The translations under genes were made by a program, and so were the position numbers. From assembly GCF_027947575.1 (NCBI RefSeq), contig NZ_CP116256.1, positions 1,798,001-1,862,000 of the forward strand: 64,000 nucleotides of DNA. The letters are read 5' to 3'. This DNA comes from Streptomyces rubrogriseus (GTDB lineage Bacteria > Actinomycetota > Actinomycetes > Streptomycetales > Streptomycetaceae). This document shows positions 1-64,000 of the stretch, piece by piece; positions within the stretch are counted from its first letter, which is position 1; every line of letters starts with the position of its first letter. Below the pieces are notes generated by a model. The model made no database searches, was not told the origin of the DNA, and saw only the letters and a program-made list of their open reading frames with translations.

Positions 1-573
1 CGCGAGCTGGGCCTGCGCCGGGCCCGCGCCGCCACCCTCCTCATGCTGGCCCTGCCCGGCTCGGCCTACGTCTACCAGGGCGAGGAGCTGGGCCTCCCGG
101 ACGTCGTCGACCTGCCCGACGAGGTCCGCCAGGACCCGGCGTACTTCCGCGGCGCGGGCCAGGACGGCTTCCGCGACGGCTGCCGGGTGCCGATCCCGTG
201 GACCCGCGAGGGCTCCTCGTACGGCTTCGGCGACGGCGGCAGCTGGCTGCCGCAGCCGGCGGGCTGGGGCGAGCTGAGCGTCGAGGCGCAGACCGGTGAG
301 CCCGGCTCGACCCTGGAGCTGTACCGCGAGGCCCTGGCCGTCCGCCGCTCCACCGCCGACCTCGGCGCGGGCGACGCGGTCGAGTGGCTGCGCGCCCCGG
401 AGGGCGTCGTCGCCTTCCGGCGCGGGGACTTCGTGTGCGTCGCCAACACCACCGGCGAGTCGGTGGCGGTGCCCGCACACGGGCGCGTCCTGCTGGCCAG
501 CGGGGAGATCACCGAGGCGGCCGGCGAGGCGAAGGTACCGGCGGACACGACGGTGTGGTGGACCCGCGCCTGA
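1..573 (+). CDS. aglA: Alpha-glucosidase, GH13 family, C-terminal part (partial, runs off the left edge)
   Basis: An open frame from base 1 to a TGA at 571-573 encodes the last 190 residues of a GH13 alpha-glucosidase/trehalose-6-phosphate hydrolase type enzyme, which releases glucose from malto-oligosaccharides in the cytoplasm. Visible marks are the post-barrel segment YQGEELGLPDV and the VPIPWTR stretch typical of oligo-1,6-glucosidase relatives, followed by a small beta-sandwich C domain ending in TTVWWTRA. The catalytic residues lie outside the window. A pullulanase gene follows on the same strand, which fits a maltodextrin-use locus; in S. coelicolor aglA follows malEFG. The symbol is inferred from that synteny. 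A strong hairpin follows the stop codon. Confidence 0.85.
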   Translation, partial: RELGLRRARAATLLMLALPGSAYVYQGEELGLPDVVDLPDEVRQDPAYFRGAGQDGFRDGCRVPIPWTREGSSYGFGDGGSWLPQPAGWGELSVEAQTGEPGSTLELYREALAVRRSTADLGAGDAVEWLRAPEGVVAFRRGDFVCVANTTGESVAVPAHGRVLLASGEITEAAGEAKVPADTTVWWTRA

Positions 574-591
574 CGCTCCCTGCGCACCGTT

Positions 592-630
592 GAGGGCCCG
601 CTGCTTCCCCCGGGGGAGCGGCGGGCCCTC
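592..630 (+). terminator. Hairpin downstream of the alpha-glucosidase gene
   Basis: Arms GAGGGCCCGC (592-601) and GCGGGCCCTC (621-630) pair perfectly. An inner GC-rich stem around the CCCCCGGGGG core extends the pairing. There is no U-tract, as is usual for actinobacterial terminators. It lies 18 bp after the stop codon and separates the gene from the next promoter. Confidence 0.7.
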
Positions 631-695
631 GCGCGTCCGCCCGGCCTGTCCCGGTGACCCGGGCAAGTCCTGTGAAAATCCTTTCCGTTACTTTC

Positions 696-718
696 GCAAG
701 TCTTGCCGCAAGACTTGC
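696..718 (+). promoter_or_regulatory. Perfect 23-bp palindrome, probable MalR-type operator
   Basis: The arms GCAAGTCTTGC (696-706) and GCAAGACTTGC (708-718) are exact reverse complements around a single C. The CTTGC/GCAAG half-sites match those of the LacI-family repressor MalR of Streptomyces. A further GCAAG occurs at 663-667. The palindrome covers a possible -35 element (TTGCCG, 703-708) with a weak -10 (TACGGT, 727-732), so binding would block transcription of the pullulanase gene. The assignment to MalR is inferred from sequence and context. Confidence 0.7.
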
Positions 719-782
719 GACGGCGTTACGGTCTCGCCGGGGTCGGACCCGAACGAGCCGTACTCGCAAGGAGCTCACGCCT

Positions 783-6197
<5,415 letters not shown>

Positions 6198-6262
6198 CGG
6201 CAGGAGGTCTGCGGTTAGGGTGAGCCCTGCTGTTGACGTGCTGAACGTAAACGGGAGGGCTC

Positions 6263-6622
6263 ATGCCGCAGATCACCGTCGACTACTCCGACCGGCTCGC
6301 CGGCGACTTCGACCGGCCCGGCTTCGCGCGGGCCCTGCACGAGGCCGTCGTCGAGATCGCGGCCGCGAAGCCGCCGGCCTGCAAGACGCAGTTCCGCCGC
6401 ACCGAGGACACCGTGGTCGGCCCCGACGCCGAGGGGCACGCCGTCGTGCACGTCACGCTCGGGCTGCTCGCGGGCCGCACCGACGAGACCAAGGTGCGGC
6501 TGACCGAGGCCGTCCTGGAACTGCTGCGGCAGTACGCCAAGCCGGGCGACGGCCTCGCCCTGCACGCCTCCGCCGAGGTCCGCGACCTGGACCCGTCCTA
6601 CCGGAAGTTCGAGACCGAGTAG
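6263..6622 (+). CDS. 5-carboxymethyl-2-hydroxymuconate isomerase-like tautomerase
   Basis: This 119-residue protein belongs to the CHMI branch of the tautomerase superfamily. After removal of Met it would expose the N-terminal proline (MPQITVDYS) that acts as the general base in this family. Further conserved features are the FRRTEDTVVG region and a C-terminal RDLDPSYRKFE motif. CHMI isomerises a homoprotocatechuate-pathway intermediate, but no other genes of that pathway are nearby, so the substrate here is unknown. The start ATG has the purine-rich GGGAGGG just upstream. It stands alone between the pullulanase gene and a convergent gene on the other strand. Confidence 0.8.
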   Translation: MPQITVDYSDRLAGDFDRPGFARALHEAVVEIAAAKPPACKTQFRRTEDTVVGPDAEGHAVVHVTLGLLAGRTDETKVRLTEAVLELLRQYAKPGDGLALHASAEVRDLDPSYRKFETE

Positions 6623-6640
6623 CGGGACGGGCACCGGGCC

Positions 6641-7087
6641 TCACGGCAGGTCGCGGCGGCCCAGCCAGGCCGGCCGCACCGGCACCCCGTCCGCGTCCAG
6701 CTCGGGCTCCCGCGCGCCGTCGGGGGCGGGCGGGGCCGCCTCGGCCACCGGCTCCGGGGCCGCCTCGGCCTCGGGTTCCGGCTCGGGCTCGGATGCCTGC
6801 GGCGCCGCGGAGTCCGTCAGCAGCTCCGCCACCGTGAACCGGGTGACGAACGACTGCCAGGCCCCGTCCACGACGAGCAGGAACCCGTCGCCGACCCGCA
6901 GCAGGCGACGGCGACGGGGACTGAGGGGGTGGGTCGGGGAGTAACTCCGCGCCCGCCGCTCCAGCTCCGCGAGCGCCTCCTCGCGGGACCCGGCGACGTG
7001 CGCCACCACCTGGGCCTCCGTGTGCTTGCGCTCCCCGGTGCCCATGGTCGTCTCCACGACCAGCCCCCAGGCCGGCGCGGTACTCAC
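6641..7087 (-). CDS. Conserved hypothetical protein, translationally coupled to a TetR gene
   Basis: I do not recognise a named family. The 148-residue product has a basic, compact N-terminal half (VVAHVAGSREEALAELERRA, then a GDGFLLVVDGAWQS beta-like stretch). A low-complexity Glu/Pro/Ala segment and a short conserved-looking tail VRPAWLGRRDLP follow. No signal peptide or membrane segment is visible. The GTG start at 7087 overlaps the TGA stop of the upstream regulator (GTGA), so the two are cotranscribed and translationally coupled. Earlier in-frame starts are rejected because they would lie inside the TetR gene. Function is unknown. Confidence 0.8.
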   Translation of the reverse strand: MSTAPAWGLVVETTMGTGERKHTEAQVVAHVAGSREEALAELERRARSYSPTHPLSPRRRRLLRVGDGFLLVVDGAWQSFVTRFTVAELLTDSAAPQASEPEPEPEAEAAPEPVAEAAPPAPDGAREPELDADGVPVRPAWLGRRDLP

Positions 7088-7776
7088 CGGGCCGACAGCG
7101 CGAGCAGCCGGTCCACCAGGTCCCCGAACGGGCCGTCGTCCGGCTCGTCGGCGAGGACCCGGCGGACGAGGGCGCCCATCTCCTCGTCGTAGGCGGCGCT
7201 CACCGCCATCAGCGCGGCGAAGTCGTGCACGAGCTGCGCCTCCAGCTCGGCGCGCGGGATGCGACGCCCGTCCAGCCAGAGCAGCGCGGTCGACTCGGCG
7301 AGCGAGATCCAGGAGCGGACGACCAGTTCCAGCCGCGCGGGCGGCTCGGTGACGTCCAGGTGCGAAAGGATCTGGACATACGCGGCCTGCCGTACGGAGT
7401 CCACCAGCGCGTTGGTCGTGGTCGAGCCCACGGCCGGGCCGCCGCGCATCAGGGCCGAGAAACCCGGGCCGTGCTCGTCGACGAAGTCGAAGTAGCGGCC
7501 CATCACGCGCAGCAGCCGCGCGCCCAGCGGACCCTGGCGCGGCTCCACGAACCGGTCCGCCAGATCGTCCGAGGCGCGCTGCAACGCGGCCTCGTACAGG
7601 CTGAGTTTGCCGGGGAAGTAGTGGTAGACCAGCGGGCGCGAGATGCCCGCCGCCGACGCGATCTCGTCGATCGAGACCTCGTCGGGCGAGCGGCGGCTGA
7701 ACAGATCGAGCGCGACGCCGATCAACTGCTGCCGCCGCTCCTCGACGCCCATTCTGCGGCGCACCCCGATAGTCAT
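7084..7776 (-). CDS. TetR/AcrR family transcriptional regulator
   Basis: This 230-residue regulator has a typical N-terminal helix-turn-helix: IDEIASAAGISRPLVYHYF at about residues 41-59. The effector-binding C-terminal domain is longer than average. The ATG at 7776 is preceded by AAGGTG at good spacing. It is separated by a hairpin from the upstream reductase/PF10118 operon on the same strand and overlaps the following small gene by 4 bp. The likely targets are its own operon and the neighbouring oxidoreductase operon, whose promoter carries two inverted repeats near 9870-9934. The regulon and ligand are inferences. Confidence 0.92.
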   Translation of the reverse strand: MTIGVRRRMGVEERRQQLIGVALDLFSRRSPDEVSIDEIASAAGISRPLVYHYFPGKLSLYEAALQRASDDLADRFVEPRQGPLGARLLRVMGRYFDFVDEHGPGFSALMRGGPAVGSTTTNALVDSVRQAAYVQILSHLDVTEPPARLELVVRSWISLAESTALLWLDGRRIPRAELEAQLVHDFAALMAVSAAYDEEMGALVRRVLADEPDDGPFGDLVDRLLALSAR

Positions 7777-7797
7777 ACGAACACCTTACCGATCGAA

Positions 7798-7818
7798 TCC
7801 GGCCCCGAACGGGCCGGA
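7798..7818 (-). terminator. Hairpin after the flavin/2Fe-2S reductase gene
   Basis: TCCGGCCC (7798-7805) and GGGCCGGA (7811-7818) form a perfect 8-bp stem with loop CGAAC. It lies 25 bp past the reductase stop and upstream of the TetR start, so it separates the two transcription units. Confidence 0.6.
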
Positions 7819-7842
7819 CCGGGCATCGGCCTTCATCGGCGT

Positions 7843-8976
7843 TCACATGTCGAGCACGAGCCGGGTGCCGTGGCACCGGGACACGCAGATGAGCATCGAG
7901 TCGCCGCGTTCCGAGTCGGTCAGCAACTCGTCCCGGTGGTCGATCTCGCCCTCCAGCACCTTCTGTTGGCAGGTCCCGCACCAGCCCTGCTCGCAGGAGT
8001 ACGGGGTGTTCGGCAACTCGGTGCGCACGGCGGCCAGCACCGAGGAGTCGCCGGGCACGTTCAGCGTCCGCCCGCTGCGGCGCAGCTCGACCTCGAACTC
8101 CGCGTCGCCGTCGGCCGTCGTACGCGGCGCGAACCGCTCCAGGTGCAGCGCGACGCCCGCCGGGAGGCGCTCCTCCACGGCCGCCATCAGGCCCTCGGGA
8201 CCGCAGCAGTACACGGCCGCGCCCCCGGGGAGGTCCGCCAGGAAGGCGTCGAGACCGGGCCGCCCGTCCTCGTCCTCCGCGACGACGGTGACCCTCCCCC
8301 AGCCTCCGGCCGGGGGGACCCCCATCTCGCTTCGCTCGCCGTCCGGGTCCAGCTTCTCGATCTCCTCCAGGAACGGCATCGACGCCCGCGTCCGCCCGCC
8401 GTACAGCAGCCGCCAGTCGGTGCCCTCGGGCAGGGACCGCAGCATCGGCAGCAACGGCGTGATGCCGATGCCCCCGGCGACGAACGCGTAGGCGGGCGCC
8501 CCGACCAGCGGGAAGCGGTTGCGCGGTCCGCGCACCTCCAGTTCCGTCCCCTCCTGCACCTGCTCGTGCACCTCGCGCGAGCCGCCCCGCCCGTCCTCGA
8601 CCAGCCGCGCGGCCACGGTGTACGACGAGGTGTCCTCCGGGTCGCCGCACAGCGAGTACTGGCGTACCAGGCCCGAGGGCAGCACCAGGTCCAGGTGGGC
8701 GCCCGGCTCCCAGCGCGGCAGGTCGGTCCCCTCCAGGCGCAGCCGCACCACCCCGTCGGCCAGCCGCTCGTGCGCGGTCACCAGCAGCGTCAGCGCGCGG
8801 GAGCGGGGCCGCCCGGAGACCGGCGGGTCCAGCGCGGGCAGCGGCCACAGCGGCGAGCCCTGGACGCGGCGCCGCAGCGCCCGGCGGCCGACGAGCGCGG
8901 CACCGGCCGTACCGGCCGCGAGGAGCAGCGCCGTCGTCCGCCTCGGAGTCGGCCTCGGGCTCGGGTTCGGGCTCAT
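7843..8976 (-). CDS. Flavin reductase with plant-type 2Fe-2S ferredoxin domain
   Basis: The 377-residue product has an N-terminal hydrophobic stretch (about 14-32), then an FAD-binding barrel with the RQYSLCG motif. An NAD(P)-binding domain with GGIGITPLLPML follows, and the C-terminal ferredoxin domain carries cluster ligands in CEQGWCGTC plus a distal cysteine (LICVSRC). It should pass electrons from NAD(P)H to an oxygenase or desaturase-like partner. The ATG at 8976 overlaps the stop of the PF10118 gene (ATGA), so the partner is probably that diiron-type protein. A GC-rich repeat (8293-8340) sits inside the frame and codes for an MGVPPAGGWGR-like insert without breaking it. Confidence 0.92.
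   Translation of the reverse strand: MSPNPSPRPTPRRTTALLLAAGTAGAALVGRRALRRRVQGSPLWPLPALDPPVSGRPRSRALTLLVTAHERLADGVVRLRLEGTDLPRWEPGAHLDLVLPSGLVRQYSLCGDPEDTSSYTVAARLVEDGRGGSREVHEQVQEGTELEVRGPRNRFPLVGAPAYAFVAGGIGITPLLPMLRSLPEGTDWRLLYGGRTRASMPFLEEIEKLDPDGERSEMGVPPAGGWGRVTVVAEDEDGRPGLDAFLADLPGGAAVYCCGPEGLMAAVEERLPAGVALHLERFAPRTTADGDAEFEVELRRSGRTLNVPGDSSVLAAVRTELPNTPYSCEQGWCGTCQQKVLEGEIDHRDELLTDSERGDSMLICVSRCHGTRLVLDM
8293..8340. repeat. GC-rich palindromic repeat embedded in frame in a coding sequence
   Basis: A run of C5, then a CCGGCCGG core, then G6, ACCCCCA and a CTCGCTTCGCTCG hairpin lies inside the reductase gene. It looks like the dispersed Streptomyces element with a GGGGGGACCCCCAT core, which I know mainly from intergenic sites. 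It adds residues between the NAD domain strands without a frameshift. Confidence 0.6.
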
Positions 8977-9866
8977 GCGGCACCTTCCTGGGACTTCTCG
9001 GCGGCCGAGGCGGCGGCCACGGCGGCGGGGGAGGCGGCGAGGTAGGCGACGGCCTGCTCGGTGGAACACTCCTTGGACGGGTGGTAGGCGCGGCTCAGAT
9101 AGCCGGGTATGGAACGCGTGATCGCGCCGGTGGACGGCAGCAGACCCTGCCGGCCGCGTCGGTGGAAGTCCCGGAAGGTGGCCCTGCCGTCGGCGAGCGT
9201 CGGGTCGTTCGCCATGAAGAACCGGGTCCCGCGCTGCCAGAGGAACACCAGCGCGGTGAACGCGGTCGCCCAGGTCCGCACCCGCCGCGCGTAGTCCCCG
9301 TCCACGTGCACGAACAGGTCGAAGGCGACGGACCGGTGCTCGACCTCCTCGGCACCGTGCCAGCGCAGCAGGTCCAGCATGGTCGGATCGGCGCCCCGCC
9401 GGTCGAGCGCCTCGGCGTTCAGCACCCAGTCGCCGAGGAAGGCCGTGTAGTGCTCGATCGCCGCGATCAGCGCCACCCGCTCCAGCAGCCACCACCGCCG
9501 CGGGCGGCCCGGCGGCAGGGTGCGGTCGCCGAGCAGTTTCTCGAAGAGCCAGTCGACCTGCGCCGTGTACGGCGTCGGGTCGAGCCCCTGGTCCCGCAGG
9601 TGCGGCAGCACCTCGTCGTGGGCCTGGGAGTGCATCGCCTCCTGCCCGATGAACCCGATGACGTCCTCGCGCAGCCGCTCGTCCCGGATGTACGGCAGCA
9701 CCTGCTTGTAGACGTGCACGAACCACCGCTCCCCGGCGGGCAGCAGCAGGTGCAGCACGTTGATGGTGTGGGTCGTGAACGGGTCCCCCGGCACCCAGTG
9801 CAGCGGGGTGTCCTCCCAGGCGAAGGACACCTTCCGCGCCTTGAGCGGGACATGCTTGTTAGACAT
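8973..9866 (-). CDS. PF10118-type metal-dependent hydrolase / ferritin-like diiron protein
   Basis: This 297-residue protein matches the family annotated as predicted metal-dependent hydrolase (PF10118). Putative metal ligands lie in a four-helix arrangement: IGQEAMHSQAH (about 93-103), an EHYTAFLGDW segment (about 137) and WHGAEEVEHRSVAFD (about 168-182). The EAMHxQxH plus EExEHR pattern resembles non-haem diiron carboxylate proteins. It is followed with ATGA overlap by an NAD(P)H/FAD/2Fe-2S reductase, so an oxygen-activating pair is a better guess than a plain hydrolase. ATG 9866 lacks a Shine-Dalgarno, and a palindrome lies only 4 bp upstream, which suggests a leaderless TetR-controlled message. 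Confidence 0.88.
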   Translation of the reverse strand: MSNKHVPLKARKVSFAWEDTPLHWVPGDPFTTHTINVLHLLLPAGERWFVHVYKQVLPYIRDERLREDVIGFIGQEAMHSQAHDEVLPHLRDQGLDPTPYTAQVDWLFEKLLGDRTLPPGRPRRWWLLERVALIAAIEHYTAFLGDWVLNAEALDRRGADPTMLDLLRWHGAEEVEHRSVAFDLFVHVDGDYARRVRTWATAFTALVFLWQRGTRFFMANDPTLADGRATFRDFHRRGRQGLLPSTGAITRSIPGYLSRAYHPSKECSTEQAVAYLAASPAAVAAASAAEKSQEGAA

Positions 9867-9869
9867 GGC

Positions 9870-9883
9870 GTCAATGTACTGAC
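9870..9883. promoter_or_regulatory. Inverted repeat at the start of the PF10118/reductase operon
   Basis: GTCAATGTACTGAC carries GTCA/TGAC arms and lies 4 bp upstream of the ATG at 9866. It could be an operator for the TetR regulator encoded downstream. Its position suggests it overlaps the -10 region of a leaderless transcript. Confidence 0.45.
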
Positions 9884-9920
9884 GGGTACGGCCCGGCGGA
9901 ACCCTCCTGCCGGTACTTGT

Positions 9921-9934
9921 TGACGCCAGTGTCA
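9921..9934. promoter_or_regulatory. Second inverted repeat upstream of the same operon
   Basis: TGACGCCAGTGTCA is symmetric at 10 of 14 positions with TGAC/GTCA ends, the same half-site as the site at 9870. The two sites are 37 bp apart and may form a paired operator. Confidence 0.4.
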
Positions 9935-9985
9935 GCTAGTGGTGGGGGTGAGCGCGGGACGGGTGAGCACGGGGGCGGGCGGGTT

Positions 9986-11917
9986 CTAGCGCAGGCCGCC
10001 GATCGTCCGCCCGCCGTCCAGCGTGCCCGTCAGCTCGGCCCGCGCGCCCTGCTCGGCCTTGGCGGTCAGCAGGTTGCCGTCGGCGGAGTCGCTGATGCCG
10101 CCCGTGGCCGCGATCGACTCGGTGTCGGGGCCGCCCGCCGCCAGCAGGTACCAGTGCCCGCCCTCCGACTTCCACAGCACCCCGGCCAGCACCTGCGGAT
10201 CACGCTCGCCGCAGGCCGGCACGTCCTGTGCCTTCGCCGCCACCGCGCCCTGCACGCCGCCCGGCGTCCGGAACTGCGCCAGCACCCGGGCCCCCTCGCC
10301 GCGCCAGGTCTCGGCGCGGGTGCACACCCACGCGCCCGACCCCGTCCCGTCGGGCAGCGGCTGCGTCGCGAACTCCCAGGCGTTCACCGACCGCACCCCC
10401 TGCCCGCGCACCGCGCCCAGCGAGCACGCGTACGGCGCCCAGGCGTCCAGCGCCTTCGCCCCCGAGGCGTCCTTCGCCGCACCGGGACGCCCGGTGGTGA
10501 GCCGGGCCGGCACCAGCTCGCCCAGGTCGGTCACCACCCGGGTGTCCGATCCGTCGGTCAGCTCCAGCGCGTTCCACGACGTACAGGCCCCGGACTGCTG
10601 CTGCACCGGGCTGGCCAGCGGGGACGTCACGCCGTCGGTGAGCGTCAGCTCCCTGGCCCCGGAGTCCGGCTCGACGAGATCGCGCGCCGCCGCCTTCGTC
10701 ACCCAGGGCGCCGTCAGATACCGCACGTTGCCGTCGGCGCGCCCCAGCACCACCGCGGTCGCCGCGGCCCGGCCGGCCCCGTCGGTCCGCGCGAAGTCCA
10801 GGGCGGCACCGGCGGAACCGTCCTTCGGCTCCGCGTACCGGACCAGGCGCAGACCGTCGTGCAGGATCACCACCCGCGCGGTGTCGACCTCCCCCGCGTA
10901 CAGCAGCTGCGGCGGACCGGCCGGACCCCCGGTCTGGGTCCCCGGCGTCGCGGACACCCCCACGCTCTCACCGGGCCGGGCCCAGACGGCGAGGGCGCGG
11001 CGCAGCAGCTCCTCGTCGCCGGTGAGGCCGCCCCGGGCCGGCCACACCGAGAAGTCCGTGCGCGCGGACGTCTCCCAGGCGGCCGGCGCGGCCTTCGTCA
11101 GCCTGCCCGGATCGAGCGCGGCCTCGGCCGCCGGGTTCTGCGCGTACGGCGGCGCCGCGGCACCGTCCGGGCCCCAGCCGTCCCCGGGCAGGCCGAGCAG
11201 TGCCCCGCACACCACCAGCGCCGCCCCGGCGACCAGCGCGGCCTTCGTGTGCTGCCGCCGGCGCAGCAGATCGGTCGGCCGGGCCTGCAACGAGCAGGGG
11301 TCGAACTCGGGGGAGCCGAGCAGCCCGTACTGACCCGGCACCCCGTCGGCCTCGCGCAGCGCGGCGTCCGGGTCGGCGACCCCGGCGGCCCGCAGCACCT
11401 GCCGCACCCCGTCGTCGGGGAGCCGCTCGAGACCGCGCAGCACGTACGCCGCCCGGCCCGGCCCGGAGAGCCCGGACAGCCGCTGGTCCAGGGCGAGTTC
11501 GTCCGCGCCGCCCGAGCGCGGGAAGAGCTTGAGGCCCCTGACGTGGGGCAGCAGCGGCGGCAACTGGGACCGCCGGGGCCACGCCCGGCGCCGCAACGGG
11601 AGCCCCGCCTCCAGCGCCGTACGCACCACCCGCAGCCGGACCAGCGCGTACCCGGGGTCGACCTGGCGGCCGGTCGACTGGGCCGGGATCACCGGGGTGG
11701 TCGTCCGGCTCCGGGGCAGGGCGCGCTGGGTGAGGGCGTGCGCGGACAGGACGCGGCGACCCCGGCCGAGACCCGGCGGGAGCACCAGGTAGGCCAGCCG
11801 CGCCAGACGCGGATAGTGCTCGACGAGCGCGGCCTCGGCCTGCTCGACGTCGACGACCGGGTCGGCCGAGGAGGCGGAGGACGGTGCGGGGCGCGGGGCG
11901 ACATCCTGTGGCTGCAC
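9986..11917 (-). CDS. Membrane-anchored protein with degenerate sigma-factor-like N terminus
   Basis: The 643-residue product is not a recognised named protein. The first about 220 residues resemble an eroded ECF sigma factor: EAALVEHYPRLARLAYLVLP at the start, and a later ALDQRLSGLSGPGRAAYVLRGLERLPDDGV segment like the region 4 approach. A clear recognition helix is missing. One transmembrane segment follows (AALVAGAALVVCGALLGL, about 230-247). The remaining about 390 residues would be extracytoplasmic and contain scattered cysteines (GACTSW, PYACSLG, WVCTRAE, VPACGE). Similar proteins occur across Streptomyces as hypotheticals. It could be a transmembrane sensor built from a dead sigma factor. 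Start choice is uncertain. Confidence 0.75.
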   Translation of the reverse strand: MQPQDVAPRPAPSSASSADPVVDVEQAEAALVEHYPRLARLAYLVLPPGLGRGRRVLSAHALTQRALPRSRTTTPVIPAQSTGRQVDPGYALVRLRVVRTALEAGLPLRRRAWPRRSQLPPLLPHVRGLKLFPRSGGADELALDQRLSGLSGPGRAAYVLRGLERLPDDGVRQVLRAAGVADPDAALREADGVPGQYGLLGSPEFDPCSLQARPTDLLRRRQHTKAALVAGAALVVCGALLGLPGDGWGPDGAAAPPYAQNPAAEAALDPGRLTKAAPAAWETSARTDFSVWPARGGLTGDEELLRRALAVWARPGESVGVSATPGTQTGGPAGPPQLLYAGEVDTARVVILHDGLRLVRYAEPKDGSAGAALDFARTDGAGRAAATAVVLGRADGNVRYLTAPWVTKAAARDLVEPDSGARELTLTDGVTSPLASPVQQQSGACTSWNALELTDGSDTRVVTDLGELVPARLTTGRPGAAKDASGAKALDAWAPYACSLGAVRGQGVRSVNAWEFATQPLPDGTGSGAWVCTRAETWRGEGARVLAQFRTPGGVQGAVAAKAQDVPACGERDPQVLAGVLWKSEGGHWYLLAAGGPDTESIAATGGISDSADGNLLTAKAEQGARAELTGTLDGGRTIGGLR

Positions 11918-12008
11918 GTTCAGCAGAACGAGCGAACGGGGCGATGGTCACCGTACGACCACCGCCCCGGGATGCGGGGATGCGGGGGTTCGGGGGTTCG
12001 GGGGTGCG

Positions 12009-12518
12009 CTACTCCTCCGGCTCCACCAGCAGCCGCGCGTAGTTGGCCATCGACCTCTGGTAGCGCGGCAGATGGGGTGCCAGCGCGCCGAGCACCAGGG
12101 ACAGGCCCTCGCGGTCGCGGCCCATGCTCGACAGGCAGAGCGCGAGCGTGGCGCGCACGGCGTCGTCCAACTCGTCCGACGGGGCGACCAGTTCCGGCGA
12201 GAGCAGCTTCACGCCCTCCTCCGGGTGCCCGGTGTTCCGCAGCGAGCTGGAGAGCTGGATCTTCGCCCGCCGCCCCTTGTAGGCGCTCGCCTCGCCGAGT
12301 CCGCGCTCCAGCGCCTCGCGGTACAGCGGCACCGCCCGGTCGGAGTGGCCCGTGGAGTCCCAGGCGCAGGCCCGCTCGAACAGGCCGAGGGGGCTGTCCG
12401 CGGGCAACTCGTCGGCGAGGGCGTCGACGACCGCCCGGAAGTCGGCCGCGTCCTCCTCGGCGTAGTCGTCGAACGCCGCCCAGGCGGCTCTCACCCGCTC
12501 TTCCCAGTCCTGGTCCAC
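12009..12518 (-). CDS. Tetratricopeptide repeat protein
   Basis: This 169-residue soluble protein is built from helical pairs of the TPR type. Clear units are LPADSPLGLFERACAWDSTG, HSDRAVPLYREALERG and a following SSLRNTGHPEEGVKLL segment, matching the small actinobacterial TPR family (TPR_5-like). The GTG at 12518 gives the usual start VDQDWEERVRAAW; longer upstream extensions have no domain similarity. It has no enzymatic motif and probably mediates protein contacts. It is transcribed away from the lipoprotein gene at 12653. Confidence 0.8.
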   Translation of the reverse strand: MDQDWEERVRAAWAAFDDYAEEDAADFRAVVDALADELPADSPLGLFERACAWDSTGHSDRAVPLYREALERGLGEASAYKGRRAKIQLSSSLRNTGHPEEGVKLLSPELVAPSDELDDAVRATLALCLSSMGRDREGLSLVLGALAPHLPRYQRSMANYARLLVEPEE

Positions 12519-12652
12519 GGCCCCACTCTCGCACGGCGGCCGCACAACGGCACCCGGACTCCTGAGTACTTCGCGCCCCGTGCCCGTATCGATGACGGGG
12601 CCCCTCGCCGGGGCTCCGTGCGGCATGTCGCCCCACCGGACCGGAGGAACAC

Positions 12653-13099
12653 ATGAGGCTGACCCGACCGATGCTCGCACCGGCCGCCCTGGCGGCGGTC
12701 CTGGCGCTGACGGGCTGCGGCGCCGACGGGGACGGCGCGGACACCGTGCCCGCGACGGCGACCGGCAGCCTGGAACACCTGGCCGCCGAGGCCGAGTGCA
12801 CCCCGAACATGCAGACCGACGCCGACACCATCCGCCAGGCCCTGTGCGGGAAGGGCGACGGGAAGTACGTCCTCGCCACCTTCTCCACCGACCGCGGCCA
12901 GCGCGAGTGGATCAACACGGCCAAGGACTACGGCGGCTTCTACCTCGTCGGCCGCAAGTGGGTCGCCGTCGGCCACGAGGACGTGGTGGCCGACCTGCGC
13001 GGCACCCTCGGCGGAACCCTGGAGCAGGGCGTCCAGCACGGGGGCGGCGGCGCCGGGCACTCGGCCGGGCACGGCGAACACGCCGGGCATTCCGGCTGA
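12653..13099 (+). CDS. Small secreted lipoprotein with histidine-rich tail
   Basis: This 148-residue lipoprotein has a signal peptide and lipobox ALTGCGAD (Cys near residue 22). The mature part is about 80 residues with two cysteines (AECTPNM, ALCGKG) and a VLATFSTDRGQREWI stretch. It ends in a Gly/His tail (HGGGGAGHSAGHGEHAGHSG) that could bind metal ions. GGAGGA sits 6 nt before the ATG. The gene stands alone and converges on a DUF1996 gene across a strong bidirectional terminator. Function is unknown. Confidence 0.85.
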   Translation: MRLTRPMLAPAALAAVLALTGCGADGDGADTVPATATGSLEHLAAEAECTPNMQTDADTIRQALCGKGDGKYVLATFSTDRGQREWINTAKDYGGFYLVGRKWVAVGHEDVVADLRGTLGGTLEQGVQHGGGGAGHSAGHGEHAGHSG

Positions 13100-13118
13100 C
13101 CGGACGCGGACGCGCGAA

Positions 13119-13151
13119 GGGGGCCGGTGACGGAAATCCGTCACCGGCCCC
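13119..13151. terminator. Bidirectional terminator hairpin
   Basis: GGGGCCGGTGACGGA (13120-13134) pairs perfectly with TCCGTCACCGGCCCC (13137-13151). It lies between two convergent genes (stops at 13099 and 13175) and can serve both. Confidence 0.85.
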
Positions 13152-13174
13152 TCCCTGCAACCGGGCCGGTACCG

Positions 13175-14683
13175 CTACTGGCAGTCCTCGCCGCGGTTGA
13201 TGCAGTCGACCACCTCGTTCATCAGGTCCTCGTCCATGACGTTGATGAAGTCGTTGTGATCCGTGATCGGCTTGTGCAACTGCTCCGGGAAGCTGTCCAC
13301 GGCGTACGGGTTCTGCACCTGGCCGTTCTCGACGGTCGGGGCCGGAATGTCGTACGCGAGGCGGATCTGCAGCTGGGGCACGGCCTGGAAGCCGTTCGCG
13401 CAGCTGCCGTCCTCCTGGACGAACGCCATGTGGTCCCGGTGGTTGGCGCTGTCGATGTTCTGGCCGTCCCAGCAGCTCTGGAAGTTGACCGTGCGCAGCA
13501 CCTGGCTGCCGTCGGGGCAGAGCGGGTACTTGTCCGTCACCTGCCGGTCCTCGAAGCCGGAGCAGCTCCACGAGGTGTTGGCGTTGGCGTCGCCGTTGGT
13601 GAAGGACTTGGCGTCGCCGGTGATGACGCGCAGGAACTTCGGCATCGCGACCACGTCGCCCTGCCGGCTGCCGACGAACCTGATCTGGGCCTCGGCCGGC
13701 TTGAGGATCTTGCCGATGTTGCCCTCGGCGCCACCGCCCTGGTCGTTCGCGTCGAACTCCTGGGTACCGTCCTGGAGGCGCAGCACCGGCCAGTAGTAGG
13801 TGGACTTGTCGCCCTGGTTCTGGCACGAGGTGTCCGCGTTGGCGAGATCCTCGTCGCTGGAGAAGGCGTCGTTGTCCTGGTTGCCGACGTAGTCGTGCGT
13901 GTGGTGCGCGCCGTTGTCGACACCCGGGGCGGCGATCAGGTTGTCGCTGTTGAACAGGTTGTTCTCGTTGACGCCGCAGTCCGTGGTGAAGCTGCCGGTG
14001 GAACCGCCGTCGCCGTCGGCGGCCAGGCCGTTGCGGCTGTCGCGGGAGTTCGGCTGGACGTCGTTGATGTCGACGAAGTCGTCGGCGACCGGGCCCGCGA
14101 CGCCGTTGCCGTTGTCGTCGTCGCCCTCCTGGTCCTGACCGCCGCCGTCCTGCCCGCCGTCCTGGCCGCCCCCGTTCTGGCCGCCGCCGTTCTGGCCGCC
14201 GCCGTTCTGCTGGTCCGCGGGACGTCCCTGGCAGCCCGCCAGCTCGTCCAGGTTGTCGTCGGCCTTGCCGCCGGCCCGGTTGATCTCCAGCTGGATCCGG
14301 TCGATGATCGCCTTCCGCCGGTCCTTGAGCGGGCCCAGAATGGTGTTCTGCACGAACTGCGAGTCACCCGCCTGCGCCCGCCGGGTGGTGGCCAGGCGCT
14401 GGTAGGCGTTGGTGATCTGGCTGTCCATCGTGGCCAGTTCGCCGTCCACCTCCCCGCGCGCCCGGTCCGGCACGTCACGGATCTTCTGGCCGACGTCGGG
14501 GCAGTCGATCGTCGCGACCTGCGCGCCGGCCGACCTGGTCCGGTTGTGACCCCCGTGATCCTCGTGCGCCGAAGCGTAGAAGTTGGCCCAGACCAGCCCG
14601 CCCCCGCCGACCGCCAGGGCCGCCGCCCCGGCTACGATCTTGGTCGCCAGCGGCGTACGGCGTTTTCTCGTGTTGCGTCCCAT
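13175..14683 (-). CDS. Secreted DUF1996 domain protein
   Basis: The 502-residue exported protein begins [15 protein letters not shown] with a signal/anchor segment (about 13-33); GAGGAG lies just upstream of ATG 14683. An N-terminal helical domain (about 50-150, CPDVGQ to DELAGC) is followed by a low-complexity linker of repeated QNGGG and QDGG units. The DUF1996 domain follows (about 250-490), with the family marks [16 protein letters not shown] and [21 protein letters not shown]1996 proteins are secreted in fungi and actinomycetes and their biochemical role is unknown. The N-terminal domain resembles that of the protein at 22519-23190, which suggests a shared cell-surface module. Confidence 0.88.
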
Positions 14684-14842
14684 GGAACTCCTCAAACTTC
14701 CTTGCGGGGGCATCGCTTGCGGGGCATCGAGGGCGCCCGACAGGAGTGAAGCGGCTCCCATCCATACGGAAGCCGCTCCGGAGGTGTTCACCCGACTCGG
14801 GAATTGCTGGGGCCGGTGGGGCCCCCGGGACGCGTCACAGGG

Positions 14843-15496
14843 TCAGCGGCCGCGGTCCAGATACGCCAGAACCGCCAGGACACGGCGGTTGTCGTCGTCC
14901 GAGACCTCCAGGCTCAGCTTCGCGAAGATGTTCGCCGTGTGCTTCGCGATCGCCCGCTCGGTGACGACGAGCCTGCCCGCGATCGCCGCGTTGGTCCGGC
15001 CCTGCGCCATCAGCTCCAGCACCTCCAGCTCGCGCGGGGTGAGCCGCTCCAGCGGCCGGTCCTCCGCCGCGCGCCGGCTCAGCAGCTGCTGGATGACCTG
15101 CGGGTCCATCGCCGTACCGCCCGACGCCACCCGCCGTACGGCGTCCACGAACTGCTCCGCGTCGAAGACCCGGTCCTTGAGCAGGTAGCCCACCCCGCCA
15201 CTCCCGTCGGCCAGCAGCTCGCGCGCGTACAGCTGCTCCACGTGCTGGGAGAGGACCAGCACCGGCATTCCGGGCCGGTCGCGGCGGGCCTGCAACGCGC
15301 ACTGCAGGCCCTCGTCGGTGAGCGTGGGCGGCAGCCGCACGTCGACCACGGCGACGTCCGGCTCCAGTTCGGCCAGGGCCCGGGACAGTTCGGGGCCGGT
15401 CTCGACGGCCGCGGCGATCTCGAAGTCGTGGGCCTCCAGGAGCCGGACCAGTCCGTCGCGCAGCAGGAACAGGTCTTCGGCTAGGACAACGCGCAA
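14843..15496 (-). CDS. NarL/LuxR-family response regulator
   Basis: The 217-residue regulator has a receiver domain (VVLAEDLFLLRDG, phospho-acceptor Asp in VAVVDVRLPP, Lys in YLLKDRV). A LuxR-type HTH follows (LTPRELEVLELMAQGRTNAAIAGRL, about residues 148-172). The likely start is TTG 15496, which gives (M)RVVLAEDLF with GGAGAT 3 nt upstream; it lies inside the kinase gene, so the two overlap by 16 bp and are coupled. It acts with the kinase encoded upstream. The inducing signal and targets are unknown. Confidence 0.9.
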   Translation of the reverse strand: MRVVLAEDLFLLRDGLVRLLEAHDFEIAAAVETGPELSRALAELEPDVAVVDVRLPPTLTDEGLQCALQARRDRPGMPVLVLSQHVEQLYARELLADGSGGVGYLLKDRVFDAEQFVDAVRRVASGGTAMDPQVIQQLLSRRAAEDRPLERLTPRELEVLELMAQGRTNAAIAGRLVVTERAIAKHTANIFAKLSLEVSDDDNRRVLAVLAYLDRGR

Positions 15497-16758
15497 GGGA
15501 TCTCCATGGTGACCATGGTGGGGCCGCCCGCGGGCGAGCTGACGGCCAGGACGCCGTCGAATGTACCGAGTCGGCGCTCCAGGCCGGCCAGGCCCGAGCC
15601 CGCTCCGACCACGGCACCGCCCTTGCCGTTGTCGGTGACACAGACGCGCAGCCGCCCCTCCGTGTAGTGCATGTCGACCCAGATCCGGTCGGCGCCGGAG
15701 TGCTTCACGGCGTTGGTGAGGGTCTCGCTGACCGCGAAGTACGCGGCCGACTCCACGGGGGCGTCGGCGCGGCCGGGCAGGTCCACCTCGACCTCGGCGG
15801 CGACGGGCAGTCGCAGGGCCAGGGCGCGCACCGCGTCGCCCAGGCCGCGTTCGGCGAGCACCGGGGGATGGATGCCGCGCACCAGTTCGCGCAGCTCGGT
15901 GAGGGCGTCGGCGGAGGACTGCCGGGTCTGCGCGAGCAGTTCCCTGGCCTTCGCCGGGTCCTTCTCCAGCAGTGCCTCGATGGTGCCCAGGTCCATGCCG
16001 ACGGCGACCAGCCGGGCCTGCGCCCCGTCGTGCAGGTCGCGCTCGATGCGGCGCAGCTCGGCGGCGGAGGTGTCGACGGCGTCGCGCCGGGTCTCGGTCA
16101 GCACCCGTACCCGCTCGGCTAGTTCGCCCTGGCCGGAGCCGAGGAGCGCGCCGGTGAGCCGGAAGTGGGCCTTCAGCGCGAGAGGGCTGAGCCGGACGGC
16201 GGCGACGAGGAGGGCGGCGCCCAGGCACGCGGCGTACAGCGCGGTGATCTGGTCGGTCACGGGCACGAAGCCGTACCAGTAGGTGTCGTCCCAGGCCCGC
16301 CACAGCCCGGCCGCGATGACGAAGCCCTCCAGCGGGTAGAGCACCAGCGCGAAGGCCAGCAGCGCGCTGACGAAGCCCGCCGTCATGTCGACCGGCAGCC
16401 ACAGGACGTCCCGCCAGGTCGCCGGGTCACGGAGCATCCCGAAGGTACGGGCCCACGGGTTGGCACCCTCGGGCAGCGGCCGGTACGCCCGCGGGATCCG
16501 CACCCCGCCCCACTCGGCGGCGAGCAGCCGCCGCCAGTCCGCGAACGCCCGTACCCCCGTCAGCACCCACGACGTGGTGACGATGCCGACCCCGATCGGG
16601 ATGAGGGCGATGGACACCACGGTCAGGCAGAAGCAGATCACCGCGCCGGGCAGGGAGACGAGCGCCAGTGCAAGTCCCCGTACGGCCGACAGCGCCACGC
16701 CCCGCGTCCGCCCGGATGTCTGTGGCCGCCCCGTGCCGCTCTTCGTCTCGATGCTCAT
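15481..16758 (-). CDS. NarL-type sensor histidine kinase (HisKA_3)
   Basis: This 425-residue membrane kinase has paired N-terminal transmembrane segments (about 19-58) and further ones (about 115-195, including a DTYWYGF loop). The HisKA_3 box is IERDLHDGAQARLVAVGM (phospho-acceptor His near 244), and the HATPase domain has ETLTNAVKHSGA, VTDNGKGG and GSGLAGLERRL. No large sensory domain is visible, so the signal is probably membrane-borne. The ATG at 16758 follows a weak ribosome site. The downstream response regulator starts inside its 3' end. Confidence 0.9.
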   Translation of the reverse strand: MSIETKSGTGRPQTSGRTRGVALSAVRGLALALVSLPGAVICFCLTVVSIALIPIGVGIVTTSWVLTGVRAFADWRRLLAAEWGGVRIPRAYRPLPEGANPWARTFGMLRDPATWRDVLWLPVDMTAGFVSALLAFALVLYPLEGFVIAAGLWRAWDDTYWYGFVPVTDQITALYAACLGAALLVAAVRLSPLALKAHFRLTGALLGSGQGELAERVRVLTETRRDAVDTSAAELRRIERDLHDGAQARLVAVGMDLGTIEALLEKDPAKARELLAQTRQSSADALTELRELVRGIHPPVLAERGLGDAVRALALRLPVAAEVEVDLPGRADAPVESAAYFAVSETLTNAVKHSGADRIWVDMHYTEGRLRVCVTDNGKGGAVVGAGSGLAGLERRLGTFDGVLAVSSPAGGPTMVTMEIPCALS

Positions 16759-16810
16759 GGCGTCAGTCTCGCCGAGGCGACGGCGCGGGGCACGGGGCCG
16801 ACCACCCCGA

Positions 16811-17845
16811 TCAGGGGGTGGTGTCAGATACACCCCCGCCGGGTCCGTCGGCGGCGAGGACCTTCGCCTCCGTCTCCGGGTCCAGGCCGACCGGTGGCCG
16901 GTCCGGGCGTTGGGGTGCCGTGCCGCCGAGGGTCCGCAGCCAGGCCCAGGTGTCGGCCGCGGTGTCGCCCACGGACCGGCAGACGAGGCCCGTCGCCAGG
17001 GCCCTGGAGACGTCCGCGCTCTGCAGGGCGTCGTGCAGGTCGCTGCCCGGCGGGGTCCACACCGGCAACTGGCCCCACGGTTCGACACCGGCGGCCAGGA
17101 CGGTCTCGGGGGCGGTCCAGCGCAGCTCCGCGGTGCCGCCCGTGACCGCCGCGCAGGCTTCGAGCAGGCCGCCCATCGTGGTGTGCCCCGGCGGGGAGAC
17201 CAGGTTGTACGGCCCGCTCAGCTCCCGCTCCACCGCGCCGAGCACCCAGTGGGCGAGGTCACGCACGTCGACGTACTGCAGGGGCAGGTCCCGCGGTCCC
17301 GGCGCGAGGACCGGGCCGCCGCGGGCCAGGCGGTTCAGCCACCAGGGCAGGCGGCCGACGTTCTCGTACGGGCCGAGGATCAGCCCGGCCCGCACGAGCA
17401 CCGAGCGGTCCGCGCCGAAGGCGTCCAGGACGGCCAGCTCGGCGCCCCGCTTGTCCCGGGCGTAGTCGCGCTGCCCGGCGTCCGGCGAGGCGCCCCCGAC
17501 GAGCGGGGCGTCCTCGGCGTACCCGGCGGGCGGGGCCCAGGCGTACACCGAGCAGCTCGACACGTACACGTACCGTCCGGCGCGCCGCCGCAGCAGCCGG
17601 GCCGCGTCCCGCACCGCGTGGGGCGCCGCCGACCAGGTGTCGACGACGGCGTCCCACGTTCCCTCGGCCCCGGTCAGGGCGGCGAGCCCGTCGGGTGCGG
17701 TGCGGTCGCCGTGCAGCACCCGCGCTCCGGGGGGCGGGGCGTGCCGTCCGCGGTGCAGGACGGTCACCTCCCAGCCGCGGCCGAGCGCCGCCTCGACCAC
17801 GGACCGCCCCACGAACTCCGTACCGCCCAGCACCAGTAGCCTCAT
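16811..17845 (-). CDS. NAD-dependent epimerase/dehydratase, extended SDR
   Basis: The 344-residue protein is an extended short-chain dehydrogenase relative. It has the Rossmann motif LVLGGTEFVGRSVVEAAL at residues 4-21. VYVSSCSVYAW follows near 95, and the YxxxK-type site reads YARDKRGAE near 128. The C-terminal half resembles reductases of the isoflavone/epimerase type. The substrate cannot be told from sequence. It lies on the same strand between the kinase gene and the winged-helix regulator gene. Confidence 0.85.
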   Translation of the reverse strand: MRLLVLGGTEFVGRSVVEAALGRGWEVTVLHRGRHAPPPGARVLHGDRTAPDGLAALTGAEGTWDAVVDTWSAAPHAVRDAARLLRRRAGRYVYVSSCSVYAWAPPAGYAEDAPLVGGASPDAGQRDYARDKRGAELAVLDAFGADRSVLVRAGLILGPYENVGRLPWWLNRLARGGPVLAPGPRDLPLQYVDVRDLAHWVLGAVERELSGPYNLVSPPGHTTMGGLLEACAAVTGGTAELRWTAPETVLAAGVEPWGQLPVWTPPGSDLHDALQSADVSRALATGLVCRSVGDTAADTWAWLRTLGGTAPQRPDRPPVGLDPETEAKVLAADGPGGGVSDTTP

Positions 17846-17915
17846 GCGGCCACTGTGCCGGGCGCGGTGGCCGGAGGGAACGCCGCTCTGCCGTCGGCAG
17901 AGCGGCGGCGCGGGC

Positions 17916-18503
17916 TCAGCGCCCGGTGGGCGGCGTGTACTTGTAGCCGACGCGCCGCACGGTCTGGATCGTCTGCCGGTGCTGCGCGCCGAGCTTCCGG
18001 CGCAGTCGGGCCACGTGCACGTCGACGGTGCGGCCGTCGCCCACGTGTCCGTAGCCCCACACCGTGGTGACCAGCTGGTCGCGGGTGTGCACCCGGTGCG
18101 GATGCGCGACGAGGTGCGCGAGCAGTTCGAACTCCAGGTAGGTCAGGTCGAGTTCGCGTCCGTCCACGGCGGCGGTGCGCCGGGCGGGGTCGATCCGGAC
18201 GAGCGGGTTCTCCGCCCGGTCCCGGCCGGGGTCCTGGGCCCGGGGCTGGTCCGGGTCCCGGAACGGCGGCTGCTGGTCGGCCGGGACGAGGACGAGGTAG
18301 CCGACCATCGGCGGGTGTCCCGGCAGTGCCGGCAGGGAGTGCGCGGGCGCGGGCAGCCAGGTGGCGCCCGGCGGCAGCAGGTCCACGACGTCCGCCACCT
18401 CGTCCGGGGCGACGGCGCGCAGCCGGTGCCGGGGGCCGCCGGAGTCGGGGCGGGCGGTGGGGGAGTCGAGGGTGACGGTGGACAGGGAACGGGTGGTCGC
18501 CAT
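17916..18503 (-). CDS. Stand-alone OmpR/PhoB-type winged-helix DNA-binding protein
   Basis: The 195-residue protein has a C-terminal OmpR_C domain (about 98-192): DLTYLEFELLAHLVAHPHRV, then TVDVHVARLRRKLG and the RRVGYKY wing. The N-terminal 90 residues do not form a receiver; no phospho-acceptor Asp pattern is seen, and the region contains a VGYLVLVPADQQP strand. It is therefore an orphan regulator that is not controlled by aspartate phosphorylation. A small possible ORF lies upstream. Targets are unknown. Confidence 0.85.
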   Translation of the reverse strand: MATTRSLSTVTLDSPTARPDSGGPRHRLRAVAPDEVADVVDLLPPGATWLPAPAHSLPALPGHPPMVGYLVLVPADQQPPFRDPDQPRAQDPGRDRAENPLVRIDPARRTAAVDGRELDLTYLEFELLAHLVAHPHRVHTRDQLVTTVWGYGHVGDGRTVDVHVARLRRKLGAQHRQTIQTVRRVGYKYTPPTGR

Positions 18504-18633
18504 GAGACGTCAGCTCTTTCGCGCGAGAGGTTCGTCGGGAGGGGCGACGGGCGCGAGTTCGTGGTCGGGCGCGTCGCGGGACGTACGTCGTGCGCACCGG
18601 CGGCAGGCGCGGAAGGCCTGTGAGGTGGGGCTT

Positions 18634-18756
18634 CTAGCGGGCCGGCGCGGTCGTCGCGCGGCAACACACCCGGTCGAAGTCGTCGTGCTGACGGGAAGGC
18701 CAGAACGGCTCGAGGTCATGGCGACCCGTCGCTGCGTACTTCCGGAAGCTGGCCAT
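18634..18756 (-). CDS. Possible 40-residue small protein
   Basis: An ATG at 18756 opens a frame ending in TAG (18634-18636). The peptide starts MASFRKYAATGRHDLEPFWP and ends with VCCRATTAPAR, rich in Arg, His and Asp, with two adjacent cysteines. No Shine-Dalgarno is visible, which weakens the call. It precedes the winged-helix regulator on the same strand by 131 bp and may be a leader peptide or a chance ORF. Confidence 0.3.
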   Translation of the reverse strand: MASFRKYAATGRHDLEPFWPSRQHDDFDRVCCRATTAPAR

Positions 18757-18784
18757 GGGCTCATTGAAGCAGACGGCGGCGGGG

Positions 18785-18801
18785 GAGAGGAGACTCCTCT
18801 C
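18785..18801. promoter_or_regulatory. Perfect 17-bp palindrome, unassigned
   Basis: GAGAGGAG (18785-18792), centre A, CTCCTCTC (18794-18801). It lies about 40 bp downstream of the DUF6891-like gene stop on the minus strand and upstream of the small ORF. It could be an operator or a short terminator. Confidence 0.4.
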
Positions 18802-18843
18802 AGTGCGTGGACGCCGACTGGCCGGAACCGGCCGCCGCAGCGG

Positions 18844-19773
18844 TCAACCCTCCAGCCTTTTGCGCCAGTCCAGCGGGGCTACGGCGATCGCCCGGCCCGG
18901 GTCGCCGTTCCACTCCGTGGACAGTCCGGATTCCGCGAAGGCCGCCACGACCTCGTGGCCGACGGCCGTCGTCGTCTCCTCGGAGCCGTCGAAACCGCCG
19001 TAGTGCAGCGTGAGCCCGTGTCCCTCGGCGGCGGCCTCGGTGCTCTGCCGGTGGAAGAAGACGAAGCCGCGGGCGCCCTCGCGCTCGGCGCCGATCTCCG
19101 CGGTGCCGCAGCTCCGGCAGCAGGTGAAGTTCTCCCGGGCGGTGACACCGGCCGCGTCCAGGGCCTGGAAGACCCGGGTGAGGCGGTCCGGGTCGGTGGT
19201 CTCCTCGCCCCAGGCCGCCTGCTCGGCCAGCCGCTCCCGCCACAGCCGGTCCACCGACCGCCAGGCCTGGGCCCGGGACACCGGCCGCTCCCCGTACTCG
19301 CCGCCGACGAGGTGCTCCTGGGCGGCCTGGACGAGCGCCTTGCGGCCGTCGTACCCGCAGCGCAGCCGCTCCCGGATCAGCCGCTCGATCTGCTGCCGGA
19401 CCTCGTCCGGCAGCTCCGGAACGTCCTCCTGGGGTCCCAGGTCGATCGGCTCCCAGGCGACGCCCGCGTCCCAGCCGGACTCCTGGCGGGCCCAGCCGGT
19501 CAGGAGGTCGGCCACGCGGTGGGCGTCGTCGAGGTCGGCCCCGAAGAACGCGTCCGCGGCGGCCCGGTGCTCCAGCCGGTACTCCCCGCCCTCCTTGTGC
19601 CACACCTGCGCGAACACGTCGGGGATGTCCGGTATCCGCTGCACCACCAGGAAGTGGTCGCCGGCGTGGCCGATGCGCGACACCAGCTCCCGCAGCTCCG
19701 CCGCCCGGATCCGGGTGTGCGACTGCCCGTTCTCCGTCTCGACCCCGATGGCGAGGACACCGTCGATCTCCAT
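18844..19773 (-). CDS. Conserved hypothetical protein (DUF6891-like) with Cys cluster
   Basis: The 309-residue soluble protein resembles an uncharacterised actinobacterial family that I believe is annotated DUF6891; that name is from memory. The N-terminal 130 residues contain GVETENGQSHTRIRA. The middle is helical, and the C-terminal part has FTCCRSCGTAEIG (about residues 215-227), a CCxxC that could hold zinc or form a disulphide. A segment GFVFFHRQSTEAA follows, then GLTLHYGGFDG. It shares strand with glnII upstream and the regulators downstream. Function is unknown. Confidence 0.8.
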   Translation of the reverse strand: MEIDGVLAIGVETENGQSHTRIRAAELRELVSRIGHAGDHFLVVQRIPDIPDVFAQVWHKEGGEYRLEHRAAADAFFGADLDDAHRVADLLTGWARQESGWDAGVAWEPIDLGPQEDVPELPDEVRQQIERLIRERLRCGYDGRKALVQAAQEHLVGGEYGERPVSRAQAWRSVDRLWRERLAEQAAWGEETTDPDRLTRVFQALDAAGVTARENFTCCRSCGTAEIGAEREGARGFVFFHRQSTEAAAEGHGLTLHYGGFDGSEETTTAVGHEVVAAFAESGLSTEWNGDPGRAIAVAPLDWRKRLEG

Positions 19774-19828
19774 GTCCCCACCCTCGCACGCGCCACTGAC
19801 AACGCGGCCGGGTGGCGGTGGCTCGGGC

Positions 19829-20860
19829 TCAGACCTGGCCGGCCTTCTCCAGCGCCGTGCAGCAGGTGTCGACGAGCAGGCGGGTCACGACGTACGGGTC
19901 GACGTTGGCGTTGGGACGCCGGTCCTCGATGTAGCCCTTGCCGTCCTTCTCGACCTGCCACGGGATGCGCACCGAGGCGCCGCGGTCGGAGACGCCGTAG
20001 GAGTACTCGTTCCACGGGGCGGTCTCGTGCAGGCCGGTGAGGCGGTCGTCGATGCCGGCGCCGTAGTTCTTGACGTGGTCCATCGGCTTGGAGCCCTCAC
20101 CGAGGGACTCGGCGGCCGTGACGATCGCGTCGTAGCCCTCGCGCATCGCCTTGGTGGAGAAGTTGGTGTGCGCGCCCGCGCCGTTCCAGTCGCCCTTGAC
20201 CGGCTTGGGGTCGAGGGTGGCGGAGACCTCGAAGTCCTCGGCGGTGCGGTAGAGCAGCCAGCGCGCCACCCACAGCTGGTCGGAGACCTCCAGCGGCGCC
20301 AGCGGGCCGACCTGGAACTCCCACTGGCCGGGCATGACCTCGGCGTTGATGCCGGAGATGCCGAGTCCGGCCTTCAGGCAGTTCTCCAGGTGCGCCTCGA
20401 CGACGTCGCGGCCGAAGATCTCGTCCGAGCCGACGCCGCAGTAGTAGCCGCCCTGCGCGGCCGGGAAGCCGCCCTCGGGGAAGCCGAGCGGGCGGGCACC
20501 CTTGAAGAAGGTGTACTCCTGCTCGATGCCGAAGATCGGCTCCTGCGCGGCGAAGCGCTCGGACAGCTCGGCCAGCGGGGCACGGGTGTTGCTCGGGTGC
20601 GGCGTCATGTCCGTGTCCAGGACCTCGCACAGCACCAGGATGTCCTCGCCGCCGCGGATCGGGTCGGGGCAGGAGAAGACCGGCCGGAGCACGCAGTCCG
20701 AGGAGCTGCCCTCGGCCTGGTTGGTGGAGGAGCCGTCGAAGCCCCAGATCGGCAGGGCGTCCAGGCCGGCGGGGGCGTCCGTGATGATCTTCGTCTTGGA
20801 ACGGAGCTTGGCCGTCGGCTCGGTGCCGTCGATCCAGATGTACTCGGCCTTGAAGGTCAC
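19829..20860 (-). CDS. glnII: Glutamine synthetase type II (eukaryotic-like)
   Basis: This 343-residue enzyme makes glutamine from glutamate, ammonia and ATP. It matches the short GSII family in length and motifs: WGFDGSSTNQAEG (about 39-51), GIEQEYTFFKG (about 110-120), ATP-binding KGDWNGAGAHTNFST (about 222-236) and IPWQVEKDG near the C terminus. There is no adenylylation tyrosine region, as expected for GSII. The start GTG at 20860 has GAAGGAT upstream. A four-part GlnR box sits 103-140 bp upstream, so expression should rise under nitrogen limitation. Streptomyces typically carries this second synthetase in addition to glnA. Confidence 0.97.
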   Translation of the reverse strand: MTFKAEYIWIDGTEPTAKLRSKTKIITDAPAGLDALPIWGFDGSSTNQAEGSSSDCVLRPVFSCPDPIRGGEDILVLCEVLDTDMTPHPSNTRAPLAELSERFAAQEPIFGIEQEYTFFKGARPLGFPEGGFPAAQGGYYCGVGSDEIFGRDVVEAHLENCLKAGLGISGINAEVMPGQWEFQVGPLAPLEVSDQLWVARWLLYRTAEDFEVSATLDPKPVKGDWNGAGAHTNFSTKAMREGYDAIVTAAESLGEGSKPMDHVKNYGAGIDDRLTGLHETAPWNEYSYGVSDRGASVRIPWQVEKDGKGYIEDRRPNANVDPYVVTRLLVDTCCTALEKAGQV

Positions 20861-20962
20861 GGGGCCACATCCTTCGGGGTGGGTCTCGGCGCACGTGCGG
20901 GTGCGGCGGCGCGGGGGCGGCAGGGGTGCCGCGTCTACTGCCGTGCAGCGTGCCAACGGGCG

Positions 20963-21000
20963 ATTTCCCGGCCGTTGCCCGTATGTGAACCCCGTGTTAC
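20963..21000 (-). promoter_or_regulatory. GlnR box upstream of glnII
   Basis: Read on the minus strand: TTAAC-like element GTAAC (21000-20996), then TTCAC, GCAAC and GAAAT, each separated by 6 bp. This matches the actinobacterial a/b-site pattern (GTnAC-n6-GAAAC, twice) with divergence in the second element. It overlaps the 3' end of the MarR gene. GlnR control of glnII is established in S. coelicolor. Confidence 0.8.
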
Positions 21001-21473
21001 CCGGGCTCGTTGTGGCGCGGCTCACCCCCGTCGTCCGCGGCGGCCTCCCGTACGCCGGTCAGGAAGCCCCGGATCGCCGCCAGTTCCCGCTCGTCGTAGC
21101 CGCGCAGCAGCTCCACCGCCCGCCCGATCAGCGGGCCGAAGTGGGACCAGCCCAGCGCCACGGCCCGTTCGTCCACCTCGACGGTGACCCTGCGCCGGTC
21201 GCGTTCGTCGCGCACCCGGCGCACGTGACCGGCCCGCTCCAGCCGGTCGACCAGCGCCGTCGTGCCCGCGGAGTTCAGCCCGAGGGCGGCGCCCAGGTGT
21301 CCGGCGGTCGTCGCCCCGCCCGCCCGTGCCGCGTCCATGAGCGCGATGAGGGCGCGGACGTCGGTGGGGTGCATGCCGTTGCGCTGCGCGAACCGCGCGC
21401 TGTGCGCGCCCAGTTCGACGGTGACCGCGCGCAGGAGATGGACGATCTCCAGCTCCGGTTCCGGGTCGGACAT
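20997..21473 (-). CDS. MarR family transcriptional regulator
   Basis: The 158-residue regulator has a MarR winged helix: GMHPTDVRALIALMDAAR (about 32-49), a HTH around TTAGHLGAALGLNSAGTTALVDRLERAG, and the wing VRRVRDERDRRRVTVEV. I chose ATG 21473 (MSDPEPELE) because GGAG lies 7 nt upstream. Two other in-frame ATGs at 21509 and 21518 come from a short repeat and would add an acidic tail. The gene is divergent from the alpha/beta hydrolase gene, and a palindrome between them is its likely operator. Its stop overlaps the glnII GlnR box. Confidence 0.9.
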   Translation of the reverse strand: MSDPEPELEIVHLLRAVTVELGAHSARFAQRNGMHPTDVRALIALMDAARAGGATTAGHLGAALGLNSAGTTALVDRLERAGHVRRVRDERDRRRVTVEVDERAVALGWSHFGPLIGRAVELLRGYDERELAAIRGFLTGVREAAADDGGEPRHNEPG

Positions 21474-21573
21474 GCGGGTGCTCCGTTCGGTCTCTTCCGG
21501 CTCTGCCATCTCTGCCATCTCTGCCGTTTCTTCCGACTCTTCCGGCGCTGCGACGATCGCCTCGCTCGACAAG

Positions 21574-21592
21574 TATCTCGTTCAGCGAGGTA
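21574..21592. promoter_or_regulatory. Probable MarR operator in a divergent promoter
   Basis: TATCTCG (21574-21580), 5-bp centre TTCAG, CGAGGTA (21586-21592): arms match at 6 of 7 positions. It lies between the MarR gene and the divergent hydrolase gene, the usual place for a MarR autoregulatory site. Confidence 0.55.
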
Positions 21593-21642
21593 ATATCGGG
21601 GAAACCAGGAACAGGGAGCAAGCGAAACAGGGGGCACCGCTC

Positions 21643-22515
21643 ATGAGCGCTCGCGGTCCGTACGACGCCGGCCGTTTCCACGACGCCTACGACAAGGTCA
21701 TGGCCAAGTGGCCCACGGGGACCGAGTCGGTGACCGTACCCACCCCCTTCGGCGAGACGCACGTCCACCTGACCGGCCCGGCCGACGGTCGCCCCCTCGT
21801 GCTGCTGCCGGGCGGCGGTGCGGCGACCTCCGCGTCCTGGTACGCCCAGGCCGCCGAGCTGTCCCGCACCCACCGCGTCCACGCCGTCGACCTGATCGGC
21901 GCGCCGGGCCGCAGCACACCGGCCGGCGACCGCCACCCCCGTACGGTCGCCGACCTGGCCGGCTGGCTGGACGCGCTCCTCGACGGCCTCGGCATCGCGG
22001 AGACGGACCTCGGCGGGCACTCCTACGGCGCCTGGATCGCCCTGCACCACACCCTGCACGCGCCCGGCCGGGTACGCCGCCTGTTCCTCCTGGACCCGAC
22101 CCAGTGCTTCGCCGGGTTCAAGGCGGCCTACCTGCTGCGCGCGCTGCCGATGCTGCTGCGGCCCACGCCCCGCCGGGTCCGCGCCTTCCTGGAGTGGGAG
22201 ACCGGCGCGACCCCGCTCGACGCGGACTGGCTCGCCCTCCAGGAGGCCGCCGTCGGCTTCCCGGAGCGCAGGCCGGTCACCGGACCGCGCCCGGCCCCGG
22301 AGGCGCTGCGCGCCCTGGACGTGCCGGTCCTGCTGCTCCTGGCCGGGAACAGCAGGACGCACGACGCCGCCGAGGTGGCGGCCCGGGCGCGGACCCTGCT
22401 GCCGCACGTGGAGACGGAGGTCCTGCCGGACGTGTCCCACCACGCGCTGCCCCAGTCCGCGCCGCCCGGCCTCGGCCGCCGCCTCGGCGACTTCCTCACC
22501 GCGCCCGTCGGCTGA
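21643..22515 (+). CDS. Alpha/beta hydrolase
   Basis: The 290-residue enzyme is an alpha/beta-hydrolase. It has an oxyanion-type strand end (LVLLPGGGAATSASW, about 50-64), a nucleophile elbow GGHSYGAW (Ser near 127) and a late histidine in DVSHHALP (near 266). The acid is probably in LLLAGNSRTHD. The substrate is unknown. ATG 21643 has a G-rich AGGGGGC upstream. It is divergent from a MarR gene, which probably represses it. Its stop codon lies inside a hairpin shared with the convergent neighbour. Confidence 0.9.
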   Translation: MSARGPYDAGRFHDAYDKVMAKWPTGTESVTVPTPFGETHVHLTGPADGRPLVLLPGGGAATSASWYAQAAELSRTHRVHAVDLIGAPGRSTPAGDRHPRTVADLAGWLDALLDGLGIAETDLGGHSYGAWIALHHTLHAPGRVRRLFLLDPTQCFAGFKAAYLLRALPMLLRPTPRRVRAFLEWETGATPLDADWLALQEAAVGFPERRPVTGPRPAPEALRALDVPVLLLLAGNSRTHDAAEVAARARTLLPHVETEVLPDVSHHALPQSAPPGLGRRLGDFLTAPVG

Positions 22516-22527
22516 GCCTCAGCCGAC
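22507..22527. terminator. Hairpin spanning both stop codons of two convergent genes
   Basis: GTCGGCTGAG (22507-22516) and CTCAGCCGAC (22518-22527) are perfect complements with one base between. The stem contains the TGA of the hydrolase (22513-22515) and the TGA of the opposite gene (22519-22521), so each C terminus encodes one arm. It is compact and bidirectional. Confidence 0.65.
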
Positions 22528-23190
22528 CTTCTCGATCAGCGCCCGCCGGATCAGGAACTTGCCCTCCTCCCGGACCTGTTCGAAGGCCGCGTTGTTGAGC
22601 AGGGCACAGCTTCCCGAGACCGAGTTCACCTCCACGGTCGTGGACTTGTCGTTGTCGAGGTTGGTCACCCTGAGCTTGGTGCCCACCGGGAACTGGTTGC
22701 TGGAGGCGGCGGGCGCGCCGCCCTCGCCGGAGAGGGTGACGGTGGAACCGGCGCAGACCTGCTCGCCGGCCTGCGCGGCGCCTCCGGCCTGGTCACCGGC
22801 CTGGTTTCCGGCCTGGTCACCGGTGTCCTGCCCGGACTGCGGCGGCTGCGCGGCCTGGGGGTCCTGAGCCGACTCCCCGACCGCGCACCCGGACGCCGCC
22901 TGCTTGCGCTCGATCTCCGCGACGACGGCCTCGCGGTTCTCGATCCGGGCCTGCGACTGCGCGTCGGGATCGGCCCGCTGGCCCTCGATGAACCGCTGGT
23001 TGTTGCCGAGCGCGGTGGCCAGGCCCTGGCAGACGCCCGGGTCCTGGGCCGCCTTGGTCCGCGCCTCCGGGGCGGTCTGCGCGGCGTTCGACGCGTTCGC
23101 CGCGAGGAAGGCGCCGCCACCGGCCACCGCGGCGGCGCAGACCAGCAGCGCGATCTTCTTCTGCGTACCGAGAGTTCTCCTGCGCGACAT
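22519..23190 (-). CDS. Secreted protein with helical N-terminal domain and barwin/RlpA-like C-terminal domain
   Basis: The 223-residue exported protein has a signal/anchor (KKIALLVCAAAVAGGGAFLAA, about 11-31). A helical domain follows with two cysteines (GVCQGLATALGNNQRF to QAASGCAVG). After a Gln/Gly-rich linker with QAGDQAG repeats, the C-terminal domain resembles a double-psi beta-barrel (GTKLRVTNLDNDKSTTVEVN, then CALLNNAAFEQV). The barrel lacks the catalytic residues I would expect in a lytic transglycosylase. The N-terminal domain resembles that of the DUF1996 protein at 13175-14683. AGGAGG precedes the ATG. A cell-envelope role is inferred. Confidence 0.8.
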   Translation of the reverse strand: MSRRRTLGTQKKIALLVCAAAVAGGGAFLAANASNAAQTAPEARTKAAQDPGVCQGLATALGNNQRFIEGQRADPDAQSQARIENREAVVAEIERKQAASGCAVGESAQDPQAAQPPQSGQDTGDQAGNQAGDQAGGAAQAGEQVCAGSTVTLSGEGGAPAASSNQFPVGTKLRVTNLDNDKSTTVEVNSVSGSCALLNNAAFEQVREEGKFLIRRALIEKVG

Positions 23191-23308
23191 GCGCGCCTCC
23201 TGAAGAGGTAGGGGAGCGTACGCCGTTATGTACGAGATACCGAACGGAGTTACTCACCGGTCGCGCCGATGCGCGCACGTAACCTGCGTCACACCGCCGG
23301 GCCCCCGT

Positions 23309-23668
23309 CTACCGGGACAGGGCGTCCCGGACCGCCTCGTCGGTGCGGCCCACCACGGCCGTTCCGTCGTCCGCCGTGATGATCGGGCGCTGGATCAGCT
23401 TCGGGTGTTCGGTGAGCGCGGTGATCCAGCGGTCGCGTGACGCCTCGTCACGGGGCCAGTCCGTCAGGCCCAGTTCCTTGGCCGCCGCCTCCTGGGTGCG
23501 GGTGATGTCCCACGGTTCGAGTCCGAGCCGGCTGAGCACCTCGCGGATCTCGTCCGCGCTCGGTACGTCCTCCAGGTAGCGGCGGACGGTGTAGTCGGCC
23601 CCCTCCGCGTCGAGCAGACTGATGGCGCTGCGGCACTTCGAACAGGCCGGATTGATCCAGATCTCCAT
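23309..23668 (-). CDS. ArsC/Spx-family glutaredoxin-like protein (arsenate reductase-related)
   Basis: The 119-residue protein has the ArsC fold. It carries NPACSKCRSAISLL at residues 5-18 with a CxxC pair, YTVRRYLED, and the cis-proline area LIQRPIITADDGTAVVGR near 91-108. Grx-linked ArsC enzymes use a single N-terminal cysteine, while this protein has CxxC like many actinobacterial relatives. Arsenate reduction is therefore not certain, and no ars operon is present. The ATG at 23668 is preferred over the longer in-frame extension, which lacks family similarity. Confidence 0.85.
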   Translation of the reverse strand: MEIWINPACSKCRSAISLLDAEGADYTVRRYLEDVPSADEIREVLSRLGLEPWDITRTQEAAAKELGLTDWPRDEASRDRWITALTEHPKLIQRPIITADDGTAVVGRTDEAVRDALSR

Positions 23669-23842
23669 GCCGGACACGGTAGCCGGAGGGTCCCGAAACT
23701 CTTTCACCACGTGGGTCCCAGCGGCCCCGAAAGGCCTTGTGGGCAGGGGCTTTTGTCAGTGGTGGGCAGTAAAATAGAAGCAGTGTTCGAGGGTGTCGCC
23801 GGGAGGTCCGGACGGCGCCGCGACCGCGACCGGAGGATGCCT

Positions 23843-24157
23843 GTGCCCGCTGCCGCACTGAAGCCGAAGCCGTTGCCCACCCAGTCCACCACCAAGCGGC
23901 CCGTCCTGCTCGACCTGCCGTACGAACCCGTGGAGAAGCGTCCGCTGCCGGCGGGCCGCCCCCGCGAGTGGTACGTGACGCACAACCGCCGGCTCAAGGC
24001 GATGCGGCTCGCCATCGCCCTGCTCGACTCCGGCGTCTACCTGCCCAACCAGGCGCGCAACGAGAGGATACGGAGCGCTGCCCTGACCATCGGGGTCCAC
24101 CCGCCGTCGGACACCACGTGCCACATGGTGCGGGCGTTGATGCGGTACTCGCGGTGA
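23843..24157 (+). CDS. Conserved hypothetical protein, small and basic
   Basis: This protein of about 104 residues has no family I can name. The C-terminal two thirds look conserved: REWYVTHNRRLKAMRLAIALLDSG, VYLPNQARNERIRSAA and a short tail DTTCHMVRALMRYSR. Predicted helices are amphipathic and basic, so nucleic-acid binding is possible. GGAGG (23832-23836) abuts ATG 23837 but is 6 nt from GTG 23843, so I take the GTG; the ATG gives two more residues. It converges on the HTH_42 gene across a terminator. Confidence 0.7.
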   Translation: MPAAALKPKPLPTQSTTKRPVLLDLPYEPVEKRPLPAGRPREWYVTHNRRLKAMRLAIALLDSGVYLPNQARNERIRSAALTIGVHPPSDTTCHMVRALMRYSR

Positions 24158-24162
24158 GCGGG

Positions 24163-24198
24163 ACGCCGGGTGCCCTTTCCGCTGAGGGCGCCCGGCGT
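24163..24198. terminator. Bidirectional terminator hairpin
   Basis: ACGCCGGGTGCCCT (24163-24176) and AGGGCGCCCGGCGT (24185-24198) pair with one wobble and an 8-nt loop. It lies between convergent genes ending at 24157 and 24212. Confidence 0.8.
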
Positions 24199-24211
24199 TC
24201 GAGGGCCTGCG

Positions 24212-25399
24212 CTACGCCGACAGCTCCCGTTCCAGCGGCGTCCGGAACCGCGGCGTGATCCGGGTCGTGCCCACCCAGGACGACAGGCGTTCCGCCTCCG
24301 CCCGGATCGCGGCCTCGGCGTCACCGCCGACGTCCTCGCCGGCCGGCAGCCGCCAGACGATCTCGCCGTCGGCGCGCTGGGCCCAGCCGCCGACCACCAC
24401 GCCGTTCCACCACACGGTCGGTCCCACGTTGCCGCTGCGGTCGAAGAGCATCGGCCGCAGCTCGGGGGCGAGGTACCAGTCCCGCTGCTGCCAGCCCATC
24501 GCGGTGGGATCCAGCGCGGGCAGCAGCGCCGCCCACGGCTCGGCGGGTCCGGCGACCGGGCCGGTGTCACCGGAGACGACGTACCCCGTGCCCTCGTCCA
24601 GCGAGACCGCCTCCGCGCCGATCGCGGTCAGCGCGCGGCGCACCTCCGTCACCCGCCAGCCGGTCCACCACTTGAGGTCGTCCTCGGTCGCCGGACCGCA
24701 TGCCGTCAGCCACCGGCGCAACAGCTCGGCCTGGGCCTCGCCCGGATCCAGCTCGGGATGCTCCGGCGCCGGTGCCCAGCGGAACTGGCTGGACGTCCAC
24801 GAGCCCAGCGGCCGCCCCCGCACCACCTTGCCCTCCACGCCCAGCACCCTCAGCAGCTGGGTCGAGACGGTGTGCACCCCCTCGTAGCTCTTCCCGGCCG
24901 CGTAGACGTACTGCTCCTTGAGACGCGGCTCGTCGCGGGCCAGTTCGGCCGCCGTGGCCTGGCCGCGCCGGGCCAGCGCGGCCAGCGCGGACTCCTCCAC
25001 CTCGGTCAGCCAGGCGGCGTCCGGCGCCCCGGCCGCCGCCATGTTCTTGAGCAGTCTGGCCCGCTCCCGGGCGGCGACGGCGCGGCCGGTGGAGGCGTGC
25101 ACGACCGCCGTCAGCCCGGTGGGGAACACGAACACCGTGTGCCGCATGCCGTGCATCCGGACCAGCGCCCCGTCCTCGTACAGCGCCCGCTCCGTCTCGC
25201 CCACGGTCTTCGCCGCGTCCGCCAGCCGCGCGCCCACGGCCAGGTGCACCGCCGCCGGGTCCGTGCCGTGCAGCGCCACCAGCGATTCGGCGACCTCCTC
25301 CGGGCTCCCCGCCCGCGCGGCCCCCGCCAGCCGCTGCCGCAGGGCCAGCCGGTGCCGCCGCTCGGCCGTCCCGATGTGCCGTCGTCCGCCGTCATCCAT
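24212..25399 (-). CDS. HTH_42 winged-helix protein related to AlkZ DNA glycosylases
   Basis: The 395-residue protein belongs to the HTH_42 family (PF06224). That family includes AlkZ, which excises bulky or crosslinked alkylated bases, but many members are uncharacterised. Visible features are the N-terminal LVALHGTDPAAVHLAVGARL segment (about 41-60), TVFVFPTGL, VYAAGKSYEGVHTVSTQLL, and a C-terminal WYLAPELRPMLFDRSGNVGPT segment. In AlkZ the first segment carries a catalytic QxQ; here the same place reads HGT, so activity may differ. No DNA-damaging natural product cluster is adjacent, so a self-resistance role is not supported by context. Confidence 0.8.
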   Translation of the reverse strand: MDDGGRRHIGTAERRHRLALRQRLAGAARAGSPEEVAESLVALHGTDPAAVHLAVGARLADAAKTVGETERALYEDGALVRMHGMRHTVFVFPTGLTAVVHASTGRAVAARERARLLKNMAAAGAPDAAWLTEVEESALAALARRGQATAAELARDEPRLKEQYVYAAGKSYEGVHTVSTQLLRVLGVEGKVVRGRPLGSWTSSQFRWAPAPEHPELDPGEAQAELLRRWLTACGPATEDDLKWWTGWRVTEVRRALTAIGAEAVSLDEGTGYVVSGDTGPVAGPAEPWAALLPALDPTAMGWQQRDWYLAPELRPMLFDRSGNVGPTVWWNGVVVGGWAQRADGEIVWRLPAGEDVGGDAEAAIRAEAERLSSWVGTTRITPRFRTPLERELSA

Positions 25400-25485
25400 G
25401 GGGCCCTCCGCCCGTCGTCACGTCCGTAGCGTCCTCGGTACGGACATCGTGCCCGACCCCACTGACAGGCGGCGGCGCACGGCGG

Positions 25486-26064
25486 TCAGAGTCCGGGCGC
25501 GCCCCACACCGGGAACCAGCGGCCCAGGTCGCCCTCCACCGGCAGTTCGTCGCCGAGCGCCGCCCGTATCCGCAGCTCCAGCGCGTTGTCCCGCCGTCGC
25601 CGTTCGCCGGGCAGGGGCGCGAAGGGGTAGAAGGTGCCGCGCTTGTAGAGGTAGACGAGGGCGAGCCGCCGCCCGTCGTCGTCCACGAAACCGGCCAGGG
25701 AGCACAGCAGCCGCGGGCCGAACCCGCCCGCCTCCAGGGTGGTGTTCACCGCGTGCAGGTCGTTCACCAGGAGGGGCAGCTCATCCGGGGAGCGCTGCGA
25801 GACGAGCCAGGAGTACCCGTAGGAGTCGTGGACCGGCTCCACCGGGGTGCGGCCGGCGTCCGCGTCCAGCAGGGCGCGGATCTCGCGGTGGGTGCGCTCG
25901 AAGGCGGCGCCCTCGACCGTCGCGAAGCACACCGCCCCCTGCCCGGTCGGACGGAACCCGGCGGCGGCCTCCAGGCCCACCGCCGCGGAGGGCAGGGCGA
26001 AGAGCCGGTCCAGATCCGGGGCCACGGCCCTGGAGCGGCCGAGCAGGATGTCCAGCAGTCCCAT
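25486..26064 (-). CDS. pspAB: PspA-associated protein PspAB
   Basis: The 192-residue protein matches the PspAB family of actinobacteria: start MGLLDILLGRSRAVAPDLDRLFALPSA, a central VHDSYGYSWLVSQRSPDELP and a YLYKRGTFYPFAP segment. It follows htpX on the same strand with a 9-bp gap, the usual arrangement for this family. PspAB is thought to act with the PspA membrane-stress system. pspA and pspAA lie about 37 kb away at the other end of this window. No membrane segment is seen, and its exact role is not known to me. Confidence 0.85.
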   Translation of the reverse strand: MGLLDILLGRSRAVAPDLDRLFALPSAAVGLEAAAGFRPTGQGAVCFATVEGAAFERTHREIRALLDADAGRTPVEPVHDSYGYSWLVSQRSPDELPLLVNDLHAVNTTLEAGGFGPRLLCSLAGFVDDDGRRLALVYLYKRGTFYPFAPLPGERRRRDNALELRIRAALGDELPVEGDLGRWFPVWGAPGL

Positions 26065-26073
26065 GCCCGCGCC

Positions 26074-26988
26074 TCAGGCCCTGCCGGGCGCCGGCGCCTC
26101 GCCCAGCTCGGTGGAGATCCGGCCCAGCTGGTCGAGCCGCTGCTCCAGGCTGGGGTGGGTGGCGAAGAACCGGCCGAGGCCGGGGTCGCTGCCGAAGGCC
26201 GGGGTGAAGTAGAAGGCGTTGAAGGCCTGGGCCGTGCGCAGGTCCTTGGTCGGGATGCGGGCGATGTCGCCGGTGACCTTGGTGAGCGCCGCCGCCAGGG
26301 CCGAGGGGCGCCCGGTGAGCAGGGCCGCGGCCCGGTCGGCCGCCAGCTCCCGGTACCGGGACAGGGCCCGGATCAGCAGGAAGCTGAGCGCGTACACGGC
26401 CGCCGAGACGCCCATCACGACCGCCAGCACGGCCATCGTGTTCTGGTCCCGGCGCCCGCCGAAGAGCTGGGAGTAGAAGGCGAACCGCACGATCAGCCCG
26501 GCGATCACGCCCAGGAACGACGCCACCGTGATCACCGCGACGTCCTTGTGCGCCACGTGCGACAGCTCGTGCGCCAGCACCCCCTCCAGCTCCGCGGGCT
26601 CCAGCCGCCGCAGCAGCCCGGTGGTGACGCAGACCACCGCGTTGTCCGGATTGCGGCCGGTGGCGAAGGCGTTCGGCATCTCCATCTCCGACACCGCGAC
26701 CACCGGCTTCGGCATGTCGGCCATCGCCGCCAGCCGGTCCACCACCCCGTGCAGCTCCGGATACTCCTCCCGCTCCACGACCCGGCCGCGCATCGCGAAC
26801 AGCGCGATCCGGTCGGAGAACCAGTACTGCGCCCCGAACACCAGCGCCACGATCACCACGACCAGGACCCAGGACTTCAGCAGCGCGATCAGCGCGGCGA
26901 CGAAACCCACGTACAACAGGCCGAGCAGGAACAGGGTGATCCCCATGCGCACGGTCAACCGCCGGTCACTCCGGAAGCGGCTCTGCAT
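26074..26988 (-). CDS. htpX: HtpX-like membrane zinc metalloprotease
   Basis: The 304-residue M48B protease is expected to degrade damaged membrane proteins. It has two N-terminal transmembrane segments (about 14-58), the zinc motif HELSH in LEGVLAHELSHVAHKD (about 136-151), a third Zn ligand in SRYRELAADR (near 215), and further membrane segments around 153-170 and 185-210. The length fits the family. Start ATG 26988 is preceded by a weak GGTGG. It forms a two-gene unit with pspAB, supporting an envelope-stress role. Confidence 0.95.
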   Translation of the reverse strand: MQSRFRSDRRLTVRMGITLFLLGLLYVGFVAALIALLKSWVLVVVIVALVFGAQYWFSDRIALFAMRGRVVEREEYPELHGVVDRLAAMADMPKPVVAVSEMEMPNAFATGRNPDNAVVCVTTGLLRRLEPAELEGVLAHELSHVAHKDVAVITVASFLGVIAGLIVRFAFYSQLFGGRRDQNTMAVLAVVMGVSAAVYALSFLLIRALSRYRELAADRAAALLTGRPSALAAALTKVTGDIARIPTKDLRTAQAFNAFYFTPAFGSDPGLGRFFATHPSLEQRLDQLGRISTELGEAPAPGRA

Positions 26989-27050
26989 CTCCACCACCTC
27001 GCAGTCGGGCACTCGTCCCGCTGTCCAGTGTGCACCCGGCGCACCGAAGG

Positions 27051-27422
27051 TCAGGCGGGACCGAGCGCCGACAGCCGCCGGGTGATCCGGTCGAACAGCT
27101 CCGTCAGCGGCTCGCCGACGTCCCGGCCGAACTCGGTCAGCCCGTACGTGACCTGCGGCGGCGTCGTCGGCTCGACCTTCCGCCAGACCAGACCGTCCTC
27201 GACCAGCGCGCGCAGGGTCTGGGCCAGCATCTTCTCGCTGATGCCCCGGATGCTCTCGCGCAGCTCGTAGAACCGGAGGTCGTTGCGGCGCAGGGAGATC
27301 AGCACCCAGACGCCCCACCTGCTGGTCACATGGTCCACCACGTCCCGCGCCAGGCAGTCGGTGTGAAACACGTCATACCGCCCGCCGGTCTCGACCCGTC
27401 TGTGCTGCACGCCTTCCGTCAT
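27051..27422 (-). CDS. HxlR-type winged-helix regulator
   Basis: The 123-residue regulator shows the HxlR pattern: CLARDVVDHVTSRWGVWVLISL (Cys near 23), LRFYELRESIRGISEKMLAQTLRAL (HTH, about 49-73), LVEDGLVWRKVEP and VTYGLTEFG wing. HxlR proteins often sense electrophiles through the N-terminal cysteine. It is divergent from an NAD(P)-binding SDR gene, and the intergenic palindrome at 27433-27444 is the likely shared operator. Control of the SDR gene is inferred from this layout, which is common in Streptomyces. Confidence 0.92.
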   Translation of the reverse strand: MTEGVQHRRVETGGRYDVFHTDCLARDVVDHVTSRWGVWVLISLRRNDLRFYELRESIRGISEKMLAQTLRALVEDGLVWRKVEPTTPPQVTYGLTEFGRDVGEPLTELFDRITRRLSALGPA

Positions 27423-27432
27423 GTCATGAGCT

Positions 27433-27444
27433 TACCTCCAGGTA
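27433..27444. promoter_or_regulatory. Palindrome TACCT-CC-AGGTA, probable HxlR operator
   Basis: Arms TACCT (27433-27437) and AGGTA (27440-27444) are exact complements. A related TACCAGGAGTTA follows at about 27451-27462, giving two half-similar sites in one divergent promoter. Confidence 0.6.
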
Positions 27445-27535
27445 TGCCCTTACCAGGAGTTAGCCGCCCCTCCTAGCGTGAACGCCCTCGGAGCACTTCC
27501 GAGCACCTTTGAGCACGTCCGACAAGGAGCTGATC

Positions 27536-28375
27536 ATGATCGTGGTGACCGGGGCGACCGGAAACATCGGCCGGCCGCTGACGCGGGCGCTGGCGGAGGC
27601 GGGCGAGCAGGTGACGGCGGTGTCCCGGCACCCGGCGGCGGTACCCGACGGCGTCCGCCACCAGGTGGCCGACCTCGCCGAGCCGGCCGGCCTGCGGCCC
27701 TCGCTGGCCGGGGCGAAGTCGCTGTTCCTGCTGCTCTCCGGCGATCTGCACGCCCTCGGCGCCAACCCCGCCGACATCGTCGCCGAGGCCGTGGAGAGCG
27801 GGGTCCGCCGCATCGTCCTGCTCTCCACGCTCGGCGTGGTGACCAGGCCCTTCGGGGCGACGCGGATCGCCATGCGCGAGCTGGAGGACACGGTGCGGGA
27901 GTCCGGCCTCGAGTGGGCTCTGCTGCGGCCGGGCGGCTTCGCCTCCAACGCCCTGTGGTGGGCCGGGTCCGTCCGCGAGCGACGGGTCGTCGCGGCGCCC
28001 TTCGGCGACGTCGGGGTGCCGGTGATCGACCCGGCCGACATCGCGGCGGTGGCGGCGGCCTGCCTGCTGGAGGACCGGTACACCGGCGACGCGTACGAGC
28101 TGACCGGCCCGGAGGTGATCACTCCGCGCGGGCAGACGGAGGCCCTCGCCGCAGCGCTCGGCTCGCCCGTGGCCTTCCACGAGCTGACCCGCGAGGAGGC
28201 CAGGGCCGCCATGGCCCGGAGCATGCCGGCGGAACTCGCCGACGACACCCTGGACATCGTCGGCAACCCGAGCCCGGCCGAGCAGCGCGTCAGCCCGGAC
28301 GTCGAACGGGTCCTCGGCCGCGCCCCGCGCCCCTTCGCCGACTGGGCCGCCCGCAACGTCACCGCGTTCCGCTGA
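27536..28375 (+). CDS. NmrA-like NAD(P)-binding protein, atypical SDR
   Basis: The 279-residue protein is an NmrA/QOR2-like short-chain dehydrogenase: IVVTGATGNIGRPLTRALAEAG at 2-23, a second strand AVSRHP, and IVLLSTLGV near 98. It lacks an obvious YxxxK active site, so it may be a quinone oxidoreductase or a redox sensor. AAGGAG (27524-27529) lies 6 nt from ATG 27536. The divergent HxlR gene probably controls it; such pairs commonly respond to electrophile stress. Confidence 0.9.
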   Translation: MIVVTGATGNIGRPLTRALAEAGEQVTAVSRHPAAVPDGVRHQVADLAEPAGLRPSLAGAKSLFLLLSGDLHALGANPADIVAEAVESGVRRIVLLSTLGVVTRPFGATRIAMRELEDTVRESGLEWALLRPGGFASNALWWAGSVRERRVVAAPFGDVGVPVIDPADIAAVAAACLLEDRYTGDAYELTGPEVITPRGQTEALAAALGSPVAFHELTREEARAAMARSMPAELADDTLDIVGNPSPAEQRVSPDVERVLGRAPRPFADWAARNVTAFR

Positions 28376-28396
28376 GACCGGGGGGGCCGGACAGGC

Positions 28397-28666
28397 CTAG
28401 TAGGGCGCCCGGAAGTTGACGTAACCGAGCAGCACGATCACCGCGGCCACACAGCCGAGCACCACGACGGTGGACACCCACGACGACCGGCGCCGCGAGC
28501 CCACGTGGTCGGGGTCGGCGCGGAAGGGGACCGGGCCGGGCGGGTTCTCCTTCCAGCGCGCGGCGAGCATCCGGGCGCGCGCCGAGGGCTCCTTGTGCTC
28601 GGCACCCTCCGCCCACCTCAGGTCGTACTCGCGCTCCTCGTCGTCGCGATCCGGCATCTCCGGCAC
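28397..28666 (-). CDS. Small single-span membrane protein
   Basis: The 89-residue protein has an acidic, charged N-terminal region (PDRDDEEREYDLRWAEGAEH) and one C-terminal transmembrane helix (about 65-83, VVVLGCVAAVIVLLGYVNF). It ends in RAPY. It lies just downstream of glnA on the same strand but behind a terminator. GTG 28666 or ATG 28657 could be the start. No function is known to me. Confidence 0.75.
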   Translation of the reverse strand: MPEMPDRDDEEREYDLRWAEGAEHKEPSARARMLAARWKENPPGPVPFRADPDHVGSRRRSSWVSTVVVLGCVAAVIVLLGYVNFRAPY

Positions 28667-28767
28667 TCTCCCCGTCCCCCCGACGTCAACCTGACTCGAA
28701 CAACCGTGTCAGTGAACATGATCCCGGCCCGCCCGCACCCTGTGAAGGGTTTTCGGCCACGTACGAC

Positions 28768-28804
28768 GGCGCCCCCGCCCCCGGGAGACGGGGACGGGGG
28801 CGCC
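28768..28804 (-). terminator. glnA terminator
   Basis: GGCGCCCCCG (28768-28777) pairs with CGGGGGCGCC (28795-28804) around a 17-nt loop rich in C and G. It lies 25 bp beyond the glnA stop. Confidence 0.75.
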
Positions 28805-28828
28805 GGTCGGATCGGCGGGACCCGTCGA

Positions 28829-30238
28829 TCACACGTCGAAGTACATCTCGAACTCGTGCGGGTGCGGACGCAGCTGCAGCGGCGCGATCTCGTTGGCGCG
28901 CTTGAAGTCGATCCACGTCTCGATCAGGTCCGGCGTGAACACGTCGCCCTGGAGCAGGAACTCGTGGTCGGCCTCCAGACGGTCCAGGACCGCGCCCAGC
29001 GAGGTCGGGACCTGCGCCACGTTCGCGTGCTCCTCGGGAGCCAGCTCGTAGAGGTCCTTGTCGATCGGCTCGGCCGGCTCGATCTTGTTCTTGATGCCGT
29101 CCAGGCCCGCGAGCAGCAGGGCCGAGAAGGCCAGGTACGGGTTGCCGGAGGCGTCCGGGGCGCGGAACTCGACGCGCTTGGCCTTCGGGTTCGAGCCCGT
29201 GATCGGGATGCGCATCGCGGCCGAGCGGTTGCGCTGCGAGTACACCAGGTTCACCGGCGCCTCGAAGCCCGGCACCAGGCGGTGGTACGAGTTCACCGTC
29301 GGGTTGGTGAAGGCCAGCAGCGACGGGGCGTGCTTGAGGATGCCGCCGATGTAGTAGCGGGCGGTGTCCGACAGGCCGGCGTAGCCCTGCTCGTCGTAGA
29401 AGAGCGGCTCGCCGCCCGACCACAGCGACTGGTGGACGTGCATGCCCGAGCCGTTGTCACCGAAGATCGGCTTCGGCATGAAGGTCGCCGTCTTGCCGTT
29501 CTTCCAGGCCACGTTCTTCACGATGTACTTGAAGAGCTGGAGGTCGTCCGCGGCCGCGAGCAGCGTGTTGAACTTGTAGTTGATCTCCGCCTGGCCGGCC
29601 GTGCCCACCTCGTGGTGCTGGCGCTCGACCTGGAGGCCGGACCGCTCCAGCTCCAGGGAGATCTCGGCGCGCAGGTCGGCGAAGTGGTCGACCGGCGGGA
29701 CCGGGAAGTAGCCGCCCTTGTAACGGACCTTGTAGCCGCGGTTGTCCTCCAGCGCACCGGTGTTCCAGGCGCCGGCCTCGGAGTCGATGTGGTAGAAGGA
29801 CTCGTTCTCGCGGGTGGCGAAGCGGACGGAGTCGAAGACGTAGAACTCGGCCTCGGGACCGAAGAACGCCGTGTCGGCGATGCCCGTCGAGGCCAGGTAC
29901 GCCTCGGCCTTCTTCGCCACGTTCCGCGGGTCGCGGGAGTACTGCTCGCCCGTGATCGGGTCGTGGATGAAGAAGTTGATGTTGAGGGTCTTGTCCCGGC
30001 GGAACGGGTCGACGCGCGCGGTGGACAGGTCGGGACGCAGGGACATGTCCGACTCGTGGATGGCCTGGAAGCCGCGGATCGAGGATCCGTCGAAGGCCTG
30101 CTCGGCGTCGGGGTCGAACGCCGTGGCGGGCAGCGTGAAGTGCTGCATGACGCCCGGCAGGTCACAGAACCGGACATCGACGAACTTGACGTCCTCGTCC
30201 GCGATGAACTTCTTGACGTCGTCGGCGTTCTGGAACAT
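28829..30238 (-). CDS. glnA: Glutamine synthetase type I
   Basis: The 469-residue dodecameric GSI-beta enzyme is the main route of ammonia assimilation. Motifs in order: [10 protein letters not shown] (about 49-58), [10 protein letters not shown] (about 126-135), [12 protein letters not shown] (about 264-275) and the adenylylation loop [10 protein letters not shown] with Tyr near 397. The tyrosine implies control by GlnE-type adenylylation as well as transcription. ATG 30238 follows GTAGGAGGAG-type purines. A full GlnR box lies about 97-134 bp upstream. glnII is 8 kb away, so both nitrogen-assimilating synthetases sit in this window. Confidence 0.98.
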
Positions 30239-30334
30239 CCAGCTCCTCCTACTCCCGACCGTCCCGCCGGGTTGGTAGATCGTTCGTGCGGCCAGTGCGG
30301 GTGGCACACGCTTCCTCGACCCTAGGGACGGGTG

Positions 30335-30372
30335 ATTTCTCGGGCGTGACCCATTTGTTTCGCAGAAGTTAA
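30335..30372 (-). promoter_or_regulatory. GlnR box upstream of glnA
   Basis: On the minus strand: TTAAC (30372-30368), GAAAC (30361-30357), GTCAC (30350-30346) and GAAAT (30339-30335), each 6 bp apart. This is a near-consensus actinobacterial GlnR a-b/a-b site and is closer to consensus than the glnII site. GlnR activation of glnA is established in S. coelicolor. Confidence 0.88.
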
Positions 30373-30458
30373 CCGGCTCCCTACCCAGCCTAGGCCGGAT
30401 CGGGGGCCCGCACACCCCGCCGTCCCCGGTACGTATACGGGCGCAGTACCGTGTTCGG

Positions 30459-30926
30459 GTGGACAACAGGCAAGCAATCGGATCGTGGCTCTCCGGCCCT
30501 CGCGCGGCCGTGGAAGACGCCGGCGCCGATCTCGGACACCGCGGCGAGCAGCTCGGCCTGCCCGAGGAGGGCCCGGGTTCGATCGCCCGCCCGGGCAGGC
30601 GGCTCGGCGCCCTGGCCGTCGACTGGGCCCTGTGCTCCCTGATCGCATACGGCCTGATCACGGGCAGCTACGGGCAGACGGCGAGCAACTGGGCGCTGCT
30701 GATCTTCTTCGTGCTGAGCGTGCTGACCGTCGGCACGGTCGGCTTCACCCCGGGCAAGCGCCTGTTCGGCCTGCGCGTCGTGGACCTCGCCACGGGCCGC
30801 CCCAGCCCGCTGCGCGCCCTGCTCCGCTCGGTCCTGCTGTGCCTCGCCCTCCCGGCGCTGATCTGGGACCGCGACGGCCGGGGCCTGCACGACCGGCTGG
30901 CGCGCACGGTCGAAGTCCGGATCTGA
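30459..30926 (+). CDS. RDD family membrane protein
   Basis: The 155-residue protein carries an RDD domain: [24 protein letters not shown] (first helix with the Arg and Asp marks, about 45-68) and [26 protein letters not shown] (about 92-117). An Asp-containing third segment ends [18 protein letters not shown]. The N-terminal 40 residues are soluble. RDD proteins are often Na+/H+ antiporters or accessory membrane proteins; its substrate is unknown. It begins at GTG 30459 with no good Shine-Dalgarno and is divergent from glnA. Confidence 0.85.
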
Positions 30927-30983
30927 TCCGCCGCGCGCCTCACGTCTCGCGCGGTACGAGGCCGGTGGGGCGAGCGGTACGAG

Positions 30984-31041
30984 GCCGGTACGGCGATGGG
31001 GGCGGCCCGAGTGATCGGGCCGCCCCCATCGCCGTACCGGC
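30984..31041. terminator. Long perfect hairpin, bidirectional terminator
   Basis: The left arm 30984-31010 and right arm 31015-31041 are exact 27-bp complements with loop GTGA. The stem core is GGGGGCGGCCCGA. It lies between convergent genes ending at 30926 and 31060. A direct repeat GGTACGAGGCCGGT precedes it. The stem is unusually long for a terminator. Confidence 0.85.
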
Positions 31042-31059
31042 GTCTTGGAGTCCTGCGGG

Positions 31060-31764
31060 TCAGCGCTGCTTGGGGTTGCCGCCGCGGGGCATCCGCATGC
31101 CCTTGGGCATCGGGCCCTTCGGCAGCGGCATGTTGCTCATCAGGTCGCCCAGGGCGCGCAGCCGGTCGTTGGTCACGGTGACCTGCGGGCCGCTCAGCAC
31201 GCGGGGGAGCTTGAGCATGGTCGTGCGCAGCTTCTTCAGCTCGACCTGCCCCTCGCCGGTGCCCACCAGCAGGTCGTGCACCGGGACGTCGGCGACGATG
31301 CGGTTCATCTTCTTCTTCTCGGCCGCCAGCAGGGACTTCACCCGGTTCGGGTTGCCCTCCGCGACCAGCACGATGCCGGCCTTGCCGACCGCGCGGTGCA
31401 CCACGTCCTGGTTGCGGTTCATCGCCACCGCGGGGGTCGTCGTCCAGCCCCGGCCGATGTTGTCCAGCACGGCCGCCGCGGCGCCGGGCTGTCCCTCCAT
31501 CTGCCCGAAGGCCGCCCGCTCGGCCCGGCGCCCGAAGACGATCGCCGTCGCGAGGAAGGCGAGCAGCAGGCCCAGGATGCCGAGATAGATGGGGTGACCG
31601 ATCCAGAAACCGATCGCGAGGAGGACACCGAAGACGACGATGCCGACACCCGCGAGCACAAGACCGATCTTCTTGTCGGCCTTGCGGGTCATCTTGTAGG
31701 TCAGAGCGATCTGCTTCAGTCGCCCGGGATTCGCAGCGTCCGCTGCAGGTTCCTTCCTCGCCAT
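31060..31764 (-). CDS. DUF4191 integral membrane protein
   Basis: The 234-residue protein matches the actinobacterial DUF4191 family. It has an N-terminal RLKQIALTYKMTRKADKKIG segment, two adjacent transmembrane helices (about 35-55 and 60-78) and GRRAERAAFGQMEGQPGAAAAVL. A cytoplasmic domain follows with HRAVGKAGIVLVAEG and an Arg/Pro/Met-rich tail (PMPKGMRMPRGG). It lies upstream of RDD and downstream of lipA in conserved order. Its function is unknown; conserved linkage to lipA/lipB is known from Streptomyces and mycobacteria. Confidence 0.88.
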   Translation of the reverse strand: MARKEPAADAANPGRLKQIALTYKMTRKADKKIGLVLAGVGIVVFGVLLAIGFWIGHPIYLGILGLLLAFLATAIVFGRRAERAAFGQMEGQPGAAAAVLDNIGRGWTTTPAVAMNRNQDVVHRAVGKAGIVLVAEGNPNRVKSLLAAEKKKMNRIVADVPVHDLLVGTGEGQVELKKLRTTMLKLPRVLSGPQVTVTNDRLRALGDLMSNMPLPKGPMPKGMRMPRGGNPKQR

Positions 31765-31845
31765 GGCACGAAGTCTACGTGCCCCCGAAAGCGCCGACGA
31801 CGGCAGTGCCCGGCCGTGCCCGTCGGGGGGTGGGGCGGGACGTGG

Positions 31846-32061
31846 TCAGGGGCGGCCGGCGACGGACTGCCGCAGCGCGCGCTCGGTCTCGATCCGGTCC
31901 TTGGCACGGCGGCGGTCCTCCAGGACGGAGTTCCAGGCGTTGCGCCGGGCGGTGCGCTGGCCGCCGCTCATCAGCAGCGACTCGACGGCCCGCAGGGCGG
32001 TGGTGAACGACGGGATGGCGGTGGCGCGGACGGTGGTGGGGCGAACGGGCGCGGCCTGCAT
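31846..32061 (-). CDS. Small conserved hypothetical protein
   Basis: The 71-residue protein is basic and probably helical: start MQAAPVRPTTVRATAIP, then TTALRAVESLLMSGGQRTARRNAW and SVLEDRRRAKDRIETERALR. No domain is recognised. ATG 32061 has a GGGGGGA purine run 9 nt upstream, so I use it rather than longer in-frame starts. It lies between DUF4191 and lipA on the same strand. Confidence 0.7.
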   Translation of the reverse strand: MQAAPVRPTTVRATAIPSFTTALRAVESLLMSGGQRTARRNAWNSVLEDRRRAKDRIETERALRQSVAGRP

Positions 32062-32215
32062 GGTGGAGGTCCCCCCTCGGTACGGCTCCGGGTACGGAGA
32101 CGGGTGTACGTGGCGGTGTACGTGCTGTGATTCCAGGGTCACTGATTGGTGTTACCAGGGCGTGACCCGCCGGTCAAACGCACATGAAGCCGCGTCGCCG
32201 GGTGCTGGAACGGGC

Positions 32216-32264
32216 TCGCGGCCCCGACCGGTGCCCTCATCAGCGAGGACGGTCGGGGCCGCGA
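32216..32264 (-). terminator. lipA terminator
   Basis: TCGCGGCCCCGACCG (32216-32230) and CGGTCGGGGCCGCGA (32250-32264) pair perfectly over 15 bp with a 19-nt loop, 42 bp past the lipA stop. Confidence 0.8.
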
Positions 32265-32305
32265 CGTATCGGCCATTACTGGCCAGTAGTGACTTGTGCG
32301 GGACT

Positions 32306-33259
32306 TCACACGATGGCGGACCGGCGCTGCTCCATGGCCATTCCGTAGAGCCGTCCGGCCCGGTACGACGAGCGGACCAGCGGGCCCGACATCACGCCGG
32401 AGAAGCCGATCTGCTCGGCCTCCTCCTTCAGCTCGACGAACTCCTGCGGCTTGACCCAGCGCTCCACCGGGTGGTGGCGCACGGACGGGCGCAGGTACTG
32501 CGTGATGGTGATCAGCTCGCAGCCGGCCTCGTGCAGCTGCTTCAGCGCCTCGCTGATCTCCTCGCGGGTCTCGCCCATGCCGAGGATCAGGTTCGACTTG
32601 GTGACCAGGCCGAAGTCACGGGCGTCGGTGATGACCTTCAGGGAGCGCTCGTAGCGGAAGCCCGGGCGGATGCGCTTGAAGATCCGCGGGACGGTCTCGA
32701 CGTTGTGCGCGAAGACCTCGGGGCGGGACTCGAAGACCTCCCGGAGCAGCTCCGGGACGGCGTTGAAGTCCGGGGCCAGCAGCTCGACCTTGGTGCGGCC
32801 GGCCTCGCGGCCGGCGGTCTGCTCGTGGATCTGGCGCACCGTCTCCGCGTACAGCCACGCGCCGCCGTCGGGGAGGTCGTCGCGGGCGACGCCGGTGATG
32901 GTGGCGTAGTTCAGGTCCATGGTGACCACGGACTCGCCGACGCGGCGCGGCTCGTCGCGGTCGAGCGCCTCGGGCTTGCCGGTGTCGATCTGGCAGAAGT
33001 CGCAGCGCCGGGTGCACTGGTCGCCGCCGATGAGGAAGGTCGCCTCGCGGTCCTCCCAGCACTCGTAGATGTTGGGACAGCCGGCTTCCTGGCAGACCGT
33101 GTGCAGGCCCTCGCTCTTCACGAGGTTCTGCATCTTGGTGTATTCGGGGCCCATTTTCGCCCGGGTCTTGATCCACTCGGGCTTGCGCTCGATGGGGGTC
33201 TGGCTGTTGCGGACCTCCAGGCGCAGCATCTTGCGTCCGTCGGGTGCGACTGCGGACAC
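32306..33259 (-). CDS. lipA: Lipoyl synthase
   Basis: The 317-residue radical-SAM enzyme inserts two sulphurs into octanoyl-E2 or H-protein to give the lipoyl cofactor. The auxiliary cluster ligands are [12 protein letters not shown] (about 55-66), and the SAM cluster is CTRRCDFC (about 81-88), with GMGE (about 211) and the C-terminal SSYRAG serine ligand. GTG 33259 ([15 protein letters not shown]) has AGGGAG upstream; the longer frame has no family match. lipB lies immediately upstream on the same strand, separated by a dispersed repeat. Its targets are the E2 proteins encoded at 47.5-49.3 kb. Confidence 0.97.
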
Positions 33260-33340
33260 GACCGGCTCCCTAGCGTTTGATTCTTCGGCGTTCTTCAGGG
33301 TACGCCCGTTGATTTGTTGGTCGGCGTTGGTGCTGGCCTT

Positions 33341-33410
33341 GCTGGGGGCTGCCGCCCCCAGGCCCCGCTTCGGCCTGAACGGCCTCGTCCTCAAACGCCG
33401 GACGGGCTCG
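33341..33410 (-). repeat. Dispersed GC-rich repeat between lipB and lipA (copy 1)
   Basis: On the minus strand it reads GTTTGAGGACGAGGCCGTTC, then AGGCCGAAGCGGGG and a GGGGGCGGCAGCCCCC hairpin. The same block recurs at 63731-63790 on the plus strand. It ends two bases from the lipB stop, so it was placed at the very 3' end of lipB. Confidence 0.7.
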
Positions 33411-33412
33411 TT

Positions 33413-34213
33413 TTATGCCGCCGTCGTCTTCTCGATGATCCGGGGCTTGAGTTCCGCGTTCTCCAGGACGTCCCGGAGGTGGCGTTCGGCCACCGGGAGG
33501 ACCTCCTCGATGGTCACGTCGCGGCCGAGTTCGTTCGCCAGGGACGCGACGCCCGCGTCGCGGATGCCGCAGGGGATGATCCTGTCGAACCACTTGTTGT
33601 CGGGGTTCACGTTCAGCGCGAAGCCGTGCATCGTGACACCCTTGGCGACCCGGATGCCGATGGCGGCGATCTTGCGGTCCTCGCGGCGCTGGCCCGCGTT
33701 GGACGGGGCGTACTCGGGTCCGTCGAGGCGGGGGTCGAAGTCCTCGTCGCTCAGGCGGGGGTCGAAGTCCAGGGAGAGGCCGCCGAGCACGGGGCGCTGC
33801 TCGACCGGGTCGCCGAGGACCCAGACGCCGCTGCGGCCCTCCACCCGGGAGGTCTCCAGGCCGAACTCCGCGCAGGTGCGGATCAGGGCCTCCTCCAGGC
33901 GGCGGACGTGGGCCACCACGTCGACCGGGCGCGGGAGCTTCTGGATGGGGTAGCCCACCAGCTGGCCCGGGCCGTGCCAGGTGATCTTGCCGCCGCGGTC
34001 CACGTCGATCACCGGGGTGCCGTCCAGCGGACGCTCGCTGTCCTCGGTGCGCCGGCCGGCGGTGTAGACCGGCGGGTGTTCGAGGAGCAGCACGGTGTCG
34101 GGGACCTCGTCGACGAACCGCGCGGCGTGCACCCGGCGTTGTTCGTCCCACGCCTCCTGGTACTCGACGCGATCGGCACCGAACCCCATCCGGACGAAGC
34201 GCAGCTCACTCAC
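33413..34213 (-). CDS. lipB: Lipoyl(octanoyl) transferase
   Basis: The 266-residue enzyme moves octanoate from ACP to lipoyl domains, the step before LipA. Visible motifs are [12 protein letters not shown] (about 45-56), [16 protein letters not shown] (about 74-89), [13 protein letters not shown] with catalytic Lys near 184, and IIPCGI with catalytic Cys near 206. An insert of about 35 residues after [13 protein letters not shown] contains a duplicated DFDPRL, seen in some Streptomyces enzymes and absent from E. coli LipB. GTG 34213 follows GGGAGG. It is upstream of lipA on the same strand. Confidence 0.96.
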
Positions 34214-34447
34214 GGCACGTGCCTCCCTGCAAGGTCGTAAGGCACGAAGCGTGCCCACGCCACTGTACGACCGTCCGCACGTCGTCAGCAGGGCGGGCAA
34301 TTCTCACACGATCGGATGAATGCCGGGCGAATTGTGCGATCGGGTGCTTACTCTCCGCTACATTCACGCCGTTCACGAGGCCATAAGGGCTGCTCACAGG
34401 CGCTCCGGGCAATCGAACGCCCGGAAGGCAGGAGACCGCACCGCACC

Positions 34448-35908
34448 ATGACGGAACGACCCGCGCAGCGCACCCCCAACCGCCAGCTCGCCGCGCTCAT
34501 CGCCGAAGCGGGGTTCTCGAACGCGGGTCTCGCGCGTCGCGTCGACCAGCTCGGACTCGAACACGGCCTGGACCTGAGATATGACAAGACGTCCGTCACC
34601 CGGTGGCTGCGCGGTCAGCAGCCCCGCGGCACCACCCCGGCCCTGATCGCCGAGGTCTTCACCCGGCGCCTGGGCCGCCGCCTGACCGCCCAGGACCTCG
34701 GCCTGGACGCCTGCGCGCCCGTCTACGCGGGCCTGGAGTTCGCCGGGAGCCCGGAGGAGGCGGTCGACATCGTCGGCGGGCTGTGGCGCAAGGACTCCGG
34801 CAGCCACGCCGAGCTGCGGAAGATCGCCTTCACCCCGGCCGGGCTCGTCGTGCCCAGCCGCGACTGGCTGATCGGCCGCCCCGACGAGAAGGTGGCCCGC
34901 GTCGAGGTGCCCGTCCGCATTCCCGCGCAGGGCCGCCCGGCGACCCCGCGGCCCGCCGTCCCGCTCGACCCGTCCAGGCGCCGGGCCCCGGCCGAGCGCG
35001 GCCCCGGCCAGAAGGTCAGCGGGGGCGACCTCGCCGCGCTGCGCTCCGTCGGCGAGCTGTTCCGCAGCCTCGACGACCGCTACGGCGGCGGACACGCCCG
35101 CCAGGCCCTCGTGCGCTACCTCGAACACGAACTGGAGCCGATGCTGCGCGGCACCTACGGCGAGCAGACCGGCCGCCGCCTCTTCGCCGCCGCCGACCTG
35201 ACCCGGCTCGCCGGCTGGACCTCGTACGACATCGCCGCGCACGGCCTCGCCCAGCGCTACTTCGTGCAGGCGCTGCGGCTGTCGCAGGCGGCCGGGGACC
35301 GGGCCTACGGCTCGTACGTGCTGGTCACCATGAGCCGGCAGGCCGTCTACCTCGGCCACGGGCGCGAGGCCGTGCAGCTCGCGCGCGTGGCGCAGCAGGG
35401 CGTGGGCACCTCCGCGCCGCCGGTCGTGCAGACCCTGCTGCACGCCGCCGAGGCGCGGGCGCACGGCCTGCTCGGCGAGGTGCGGGCCTGCACCGCGGCC
35501 CTGGTGCGGGCCGAGCGGGCGCTGGAGGCCGCCCGGCCCGGCGACGAGGTGCCGCACTGGGCGCGCTTCTTCGACGAGGCGCAGCTCGCCGACGAGTTCG
35601 GGCACTGCCACCGCGACCTCCAGCAGTTCCGCGCCGCCGCCCAGCACGCGGAACGCTCGCTGCAACTGCGCGCCCCCGTCTACGCCCGCAGCCGGCTCTT
35701 CTGCCGGGTCGTCCTCGCCACCGCCCGGCTCGGCCTCGGCGAACTCGACCAGGCCTGCCAGCTGGCCGCCGAGGCGGCGGGGCAGGCGGCCGAGATGCGC
35801 TCGGTGCGCGCCACGGAGTACGTCCGCGACTTCGAGCGCCGCCTGGAGCCGTACCGGGACGCCGCCCCGGTCCGGGGGTACCGGGACAAGGTGGCCGCCC
35901 TGGGGTAG
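34448..35908 (+). CDS. NsdA-like regulatory protein with TPR-type C terminus
   Basis: The 486-residue protein resembles the NsdA/NsdB group of Streptomyces regulators, which affect sporulation and antibiotic production; the match is from memory. It starts TPNRQLAALIAEAGFSNAGLARRVDQLG with an XRE-like helical region (about 10-60, RYDKTSVTRWLRGQQPRGTTP). The C-terminal 280 residues are helical repeats (GQKVSGGDLAALRSVGELFR, LFRSLDDRYGGGHAR, EARAHGLLGEVRACTAAL). ATG 34448 is preceded by AGGAG. It is divergent from lipB. Its DNA targets are unknown. Confidence 0.85.
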   Translation: MTERPAQRTPNRQLAALIAEAGFSNAGLARRVDQLGLEHGLDLRYDKTSVTRWLRGQQPRGTTPALIAEVFTRRLGRRLTAQDLGLDACAPVYAGLEFAGSPEEAVDIVGGLWRKDSGSHAELRKIAFTPAGLVVPSRDWLIGRPDEKVARVEVPVRIPAQGRPATPRPAVPLDPSRRRAPAERGPGQKVSGGDLAALRSVGELFRSLDDRYGGGHARQALVRYLEHELEPMLRGTYGEQTGRRLFAAADLTRLAGWTSYDIAAHGLAQRYFVQALRLSQAAGDRAYGSYVLVTMSRQAVYLGHGREAVQLARVAQQGVGTSAPPVVQTLLHAAEARAHGLLGEVRACTAALVRAERALEAARPGDEVPHWARFFDEAQLADEFGHCHRDLQQFRAAAQHAERSLQLRAPVYARSRLFCRVVLATARLGLGELDQACQLAAEAAGQAAEMRSVRATEYVRDFERRLEPYRDAAPVRGYRDKVAALG

Positions 35909-35926
35909 CGCCGGACCGGGTCGGAC

Positions 35927-37329
35927 CTAGGCCGCGTGGGCCGTCGGCGTCGGCTCCGCCGAGTGCATCGGACGGCCCGCGCCGAGGTCGCTCAGGATCG
36001 CCGCCGAGGCCCGGCGGCCCGAGTGCAGGGCGCCCTGGGCGGTGCTGGTGTCGCGGTGGTCGCCGCACACGTACAGCCCGGCCAGCAGCCGTACCGGCCT
36101 GCGTGGATCGTGCGGCGGGCGCATCGCGGGCACCGCCTCGGGCGTGTGGTGCACGGCGAGGGTCTCCCAGCGGGTGGTCGGGGTGCCGTAGAGGCGGGAC
36201 AGGTGGATGCGCACGGCGGTGTCGAGGTCGGGCGGGGGAGGGCCGAGGACCGTCGACGAGACCAGGGTGCGGCCGGCCGGCGCGCGGGACGGGTCCACCC
36301 GGCTGACCTGTGCCGTGTGGGCCACCGGGCCGCCCCGGTCGGCGTCGAGCAGCAGGGCGGCGCCGGTCGTCGGCGGCTCGTCGGTGGTGTGGTGGACCAC
36401 CGTCACCGGGTGGAAGTCCGGCACCCGCAGGCCGGGCAGCAGCTCGGCCGCCGCGCGGGCGTCGGTCGCCACCAGCACGGCCCGGCAGCGGATGACGCCG
36501 TGCTCCGCGGTGGTCACCGCGTTGGTCGCGACCGAGGTGACGCGGACTCCGGTGTGCACGGTGCCCGGCGGCAGCGACCGCGCCATGTGCTCCGGCAGGG
36601 CCTCGGCGCCGCCCTCGGGCAGCGCGAGCCGTCCGCCGGCGAAGGCGCGCAGCGCGAGGTCCGCGCACCGGCTGGACGTCGTGAGGTCCGGGTCGTACAG
36701 CAGGGCGGCGAGCAGGGGGCGCAGGAAGCCGTCGATCGTGCGGGCCGGCAGCCCGCGGGCCGCCAGTGCCCGGGCGGCGGGCAGTTCCGGGCGGGCCAGC
36801 AGCCGTTCGGCCGGCGTGTGCGCGAGGCGGGCCAGCGCGGCACCGAGCCGGGCCTGGTCCACGGCGGTGCCGAGCGGGGCGCCGGCGCGGGTGCGGGGCG
36901 CCGCGGCGGGCCTGCCGGACGTGCCGGGCGCGTTCACCGTGCGCCGGGGCGCGGGCATCGAGCGGGGGCGCTCGCGAGGGCGCGCACCGCGTGGAGTGCG
37001 CCCCGCGCGCTCCGTACGCCCGACGGGGCGCCCGCGTGATGGTGGCGGCCCTCGCTGTGCAGCAGGACCCCGGGGGCGAAGGGCAGCAGCGCGAGGCCGT
37101 CGAGCCCGGGGGTGCGGCGCAGTTCGGGGTACGCCGTGGACAGCAGCTGTCCGACTCTGTCGAGCCGGAAACCGTCGACCTTCTCGGTGGCCATCCGACC
37201 GCCCACCGCATGGGCGGCCTCCAGGACCGTGGTCGTCACTCCTGCGCTGGTCAGCCGTTGCGCCGCGGCGAGTCCGGCGATCCCGGCCCCCACGACGACG
37301 ACGTCCGCCTGGTACGCGGGCTCAAGCAC
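35927..37329 (-). pseudogene. FAD-dependent amine oxidase/phytoene desaturase-like oxidoreductase, frameshifted
   Basis: Two overlapping frames on the same strand together make one FAD oxidoreductase. The upstream part (37329-36934) has the dinucleotide fold DVVVVGAGIAGLAAAQRL at residues 9-26 and VLEAAHAVGGRM. The downstream part (36958-35927) has the substrate and C-terminal FAD parts (LLAGLYVCGDHRDTSTAQGAL). The frames need a one-base deletion (or a two-base insertion) near 36940-36975, where C/G runs occur. GAGGAGG precedes the GTG at 37329. Sequencing error, recent mutation or a real programmed shift cannot be told apart here. The substrate is unknown. Confidence 0.7.
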
Positions 37330-37570
37330 GTGCCCCTCCTCGAGGTTGCGCGGCCGCTGGAGACGTCATGCCCCCAACAGGCTTGAGGAATACCCGAGTT
37401 CGAGACGAGGTTAGGGTGCGAAACGGTCAACGGGAATCACCCGGGGGCAGCACACGGTCGCACAGCGGTCGCATGCGGGTGCGATATGGGCATCGAGTGG
37501 TCGGAGTGCGGTGGCGCGTGGCCGCGCGTGGCCGCGCGGGGCTGTGCAGGGTCGCGCGGGACCGCGTGGA

Positions 37571-38626
37571 TCACAGTGCCGCCCGGATCGCCCCGTCGAT
37601 CTCCGGGAACGCGAAGCGGAAGCCCGACTCCAGGAGGCGGGCGGGGAGGACCCGGGCACTGCCGAGGACGTCGCCCGCCATCTCGCCGAGCGCGGCGCGC
37701 AGCACCGGCGCGGGCACGGCGAACGGCGTCGGGCGGTGCAGTACCCGGCCCATGGCCACCGTCACCTCACGGTTCGTCACCGGCTGAGGGGCGGTCAGGT
37801 TGAAGGGGCCGGAGAGGTCGTCCCGGTCCAGGAGGTGCCGGATCGCCGCCACCTCGTCGTGCAGCGCGACGAAGGACCAGTACTGCGACCCGTCGCCCAT
37901 CCGCCCGCCGAGCCCTGCCCGGAAGAGCGGGAAGAGCCGTCCCCAGGCGCCGCCCCGGCGCGCGACGACCAGGCCGGTGCGGGTGAACACCGTCCGCACG
38001 CCCGCCTTCTGCGCGGGGGCCGCCGCCGCCTCCCACTCCACGCACAGGCCCGGCAGGAAGCCCTCGCCCGGCGGGGCGCTCTCGTCCACGGGACGGTCGC
38101 CGGTCTCCCCGTAGTAGCCCATCGCGCTGCCGTTCACGAAGACCCGCGGCGGCCGTTCCAGCGCGGCGACGGCCTCCGCGAGCGCCGTCGTGCCGTGCAC
38201 CCGGCTGCTGCGGATGCGGGTCTTGTACGCGTCGGTCCAGCGGCGGTCGCCCACCCCGGCCCCGGCCAGGTTGACCACCGCGTCGCAGCCCTCCAGGCCG
38301 GTGGCGTCCACCCGCCCGTTCTCGGGGTCCCAGCGGACCTCGTCCGGGCCCTCGGGGGCGCGCCGCACCAGGCGCACCACCCGGTGCCCGTCCGCGGTCA
38401 GGGACCGCGCCAGGGCGCCGCCGATCAGACCGGACGCTCCGGCCACCACGATGCGGGGGCGGTCCCCGGGCGGGCGTCGTCCGTCGTCCGTGTGCCGGTC
38501 GTCCGTGTGTCCGTGGTCCGTGTGTCCGTGGTCCATGTGCCCGCCGTCCGTGTGTCCGTCGTCCGTGTGCCTGCCGCCCATGTGTCCGGCGGCCACGTGC
38601 CCGCCGTCCGTGTGCCCGCCGTCCAC
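37571..38626 (-). CDS. TIGR01777-family epimerase with His/Asp-rich N-terminal repeat
   Basis: The conserved core (about residues 58-351) is a TIGR01777 SDR-like protein: RIVVAGASGLIGGALARSL, VVNLAGAGVGDRRWT, SAMGYYGE and VNLAG marks. Upstream in frame lie ten pentapeptide units of the form xGHTD (for example DGHTD, GGHMD, HGHTD) coded by a 15-bp tandem repeat. The core needs residues from before GTG 38449, so the start lies in the repeat; I choose GTG 38626, which has GGGGGA 7 nt upstream. ATG 38581 and 38536 are alternatives. A metal-binding N terminus is possible but unproved. Function of the family is unclear. Confidence 0.75.
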   Translation of the reverse strand: MDGGHTDGGHVAAGHMGGRHTDDGHTDGGHMDHGHTDHGHTDDRHTDDGRRPPGDRPRIVVAGASGLIGGALARSLTADGHRVVRLVRRAPEGPDEVRWDPENGRVDATGLEGCDAVVNLAGAGVGDRRWTDAYKTRIRSSRVHGTTALAEAVAALERPPRVFVNGSAMGYYGETGDRPVDESAPPGEGFLPGLCVEWEAAAAPAQKAGVRTVFTRTGLVVARRGGAWGRLFPLFRAGLGGRMGDGSQYWSFVALHDEVAAIRHLLDRDDLSGPFNLTAPQPVTNREVTVAMGRVLHRPTPFAVPAPVLRAALGEMAGDVLGSARVLPARLLESGFRFAFPEIDGAIRAAL

Positions 38627-38635
38627 GTGCCCGTC
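38486..38635 (-). repeat. 15-bp tandem repeat coding for a His/Asp pentapeptide array
   Basis: About ten imperfect copies of a 15-bp unit (consensus GACGGCGGGCACACG and variants) in frame with the epimerase gene. The encoded units are DGHVD, GGHTD, GGHVA, AGHMG, GRHTD, DGHTD, GGHMD, HGHTD twice and DRHTD. It abuts the divergent GNAT promoter. Confidence 0.75.
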
Positions 38636-38713
38636 CCCCAGAGGTCCATCCTGCCGGGTGGCCCCGGAAAAACCCCGGACCGGTCCCCGGCACCGCGTCG
38701 TACAGTGATCGCC

Positions 38714-39214
38714 ATGCCAGCCCCGCACATACGCCGCGCCAGGTCCGAGGACGAGCACCCGCTGCGCCGGATCGACCTCGAGACCTGGTCCTACCTGCAC
38801 GCCGTCTCGCCCCCGCCGGGACCGGACGACCCCTTCTTCCGGGACACCTGCGGCCCCGACGCCCACCTGGTCGCCGAACTCGACGGCGCCGTCGTCGGCT
38901 ACGTCCGCCTCGGATTTCCCACCCCGCTGGCCTCCAACACCCACGTCCGGCAGATCCGCGGCCTCGCCGTCGCCGGCGCGGCCCGCGGCCACGGCGTGGG
39001 GCGGGCACTGGTCCGGGCCGCCGTCGAGGAGGCCCGGCACGAGGGCTTCCGCCGGATCACCCTGCGGGTTCTCGGCCACAACACGGCCGCCCGGGGCCTC
39101 TACGAGTCGGAGGGCTTCGTCGTGGAGGGCGTACAGCCCGAGGAGTTCCACCTCGACGGCCGGTACGTCGACGACGTGCTGATGGGACAGATGCTGACCG
39201 CGCTCACGCCTTGA
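38714..39214 (+). CDS. GNAT-family N-acetyltransferase
   Basis: The 166-residue acetyltransferase has the acetyl-CoA P-loop VAGAARGHGVGRALVRAAVEEA (about 94-115) and the late strand VLGHNTAARGLYESEGFVVEGV (about 124-145), which are conserved in the family. The acceptor is unknown. TACAGT lies 7 nt before ATG 38714, so the transcript is probably leaderless. It is divergent from the TIGR01777 epimerase gene and ends close to the protease gene on the other strand. Confidence 0.9.
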   Translation: MPAPHIRRARSEDEHPLRRIDLETWSYLHAVSPPPGPDDPFFRDTCGPDAHLVAELDGAVVGYVRLGFPTPLASNTHVRQIRGLAVAGAARGHGVGRALVRAAVEEARHEGFRRITLRVLGHNTAARGLYESEGFVVEGVQPEEFHLDGRYVDDVLMGQMLTALTP

Positions 39215-39220
39215 CCGCGC

Positions 39221-40405
39221 TCACGACGTGACCGGCTCGCCCGTGTCCACCGCCCGCGTGGCGTCCGCCGCGTCGCGGGCCTCGGGGGCCACCTCGGCCG
39301 CCGTCAGCACGTAGCCGGTCTCCGCGTCGGAGGTGGAACGGGCGAACACCACCCCGTACACCCGGCCGTCGGTGGTCAGCAGCGGTCCGCCCGAGTTGCC
39401 GGGGCGGACCGTGGAACGGATCGAGTAGATCTCCCGGGTCACGTTCTCGTCGTTGTAGATGTTCTGACCGGTGGCGCGGACCCGGTTGGCCACCGTCGCC
39501 GCCCGCAGATCCAGGTCGCCGTTCTGCGGATAGCCCGCCACCACCGCGGCGTCGCCCCGCGCGGCGTCCTCGTCGAACCGCAGCACCGGCGCGCTCAGGT
39601 CCGGGACGTACAGCACGGCCACGTCCTTGTCCGGGTCGAACAGCACCACCCGCGCCTCGTACGTGGGGCCCACGCCGCCCACCCGGACGCTCGGGTCGTC
39701 GATGCCGGCCACCACGTGGGCGTTGGTCATCACGTGCTCCGGCGCGTACACGAAGCCGCTGCCCTCCCGGCCCTGGGTGCCGCTCACGCCCTCCACCTTC
39801 ACCGTGCTGAGCCGGGCCGCGCGGGTGGCCGCGGGCGTGACGCTGTCGCCGGAGGGCTCGGCGACCTCGGCGGCCGACTCGTTCTCGAACGGGTTGAAGA
39901 CCTGCGGGAACCCGGCGTCGGCCAGCGCGGACGTCGACCGGGAGAACCACGCCGGGGTGGTGTCCGGCATCACCCGCTGCACCGCGCCCAGCAGCGTCGA
40001 GTCCCGGATCGCCGAGGTGAGCAGCGAGGACGAGGAGGCCGCGAGGACGCTCGCCGCCACCCACGCCACGATCAGCGCCGCCGCCGAGTTCGCGACCGCG
40101 CCGCCGACCCCGTCGGCCACCCGGAGCGGGCCCGCGGCCATTTCTCCGCGCAGCCGCAGCGCGAGGCGTCCCGCCAGCTCGTGGACCGCCATCGCCGGCA
40201 GCAGCACCGTGACCACCGCGACCACGGTCGCCGCCGTCGAGCCCCGCTCCACCAGGTCCATCACCCACGGCAGGACCCACACGCCGAGCGCCGCGCCGCC
40301 CACGAAGCCCGCCAGCGACACGCAGCCGGCCACCAGGCCGCGCCGGTAGCCGGAGGCGGCGTAGGCCAGCACCACCAGCGCGAGCACGATGTCGAGCAGG
40401 TCCAC
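39221..40405 (-). CDS. Membrane-anchored trypsin-like serine protease (MarP/CvpA-type)
   Basis: The 394-residue protein has four N-terminal transmembrane segments in a CvpA-like domain (about 1-135: DLLDIVLALVVLAYAASGYRRG). A periplasmic trypsin-like domain follows. The catalytic triad residues are visible: His in MTNAHVVAG, Asp in DPDKDVAVL and Ser in RPGNSGGPLL. This architecture matches mycobacterial MarP, an acid- and oxidation-resistance protease. GTG 40405 has AAGGCGG upstream. It is divergent from a secreted amidase gene, so both may work at the cell wall. Confidence 0.92.
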   Translation of the reverse strand: MDLLDIVLALVVLAYAASGYRRGLVAGCVSLAGFVGGAALGVWVLPWVMDLVERGSTAATVVAVVTVLLPAMAVHELAGRLALRLRGEMAAGPLRVADGVGGAVANSAAALIVAWVAASVLAASSSSLLTSAIRDSTLLGAVQRVMPDTTPAWFSRSTSALADAGFPQVFNPFENESAAEVAEPSGDSVTPAATRAARLSTVKVEGVSGTQGREGSGFVYAPEHVMTNAHVVAGIDDPSVRVGGVGPTYEARVVLFDPDKDVAVLYVPDLSAPVLRFDEDAARGDAAVVAGYPQNGDLDLRAATVANRVRATGQNIYNDENVTREIYSIRSTVRPGNSGGPLLTTDGRVYGVVFARSTSDAETGYVLTAAEVAPEARDAADATRAVDTGEPVTS

Positions 40406-40620
40406 GCGAACCGCCTTTCTGCCGGGCCCCGGGATCCTCAGTACGTGCCGTACCGGGCCGATGATCAGCCTGGTGCGCACGACTGTCCGGAAAACGGCCA
40501 CCTGTGCGAGCGAGTGTGTGCGGGCCGGTCATGGGTGAAACGCCGTGCACCGGGACGATGGTTCCACCGGGTGGCACAGCACACATCGCGGACAGAGCGG
40601 ATCCGCCGGACAGTGGGACC

Positions 40621-41442
40621 ATGCGAGTCTTCCGAGGACCGCGCCGGGCCCGGGAGCGACGGACCGCCCGCATACCCGGCGCCGTGCGCATGCCGACCGC
40701 GGCACGGGCGCTGCTCGGTGCCCTGCCCGGGCTGGCCGCCGTCGCCGCGCTCTTCCTGTGCGCGAACGGGGTGGAACGGGCGGCCGACGCCGACGCCGAG
40801 GCCGTTCCGGCCGCCGCCACCGACCGGTACGCCGCGCCCCGGCCCGACATCGTGCCCCGGTCGGTCTGGCTGGGCGACGCCGCCCGCGCCCAGCCCGCCC
40901 CCCGCTACGACGACGAGGTGGTCGCCGTCTTCGTCCACCACACGGACACGCCCAACGGCTACGACTGCGCCGACGTGCCGGCCATCCTCCGCGGGGTGTA
41001 CCAGGGTCAGACCGGTGCCCGGGACTGGGACGACATCGGCTACAACTTCGTCGTGGACCGCTGCGGCACCGTGTACGAGGGCCGCGCCGGCGGCATCGAC
41101 CGGCCCGTCACCGGCGCCCACACCCAGGGCTTCAACCACCGCACCACCGGGATCGCCGCCCTCGGCACCTACACCGCCGGGGTGCCCGTGCCCGACGAGC
41201 TGACCGACGCGATCGCCGCCGTGGCGGCCTGGAAGCTGGGCGAGACCGGCACCGACCCGCGGGCGAAGGTCGCCCTGGTCTCCAGCAACGGCCTCAGCCG
41301 GTACGCCGCGGGCGCCACCGCCATGCTGCCCGCCGTCGCGGGCCACGACGACGGTTACCAGACCAGTTGCCCGGGTGCGGCTCTCTCCGCCCGCCTCGCG
41401 GACGTCCGGGACACGGCGGCCCGCCTCCAGGGCCGGGCCTGA
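40621..41442 (+). CDS. Secreted peptidoglycan-recognition/amidase protein (PGRP, Amidase_2)
   Basis: The 273-residue N-acetylmuramoyl-L-alanine amidase-like protein has a transmembrane or signal segment (about 31-52, LLGALPGLAAVAALFLCANG). A PGRP domain follows: FVHHTDTPNGYDC (zinc His), IGYNFVVDRCGTVYEGRAGG, GAHTQGFN (zinc His) and TSCPGAAL (zinc Cys). It should cut the amide between muramic acid and L-Ala in peptidoglycan. ATG 40621 is preferred; longer in-frame starts add residues without a signal pattern. The gene is divergent from the MarP-like protease gene. Confidence 0.9.
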   Translation: MRVFRGPRRARERRTARIPGAVRMPTAARALLGALPGLAAVAALFLCANGVERAADADAEAVPAAATDRYAAPRPDIVPRSVWLGDAARAQPAPRYDDEVVAVFVHHTDTPNGYDCADVPAILRGVYQGQTGARDWDDIGYNFVVDRCGTVYEGRAGGIDRPVTGAHTQGFNHRTTGIAALGTYTAGVPVPDELTDAIAAVAAWKLGETGTDPRAKVALVSSNGLSRYAAGATAMLPAVAGHDDGYQTSCPGAALSARLADVRDTAARLQGRA

Positions 41443-41476
41443 CCGCCCGGGCCGGCGGTGCGCCCGAGTCCGCGCG

Positions 41477-41998
41477 TCACTCCGGTCCGAACCTCGCCCA
41501 CAGGCGGGGCAGGCGCTCGGCGAGGGCGCGGTCGTTCTCCAGGTCGATCGGTGCGCCCAGCGGTTCGGGGGGCGCGGGCGCGATGCCCAGGTCCGGGGCG
41601 ACGGTGCCGGTGAGCTGCTCGTAGGCCTCGTCGGCCGCGTAGCCCAGCTCCTCGCCGTCGCCGTCCAGCTCCTCGTCGAAGTCGTCCAGCAGCTCGGCGA
41701 GCGAGTCGGGCTCGTGCACCGCGCCCTCGTACACCTCGCGGCCCTGGCCGATCAGCCAGCACCGGAAGAAGTCGAAGGCGTCGTCGCTCGCCCCGCCGAG
41801 CAGCACCCACGCGGCACCCCACAGGTCCCAGGTGCAGGCGCGGTTGTAGCGGGCCTCGAAGTGGCGGGCGAAGTCGAGCACCAGGTCCGGGTCCATGCCG
41901 AGCAGCCGCTCCACGAGCAGGTCGGCCTGGTCCTCGGAATCGCCGTCGGCGCGCTGCCGGGCGGCGTCGATCAGCTCCCAGAACTCCGTCTCGTCCAT
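41477..41998 (-). CDS. DUF4240 domain protein
   Basis: The 173-residue soluble protein matches the DUF4240 family: MDETEFWELIDAARQRADGD at the start, a central RACTWDLWGAAWVLLGGASDDAFDFFR and LIGQGREVYEGAVHEPDSLAEL. Family members occur near toxin-immunity and regulatory genes in several phyla, but the function is not known. Here it stands alone and is followed upstream by a long intergenic repeat. Start ATG 41998. Confidence 0.85.
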   Translation of the reverse strand: MDETEFWELIDAARQRADGDSEDQADLLVERLLGMDPDLVLDFARHFEARYNRACTWDLWGAAWVLLGGASDDAFDFFRCWLIGQGREVYEGAVHEPDSLAELLDDFDEELDGDGEELGYAADEAYEQLTGTVAPDLGIAPAPPEPLGAPIDLENDRALAERLPRLWARFGPE

Positions 41999-42068
41999 CA
42001 CGGGTCCAGCATCGGCCCTGGGCGGGGGCGGCGCACGCGGAGTGCGGCGGATCGTTATGCGCGGGTGT

Positions 42069-42483
42069 GGTGGGGGTGCGTGTAGCGCGGTGTGTGCGGT
42101 GGGTGGGTCGGGGTCGCGCCGGGGGGTGTCCGTCCTCGGAACGGCGCGGAATGGGTCACTTGAAGAGGCTCGGGGTGTTGACGCGCCAACCGCTGCGGGC
42201 GGACACCCCCGGCACGCCCCTTCTCGCCGTACGCGGCTGCGGCCCGCCCTCGCTCCGCGCTCCTTCTCGCGGTACGCGGCTTCCCCGCCGCGTCGCCCCC
42301 GGCCGCCGCTGCGGGCCGTCGTCGCCCCCGCGGCAGCTGCGCGTGACCGCCCCGCCGCCCAGCTGCGGGCAGTCGCCGCCCCCCGCCGCCGCTGCGGGCA
42401 GTCGTGCCGCTGGGGCGGCACGGGTGGGCGCAGCGGCACCCGCAACGCCGGGCCGCGCATCCCTCGCGCCCGCACCCACCCCG
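42069..42483. repeat. Long structured intergenic repeat, copy A
   Basis: About 415 bp match copy B (55401-56030) at near identity in the same orientation. The first block has GGGGGTGTCCG (42122-42132) and CGGACACCCCC (42200-42210), an 11-bp inverted repeat around a 67-nt conserved loop. A hairpin GTGCCGC-TGGG-GCGGCAC follows (42404-42421). There is no convincing coding potential or transposase, and I do not recognise the element. It lies upstream of the DUF4240 gene and downstream of the WYL gene. Confidence 0.85.
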
Positions 42484-42553
42484 GGCACCAAGACCACGCC
42501 GGGTCACGCGACCCCCGGTCAACCGGACCGCGCCGGTCCGCGGCACCCCGCAC

Positions 42554-43537
42554 TCACCCCCCGTACAACCCCGCCAACCGCCGAGCCTCCCGCGCGAACC
42601 GTTCCCGCAGCGCCGCCGGCGCCAGCACCTCCACCTCCGGCCCGAGCCCCCTGAGCTGCGCATGCGCGACCTCCTCCGACTCCACCGGCAGCGCCACCGT
42701 CACCCAGCCGTCCGCATCCGGCGCACCCGCGGCGCTCAGCGCCTCCCGGGCCGACAGCGCGTCGACCGCGTACGGCAGCCCGCGCACCCCCCGCTCCGAC
42801 AGCCGCACCACCACCTCGGCCCGCAGGATCGACCGCGCGAACTGCTCGGCCCGCTCGGCCCAGAACGCGGGCAGGTCGAAGCCGTCGTCCCGGACGAAAC
42901 GTTCCTCGCCCGCCTCCACCGCCGTGAACCGGTCGATGCGGTACACGCGGAAGGGTCCGTCGTCCGCCGTCCCCGCGACCCGCGCGCAGAGGTACCAGAC
43001 CCCGGCCTTCAGTACGAGCCCGTACGGCTCCAGCTCCCGGACGACCTCGTCCGTCCCGCGCCGGTAGCGCGCGGCGACGCGCCGGTCGTCCCAGACCGCG
43101 TCCGCCACCGCGGGCAGCAGCTCGGGCGTCTCCGGCTCGCGGAACCAGTTCGGCGCGTCCAGGTGGAAGCGCTGGGCCGCCGTACGGGAGGCGTCCCGCA
43201 GGGAGGGGAGCAGGGCCGCCGACACCTTCAGGCGGGCCGCCGAGGCCGCGTCCTCCAGGCCCATCTCGCGCAGCGCCCCGGGGACTCCGGACAGGAACAG
43301 CGCCTCCGCCTCGCCCCGGGCCAGCCCGGTCAGGCGGGTGCGGTAGCCGCCGACGAGGCGGTAGCCGCCGGCCCGGCCGCGCTCCGCGTACACCGGCACG
43401 CCCGCCTCCGACAGCGCCTGCGCGTCCCGCGTCACGGTCCGCTCCGACACCTCCAGCTCGCGGGCCAGCTCGGCGGCGGTCATGGACGGGCGGGACTGGA
43501 GGAGCAGCACCATCTTGATGAGGCGGGCAGCGCGCAT
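42554..43537 (-). CDS. WYL-domain transcriptional regulator (YafY/DeoR-like)
   Basis: The 327-residue regulator has an N-terminal HTH_11 (MRAARLIKMVLLLQSRPSM, then LARELEVSERTVTRDAQALSEAGVPVYA). A WYL domain follows in the middle (LEPYGLVLKAGVWYLCARV, about residues 170-188), then a WCX-like C terminus. WYL domains bind nucleic acid or nucleotides and often couple DNA damage or defence to transcription. The start is ATG 43537; the GTG two codons upstream is equally possible. It is separated from the aceE gene by a terminator. Confidence 0.92.
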   Translation of the reverse strand: MRAARLIKMVLLLQSRPSMTAAELARELEVSERTVTRDAQALSEAGVPVYAERGRAGGYRLVGGYRTRLTGLARGEAEALFLSGVPGALREMGLEDAASAARLKVSAALLPSLRDASRTAAQRFHLDAPNWFREPETPELLPAVADAVWDDRRVAARYRRGTDEVVRELEPYGLVLKAGVWYLCARVAGTADDGPFRVYRIDRFTAVEAGEERFVRDDGFDLPAFWAERAEQFARSILRAEVVVRLSERGVRGLPYAVDALSAREALSAAGAPDADGWVTVALPVESEEVAHAQLRGLGPEVEVLAPAALRERFAREARRLAGLYGG

Positions 43538-43559
43538 GCCCACATGATGCAGGAGGCGC

Positions 43560-43589
43560 GGAAGGCCCCCGCCGGGGCGGGGGCCTTCC
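43560..43589 (-). terminator. aceE terminator
   Basis: GGAAGGCCCCCGCC (43560-43573) and GGCGGGGGCCTTCC (43576-43589) pair perfectly over 14 bp with a GG loop, just past the aceE stop on the minus strand. Confidence 0.85.
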
Positions 43590-43607
43590 GTTCGTGGTGA
43601 CTCGCCT

Positions 43608-46307
43608 CTACAGGCCGTAGCGCTCGCGCGCCTCCTTCACGGCCGTCGCCTTGACCTCGCCGCGCCGGGCGAGCTGGGCCAGGGCCGCGACCACGATGGA
43701 CTCGGCGTCCACGCCGAAGTGGCGGCGGGCGGCGTCCCGGGTGTCCGACAGGCCGAAGCCGTCGGCACCGAGCGACGAGTAGTCCTGCTCGACCCACTGC
43801 GCGATCTGGTCCGGGACCTGGCGCATGTAGTCGGAGACCGCGAGCACCGGGCCCTCGGCGCCCTGCAGCGCCCGGCGGACGTACGGCACCCGGTCCTCGC
43901 CGCGCAGCAGCGCCGCGTCGGCGTCCATGGCGTCCCGGCGCAGCTCCGTCCAGGAGGTCGCGGACCACACGTCGGCGGCCACGCCCCACTCCTCGGCGAG
44001 CAGCCGCTGCGCCTTGAGCGTCCAGTGGATCGCCGTGCCGGAGCCGAGCAGCTGGATGCGCGGGGCGTTCGCGGCCGGGGTCAGGCCCGCCGTCTCCGCC
44101 GTGTTGAAGCGGTACAGGCCCTTGACGATGCCCTCGTCCACCCCGGACGGCTTGGCCGGCTGCGGCATCGGCTCGTTGTAGACCGTCAGGTAGTAGAAGA
44201 CGTTCGGGTCCTCGCCCGGGGCCGCCTCGCCGTACATGCGGCGCAGACCGTCCTTGACGATCGCCGCGATCTCGTACGCGAACGCCGGGTCGTAGGAGAG
44301 CGCGGCCGGGTTGGTCGCCGCGATGGCCGGGGAGTGGCCGTCCGCGTGCTGGAGGCCCTCACCGGTGAGGGTGGTGCGGCCCGCGGTGGCGCCCACCAGG
44401 AAGCCGCGGCCGAGCTGGTCGCCGAGCTGCCACATCTGGTCGGCCGTGCGCTGCCAGCCGAACATCGAGTAGAAGATGTAGAACGGGATCATCGCCTCGC
44501 CGTGCGTCGCGTACGCGGTGGACGCGGCGATGAAGTCGGCCATCGAGCCGGCCTCGGTGATGCCCTCGTTGAGGATCTGGCCGTTCTTGGCTTCCTTGTA
44601 GTACATCAGCTGGTCGCGGTCGACCGGCTCGTACGTCTGGCCCTTGGGCGAGTAGATGCCCAGTGACGGGAAGAGGCTCTCCATGCCGAAGGTGCGGGCC
44701 TCGTCGGGGACGATCGGCACCCAGCGCTTGCCGGTCTCCTTGTCCCGGACCAGGTCCTTGACCAGGCGGACGAAGGCCATGGTCGTCGCGACGTTCTGCG
44801 AGCCGGAGCCCTTGTCGAAGGAGGCGAACGCCTTGTCGGCGGGGGCGGGCAGCGGCGCGAGCGGGTGGACGCGGCGGGCCGGGGCGGGGCCGCCGAGGGC
44901 GGCGCGGCGCTCCTGGAGGTAGCGCACCTCGGGGGAGTCGGCGCCGGGGTGGCCGTAGGGGACCACGCCGTCGACGAAGGCGCTGTCCGCGATCGGCAGG
45001 CCGAGCAGGTCGCGCATGTCCTTGAACTCGTCCACCGAGAGCTTCTTCATCTGGTGGTTGGCGTTCTTCGACGCGAAGCCGGAGCCGAGGGTGTGGCCCT
45101 TGACCGTCTGGGCCAGGATCACGGTGGGCGCGCCCTTGTGGGCGAGCGCGGCGCGGTAGGCGGCGTACACCTTGCGGGACTCGTGACCACCGCGGGAGAA
45201 GTGGAAGCACTCGAGGATCTTGTCGTCGGACAGGAGCTTCGCCATTTCGGCGAGCTGCGGGTCCTTGTTGAAGAAGTCCTCGCGGATGTAGGCGGCGTCG
45301 CGCGTCTGGTACGTCTGGACCTGGGCGTCCGGTACCTCGCGCAGGCGGCGTACCAGGGCGCCGGTGGTGTCGAGCTGGAACAGCTCGTCCCAGGCCGTGC
45401 CCCACAGCGACTTGATCACGTTCCAGCCGGCGCCGCGGAACTGGGCCTCCAGCTCCTGCACGATCTTGAAGTTGGCGCGGACCGGACCGTCGAGGCGCTG
45501 CAGGTTGCAGTTGATGACGAAGGTCAGGTTGTCCAGGCCCTCGCGGGAGGCGAGGGTGAGCGCGGTGGTGGACTCCGGCTCGTCCATCTCGCCGTCGCCG
45601 AGGAACGCCCACACGTGGGAGTTGGTCAGGTCCTTGATGCCGCGGCTGGTCAGGTAGCGGTTGAACCGCGCCTGGTAGATCGCGGAGATCGGACCGAGGC
45701 CCATGGAGACGGTGGGGAACTCCCACAGCCAGGGCAGGCGGCGCGGGTGCGGGTAGGACGGCAGGCCGTTCCCGCCGGCCTCGCGGCGGAAGTTGTCCAG
45801 CTGCTCCTCGTTCAGGCGGCCGTCGAGGAAGGCGCGGGCGTAGATGCCGGGGGAGGCGTGGCCCTGGACGTAGAGCTGGTCGCCGGAGCCGTCACCCTCC
45901 TTGCCCTTGAAGAAGTGGTTGAAGCCGGTCTCGTAGAGCCAGGCCGCGGAGGCGAAGGTGGCGATGTGGCCGCCGACGCCGTACTTGCTGCCGCGGGTCA
46001 CCATCGCCGCCGCGTTCCAGCGGTTCCAGGCGGTGATCCGCTGCTCCATCGCCTCGTCGCCGTCCACGGTGGGCTCGTCGGCGGTCGGGATGGAGTTGAC
46101 GTAGTCGGTCTCCAGCAGCTTCGGCAGCGCCAGGCCCGCGCCCTCGGCGCGCTCCAGCGTGCGGCGCATCAGGTACGCGGCACGGTGCGGCCCGGCCGCC
46201 TTGGTGACGGCGTCCAGGGAGGCCTGCCACTCGGCGGTCTCCTCGGGGTCGCGGTCCGGGAGCTGGTCGAGCTCGCTCGGCTGGATGGCTTTGGGGTCGG
46301 TCGTCAT
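43608..46307 (-). CDS. aceE: Pyruvate dehydrogenase E1 component (homodimeric AceE)
   Basis: The 899-residue ThDP enzyme decarboxylates pyruvate and passes acetyl to the E2 lipoyl domain. It is a large single-chain AceE: start MTTDPKAIQPSELDQLPDRDP, ThDP motif GDGEMDEPES, and STAYATHGEAMIPFYIFYSMFG with EGLQHADGHSPA. The ATG at 46307 is chosen because AGGAAGG lies upstream and the longer frame adds an unrelated segment. It sits within 7 kb of the E2 and E3 genes but in a separate unit with a GntR gene between them. The palindrome at 46427-46443 is a likely operator for it. Confidence 0.97.
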   Translation of the reverse strand: MTTDPKAIQPSELDQLPDRDPEETAEWQASLDAVTKAAGPHRAAYLMRRTLERAEGAGLALPKLLETDYVNSIPTADEPTVDGDEAMEQRITAWNRWNAAAMVTRGSKYGVGGHIATFASAAWLYETGFNHFFKGKEGDGSGDQLYVQGHASPGIYARAFLDGRLNEEQLDNFRREAGGNGLPSYPHPRRLPWLWEFPTVSMGLGPISAIYQARFNRYLTSRGIKDLTNSHVWAFLGDGEMDEPESTTALTLASREGLDNLTFVINCNLQRLDGPVRANFKIVQELEAQFRGAGWNVIKSLWGTAWDELFQLDTTGALVRRLREVPDAQVQTYQTRDAAYIREDFFNKDPQLAEMAKLLSDDKILECFHFSRGGHESRKVYAAYRAALAHKGAPTVILAQTVKGHTLGSGFASKNANHQMKKLSVDEFKDMRDLLGLPIADSAFVDGVVPYGHPGADSPEVRYLQERRAALGGPAPARRVHPLAPLPAPADKAFASFDKGSGSQNVATTMAFVRLVKDLVRDKETGKRWVPIVPDEARTFGMESLFPSLGIYSPKGQTYEPVDRDQLMYYKEAKNGQILNEGITEAGSMADFIAASTAYATHGEAMIPFYIFYSMFGWQRTADQMWQLGDQLGRGFLVGATAGRTTLTGEGLQHADGHSPAIAATNPAALSYDPAFAYEIAAIVKDGLRRMYGEAAPGEDPNVFYYLTVYNEPMPQPAKPSGVDEGIVKGLYRFNTAETAGLTPAANAPRIQLLGSGTAIHWTLKAQRLLAEEWGVAADVWSATSWTELRRDAMDADAALLRGEDRVPYVRRALQGAEGPVLAVSDYMRQVPDQIAQWVEQDYSSLGADGFGLSDTRDAARRHFGVDAESIVVAALAQLARRGEVKATAVKEARERYGL

Positions 46308-46426
46308 GTCGCCGCCTTCCTCAGTCGAAGGGGGTTCCCTCATCGGCAAGGGTTCGGGGGTGCCCTAGGTCTTTGGCAGGACAGGGCTGGGGCTTGGGTG
46401 GAAGCCCGTCTGTGACTGTAACTCCC

Positions 46427-46443
46427 TGATCGATGATCGATCA
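46427..46443. promoter_or_regulatory. Perfect palindrome TGATCGAT-G-ATCGATCA upstream of aceE
   Basis: Arms of 8 bp around a single G. It is AT-richer than its surroundings and 120 bp upstream of the aceE start, so an operator is likely. The GntR/FCD regulator encoded at 46697-47320 is a candidate binder by proximity only. Confidence 0.6.
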
Positions 46444-46647
46444 AAGGGTTGAGGGGCAAAACCTCTTGATCACGAGAAAGTCGGCACGGGGTGCCTCCGG
46501 CGGTGGCACGGGGTGACCTTGAAGTTGGCGGTTCGTGCAGGTGAGAGGGGGTGGGCGCGGATGAGCCCGGGAGGTTCGGTCGAGTGGCGTCCGCGGGTGG
46601 GCCCACGCGGCGGAGCCGCATATCGGTACAGCCCCGCGACCCCATGA

Positions 46648-46668
46648 GGGGCGCGGGGAACTGCGCGA
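46648..46668 (+). repeat. Dispersed repeat element, copy 1 (GGGGCGCGGGGAAC core)
   Basis: GGGGCGCGGGGAACTGCGCG plus one A matches the block at 51034-51054 at 20 of 21 positions. This is a common Streptomyces intergenic motif; it lies 341 bp upstream of the aceE start. Confidence 0.65.
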
Positions 46669-46696
46669 ACGGGGGCGGCGGGGGTGAAGGAACGCG

Positions 46697-47320
46697 TCAG
46701 GGGCGCGGGGCGCAGCCCAGGACGTGGGACTTCACGATCTCCGGGATGCGAGGGTCACGGCGGCGGAAGGCCGCGACCAGCTCCTCGTGCTCCTCCGCGT
46801 ACGACTGCTGCACCGTCCCCAGCCACCGTATCGACAGCGCCGTGAACACCTCGATCCCCAGCCCCTCCCACGTGTGCAGCAGCACCGAGTTGCCCGCCGC
46901 CCGCACCAGCTCCCGGTGGAAGCCCACCGTGTGCCGCACCTGGCCGGTGCCGTCGGAGACCCGGTCGGCCTCGTACAGCGCGGCGACGTGCGGCTCCAGG
47001 GCCGAGCAGTCCAGGGCGAGCCGGTCCGCCGCCAGCTCGGCCGCGATGGCCTCCAGGCCGGCCCGGACGGGGTAGCTCTCCTCCAGGTCGGCGGCGGTCA
47101 GGTTGCGCACCCGCACGCCCTTGTTCGGCGCCGACTCGATCAGCCGCAGCGACTCCAGCTCCCGCAGCGCCTCCCGCACCGGCGTCTGGCTGACCTCCAG
47201 CTCGGTCGCGATCCGCCGCTCCACGATCCGCTCGCCCGGCTGCCAGCGCCCGCTGATGATCCCTTCCAGGATGTGCTCGCGGATCTGTTCGCGCAGCGAG
47301 TGGACGACGGGCGCGGTCAT
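46697..47320 (-). CDS. GntR-family regulator, FadR/FCD subfamily
   Basis: The 207-residue regulator has the GntR winged helix LREQIREHILEGIISGRWQPGERI and the wing TELEVSQTPVREALRELES (about 8-60). An all-helical FCD domain follows with the metal-type histidine VGFHRELVRAAGN near 128. FCD members bind small acids such as lactate or pyruvate-like effectors. GAAGGAGC lies close to ATG 47320. It lies upstream of aceE on the same strand and between the PDH subunit genes, so pyruvate or lactate sensing is a plausible role, unproved. Confidence 0.92.
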   Translation of the reverse strand: MTAPVVHSLREQIREHILEGIISGRWQPGERIVERRIATELEVSQTPVREALRELESLRLIESAPNKGVRVRNLTAADLEESYPVRAGLEAIAAELAADRLALDCSALEPHVAALYEADRVSDGTGQVRHTVGFHRELVRAAGNSVLLHTWEGLGIEVFTALSIRWLGTVQQSYAEEHEELVAAFRRRDPRIPEIVKSHVLGCAPRP

Positions 47321-47471
47321 GAGAGCTCCTTCGGGAGGGGGCCCCTTCGGCCCCCTGGGGGACTGACGTTTAGACAATACGGCCGTCACGGGGGGCGGGA
47401 AGGGCGCACGGGGGCGCTTTGACGCAGGTGAGACGAGACTTACACAGCGTGCCCCGGTCGAAACACGGCGA

Positions 47472-47503
47472 TGCCCCCGCCCGGGAGGTTCCGGGCGGGG
47501 GCA
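47472..47503 (-). terminator. Terminator downstream of the E2 gene
   Basis: TGCCCCCGCCCGG (47472-47484) and CCGGGCGGGGGCA (47491-47503) form a perfect 13-bp stem with loop GAGGTT, 27 bp past the E2 stop. Confidence 0.85.
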
Positions 47504-47529
47504 CCGTACAGGCCCACTGGCGAGGGTGA

Positions 47530-49300
47530 CTACAGGCCGAGCTCGACCTCGAACTCGCCCGCCTCCAGGATCGCCTTGACCGCCGTCAGGTAGCGGGCGG
47601 CGTCGGCGCCGTCCACCAGACGGTGGTCGTAGGACAGGGTCAGGTACGTCATGTCGCGGACGCCGATGAGCGGGCCGTCCTCCGTCTCGATGACGGCCGG
47701 ACGCTTGACCGTGGCACCGATGCCGAGGATGGCGACCTGGCCCGGCGGCACGATGATCGTGTCGAACAGCGCGCCGCGCGAACCGGTGTTGCTGATGGTG
47801 AAGGTCGCACCGGCCAGCTCGTCCGGGCTGATCTTGCTGGCCCGCACCTTGCCCGCCAGGTCGGCGGTCGCCTTGGCGATGCCGGCCAGGTTCAGGTCAC
47901 CGGCGTTCTTGATGACCGGGGTCATCAGGCCCTTCTCGGAGTCCACCGCGATACCGATGTTCTCGGTGTCGAAGTAGGTGATGGTCCCCTCGGCCTCGTT
48001 GATCTTGGCGTTGACCGGGGCGTGGGCCTTGAGGGCCTGGGCCGCGGCCTTGACGAAGAACGGCATCGGGGAGAGCTTGACGCCCTCGCGAGCCGCGAAC
48101 GCGTCCTTGGCACGGGCGCGCAGCTTCATCAGACGGGTGACGTCGACCTCGACGACCGACGACAGCTGGGCCTGCTCGTGCAGCGCCTTGACCATGTTGT
48201 CGCCGATGACCTTGCGGATGCGCGGCATCTTGACGGTCTGGCCACGCAGCGGGGAGGCCTCCAGGACGGGGGCCTTCTTCGCGGCGGGCGCGGCAGGGGC
48301 GGCGGCCGGAGCCGGGGCGGCGGCCTTCGCGGCCTCGGCCGCGGCGACGACGTCCTGCTTGCGGATACGGCCGCCGACGCCGGTGCCCTTGACGGTGGAC
48401 AGGTCGACGCCGTTCTCGGCGGCGAGCTTGCGCACCAGCGGGGTGACGTAGGCGCCGTCGTCCACCGGCTGGGCGGCGGCCGGGGCAGCCGGAGCGGCGG
48501 CCGGGGCCGACGCGGGCGCCGGGGCGGCGGGCTGCGGGGCCGGAGCCAGCGGCGCCTGCGGGGCCGGGGCGGCCGGAGCCGGAGCGGCCTGCGCGGGAGC
48601 CGGGGCCGGAGCCGCCGGAGCCGGGGTGGGCTCGGGCTGGGCCGGAGCAGCGGGGGCGGCCGGGGCAGCCGCCGGGGCGGCGCCCGCCGCACCGATGACG
48701 GCGAGCTTGGCGCCGACCTCGGCCGTCTCGTCCTCGCCGACCACGATCTCCAGCAGGGTGCCGGAGGTGGGGGCCGGGATCTCGGTGTCGACCTTGTCGG
48801 TCGAGACCTCGAGCAGCGGCTCGTCCTCCTCGACGCTGTCACCGACCGACTTCAGCCAGCGGGTGACGGTGCCCTCGGTGACGGACTCGCCGAGCGCGGG
48901 CAGCACCACGTCCGTGCCCTCCGCGGAGCCGCCGGCGGCGGCGTCGGCGGTGGGAGCGGGCGCCGGGGCGGCCTGCTCGGTGGAGGGGCGGCCGGGGCGG
49001 GCTCGGGGCCGGCTCGGCGACCTGCTCGGCCTGCGGGGCCGGGGCGGCGGCGGGGGCGCCGCTGCCGTCGTCGATCAGCGCCAGCTCGGCGCCGACCTCG
49101 ACGGTCTCGTCCTCGGCGACCTTGATGGAGGACAGCACGCCCGAGGCGGGGGCCGGGATCTCGGTGTCGACCTTGTCGGTCGAGACCTCGAGCAACGGCT
49201 CGTCGGCCTCGACGCGCTCACCCTCGGCCTTCAGCCAGCGGGTGACGGTGCCCTCGGTGACGCTCTCGCCGAGCGCCGGAAGGGTTACGGAAACCGCCAT
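47530..49300 (-). CDS. sucB: Dihydrolipoamide acyltransferase (E2) with two lipoyl domains, apparent frameshift in the linker
   Basis: E2 acyl-transferase of a 2-oxoacid dehydrogenase complex. The first lipoyl domain (from ATG 49300: [15 protein letters not shown], lipoyl Lys in [10 protein letters not shown]) is in one frame. The second lipoyl domain, peripheral-subunit domain and catalytic domain ([16 protein letters not shown]) are in another from about 48985 on. One extra or two missing bases in the C-rich 48982-49015 stretch explain it; restoring two Cs gives an expected [15 protein letters not shown] linker. Streptomyces E2 usually has two or more lipoyl domains. A frameshift would disable an important enzyme, so an assembly error is the first suspect. 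Substrate specificity, pyruvate or 2-oxoglutarate, is not settled. Confidence 0.85.
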
Positions 49301-49363
49301 GGTTTCGGTTGCTCCTTACGAAATTGCGGAAGTCTGTGTCGTCGCGCCCGAAGACCGAAGCGG

Positions 49364-50752
49364 TCAGTCGTGCATGTGGAGCGGCTTGCCGGCCAGCGCC
49401 AGGTGGGCCTCGCCGAGCGCCTCGTTCTGCGTCGGGTGGGCGTGGATGAGCTGGGCCACCTCGGCCGGCAGCGCCTCCCAGTTGTAGATCAGCTGCGCCT
49501 CGCCGACCTGCTCGCCCATACGGTCGCCGACCATGTGGACGCCGACCACGGCGCCGTCCTTGACCTGGACCAGCTTGATCTCGCCCGCGGTCTTCAGGAT
49601 GCGGCTCTTGCCGTTGCCGCCCAGGGGGAACTTGATCGAGACGACCTTGTCCGCGCCGTAGACCTCCTTCGCCCTGGCCTCGGTGAGACCGACGGAGGCG
49701 ACCTCCGGGTGGCAGTACGTCACCCGCGGCACGCCGTCGTAGTCGACCGGCACGGTCTTCAGGCCGGCGAGCCGCTCCGCCACCAGGATGCCCTCGGCGA
49801 AGCCGACGTGCGCGAGCTGGAGGGTGGGAACGAGGTCACCGACGGCGGAGATGGTCGGGACGTTGGTCCGCATGTACTCGTCCACGAGGACGAAGCCGCG
49901 GTCCGTCGCGACGCCGTTCTCCTCGTAGCCCAGGCCCTGCGAGACCGGGCCGCGGCCGATGGCGACGAGCAGGACCTCGGCCTCGAACTCCTTGCCGTCG
50001 GCGAGGGTGACCTTGACGCCGTCCTGGGTGTACTCGGCCTTCTGGAAGAAGGTGCCCAGGTTGAACTTGATGCCGCGCTTGCGGAAGGCGCGCTCCAGGA
50101 GCTTGGAGCTGTTCTCGTCCTCGACCGGGACGAGGTGCTTGAGGCCCTCGATGACCGTGACCTCGGAACCGAAGGACTTCCACGCGGAGGCGAACTCGAC
50201 GCCGATGACGCCGCCGCCCAGCACGATCGCGGACTTCGGCACGCGGTCCAGCGTGAGGGCGTGGTCCGAGGAGATGATCCGGTTGCCGTCGATCTCCAGG
50301 CCCGGCAGCGTCTTCGGCACGGAGCCGGTCGCGAGCAGGACGTGGCGGCCCTGGACACGCTGGCCGTTGACGTCGACGGAGGTGGGGGAGGAGAGCCGGC
50401 CCTCACCCTCGATGTACGTGATCTTGCGGGAGGCGACCAGACCCTGCAGGCCCTTGTACAGGCCGGCGATCACCTCGTCCTTGTACTTGTGCACGCCGGC
50501 CATGTCGACGCCCTCGAAGGACGTCTTGACGCCGAACTGCTCGCTCTCACGGGACTGGTCGGCGACCTCGCCCGCGTGGAGCAGGGCCTTGGTGGGGATG
50601 CAACCGTTGTGCAGGCAGGTGCCGCCGAGCTTGTTCTTCTCGATCAGGGCGACGTCCAGGCCCAGCTGCGCCCCGCGCAGGGCCGCGGCGTAACCACCGC
50701 TGCCACCGCCGAGGATCACTAGGTCGAAAACGGTGCTGGCGTCGTTCGCCAC
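49364..50752 (-). CDS. lpd: Dihydrolipoamide dehydrogenase (E3)
   Basis: The 462-residue flavoprotein reoxidises dihydrolipoyl groups of E2 and passes electrons to NAD+. Motifs: FAD fold VILGGGSGGYAAALRG (about 12-27), redox disulphide GGTCLHNGCIPT (about 43-54), NAD domain IVLGGGVIGVEFASAW (about 178-193), FAD/NAD motif TISAVGDLV (about 310) and active-site HAHPTQNEAL near 446. GTG 50752 follows GGAGG. Upstream of the E2 gene on the same strand with a 63-bp gap, it probably forms one operon with it. Confidence 0.98.
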   Translation of the reverse strand: MANDASTVFDLVILGGGSGGYAAALRGAQLGLDVALIEKNKLGGTCLHNGCIPTKALLHAGEVADQSRESEQFGVKTSFEGVDMAGVHKYKDEVIAGLYKGLQGLVASRKITYIEGEGRLSSPTSVDVNGQRVQGRHVLLATGSVPKTLPGLEIDGNRIISSDHALTLDRVPKSAIVLGGGVIGVEFASAWKSFGSEVTVIEGLKHLVPVEDENSSKLLERAFRKRGIKFNLGTFFQKAEYTQDGVKVTLADGKEFEAEVLLVAIGRGPVSQGLGYEENGVATDRGFVLVDEYMRTNVPTISAVGDLVPTLQLAHVGFAEGILVAERLAGLKTVPVDYDGVPRVTYCHPEVASVGLTEARAKEVYGADKVVSIKFPLGGNGKSRILKTAGEIKLVQVKDGAVVGVHMVGDRMGEQVGEAQLIYNWEALPAEVAQLIHAHPTQNEALGEAHLALAGKPLHMHD

Positions 50753-51131
50753 GTCACGTCCTCCATGCATGTGCGCCACGCCGGTCTCCAGTGACCGGTC
50801 GGCGGCTGGTGTCCGGCCGCTCATTGTTCTCGGCCCTTGGGTGGGCCCTGTCCTGCCGGGCTCCATCTTCGCACTTGTGAGAGGCGAACGAGACGTGGGG
50901 CCGGGGTGTGAGACACCCCACGTTCACGTGAGCGGGTTTTCCCTGCGGTTCATTTGTGCCGACGCCAGCGGCTCCGCCGCGTGGGCGCGACGCCCTGCGG
51001 TTCTTCTCGGCCGACGCCGGGACAGCCCACCCAGGGGCGCGGGGAACCGCGCGACGAGCCACGACGGGCCCGCAGCCGCACGATCACCCGCGCCCCGAAC
51101 CCCTTAGGCGCCCCCGGCCCAGCTGGCCCAG
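50753..51131. other. 379-bp intergenic region between lpd and pepA
   Basis: It holds the lpd promoter region, the second copy of the GGGGCGCGGGGAAC element (51034-51054) and an imperfect direct repeat CCTGCGGTTCATT / CCTGCGGTTCTTC about 52 bp apart (near 50941 and 50993). No gene is seen. Confidence 0.6.
51034..51054 (+). repeat. Dispersed repeat element, copy 2 (GGGGCGCGGGGAAC core)
   Basis: GGGGCGCGGGGAACCGCGCG plus one A differs from the copy at 46648-46668 at a single base. It lies in the lpd-pepA intergenic region. Confidence 0.65.
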
Positions 51132-52676
51132 CTAGCCCAGCTCACCCGCAGCCGCCAGCTCGGCGACCCGCACCAGCGTCCGCACCGCCGTCCCCGTGCC
51201 GCCCTTCGGCGTGTACCCGAACGGCCCGCCCTCGTTGAAGGCCGGACCCGCGATGTCCAGGTGCGCCCAGGTGATGCCCTCGCCGACGAACTCGCGCAGG
51301 AACAGACCGGCCACCAGGCCGCCGCCCATCCGCTCGCCCATGTTCGCGATGTCCGCGGTCGGCGAGTCCATGCCCTTGCGCAGGTGTTCCGGCAGCGGCA
51401 TCGGCCACGCCGGCTCGCCGGACTCCTCCGCCGCCTCGTGCACCGCGGAGCGGAACGCGTCGTCGTTCGCCATGATCCCGTACGTGCGGCTGCCCAGCGC
51501 CAGCATCATCGCGCCCGTCAGCGTCGCCACGTCGATGATCGCGTCCGGCTTGTCCTGCGAGGCCGCCCACAGCGCGTCGGCGAGCACCAGCCGGCCCTCG
51601 GCGTCGGTGTTGAGCACCTCCACCGTCTTGCCGCTGTACATGCGCAGCACATCACCCGGGCGGGTGGCGGAGCCCGACGGCATGTTCTCGGCCAGCGCCA
51701 GCCAGCCGGTCACGTTGACCTCCAGGCCGAGCCGCGCGGCCGCGACCACCGCGGCGAACACGGCGGCGGCACCGGCCATGTCGCACTTCATCGTCTCGTT
51801 GTGGCCGGCCGGCTTCAGCGAGATGCCGCCCGAGTCGTAGGTGATGCCCTTGCCGACGAAGGCGAGGGACTTCTTCGCCTTGGGCGAGGTGTACGACAGC
51901 TTCACCAGCCGCGGACCCGACGCCGAACCGGCGCCGACGCCGAGGATGCCGCCGTAGCCGCCCTTGGTGAGCGCCTTCTCGTCGAGCACCTGCACCTTGA
52001 TGCCGTGCTCCTTGGCGGCCGCCTGCGCCACCGCCGCGAAAGCCTCCGGGTCGAGGTCGTTCGGCGGGGTGTTGACCAGGTCGCGGGCGCGGTTCAGCTC
52101 CTCGGCGACGGCCGCGGCACGCTCGATCGCCGCCTTGTACGCCTTGTCGCGCGGCTTGCCGCCGAGCAGCGCGGCCTCCGCCAGCGGGGCCTTGCCGTTG
52201 CCGTTGGCCTTCGCCTTGGCACCCTTGGCCTCCGTGGCCGACGCCTTGTACGCGTCGAAGGAGTACGCGCCGAGCAGCAGGCCCTCGGCGACGACACCGG
52301 CGTCGGCGGCCTCGGCGAGCGGCAGGGCGAAGGCGGCCTTCTTGGCGCCGGCCAGGGCGCGGGCGGCCGCGCCGGCGGCCCGGCGCAGCGCCTCGGGGTC
52401 GAAACCGGCGTCCTTCTCGGGCTCGGCACCGAGGCCCACCGCCACGACGACGGGGGCCTTGAAGCCGGACGGAGCGGGCAGCTTCGTCACCTCGCCCTCG
52501 GCACCGGAGGCGCCGAGGGTCTCCAGGACGGCGGCGAGCCGGCCGTCGTACGCCTTGTCCACGGCCTCGGCGCCCGGGGCGACGGACGGGCCGCCTGCGC
52601 CCTTGGCGACGCCGATCACGATCGCGTCGGCCCGCAGGCCGGGCGCCGCGGCGGTGGAGAGAGTGAGAGCAGTCAC
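51132..52676 (-). CDS. pepA: Leucyl aminopeptidase (M17)
   Basis: The 514-residue cytosolic dimetal aminopeptidase removes N-terminal amino acids from peptides. The metal and active-site region is intact: VGKGITYDSGGISLKPAGHNE (about 261-281), KCDMAGAAAVFA, VLNTDAEGRLVLADAL near 344 and DVATLTGA. An alanine/lysine-rich N-terminal domain precedes it. GTG 52676 gives VTALTLSTAAAP with a weak ribosome site. Family members also act as DNA-binding proteins in E. coli; no sign of that here. Its stop is 379 bp from lpd. Confidence 0.95.
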   Translation of the reverse strand: MTALTLSTAAAPGLRADAIVIGVAKGAGGPSVAPGAEAVDKAYDGRLAAVLETLGASGAEGEVTKLPAPSGFKAPVVVAVGLGAEPEKDAGFDPEALRRAAGAAARALAGAKKAAFALPLAEAADAGVVAEGLLLGAYSFDAYKASATEAKGAKAKANGNGKAPLAEAALLGGKPRDKAYKAAIERAAAVAEELNRARDLVNTPPNDLDPEAFAAVAQAAAKEHGIKVQVLDEKALTKGGYGGILGVGAGSASGPRLVKLSYTSPKAKKSLAFVGKGITYDSGGISLKPAGHNETMKCDMAGAAAVFAAVVAAARLGLEVNVTGWLALAENMPSGSATRPGDVLRMYSGKTVEVLNTDAEGRLVLADALWAASQDKPDAIIDVATLTGAMMLALGSRTYGIMANDDAFRSAVHEAAEESGEPAWPMPLPEHLRKGMDSPTADIANMGERMGGGLVAGLFLREFVGEGITWAHLDIAGPAFNEGGPFGYTPKGGTGTAVRTLVRVAELAAAGELG

Positions 52677-52928
52677 GGTGGTGAAATCTCGCTTCCGTAT
52701 GAAGTCTGGTGTGGCCGAATGCGGGTGGGTCGACCGGGCCCGACATCCGACCCTAGATCCCTCCTGCGATGCGGTCCTCGCCTGGGCAGGCGAACACTCG
52801 GCACGAGCCTACGCTCGCGCACGGGCGCGCTCCCTCCCGCGGGGCCGTGGTTTCCCCGCCGCTGTGCGGGTGGGAGATCATTCCGGGGGCATGCCGCCCA
52901 CCCCCTCCCGCACTCTGGAGCACTTCCC

Positions 52929-53774
52929 GTGAGACGCCCGGTCCTGCCGACAGCCCTTCTCCTGCTGCTGCTTGCCGGCTGCACCTCGGCCCCCGCCGGC
53001 GACGACGGTGACGGCGGTGCCGGCGTCGGCGTCGGCGGTGGCGGTGGCGGTGGCGGTGGCGGTGGCGAGGCCGCCGGCCACTGGCGGCCGACGGCCGGCA
53101 CCGCCTGGCAGTGGCAGCTCAGTGGCAGGCTCGACACCTCCGTCGACGTACCGGTCTACGACATCGACGGCTTCGACCACGACGAGGCCACGGTCGCCGG
53201 CCTGCACGACGACGGGCGCAAGGTCATCTGCTACGTCTCCACCGGCGCCTGGGAGGACTTCCGGCCCGACGCCGACGCGTTCCCCGAGGAGGTGCTGGGC
53301 AAGGGCAACGGCTGGGAGGGCGAGCGGTGGCTGGACATCCGCGCGACTGACGTCCTGGAGCCGCTGATGGCCGAGCGCCTCGACATGTGCCGCGACAAGG
53401 GCTTCGACGCCGTGGAGCCGGACAACATGGACGGCTACAAGAACGACACCGGCTTCCCGCTCACCGGCGACGACCAGCTCCGCTACAACCGGCTGATCGC
53501 GAAGCTCGCCCACGACCGCGGGATGGCCGTCGGGCTGAAGAACGACCTGGACCAGATCCCGGACCTGGTCGACGACTTCGACTTCGCCGTCAACGAACAG
53601 TGCGCCCAGTACGGCGAGTGCGCCGACAACCGGCCGTTCGTCGACGCGGACAAGGCGGTGTTCCACGTCGAGTACGAGCTGCCGACCGAGCGCTTCTGCG
53701 CCGACTCCCGTGAGCTGCGGCTCAGTTCGATGCTGAAGAAGTACGAACTGGACGCGTGGCGGGAGGCCTGCTGA
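52929..53774 (+). CDS. GH114-type lipoprotein (endo-alpha-1,4-polygalactosaminidase-like)
   Basis: The 281-residue exported lipoprotein has a signal peptide with lipobox LLAGCTSA (Cys near 18). A run of about a dozen glycines follows, coded by GGCGGT repeats, then the GH114 domain: WQWQLSGRLDTSVDVPVYD (about 61-79), KVICYVSTGAWEDFRPD and the active-site area CRDKGFDAVEPDNMDGY (about 157-173, Asp/Glu). GH114 enzymes cut alpha-1,4-linked galactosamine polymers. GTG 52929 has GGAG upstream. It is divergent from pepA and converges on the cobS gene. Confidence 0.88.
   Translation: MRRPVLPTALLLLLLAGCTSAPAGDDGDGGAGVGVGGGGGGGGGGGEAAGHWRPTAGTAWQWQLSGRLDTSVDVPVYDIDGFDHDEATVAGLHDDGRKVICYVSTGAWEDFRPDADAFPEEVLGKGNGWEGERWLDIRATDVLEPLMAERLDMCRDKGFDAVEPDNMDGYKNDTGFPLTGDDQLRYNRLIAKLAHDRGMAVGLKNDLDQIPDLVDDFDFAVNEQCAQYGECADNRPFVDADKAVFHVEYELPTERFCADSRELRLSSMLKKYELDAWREAC
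53034..53069 (+). repeat. GGCGGT tandem repeat coding for polyglycine
   Basis: About six copies of GGCGGT after the lipobox code for a glycine linker in the GH114 lipoprotein. Such a tract can vary in length by slippage. Confidence 0.7.
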
Positions 53775-53783
53775 GCCGGTGGC

Positions 53784-54566
53784 TCAACCGAGGACGAGGA
53801 CCACGAGGGCGGTGGTGGCCGCCGTCTCCGCCACGCCGCCGAAGACGTCGCCCGTGACGCCGCCGAAGCGGCGGACGCAGTGGCGCAGGAGGAGTTCGGC
53901 CACCGCGGCGGCGCACACCACGGCGAGCGCCGTGCGCAGCGCGTCGTACGGGCCCAGGTACGCGCCCGCCGCCGCGCCAGCCAGGGTGACGGCCGCCGTC
54001 GCCGCCAGCGCCCCGCCGGCCGGGACCACCCCGGCGACCGCCGCGCCCAGGCCCTCCGGGCGGGCGGCGGGCACTCCGGTCCGGGCCGCCGTCGTGAGCG
54101 CCAGCCGGGCGGCGGTCGCCGACACCACGGCGGCGAGCGCGCCCCGCGCCCACGAGCCGTCGTAGGCCTGCGCGAGGGCGGCCACCTGGGCGAGCAGCGT
54201 GAACAGCAGGGTGAGCACGCCGAACGGTCCGATGTCCGACTGCTTCATGATCCGCAGGGCGTCCTCGGCGGGCTTGCCGCTGCCCAGTCCGTCGGCGGTG
54301 TCGGCCAGTCCGTCCAGGTGCAGTCCACGCGTGAGTACGGCGGGGACGGCGGCCGTGGCGACCGCGGCGAGCAGGGTCCCGGCACCCAGGGCGAGCAGCA
54401 GGAGCCCGGCGGCCGCGGCGGCGACGCCGACGGTCAGCCCGGCCAGCGGCGCGCACAGCATGCCGCCGCGCGCGGCGTCCCGGTCCCAGCGGGTCACCTT
54501 GACCGGGAGCACGGTGAGGGTGCCGAAGGCGAAACGGAGGCCGTCGGGGGAGGGGGTCCTGAGCAC
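53784..54566 (-). CDS. cobS: Adenosylcobinamide-GDP ribazoletransferase
   Basis: The 260-residue integral membrane enzyme joins adenosylcobinamide-GDP and alpha-ribazole in the last steps of cobalamin assembly. It has the family mark GLHLDGLADTADGLGSGKPAEDALRIMKQSDIG (about 81-113 in segments) with multiple hydrophobic segments before and after. GTG 54566 starts VLRTPSPDGLRFAFGTLT. The cobT and cobU genes lie 1.5-3.5 kb away, so this is a late cobalamin cluster. Confidence 0.95.
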   Translation of the reverse strand: MLRTPSPDGLRFAFGTLTVLPVKVTRWDRDAARGGMLCAPLAGLTVGVAAAAAGLLLLALGAGTLLAAVATAAVPAVLTRGLHLDGLADTADGLGSGKPAEDALRIMKQSDIGPFGVLTLLFTLLAQVAALAQAYDGSWARGALAAVVSATAARLALTTAARTGVPAARPEGLGAAVAGVVPAGGALAATAAVTLAGAAAGAYLGPYDALRTALAVVCAAAVAELLLRHCVRRFGGVTGDVFGGVAETAATTALVVLVLG

Positions 54567-54626
54567 CGGCGCAGACTACCCGGCGGTCGGCGGGGCGTGG
54601 GCGGGCACTGGGGATAAAGTGCGCAT

Positions 54627-55367
54627 ATGGGAGATTGGTGGCAGCGCAACATCATGGAGCCGGGCAAGCTGCCGCTGCTCCTCGCGCTGGCGGCGTTCGT
54701 GCTGACGTTCGCGATCACCCGGGTGATCACCCGTCTGATCCGGGCGGGCAAGGGGCCCTTCGGGAACGTCAAGGCGGGCGGGGTGCACATCCACCACGTC
54801 GTTCCGGGGGTCGTGCTCACCGTCGTCGGGGGCTTCGGCGCGGTCGCGGGGGGCCGGCACGGGGTCTGGTCGGCGCTCGCGGCGGTGGTCTTCGGTATCG
54901 GGGCGGGGCTGGTCCTGGACGAGTTCGCGCTGATCCTGCACCTCGACGACGTGTACTGGAGCGAGGCGGGGCGCAAGAGCGTGGAGGTCGTGGTGCTCAC
55001 CGCGGCGCTGGTCGGGCTGGTGCTGGCGGGGTTCACGCCGTTCGGTGTCGACGGGATGTCCCAGGACGAGTTGCAGGACCGCGCGAACGTCATCGCGACG
55101 GTCGCGGGGAACTTCCTGTTCTCCCTCCTCGCCCTGGCCAAGGGCAAGGCGCGGCTGGCGATCTTCGGGGTCATCGTGCCCCTGGTCGCTCTGGTCGGCG
55201 CGGTTCGCCTGGCCCGGCCGGGCTCTCCGTGGGCCCGCCGGTTCTACGCCCGCCGGCCGCGGGCCCGCGCACGCGCCCGGCTGCGCGCCGCCCGCCACGA
55301 CCGCCGCTGGTCCGGACCGCGCCGCGTCGTCCAGGACTGGATCGGCGGCCGTCCGGATCCGCGGTGA
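54627..55367 (+). CDS. Integral membrane protein, uncharacterised
   Basis: The 246-residue protein has five or so hydrophobic segments (about 17-36, 58-72, 79-96, 118-138 and 185-200). Conserved-looking polar residues sit around KAGGVHIHHVVPGV and LVLDEFALILHLDDVYW, which could be a metal or substrate site. The tail is arginine-rich. TAAAGT lies 6 nt before the ATG at 54627, so it may be leaderless. It sits between cobS and cobT, but on the opposite strand to both. I cannot name a function. Confidence 0.8.
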   Translation: MGDWWQRNIMEPGKLPLLLALAAFVLTFAITRVITRLIRAGKGPFGNVKAGGVHIHHVVPGVVLTVVGGFGAVAGGRHGVWSALAAVVFGIGAGLVLDEFALILHLDDVYWSEAGRKSVEVVVLTAALVGLVLAGFTPFGVDGMSQDELQDRANVIATVAGNFLFSLLALAKGKARLAIFGVIVPLVALVGAVRLARPGSPWARRFYARRPRARARARLRAARHDRRWSGPRRVVQDWIGGRPDPR

Positions 55368-55400
55368 CGGTGCCCTGCCTGCGGCGGCCTGTGCGGGTTC

Positions 55401-56030
55401 GGTGGGGGTGCGTGTAGCGCGGTGTGTCCGGTGGGTGGGTCGGGGTCGCGCCGGGGGGTGTCCGTCCTCGGAACGGCGCGGAATCGGTCACTTGAAGAGG
55501 CTCGGGGCGTTGACGCGCCAACCGCTGCGGGCGGACACCCCCCGACACGCCCCCTTCTCGCCGTACGCGGCTGCGGCCCGCCCTCGCTCCGCGCTCCTTC
55601 TCGCCGTACGCGGCTTCCCCGCCGCGTCGCCCCCGGCCGCCGCTGCGGGCCGTCGTCGCCCCCGCGGCAGCTGCGCGTGCCCCCCCGCCGCAGCTGCGAG
55701 CAGTCGCCGCCCCCGCCGCTGCGGGCAGTCGCCGCCTCCCCGCCGCCGCTGCACGTGCCCCCGCCGCAGCTGCGGGCAGTCTCCGCCTCCCCGCCGCCGC
55801 TGCACGTGCCCCCGCCGCAGCTGCGGGCAGTCTCCGCCTCCCTGCCGCCGCTGCGCGTGACCGCCCCCGCCGCCGCTGCGGGCAGTCGTGCCGCTGGGGC
55901 GGCACGGGTGGGCGCAGCGGCACCCCGCAACGCCGGGCCGCGCACCCCTCGCGCCCGCGCCCACCCCAGGGCCGGGTGCTACGCCGGGCCGCGCGACCTA
56001 CCCCGCGCCCGCACCCACCCCGGAGGACCA
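55401..56030. repeat. Long structured intergenic repeat, copy B, with internal tandem expansion
   Basis: Same element as at 42069-42483, same orientation. The hairpin arms are GGGGGGTGTCCG (55453-55464) and CGGACACCCCCC (55532-55543), a perfect 12-bp pairing; copy A pairs 11 bp, so length changed on both arms. The short hairpin GTGCCGC/GCGGCAC is at 55888-55905. Copy B has two 51-bp units (55741-55842) absent from copy A and a second GCCGGGCCGCGC tail block after 55983. Confidence 0.85.
55741..55842 (+). repeat. 51-bp tandem repeat inside copy B
   Basis: Two near-perfect units (55741-55791 and 55792-55842) of CGCCGCCGCTGCACGTGCCC, then CCGCCGCAGCTGCGGGC and AGTCTCCGCCTCC. A partial third unit follows. 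51 bp equals 17 codons, but no coding frame is convincing. Confidence 0.8.
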
Positions 56031-56056
56031 AGCCAGCCCGGTCCACTGAACCGCGT

Positions 56057-57130
56057 TCACTCGTCCCCGGGCACGGCCTTGCCGTCGGAGATCTCCGGCA
56101 GCTCCGCTGCCAAGGACGCCGCCGCCTGGACCAGGGGCAGCGCCAGCAGTCCGCCCGCGCCCTCGCCCACCTGTACGCCCTGGGTCAGCAGCGGCTCCAT
56201 GGCCATCCGGTCCAGCGCCTTCGCCTGGCCCGGCTCCCCGCTGTCGTGCGCGGCCAGCCACCAGTCCGGCGCCCGGAACGCCACCCGCTGCCCGACCAGC
56301 GCGCACGCGGCCGTCACGACGCCGTCCAGGATCACCGGCACCTTCCGCACCGCGCTCTGCAGCAGGAAGCCCGTCATGGCGGTGAGGTCCGCGCCGCCGA
56401 CCGTGGCGAGGAGTTGCAGCTGGTCGCCGAGGACGGGGCGCGCGCGGCGCAGCGCGTCGCGGATCGCCGCGCACTTGCGCATCCAGGCCAGGTCGTCGAT
56501 CGGCAGCCCGCCCCGGCCGGTGACGACCGACGCGTCCGTCCCGCACAGCGCGGCCACCAGCGTCCCCGCCGCCGTCGTACCGCCCACGCTCACGTCACCC
56601 AGCACCACCAGGTCGGTGCCCGAGTCGGCCTCCTCGTCGGCCACCGCCATCCCGGCGCGGAAGGAGGCCTCCGCCTCCTCGGGGGTCAGCGCGTCCTCGA
56701 TGTCGATGCGGCCGCCGCCGCGCCGCACCCGGTGTCCCGCCACCTCGGCCGGCAACGTCTCCGGGTCGCAGTCCAGGGCCATGTCGACGACGCGCACCGG
56801 TACGTCCAGGCGCCTGGCGAGCACCGACACCGGCCGGCCGCCCTCCAGTACCGCGCGCACCAGTTCACCGGCACCGCCCGCGGGCCGCGCCGACACGCCC
56901 AGCTCGGCGACCTTGTGGTCGCCGGCGAAGAGCACCACCCGGGGGCGTACGACGGGGCGTACCGGTACGGCGGACTGGGCCGCCGACAGCCACTCGCCCA
57001 GGTCGTCGAGGCGGCCCAGTGATCCGGGCGGGACGACCTGACGCTCCCGGCGCGCCTCCGCGTCGCGACGTACCCCGCCGTCGGGGCGCTCGATCAGGTC
57101 GGTGAAGTCGTCGAGATTCAGCGAGCTCAT
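56057..57130 (-). CDS. cobT: Nicotinate-nucleotide--dimethylbenzimidazole phosphoribosyltransferase
   Basis: The 357-residue enzyme makes alpha-ribazole phosphate, the lower-ligand precursor of cobalamin. Motifs include VVLFAGDHKVAELGVSARP (about 66-84), LVVLGDVSVGGTTAAGTL (about 174-191) and QLLATVGGADLTAMTGFLL near 236. ATG 57130 lies 7 nt after TACTGT, so the message is probably leaderless; no riboswitch is visible upstream. It is convergent with the 54627 gene and shares the pathway with cobS and cobU. Confidence 0.95.
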   Translation of the reverse strand: MSSLNLDDFTDLIERPDGGVRRDAEARRERQVVPPGSLGRLDDLGEWLSAAQSAVPVRPVVRPRVVLFAGDHKVAELGVSARPAGGAGELVRAVLEGGRPVSVLARRLDVPVRVVDMALDCDPETLPAEVAGHRVRRGGGRIDIEDALTPEEAEASFRAGMAVADEEADSGTDLVVLGDVSVGGTTAAGTLVAALCGTDASVVTGRGGLPIDDLAWMRKCAAIRDALRRARPVLGDQLQLLATVGGADLTAMTGFLLQSAVRKVPVILDGVVTAACALVGQRVAFRAPDWWLAAHDSGEPGQAKALDRMAMEPLLTQGVQVGEGAGGLLALPLVQAAASLAAELPEISDGKAVPGDE

Positions 57131-57242
57131 TCGCCGAACAGTACCGGCCCCGGTCGAACGCGAAGGAGGGCCCGTGGGCGGCACGTCCGGGCGGCGTCGT
57201 TGCGCCCCGGATCGCGCTCACCTACGTAACGTTTTGCCTGGA

Positions 57243-58004
57243 ATGTCTTACGTGCCCGCGTACGTCTCGTGTCGGGAGCCGCTCGTGTCCGGAACCTCCG
57301 CCCCCTCGGTGCCTCCCGTCCCCCCGTACGGGCCGTACCGCGAGGACTGCCCCTGGTGCGGCTCGCGGCGGCTGCGGGCCCGGCTGCGCGGTGACGGGCC
57401 GCGGCAGGGGGCACCCCACCGGTCTCCGGTCGAGCGGTGCGCGGACTGCCGCCACGTCTTCCGGAACCCGCCGCTCACCCCCGGTCCGGAGCATCTTCTG
57501 GTCCGGGCCGGAGTCCGGTTCAGACACCGGCTGGCCGCCCGGGCGCTGTACCGCCACTGTCCCGAGCCCGAGAGCTGGCTGGACGTCGGCACCGGCGACG
57601 CCGACTTCCCCCGGACCGCCCGCACGCACTTCCCGTACACCGCGTTCGACGGCCTGGACGCCACCCACCGCGTGCTGCGGGCCCGCGCCGTCGAGCGGGT
57701 CGAGGAGGCGTTCGTCGGGCGGCTGACGGATCCGCACATCGCGGCCCGGCTGCGGGCGCGCTACGACGTCGTGAGCCTCTTCCAGTACCTGGAGCGGGTG
57801 GTGGACCCGCGGGCGGAGCTGCGAGGCGCGCTGCGGGTGCTGCGGCCCGGCGGGCATCTGCTCGTCGACGTGGCCGACCCGCGTCGCCTGCTGCCCGTCC
57901 ACCCGGTCGGACTGGGCGCCGAACTCGTGGCCCAGGGCTGCACGGTCCTCACGGGCGCCAGGGGGCACCGGGTCGTCGCGCGCAAGGACGGCTCAGCCCC
58001 GTAG
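57243..58004 (+). CDS. Class I SAM-dependent methyltransferase with N-terminal zinc ribbon
   Basis: The 253-residue protein has a zinc-ribbon-like part (CPWCGSRRLR near 36, then CADCRHVF near 66, two CxxC). A methyltransferase Rossmann domain follows (WLDVGTGDADFP near 115, FDGLDA, YDVVSLFQYLERVVDP near 174 and LRPGGHLLVDVA near 202). This layout is seen in SAM methyltransferases of the class annotated methyltransferase type 11/12. The target is unknown. Its last 12 bases overlap the end of cobU on the other strand. ATG 57243 is chosen after a GCCTGGA purine stretch. Confidence 0.88.
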   Translation: MSYVPAYVSCREPLVSGTSAPSVPPVPPYGPYREDCPWCGSRRLRARLRGDGPRQGAPHRSPVERCADCRHVFRNPPLTPGPEHLLVRAGVRFRHRLAARALYRHCPEPESWLDVGTGDADFPRTARTHFPYTAFDGLDATHRVLRARAVERVEEAFVGRLTDPHIAARLRARYDVVSLFQYLERVVDPRAELRGALRVLRPGGHLLVDVADPRRLLPVHPVGLGAELVAQGCTVLTGARGHRVVARKDGSAP

Positions 58005-59192
58005 CACCAGCGCCTGGCCCGCCACCACCAGCAGCACCTGCTCGCACTCGGCCGCGAACGCCGCGTTCAGGCGGCCGAGTTCGTCGCGGTAGCGGCGGCC
58101 GGACGCCGTGGCCGGGACGATGCCCGAACCGACCTCGTTCGACACCGCCACCAGCGTGCGGCGGGTGTCGCGGACCGCCCGGGTCAGTTCCCGCACCCGG
58201 TCCCGCAGCGCCCGTTCGCCGCCGTCGGCCCACTCCTCGTCGTCCCACGCGCCGACCGCGTCCATCGCGTCCGTCAGCCACAGGGACAGGCAGTCGACGA
58301 GGAGGGGCGGGCCCTCGTCCTTCAGGAGGGGGACCAGGTCGCAGGTCTCGGCGGTCCGCCACGAACCGGGGCGGCGTTCCCGGTGCGCGCCGACCCGGGC
58401 CGCCCATTCGGTGTCGCCGTTGCGGGAGCCGCCGGTGGCCACGTAGAGGACGTCGGGGAAGGGTTCGAGGCGGCGTTCCGCCTCCACCGACTTGCCCGAC
58501 CGGGCACCGCCCAGGACCAGGGTGCGCCGCGGGACGTCGGGCACGTCCTCGTACGAGCCCACCGTCAGCGTCGTGCCGTCCGGCACCGCCCGTGCGCCCG
58601 CCGCCGCGAGCCGCCGCGCCAGCTCCCGGCCCGGCGGCACGTCGTGGTCCAGGTGGACGGCGACGACGTCCGTCGTCGGGCCCGCCGCGCCCACCGCCCG
58701 CAGCCGCGCCAGCGCGTCCGGCCGCCCCACGACGTCCGCGAGGACCAGGTCGTACGGCTCGGCGGGCTCCTCCAGGCCCGCCGGGGCGCCGCCCGGCGGC
58801 ACGTAGAGGAGCCGCCGACCGTCGGGTCCCGTCACGGCGTAACCCGTCCCCGGCGCGTCCAGCGCCACCGCCCGCACCCGGTGCCCGGTCAGCAGCGCCA
58901 GCTCCCGGCCGTCCGGCACCCGGCCCGGCTGCGGCAGCCCGGCCGGCACCTCCACGGCGGGGCCGTCGTGAGGGTGGGAGAGCAGCACCTGCCGTACGCC
59001 GGACAGGGAGTGCCCGGCCCTGGCGGCGGCGAACGCGGCGCCGGGCGTCAGGTCGAGCAGCAGCGCGCCGTCCACCAGCAGCGCGGTCGCCGCACGCGCG
59101 TCCTCGCCCTGCGCCGCGGCACAGGCCGCGCAGGGACAGTCGGGGCGGGGGAGTCCCGCGGGGGCACCGGTGCCGAGCAGAGTCACGTCCAC
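57993..59192 (-). CDS. cobU: Bifunctional MBL-fold / CobU adenosylcobinamide kinase-guanylyltransferase fusion
   Basis: The 399-residue protein joins a metallo-beta-lactamase-like N-terminal domain (about 1-215) to CobU (about 225-399). The MBL part has LLGTGAPAGLPRPDCPCAAC and a degenerate LLSHPHDGPAVEV. The CobU part has the P-loop LVLGGARSGKSVEAER, ATGGSRNGDTEW and VSNEVGSGIVP. CobU phosphorylates and GMP-caps adenosylcobinamide. GTG 59192 is used; GTG 59213 is also possible. The N-terminal domain may process a precursor, but its metal motif is altered. It is tail-to-tail with the methyltransferase gene. Confidence 0.92.
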   Translation of the reverse strand: MDVTLLGTGAPAGLPRPDCPCAACAAAQGEDARAATALLVDGALLLDLTPGAAFAAARAGHSLSGVRQVLLSHPHDGPAVEVPAGLPQPGRVPDGRELALLTGHRVRAVALDAPGTGYAVTGPDGRRLLYVPPGGAPAGLEEPAEPYDLVLADVVGRPDALARLRAVGAAGPTTDVVAVHLDHDVPPGRELARRLAAAGARAVPDGTTLTVGSYEDVPDVPRRTLVLGGARSGKSVEAERRLEPFPDVLYVATGGSRNGDTEWAARVGAHRERRPGSWRTAETCDLVPLLKDEGPPLLVDCLSLWLTDAMDAVGAWDDEEWADGGERALRDRVRELTRAVRDTRRTLVAVSNEVGSGIVPATASGRRYRDELGRLNAAFAAECEQVLLVVAGQALVLRG

Positions 59193-59235
59193 GCACCGAT
59201 TTTCGCCGGTCACCCGGCGACATGCGCGCCCGAGT

Positions 59236-59278
59236 CCCCCGGGGGGCGGGTGCCGCGACCGTTCCCGCCCCCCGGGGG
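59236..59278. terminator. Perfect 15-bp inverted repeat between divergent genes
   Basis: CCCCCGGGGGGCGGG (59236-59250) and CCCGCCCCCCGGGGG (59264-59278) are exact complements with a 13-nt loop. It lies between the divergent cobU and 59403 genes, so it is not at a normal terminator position; it may stop one transcript or be a repeat-derived hairpin. Confidence 0.5.
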
Positions 59279-59402
59279 TCCCCCTGCGGGGCCTTCTCCC
59301 CTGGCCTTCTACGGTGCGCCCGGTTCAGCGCATAGGCTGCGGGCGGAGGGCGGATCAAGATCCGGCTTCCGCTCTGCATGTGCTCACATCTTGGAGGCGT
59401 AC

Positions 59403-59651
59403 ATGGCGGCATGGACGTGGCGGTTCGAGACGGCCGACGGGACGGAGGTCCAGCCCGCGGTGCAGCCCGAGGAGTTCACCACGCAAGGGGACGCCGAGTC
59501 CTGGATCGGGGAGCAGTGGAAGGACCTCCGGGAGGGCGGCACCGACCAGGTGCGGCTCTTCGAGGACTCCACCGAGATCTACGGCCCGATGAGCCTGCAC
59601 GCCGAGGAGGCGGAGGCCGATGCCGAGGCCGAGGCGGGGACCGAGGCCTGA
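59403..59651 (+). CDS. Small acidic conserved hypothetical protein
   Basis: The 82-residue acidic protein begins MAAWTWRFETADGTEVQP and ends with a Glu/Ala-rich tail. The core (TTQGDAESWIGEQWKDLREG, then VRLFEDSTEIYGPMSLH) is highly conserved in Streptomyces as far as I recall. GGAGG lies 6 nt upstream of ATG 59403. It has no signal peptide or membrane segment. It is divergent from cobU and convergent with a protease gene. Function is unknown. Confidence 0.85.
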   Translation: MAAWTWRFETADGTEVQPAVQPEEFTTQGDAESWIGEQWKDLREGGTDQVRLFEDSTEIYGPMSLHAEEAEADAEAEAGTEA

Positions 59652-59681
59652 GGCCCGGGGGCGGGGGCGGCCCCGCCCCCG

Positions 59682-60770
59682 TCACTGCTCGCCGAGCGTC
59701 ACCTCGGCCGTGTGCTCCTTGCCGTCCCGGGTGTACGTCACCTTCGTCCGGTCGCCCGGCCGCATCGACGCCAGCGCCTCGGACAGCGAGGTGATGGTGG
59801 TGATGTCCGTGTCGCCGAGCTTCACGAGGACGTCCCCGGGACGCAGACCGGCGTCGTCGGCGGCCCCGCCGTCGCTCACCTCCACGACGGCCACCCCGGC
59901 CGGGCGGTAGCTGTCGTCCACGACCGTGCGGGCGGTGATGCCCAGCGCGGCCCGGCCCGAGTCGGTGACCTTGCCGTCCCTGACGATCTGCCCGGCCACC
60001 GTCGTCACCATCGACGCCGGGATCGCGAACCCGATGCCGGGCGCCGCGCTGTCGCCGAGGCCCGGATCGGTCGCCGCCAGCGTCGGGATGCCGATCACCT
60101 GCCCGTCCAGGTTCACCAGCGCGCCCCCGCTGTTGCCCGGGTTGATGGCCGCCGACGTCTGCACCATGTTGGCGATGGTCGCGCCCGTGCCGCCGCCGCT
60201 GCTGCCCTCCGTCACGGTGCGCCCGGTCGCCGACACGATGCCCTGCGTCACGCTGGAGGACAGGCCGAGCGGCGAGCCCATCGCCAGCACGATCTGCCCC
60301 ACCTCGACCTTCGCGGAGTCCGCGAACCGGGCCGCCTTCATGCCCTCGGGCACCTTGTCGAGCTTGATGACCGCCAGGTCCTGCTCCGGGTAGGAGGAGA
60401 CCAGCTTCGCGGTCAGGGCGCCCTCGGTGCGGGCCGTCGTCACCCGGAAGGACTTCGCGTCCCCGACGACGTGCGCGTTGGTGACGACGTGTCCCTTGTC
60501 GTCGTACACGACCCCCGACCCCAGGGAGTCGCCCGCCTGGATCTGTACGACCGACGGCAGTACGTCCTTGATCACCCGCTCGTAGTCGGCCTCCAGCTCA
60601 CTGGCCGCGCGCGGCGCCGCGGCCTGCGCCGTGTCGCCCTCCCGTGCGCTCCCCGAACCCCGGTCGGTCCCCGCACCGGCGTCGGAACAGCCGGTCGCCA
60701 GCAACAGGACGCAGGCCGGTACGGCCACCGGAGCGAGCAGACGACGCAGACGGGTGCGGGAAGTGTCCAT
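59682..60770 (-). CDS. HtrA/DegP-like serine protease lipoprotein with PDZ domain
   Basis: The 362-residue exported protease has a signal and lipobox LLLATGCSDAG (Cys near 28). The trypsin-like domain has His in VTNAHVVGD, Asp in EQDLAVIKL and Ser in INPGNSGGALV. A C-terminal PDZ domain (GRAALGITARTVVDDS, then DDAGLRPGDVLVKLG) follows. It should degrade misfolded extracytoplasmic proteins. ATG 60770 begins MDTSRTRLRRLL. It adds to the MarP-like enzyme at 39.2 kb as a second envelope protease in this window. Confidence 0.95.
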   Translation of the reverse strand: MDTSRTRLRRLLAPVAVPACVLLLATGCSDAGAGTDRGSGSAREGDTAQAAAPRAASELEADYERVIKDVLPSVVQIQAGDSLGSGVVYDDKGHVVTNAHVVGDAKSFRVTTARTEGALTAKLVSSYPEQDLAVIKLDKVPEGMKAARFADSAKVEVGQIVLAMGSPLGLSSSVTQGIVSATGRTVTEGSSGGGTGATIANMVQTSAAINPGNSGGALVNLDGQVIGIPTLAATDPGLGDSAAPGIGFAIPASMVTTVAGQIVRDGKVTDSGRAALGITARTVVDDSYRPAGVAVVEVSDGGAADDAGLRPGDVLVKLGDTDITTITSLSEALASMRPGDRTKVTYTRDGKEHTAEVTLGEQ

Positions 60771-60870
60771 GGGCCGAGTCTCACCGCGTCCCCGGCGCCC
60801 GGCGCCCGGTGCACACCCGAACGGGCGCCGGGGCCGGGCCGGTGGCGGTACCGGGCCGGTGGGGCAGGAG

Positions 60871-61659
60871 CTAGCCGCGCACCCCGCACAGGTGCAGCAG
60901 CGCCGCGACCGAGCGGTACGGGTCCGTCCGGCCGGCCCGCTCCTCGGCGGCCAGCAGGGCTTCGAGGTCCGCGGGGGGTGCGGCACCGTCGGGCGCCGTG
61001 TCCGTGAAGACCCGCACGCCGTACCAGGTGTGCAGCGGCGCGCCGATGCCCGCGAGCTTCGCCGTCAGCGTCGCCAGCCGGTCCGCGCGGACGTCGAGGC
61101 CCAGGCGGTTGCGGTAGCTCGTGGTGTCGAAGGCGGCCAGCGCCCCCGGCCAGTCGCCGTGCAGGCCGGGGCGGAGCGCGAGCGCGTCGCCGTTGCGCAC
61201 CACGAGCGACAGCAGACCGCCGGGCGCGAGCATCCTGGCCAGCCCCGCCAGCAGCGGGTCGGGCTCCTCGACGTACATGAGCACGCCGTGGCACAGCACC
61301 ACGTCGAAGCTGCCCGGCAGGAAGTGCACACCGGTGTCCCGGCCGTCGCCCTCGACGATCCGCATCCGCTCCCGGATGCCCTCGGGCTGGCCGGCCAGGG
61401 CGTCACGCGCGGCGGCGATCATCGTCGCGTCCCGCTCCACGCCGGTCACCTGGTGCCCGGCCCGTGCCAGCCGCAGCGCCTGGGTGCCCTGGCCCATTCC
61501 GACGTCGAGCACGCGCAGCCGCCGCCCCACGGCGAAACGCCCGGCTATCTGCTCGTCCAGCTGCCGGGCCACCAGCTCCTGCCGTACGACGTTGCGAAGC
61601 CCGGACAGTCCCGCCGTCCAGGCCTCGGCCGCGCCCTCGGTGAACGGCGTCGTGCTCAG
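60871..61659 (-). CDS. SAM-dependent methyltransferase, probable CTG start
   Basis: The 262-residue methyltransferase has VLDVGMGQGTQALRLARAG (motif I, about 48-66) and FDVVLCHGVLMYVEEPDP (near 120), with APGGLLSLVV near 143. No ATG, GTG or TTG lies near the domain start: the frame has CTG at 61659 (LSTTPFTEGAAEAW), with GGGGAG 5 nt upstream, overlapping the stop of the preceding gene (CTGA). This looks like a rare CTG start, or a mutated ATG. The substrate is unknown. Confidence 0.8.
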   Translation of the reverse strand: MSTTPFTEGAAEAWTAGLSGLRNVVRQELVARQLDEQIAGRFAVGRRLRVLDVGMGQGTQALRLARAGHQVTGVERDATMIAAARDALAGQPEGIRERMRIVEGDGRDTGVHFLPGSFDVVLCHGVLMYVEEPDPLLAGLARMLAPGGLLSLVVRNGDALALRPGLHGDWPGALAAFDTTSYRNRLGLDVRADRLATLTAKLAGIGAPLHTWYGVRVFTDTAPDGAAPPADLEALLAAEERAGRTDPYRSVAALLHLCGVRG

Positions 61660-62255
61660 GGCCGCTCCCCACGCTTGACCTGCGGCTTGGGCAGCCGCAG
61701 CCGGCGCATCTGGAGCGAGCGCATCAGCGCGTACGCGACCGCACCGCGGCGGCGCTCGTCCGGGAAGCGCTCCGCGAGCCGCTTCTTCAGCCGGAAGCCG
61801 GTGACGATCGAGTCCAGCACGATCAGCACGATCACGACCAGCCACAGCAGCAGCGCGACGTTCTGCAGCGACGCCACCCGGATCATGCTCAGCACGAGGA
61901 TGATCACGGCCATCGGCAGGAAGTACTCCGCGATGTTGAACCGCGAGTCGACGAAGTCGCGCGCGAACTTGCGGACCGGGCCCTTGTCGCGGGCCGGCAG
62001 GTACCGCTCGTCGCCCTTGGCCAGCGCCTCGCGCTGCCGGGCCATCGCGGTCCGCCGCTCCTCGCGCTGCCGCTTGGCGGCGTCCTTGCGGGTCATCGGC
62101 GTATTGGCGACGCTGCGGCGCTGGGACTGGGCCACACTGCGCTTGGGCGTGGGCCTGCCCTTCGGGGCCTGCGGGTCACGGGGCTGATTGGAGTCGGTCA
62201 CCTGCGCGCTGACGGCGCTCTGGGCCTTCTCATCCTTGGCACGGCTACGGAACAC
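61656..62255 (-). CDS. DUF3043 membrane protein
   Basis: The 199-residue protein matches the actinobacterial DUF3043 family. It has a basic N-terminal half (PKGRPTPKRSVAQSQRRSVA, KDAAKRQREERRTAMARQREAL), then two transmembrane helices (about 115-160, FLPMAVIILVLSMIRVASL and LLLWLVVIVLIVLDSIV) and a basic tail RRLRLPKPQVKRGERP. Its role is unknown. GTG 62255 is the probable start. It is divergent from pspA and overlaps the following methyltransferase gene by 4 bp. Confidence 0.88.
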   Translation of the reverse strand: MFRSRAKDEKAQSAVSAQVTDSNQPRDPQAPKGRPTPKRSVAQSQRRSVANTPMTRKDAAKRQREERRTAMARQREALAKGDERYLPARDKGPVRKFARDFVDSRFNIAEYFLPMAVIILVLSMIRVASLQNVALLLWLVVIVLIVLDSIVTGFRLKKRLAERFPDERRRGAVAYALMRSLQMRRLRLPKPQVKRGERP

Positions 62256-62565
62256 AAAACCCAAGGGTACGTGGTGCGGGGGTGTGGGCCCCAGTCCGGT
62301 GGGGAACGATCCGGCAACGCCGGTCGTCTGTATGGGGACAGAGCGGATGTACGGAGCGGATGCCGCGTACAGCCCCGGACACCGGGATTTTCCGGACAAC
62401 CCGGGGAGCACCTACTCCCTGCGCCGGACGGGGAACGTACGCAGTCGTCCTTGGGGATGAGCGCATCCGTCCCCGAACAGTGCGGTAATGGATGCAGGGC
62501 CCGTACTGTGGGTTCTGTTGCAGTCGCTGGAGCTGGAGTCGGTCAGAAGGGGGCGCGCGAAGCCC
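62256..62565. other. 310-bp divergent promoter region of pspA and the DUF3043 gene
   Basis: It holds a TACTGT hexamer (62504-62509) as a possible -10 for pspA, and short imperfect palindromes such as CCCGGACACCGGG. I see no clear known operator and no additional gene. Confidence 0.5.
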
Positions 62566-63375
62566 ATGAGCGGTGTCATGAAGCGTATGGGGATGATCTT
62601 CCGCGCGAAGGCCAACAAGGCCCTTGACCGGGCCGAGGACCCGCGCGAAACCCTCGATTACTCGTACCAGAAACAGCTGGAGCTGCTGCAGAAGGTGCGC
62701 CGCGGCGTCGCCGACGTGGCGACCAGCCGCAAGCGGCTGGAGCTGCAGCTCAACCAGCTCCAGTCCCAGTCGGGCAAGCTGGAGGACCAGGGCCGCAAGG
62801 CGCTGGCGCTGGGCCGCGAGGATCTGGCCCGCGAGGCGCTCTCCCGGCGCGCCGCGCTCCAGCAGCAGGTCACCGACCTGGAGACGCAGCACGCGACCCT
62901 CCAGGGCGAGGAGGAGAAGCTCACCCTTGCGGCCCAGCGCCTCCAGGCCAAGGTGGACGCCTTCCGCACGAAGAAGGAGACCATCAAGGCCACCTACACG
63001 GCGGCCCAGGCGCAGACCCGCATCGGCGAGGCGTTCTCCGGCATCTCCGAGGAGATGGGCGACGTCGGCCTGGCCATCCAGCGGGCCGAGGACAAGACCG
63101 CCCAGCTCCAGGCCCGGGCCGGCGCCATCGACGAGCTGCTCGCCTCCGGCGCCCTCGACGACCAGTCCGGCATGCACAAGGACGACATCCAGGCCGAGCT
63201 GGACCGGCTCTCCGGTGGTACGGATGTAGAGCTGGAACTGCAGCGGATGAAGGCCGAGCTGGCCGGGGGCTCCACCTCCGACCGCCAGGCCATCGAGGGC
63301 GGCCAGGGACAGGGCCAGTCCGCGTCGCAGTCCCAGCAGCAGCCGCAGGACACCCCGCGCTTCGACAAGCAGTAG
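62566..63375 (+). CDS. pspA: Phage shock protein A family protein
   Basis: The 269-residue PspA/IM30 protein is almost wholly coiled coil. It starts MSGVMKRMGMIFRAKANKAL and runs through helices with ETLDYSYQKQLELLQKVRRG (about 29-48), AREALSRRAALQQQVTDLE and FSGISEEMGDVGLAIQRAED (about 163-182). The C-terminal tail is Gln-rich. PspA maintains membrane integrity under stress by forming ESCRT-III-like rods. Starts at 62566 or 62578 are both possible. It is followed by pspAA. Confidence 0.95.
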   Translation: MSGVMKRMGMIFRAKANKALDRAEDPRETLDYSYQKQLELLQKVRRGVADVATSRKRLELQLNQLQSQSGKLEDQGRKALALGREDLAREALSRRAALQQQVTDLETQHATLQGEEEKLTLAAQRLQAKVDAFRTKKETIKATYTAAQAQTRIGEAFSGISEEMGDVGLAIQRAEDKTAQLQARAGAIDELLASGALDDQSGMHKDDIQAELDRLSGGTDVELELQRMKAELAGGSTSDRQAIEGGQGQGQSASQSQQQPQDTPRFDKQ

Positions 63376-63396
63376 CCCACGGCTAGGAGGGCCGAC

Positions 63397-63681
63397 ATGA
63401 TCGTACGGATCATGGGGGAGGGACAGCTGACGCTGGCCGACGGCCGGCTCGGCGAGCTGAACAAGCTGGACGACGAACTCCTGGCCGAGATGGAGAACGG
63501 CGACGGCCCAGGCTTCCGCGCGACCCTCCAGGCCCTCCTGGCCAAGGTCCGCGAACTGGGCGAGCCCCTCCCGGACGACACCCTGGAGCCGTCCGACCTC
63601 ATCCTCCCGTCCCCGGACGCCACCCTGGAGGAGGTCCAGGAGCTCCTGAGCGACGACGGCCTCATTCCGGGCGGTGCGTGA
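63397..63681 (+). CDS. pspAA: PspA-associated protein PspAA
   Basis: The 94-residue protein matches PspAA: MIVRIMGEGQLTLADGRLGE, then LNKLDDELLAEMENGDG and a closing PSPDATLEEVQELLSDDG. It directly follows pspA with a 21-bp gap; TAGGAGGGC precedes the ATG. PspAA is a conserved partner of PspA in actinobacteria and cyanobacteria-like phyla; its role is probably in the PspA complex. With pspAB near htpX, three parts of the system lie in this window. Confidence 0.93.
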   Translation: MIVRIMGEGQLTLADGRLGELNKLDDELLAEMENGDGPGFRATLQALLAKVRELGEPLPDDTLEPSDLILPSPDATLEEVQELLSDDGLIPGGA

Positions 63682-63730
63682 CGAACGCGGGCGACCGCGT
63701 TCAGCCCGTGGGGGTGCCCCCTCTGGGGGA

Positions 63731-63790
63731 GTTTGAGGACGAGGCCCGTTCAGGGCCGAAGCGGGGGTCCGGGGGCGCAGCCCCCGGCCG
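63731..63790 (+). repeat. Dispersed GC-rich repeat downstream of pspAA (copy 2)
   Basis: GTTTGAGGACGAGGCCCGTT, then CAGGGCCGAAGCGGGGGTC and a GGGGGCGCAGCCCCC hairpin. It matches the reverse complement of 33341-33410 with small indels. It is preceded by a further C/G hairpin at 63708-63730. Confidence 0.7.
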
Positions 63791-63850
63791 ACGCCCACTG
63801 AACGCGGGCCCGGTCACAAGACACCCCCACTCCGGCTACCGTGAAAAACC

Positions 63851-64000
63851 GTGAGCACACTCGCGAGAGCCCGTTGCGTCTTCGGCGCCCACCCCTCCGC
63901 CATGGACACCGTCCTCGCGGTGGTCGTCCTGGTCTGCATGGTCGCCGGCTCCTTCGTGGACCCGCACGGTCCGGAGGGCGTCAGCTGGGGGCTGCGCACC
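63851..64000 (+). CDS. Start of a membrane protein gene (probable sensor histidine kinase), runs off the right edge
   Basis: GTG 63851 opens a frame to the window end (50 codons). The N terminus VSTLARARCVFGAHPSA is followed by a hydrophobic stretch VLAVVVLVCMVAGSFVDPHG. TACCGT lies 8 nt upstream, so the gene is probably leaderless. The kinase label rests mainly on the usual neighbourhood of pspAA and is uncertain. Confidence 0.5.
   Translation, partial: MSTLARARCVFGAHPSAMDTVLAVVVLVCMVAGSFVDPHGPEGVSWGLRT

Follow-up and report, generated by a model that had tools for sequence, protein, structure and literature searches.

A dispersed intergenic hairpin repeat of Streptomyces with covarying helices and a pattern of concerted evolution

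The window, the 64,000-nucleotide stretch of Streptomyces rubrogriseus DNA that we analyzed, contains two copies of a composite repeat, each lying between genes predicted by a gene caller. Copy A lies between two minus-strand genes, 41477..42001, whose start is 108 bp from the first unit of the repeat, and 42554..43543, which has both units downstream of it. Copy B lies between the convergent genes 54627..55367 (plus strand) and 56057..57130 (minus strand), and again both units are downstream of the minus-strand gene. The first unit of copy A, alpha (42110..42220, minus strand), is a two-helix hairpin whose minus-strand sequence is the likely folded molecule. It is preceded by a flank (42058..42109) common to copy B and, largely, to the other copies in this genome, and it is followed by a G+C-rich spacer with internal duplications (42221..42391) and by a second unit, beta (42392..42440). 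The corresponding parts of copy B are alpha at 55442..55554 (minus strand), a spacer with tandem units at 55555..55875, and beta at 55876..55924. About 150 bp of extra tandem units precede the final hairpin of copy B; units of about 51 bp occupy 55682-55860, between alpha and beta, and are absent from copy A.

The initial annotation had read copy A as a structured repeat with a conserved hairpin. Our sequence check recovered the perfect 11-bp inverted repeat at 42122-42132 and 42200-42210 with its 67-nt loop, the short hairpin within beta (42404-42421, with a 7-bp stem), and the near-identical second copy: 42058-42210 is 96% identical to 55390-55542, 42217-42352 is 98% identical to 55551-55686, and 42380-42441 is 100% identical to 55864-55925. 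Six Gs do face five Cs in copy A and six Cs in copy B. However, the loop described as fully conserved differs between the two copies at 2 of 67 positions, and its middle is the most variable part across copies. The stem is also about twice as long as had been noted, with 42110-42132 pairing with 42200-42220 if plus-strand mismatches are included. The conserved pairing therefore stands and the simple conserved loop does not; the repeat, moreover, is built from two units.

In fact, the 67-nt loop contains an inner helix, which is set off from the stem by an internal loop and carries a variable tip. In copy A, the outer helix P1 has its arms at 42110..42132 and 42200..42220, and the inner helix P2 pairs 42143..42148 with 42182..42187; the alignments described below place a near-invariant internal loop at 42133..42136 and, on the other side, at 42193-42199, and the variable tip at 42149..42181. 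A G-quadruplex-like G run adjoins P1. Ten perfect 11-bp inverted repeats with loops of 60 to 75 nt were present in the window, compared with 0, 4, 0, 6, and 2 in five Markov-random windows. A lone 11-bp repeat is therefore unremarkable in such G+C-rich DNA, and the evidence beyond chance is the existence of other copies and their covariation.

Alpha is a hairpin of approximately 111 bp with two covarying helices. We aligned 113 sequences (alignment A3), consisting of 37 of 38 copies from the S. rubrogriseus genome or its relatives and 76 of 81 pattern matches; the omissions were an incomplete copy (L086) and five pattern matches that were identical to others or at contig ends. Thinning the 110 distinct sequences at 93% identity, with eight named loci excluded, gave an alignment of 66 minus-strand sequences (A4), in which 93.3% of the cells were paired. 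Changes on both sides were found in 14 of 34 pairs, a number reached in none of 500 shuffles (mean, 5.8), and the covariation score was 0.130, compared with at most 0.048 in slid controls. P2 and the pair column adjoining it carried compensatory changes in other copies; the P2 pair 44-93 (A4 numbering) occurred as UG in 32 sequences, CG in 18, GC in 12, and UA in 4, and was broken in none. Pairs 10-123 and 43-95 were unpaired in 44 and 33 of the 66 sequences, respectively. In the pattern-found sequences, the exact search pattern fixes some of the internal loop as well as the inner P1 pairs, and these pairs are therefore uninformative with regard to covariation; the internal loop was near-invariant also in copies found by similarity. 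Covariation on the proposed structure, as expected of a structured RNA, was thus observed. The annotation would have been contradicted by a scarcity of copies in related genomes or by a loss of pairing upon alignment of more copies; many copies exist, and the pairing survives their alignment through compensatory changes.

In terms of energy, copies A and B fold well and almost equally on either strand (z scores of -3.1 to -4.0), so that only the wobble pairs distinguish the strands. G.U pairs are tolerated in RNA, G.T pairs are less so in DNA, and A.C pairs are poorly tolerated. Read on the plus strand, the non-Watson-Crick pairs of the 110 distinct sequences were C.A or A.C in 209 cells versus G.T in 22; on the minus strand, the 66 thinned sequences had 131 G.U versus 18 A.C pairs. 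Since the minus-strand wobble is mostly G.U, the folded molecule is most likely the minus-strand sequence, probably as RNA or single-stranded DNA, between which the bias does not decide. The bias came mostly from three A4 pair columns (13-120, 15-118, and 44-93) and, because these dominate, reflects few ancestral events.

In the 8.41-Mb S. rubrogriseus genome, a 121-bp alpha query matched end to end at 13 places with 85 to 100% identity. Beta followed alpha on the same side and strand in all 13, interrupted by another inserted repeat in 3 of them. Beta with a perfect hairpin occurred at 14 places within three mismatches (none for a reversed control), and at four places beta had no alpha nearby. 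In a wider sample of 110 copies for which the flank extended 500 bp or more, beta motifs followed alpha in 50; none of the 110 had a beta in opposite orientation within 700 bp, and one had a beta on the other side. By eye, a short inverted repeat (GGTGGGGGTACCTCCC...CTGGGGGAG and variants) was seen inserted in beta, at the hairpin tip or just after it, at L098, L102, and L103 of this genome and at L077, L079, L083, L118, L141, L152, L157, L178, and L182. Beta-like sequence in genome G205 occupied many more places than alpha, beta being the more abundant unit there.

A covariance model of alpha (R1) detected it in 44 of 150 sampled Streptomyces genomes, five of them weakly (G055, G058, G101, G108, and G130, with best E values of only 9e-5 to 8e-4); across the order, it was detected in 38 of 119 genomes, from one of five genera, with one weak case (G239, best E value in the same range). 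A pattern scan of genome contigs gave at least 118 alpha stretches, and among the 80 loci listed from it, 79 were titled Streptomyces and one Kitasatospora. R1 also weakly matches the opposite strand, so match counts exceed copy counts, and in six genomes with all matches listed only those above 62 bits were taken as real. With these limits, copy numbers were 12 to 20 in S. rubrogriseus and those six genomes, while many genomes had one to three R1 matches. The pattern was found in 8 of 10 low-copy loci that were fetched; L242 was counted as nonindependent because G095 and the genome of L172 are apparently the same. A 31-kb viral contig from IMG/VR carried an alpha copy (L339, 7764-7843). A 456-bp composite query had no match (blastn, E of 1e-5) among 50,697 records of phages and 72,556 of plasmids. 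No Rfam 15 family reached its gathering score in the window; a lone snoRNA match of 20.1 bits, against a cutoff of 50, was taken as chance.

The gene calls around the copies came from a codon-usage script rather than annotation, and it is by this caller that the copies are judged noncoding: one of 119 was overlapped by a called gene, and 97 had both neighbors called without overlap. Of these 97, 42 lay between convergent genes, 35 between tandem genes in the sense (minus-strand) orientation, 15 between tandem genes in antisense, and 5 between divergent genes. Among 212 background gaps longer than 150 bp at the same loci, 14 were convergent, 127 tandem, and 71 divergent. Convergent gaps were thus strongly overrepresented (42/97 versus 14/212; Fisher P = 9e-14) and divergent gaps underrepresented (5/97 versus 71/212; P = 1e-8), and tandem copies favored the sense orientation (P = 0.0066); all placement P values are rough, the genomes being related. 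Alpha is mostly 3' of genes, and the neighboring genes are varied. A riboswitch or other 5'-untranslated-region (5'-UTR) element was rejected given these varied neighbors and the few divergent gaps.

Copies were also nonrandomly placed relative to oriC, which was located via dnaA (base 1112 in S. rubrogriseus). In 12 complete genomes, for five of which (G009, G007, G151, G065, and G120) only the best-scoring matches were used, 153 of 154 copies lay within 70% of the half-chromosome from oriC, and in 110 of the 154 the minus-strand sequence pointed toward oriC. Among nonredundant sites of four genomes, 30 of 40 did so (P = 0.0022). This orientation prevailed in convergent (18:7), sense tandem (20:6), and antisense tandem (12:1) contexts. 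It was weak in S. rubrogriseus and G236 (8/13 each) and absent in G007 and G151 (4/9 each among best-scoring matches).

Many sites were common to several species, with both neighbors and the orientation kept, and at least two low-copy genomes (G077 and G011) had the same sites when compared by eye. In a four-genome set of 67 copies, none of 38 orthologous pairs was flipped. Nevertheless, copies at orthologous sites were not especially alike: their mean identity was 72.7% (48 pairs), versus 87.1% for copies within a genome (214 pairs). When orthologous copies were compared with nonorthologous copies of the same two genomes, the mean difference was -0.8 percentage points, with 20 of 45 positive (Wilcoxon P = 0.37); 3 of the 48 pairs had no comparison and were omitted, and the groups were handpicked from shared neighbors, both neighbors in all groups except L110/L172, which shares one. 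In the one-sided pair L088/L184, the shared gene is on opposite strands. Within the four-genome set, identity between G211 and G215 was 89.1% for orthologous sites versus 87.9% for the rest; for G205 and G215, the values were 87.7% and 88.4%, and within genomes identity was 90.1 to 91.4%. Orthologous copies are no closer than others and copies within a genome resemble one another, and the pattern is therefore one of concerted evolution. Gene conversion, the simplest cause, is the probable one; the alternative is reinsertion at the same place in the same orientation.

Presence or absence at corresponding sites, as for ERIC- or MITE-type elements, was found at one site, L300, where G215 has 283 bp including alpha and G205 has 29 bp, the difference being resolved to within approximately 29 bp. 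Either an insertion in G215 or a loss in G205 would explain this, and G211, the third genome, does not separate the two because it matches the right flank only. The extra DNA lies between a gene end and a hairpin with few T residues after it; this hairpin resembles a native terminator that also serves the convergent gene. The dinucleotide TA is present at each edge of the insert and a single time in the empty site, but these edges cannot be placed to the base, and the alpha hairpin itself ends in runs of G or C. Element ends are ragged in general, the length of shared flank varying widely between copies. A second gap, between genes that we take by eye to be PNP- and PMM-like (neighbor names here are all of this kind), holds alpha in S. 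rubrogriseus; it measured 434 and 395 bp in two alpha-bearing genomes versus 115 to 162 bp in four relatives, and the flanks were too diverged to give a base-exact empty site. Elsewhere this gap ranged from 33 to 1012 bp, with apparent other repeats in several genomes; by eye, repeat-like sequence around GCCCGTCCGGCGTTTGAGG was seen there in G007, G011, G005, G004, and G015 (L247, L248, L254, L255, and L256). At the L292 site, where G215 has alpha and beta, relatives carry other DNA, and in G211 (C1:3537344-3537694; L335) a different inverted-repeat element with ends GGGCCTGT...ACAGGCCC was noted by eye. These 3' gaps thus accept several repeat families.

The explanation that we favor, with moderate confidence, is an old interspersed Streptomyces repeat of the nonautonomous mobile type, ERIC- or MITE-like in build, which is now mostly inherited in place and homogenized. 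Such a repeat would initially have spread through insertions at permissive 3' intergenic sites, its copies would since have been inherited mostly in place in the chromosomal core, and recombination (gene conversion) between them would keep them alike. A single strand carrying the minus-strand sequence may be the acting form, with 3'-UTR RNA from read-through transcription more likely than single-stranded DNA. The structured strand and the conserved internal loop suggest a candidate binding partner, and the loop could be the contact site of a putative protein. Several observations count against this reading, however. A Y1_Tnp search of the S. rubrogriseus genome found no autonomous partner, the L300 edges fix no target duplication, that site does not tell insertion from loss, and the element ends are ragged. 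Selection for function would also account for sites that retain their position and orientation, the oriC-ward bias is not explained by gene conversion, and absence from the chromosome ends is unusual for a recently mobile element.

The most serious rival, which we nonetheless regard as unlikely, is a functional cis-acting 3'-UTR RNA (an mRNA stabilizer, processing site, or protein-bound 3' end) that selection keeps at useful sites and that is read from the minus strand along with the upstream gene. The G.U-type wobble of that strand, the excess of sense over antisense tandem copies (35 versus 15), the near-invariant internal loop, and the sites shared across species all agree with this, whereas 15 of 50 tandem copies are antisense, the neighbor genes are varied, alpha was not detected in 106 of the 150 sampled genomes, and the variable tip is homogenized within genomes along with the rest. 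Rather more doubtful is a self-homogenizing structured repeat: a folded RNA or nascent-strand element, specific to one strand, that overwrites its own relatives genome-wide, is tied to the direction of replication, and is kept in the oriC-proximal core by a putative protein; if true, it would represent a mechanism distinct from both transposase-driven REPs and plain gene conversion. We consider it improbable that alpha is a DNA site that functions in replicating, segregating, or organizing the chromosome and acts through its orientation relative to the fork. The near confinement to the oriC-proximal 70% (153/154 copies) and the oriC-ward orientation of 30 of 40 nonredundant sites across gene contexts would suit such a site, but the orientation bias is only 8/13 in S. 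rubrogriseus and G236 and 4/9 in G007 and G151, copies are few per genome, many genomes have one to three or none, and, in related genomes, the distance from oriC may merely reflect old core DNA.

The remaining alternatives fare worse. An ordinary intrinsic terminator hairpin, repeated by chance, would account for a strong hairpin between convergent genes; it is very improbable, since inspection of copies A and B found no U run after P1 on either strand, since at L300 alpha lies upstream of another hairpin that resembles the native terminator, and since a terminator would not be expected to have an inner helix that covaries or an internal loop that is conserved. We give hardly any credence to a REP-type element moved by a REP-associated tyrosine transposase (RAYT): an intergenic palindromic repeat with an orientation bias would fit, but alpha is too long for a REP and the S. 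rubrogriseus genome had no match to Y1_Tnp (PF01797), for which the control was positive in 5 of 14 genomes. That search, for Y1_Tnp in this genome, likewise found no autonomous partner. A single local duplication across 13 kb, suggested by the 96 to 100% identity between copies A and B along most of the repeat, is refuted by eleven more full copies across the chromosome and by the different genes flanking the two copies.

Streptomyces is a major source of antibiotics. In this repeat family, bacteria offer a clear example of orthologous repeat sites whose position and orientation persist while their locus identity is lost. Concerted evolution of dispersed repeats could be measured here, and its cause, recombination or reinsertion, could be tested. 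The family also supplies a covariance model ready for use, and its conserved internal loop could serve as bait for a binding protein. Additionally, repeats of this kind can mislead the search for RNA motifs, the annotation of 3' UTRs, and the assembly of genomes.

Searches of the literature by title and the start of abstracts gave no description of this repeat, and its core strings appeared only in three unrelated papers; supplements were outside this scope, and an earlier listing is possible. Three known groups are close enough to compare. REP elements, which measure 20 to 40 bp, are described in PMC3733652 as intergenic palindromic repeats forming species-specific families, with the GTAG families accompanying RAYT genes. 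Alpha resembles these GTAG- and CGTC-tagged palindromes in being intergenic and palindromic, and it differs in its length of about 111 bp and in the lack of a Y1_Tnp match in its own genome. A 50-genome RNA survey (PMC11109978) lists 250 mobile or repeat sequence candidates, and Streptomyces motifs appear in the survey; alpha is like these candidates in its covarying hairpin, its many copies, and the lack of a fixed gene orientation, and it may be among the 250 entries. ERIC elements, with RU-1, are described in PMC2759123 as 127-bp intergenic stem-loops regarded as nonautonomous mobile elements, typically with a TA target duplication. Compared by description only, alpha is unlike the enterobacterial elements in its genus and in hairpin ends that apparently lack TA. 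It shares with them a similar size and a stable stem-loop, and it has the build of ERIC- and MITE-type repeats, a short noncoding stem-loop in many intergenic copies.
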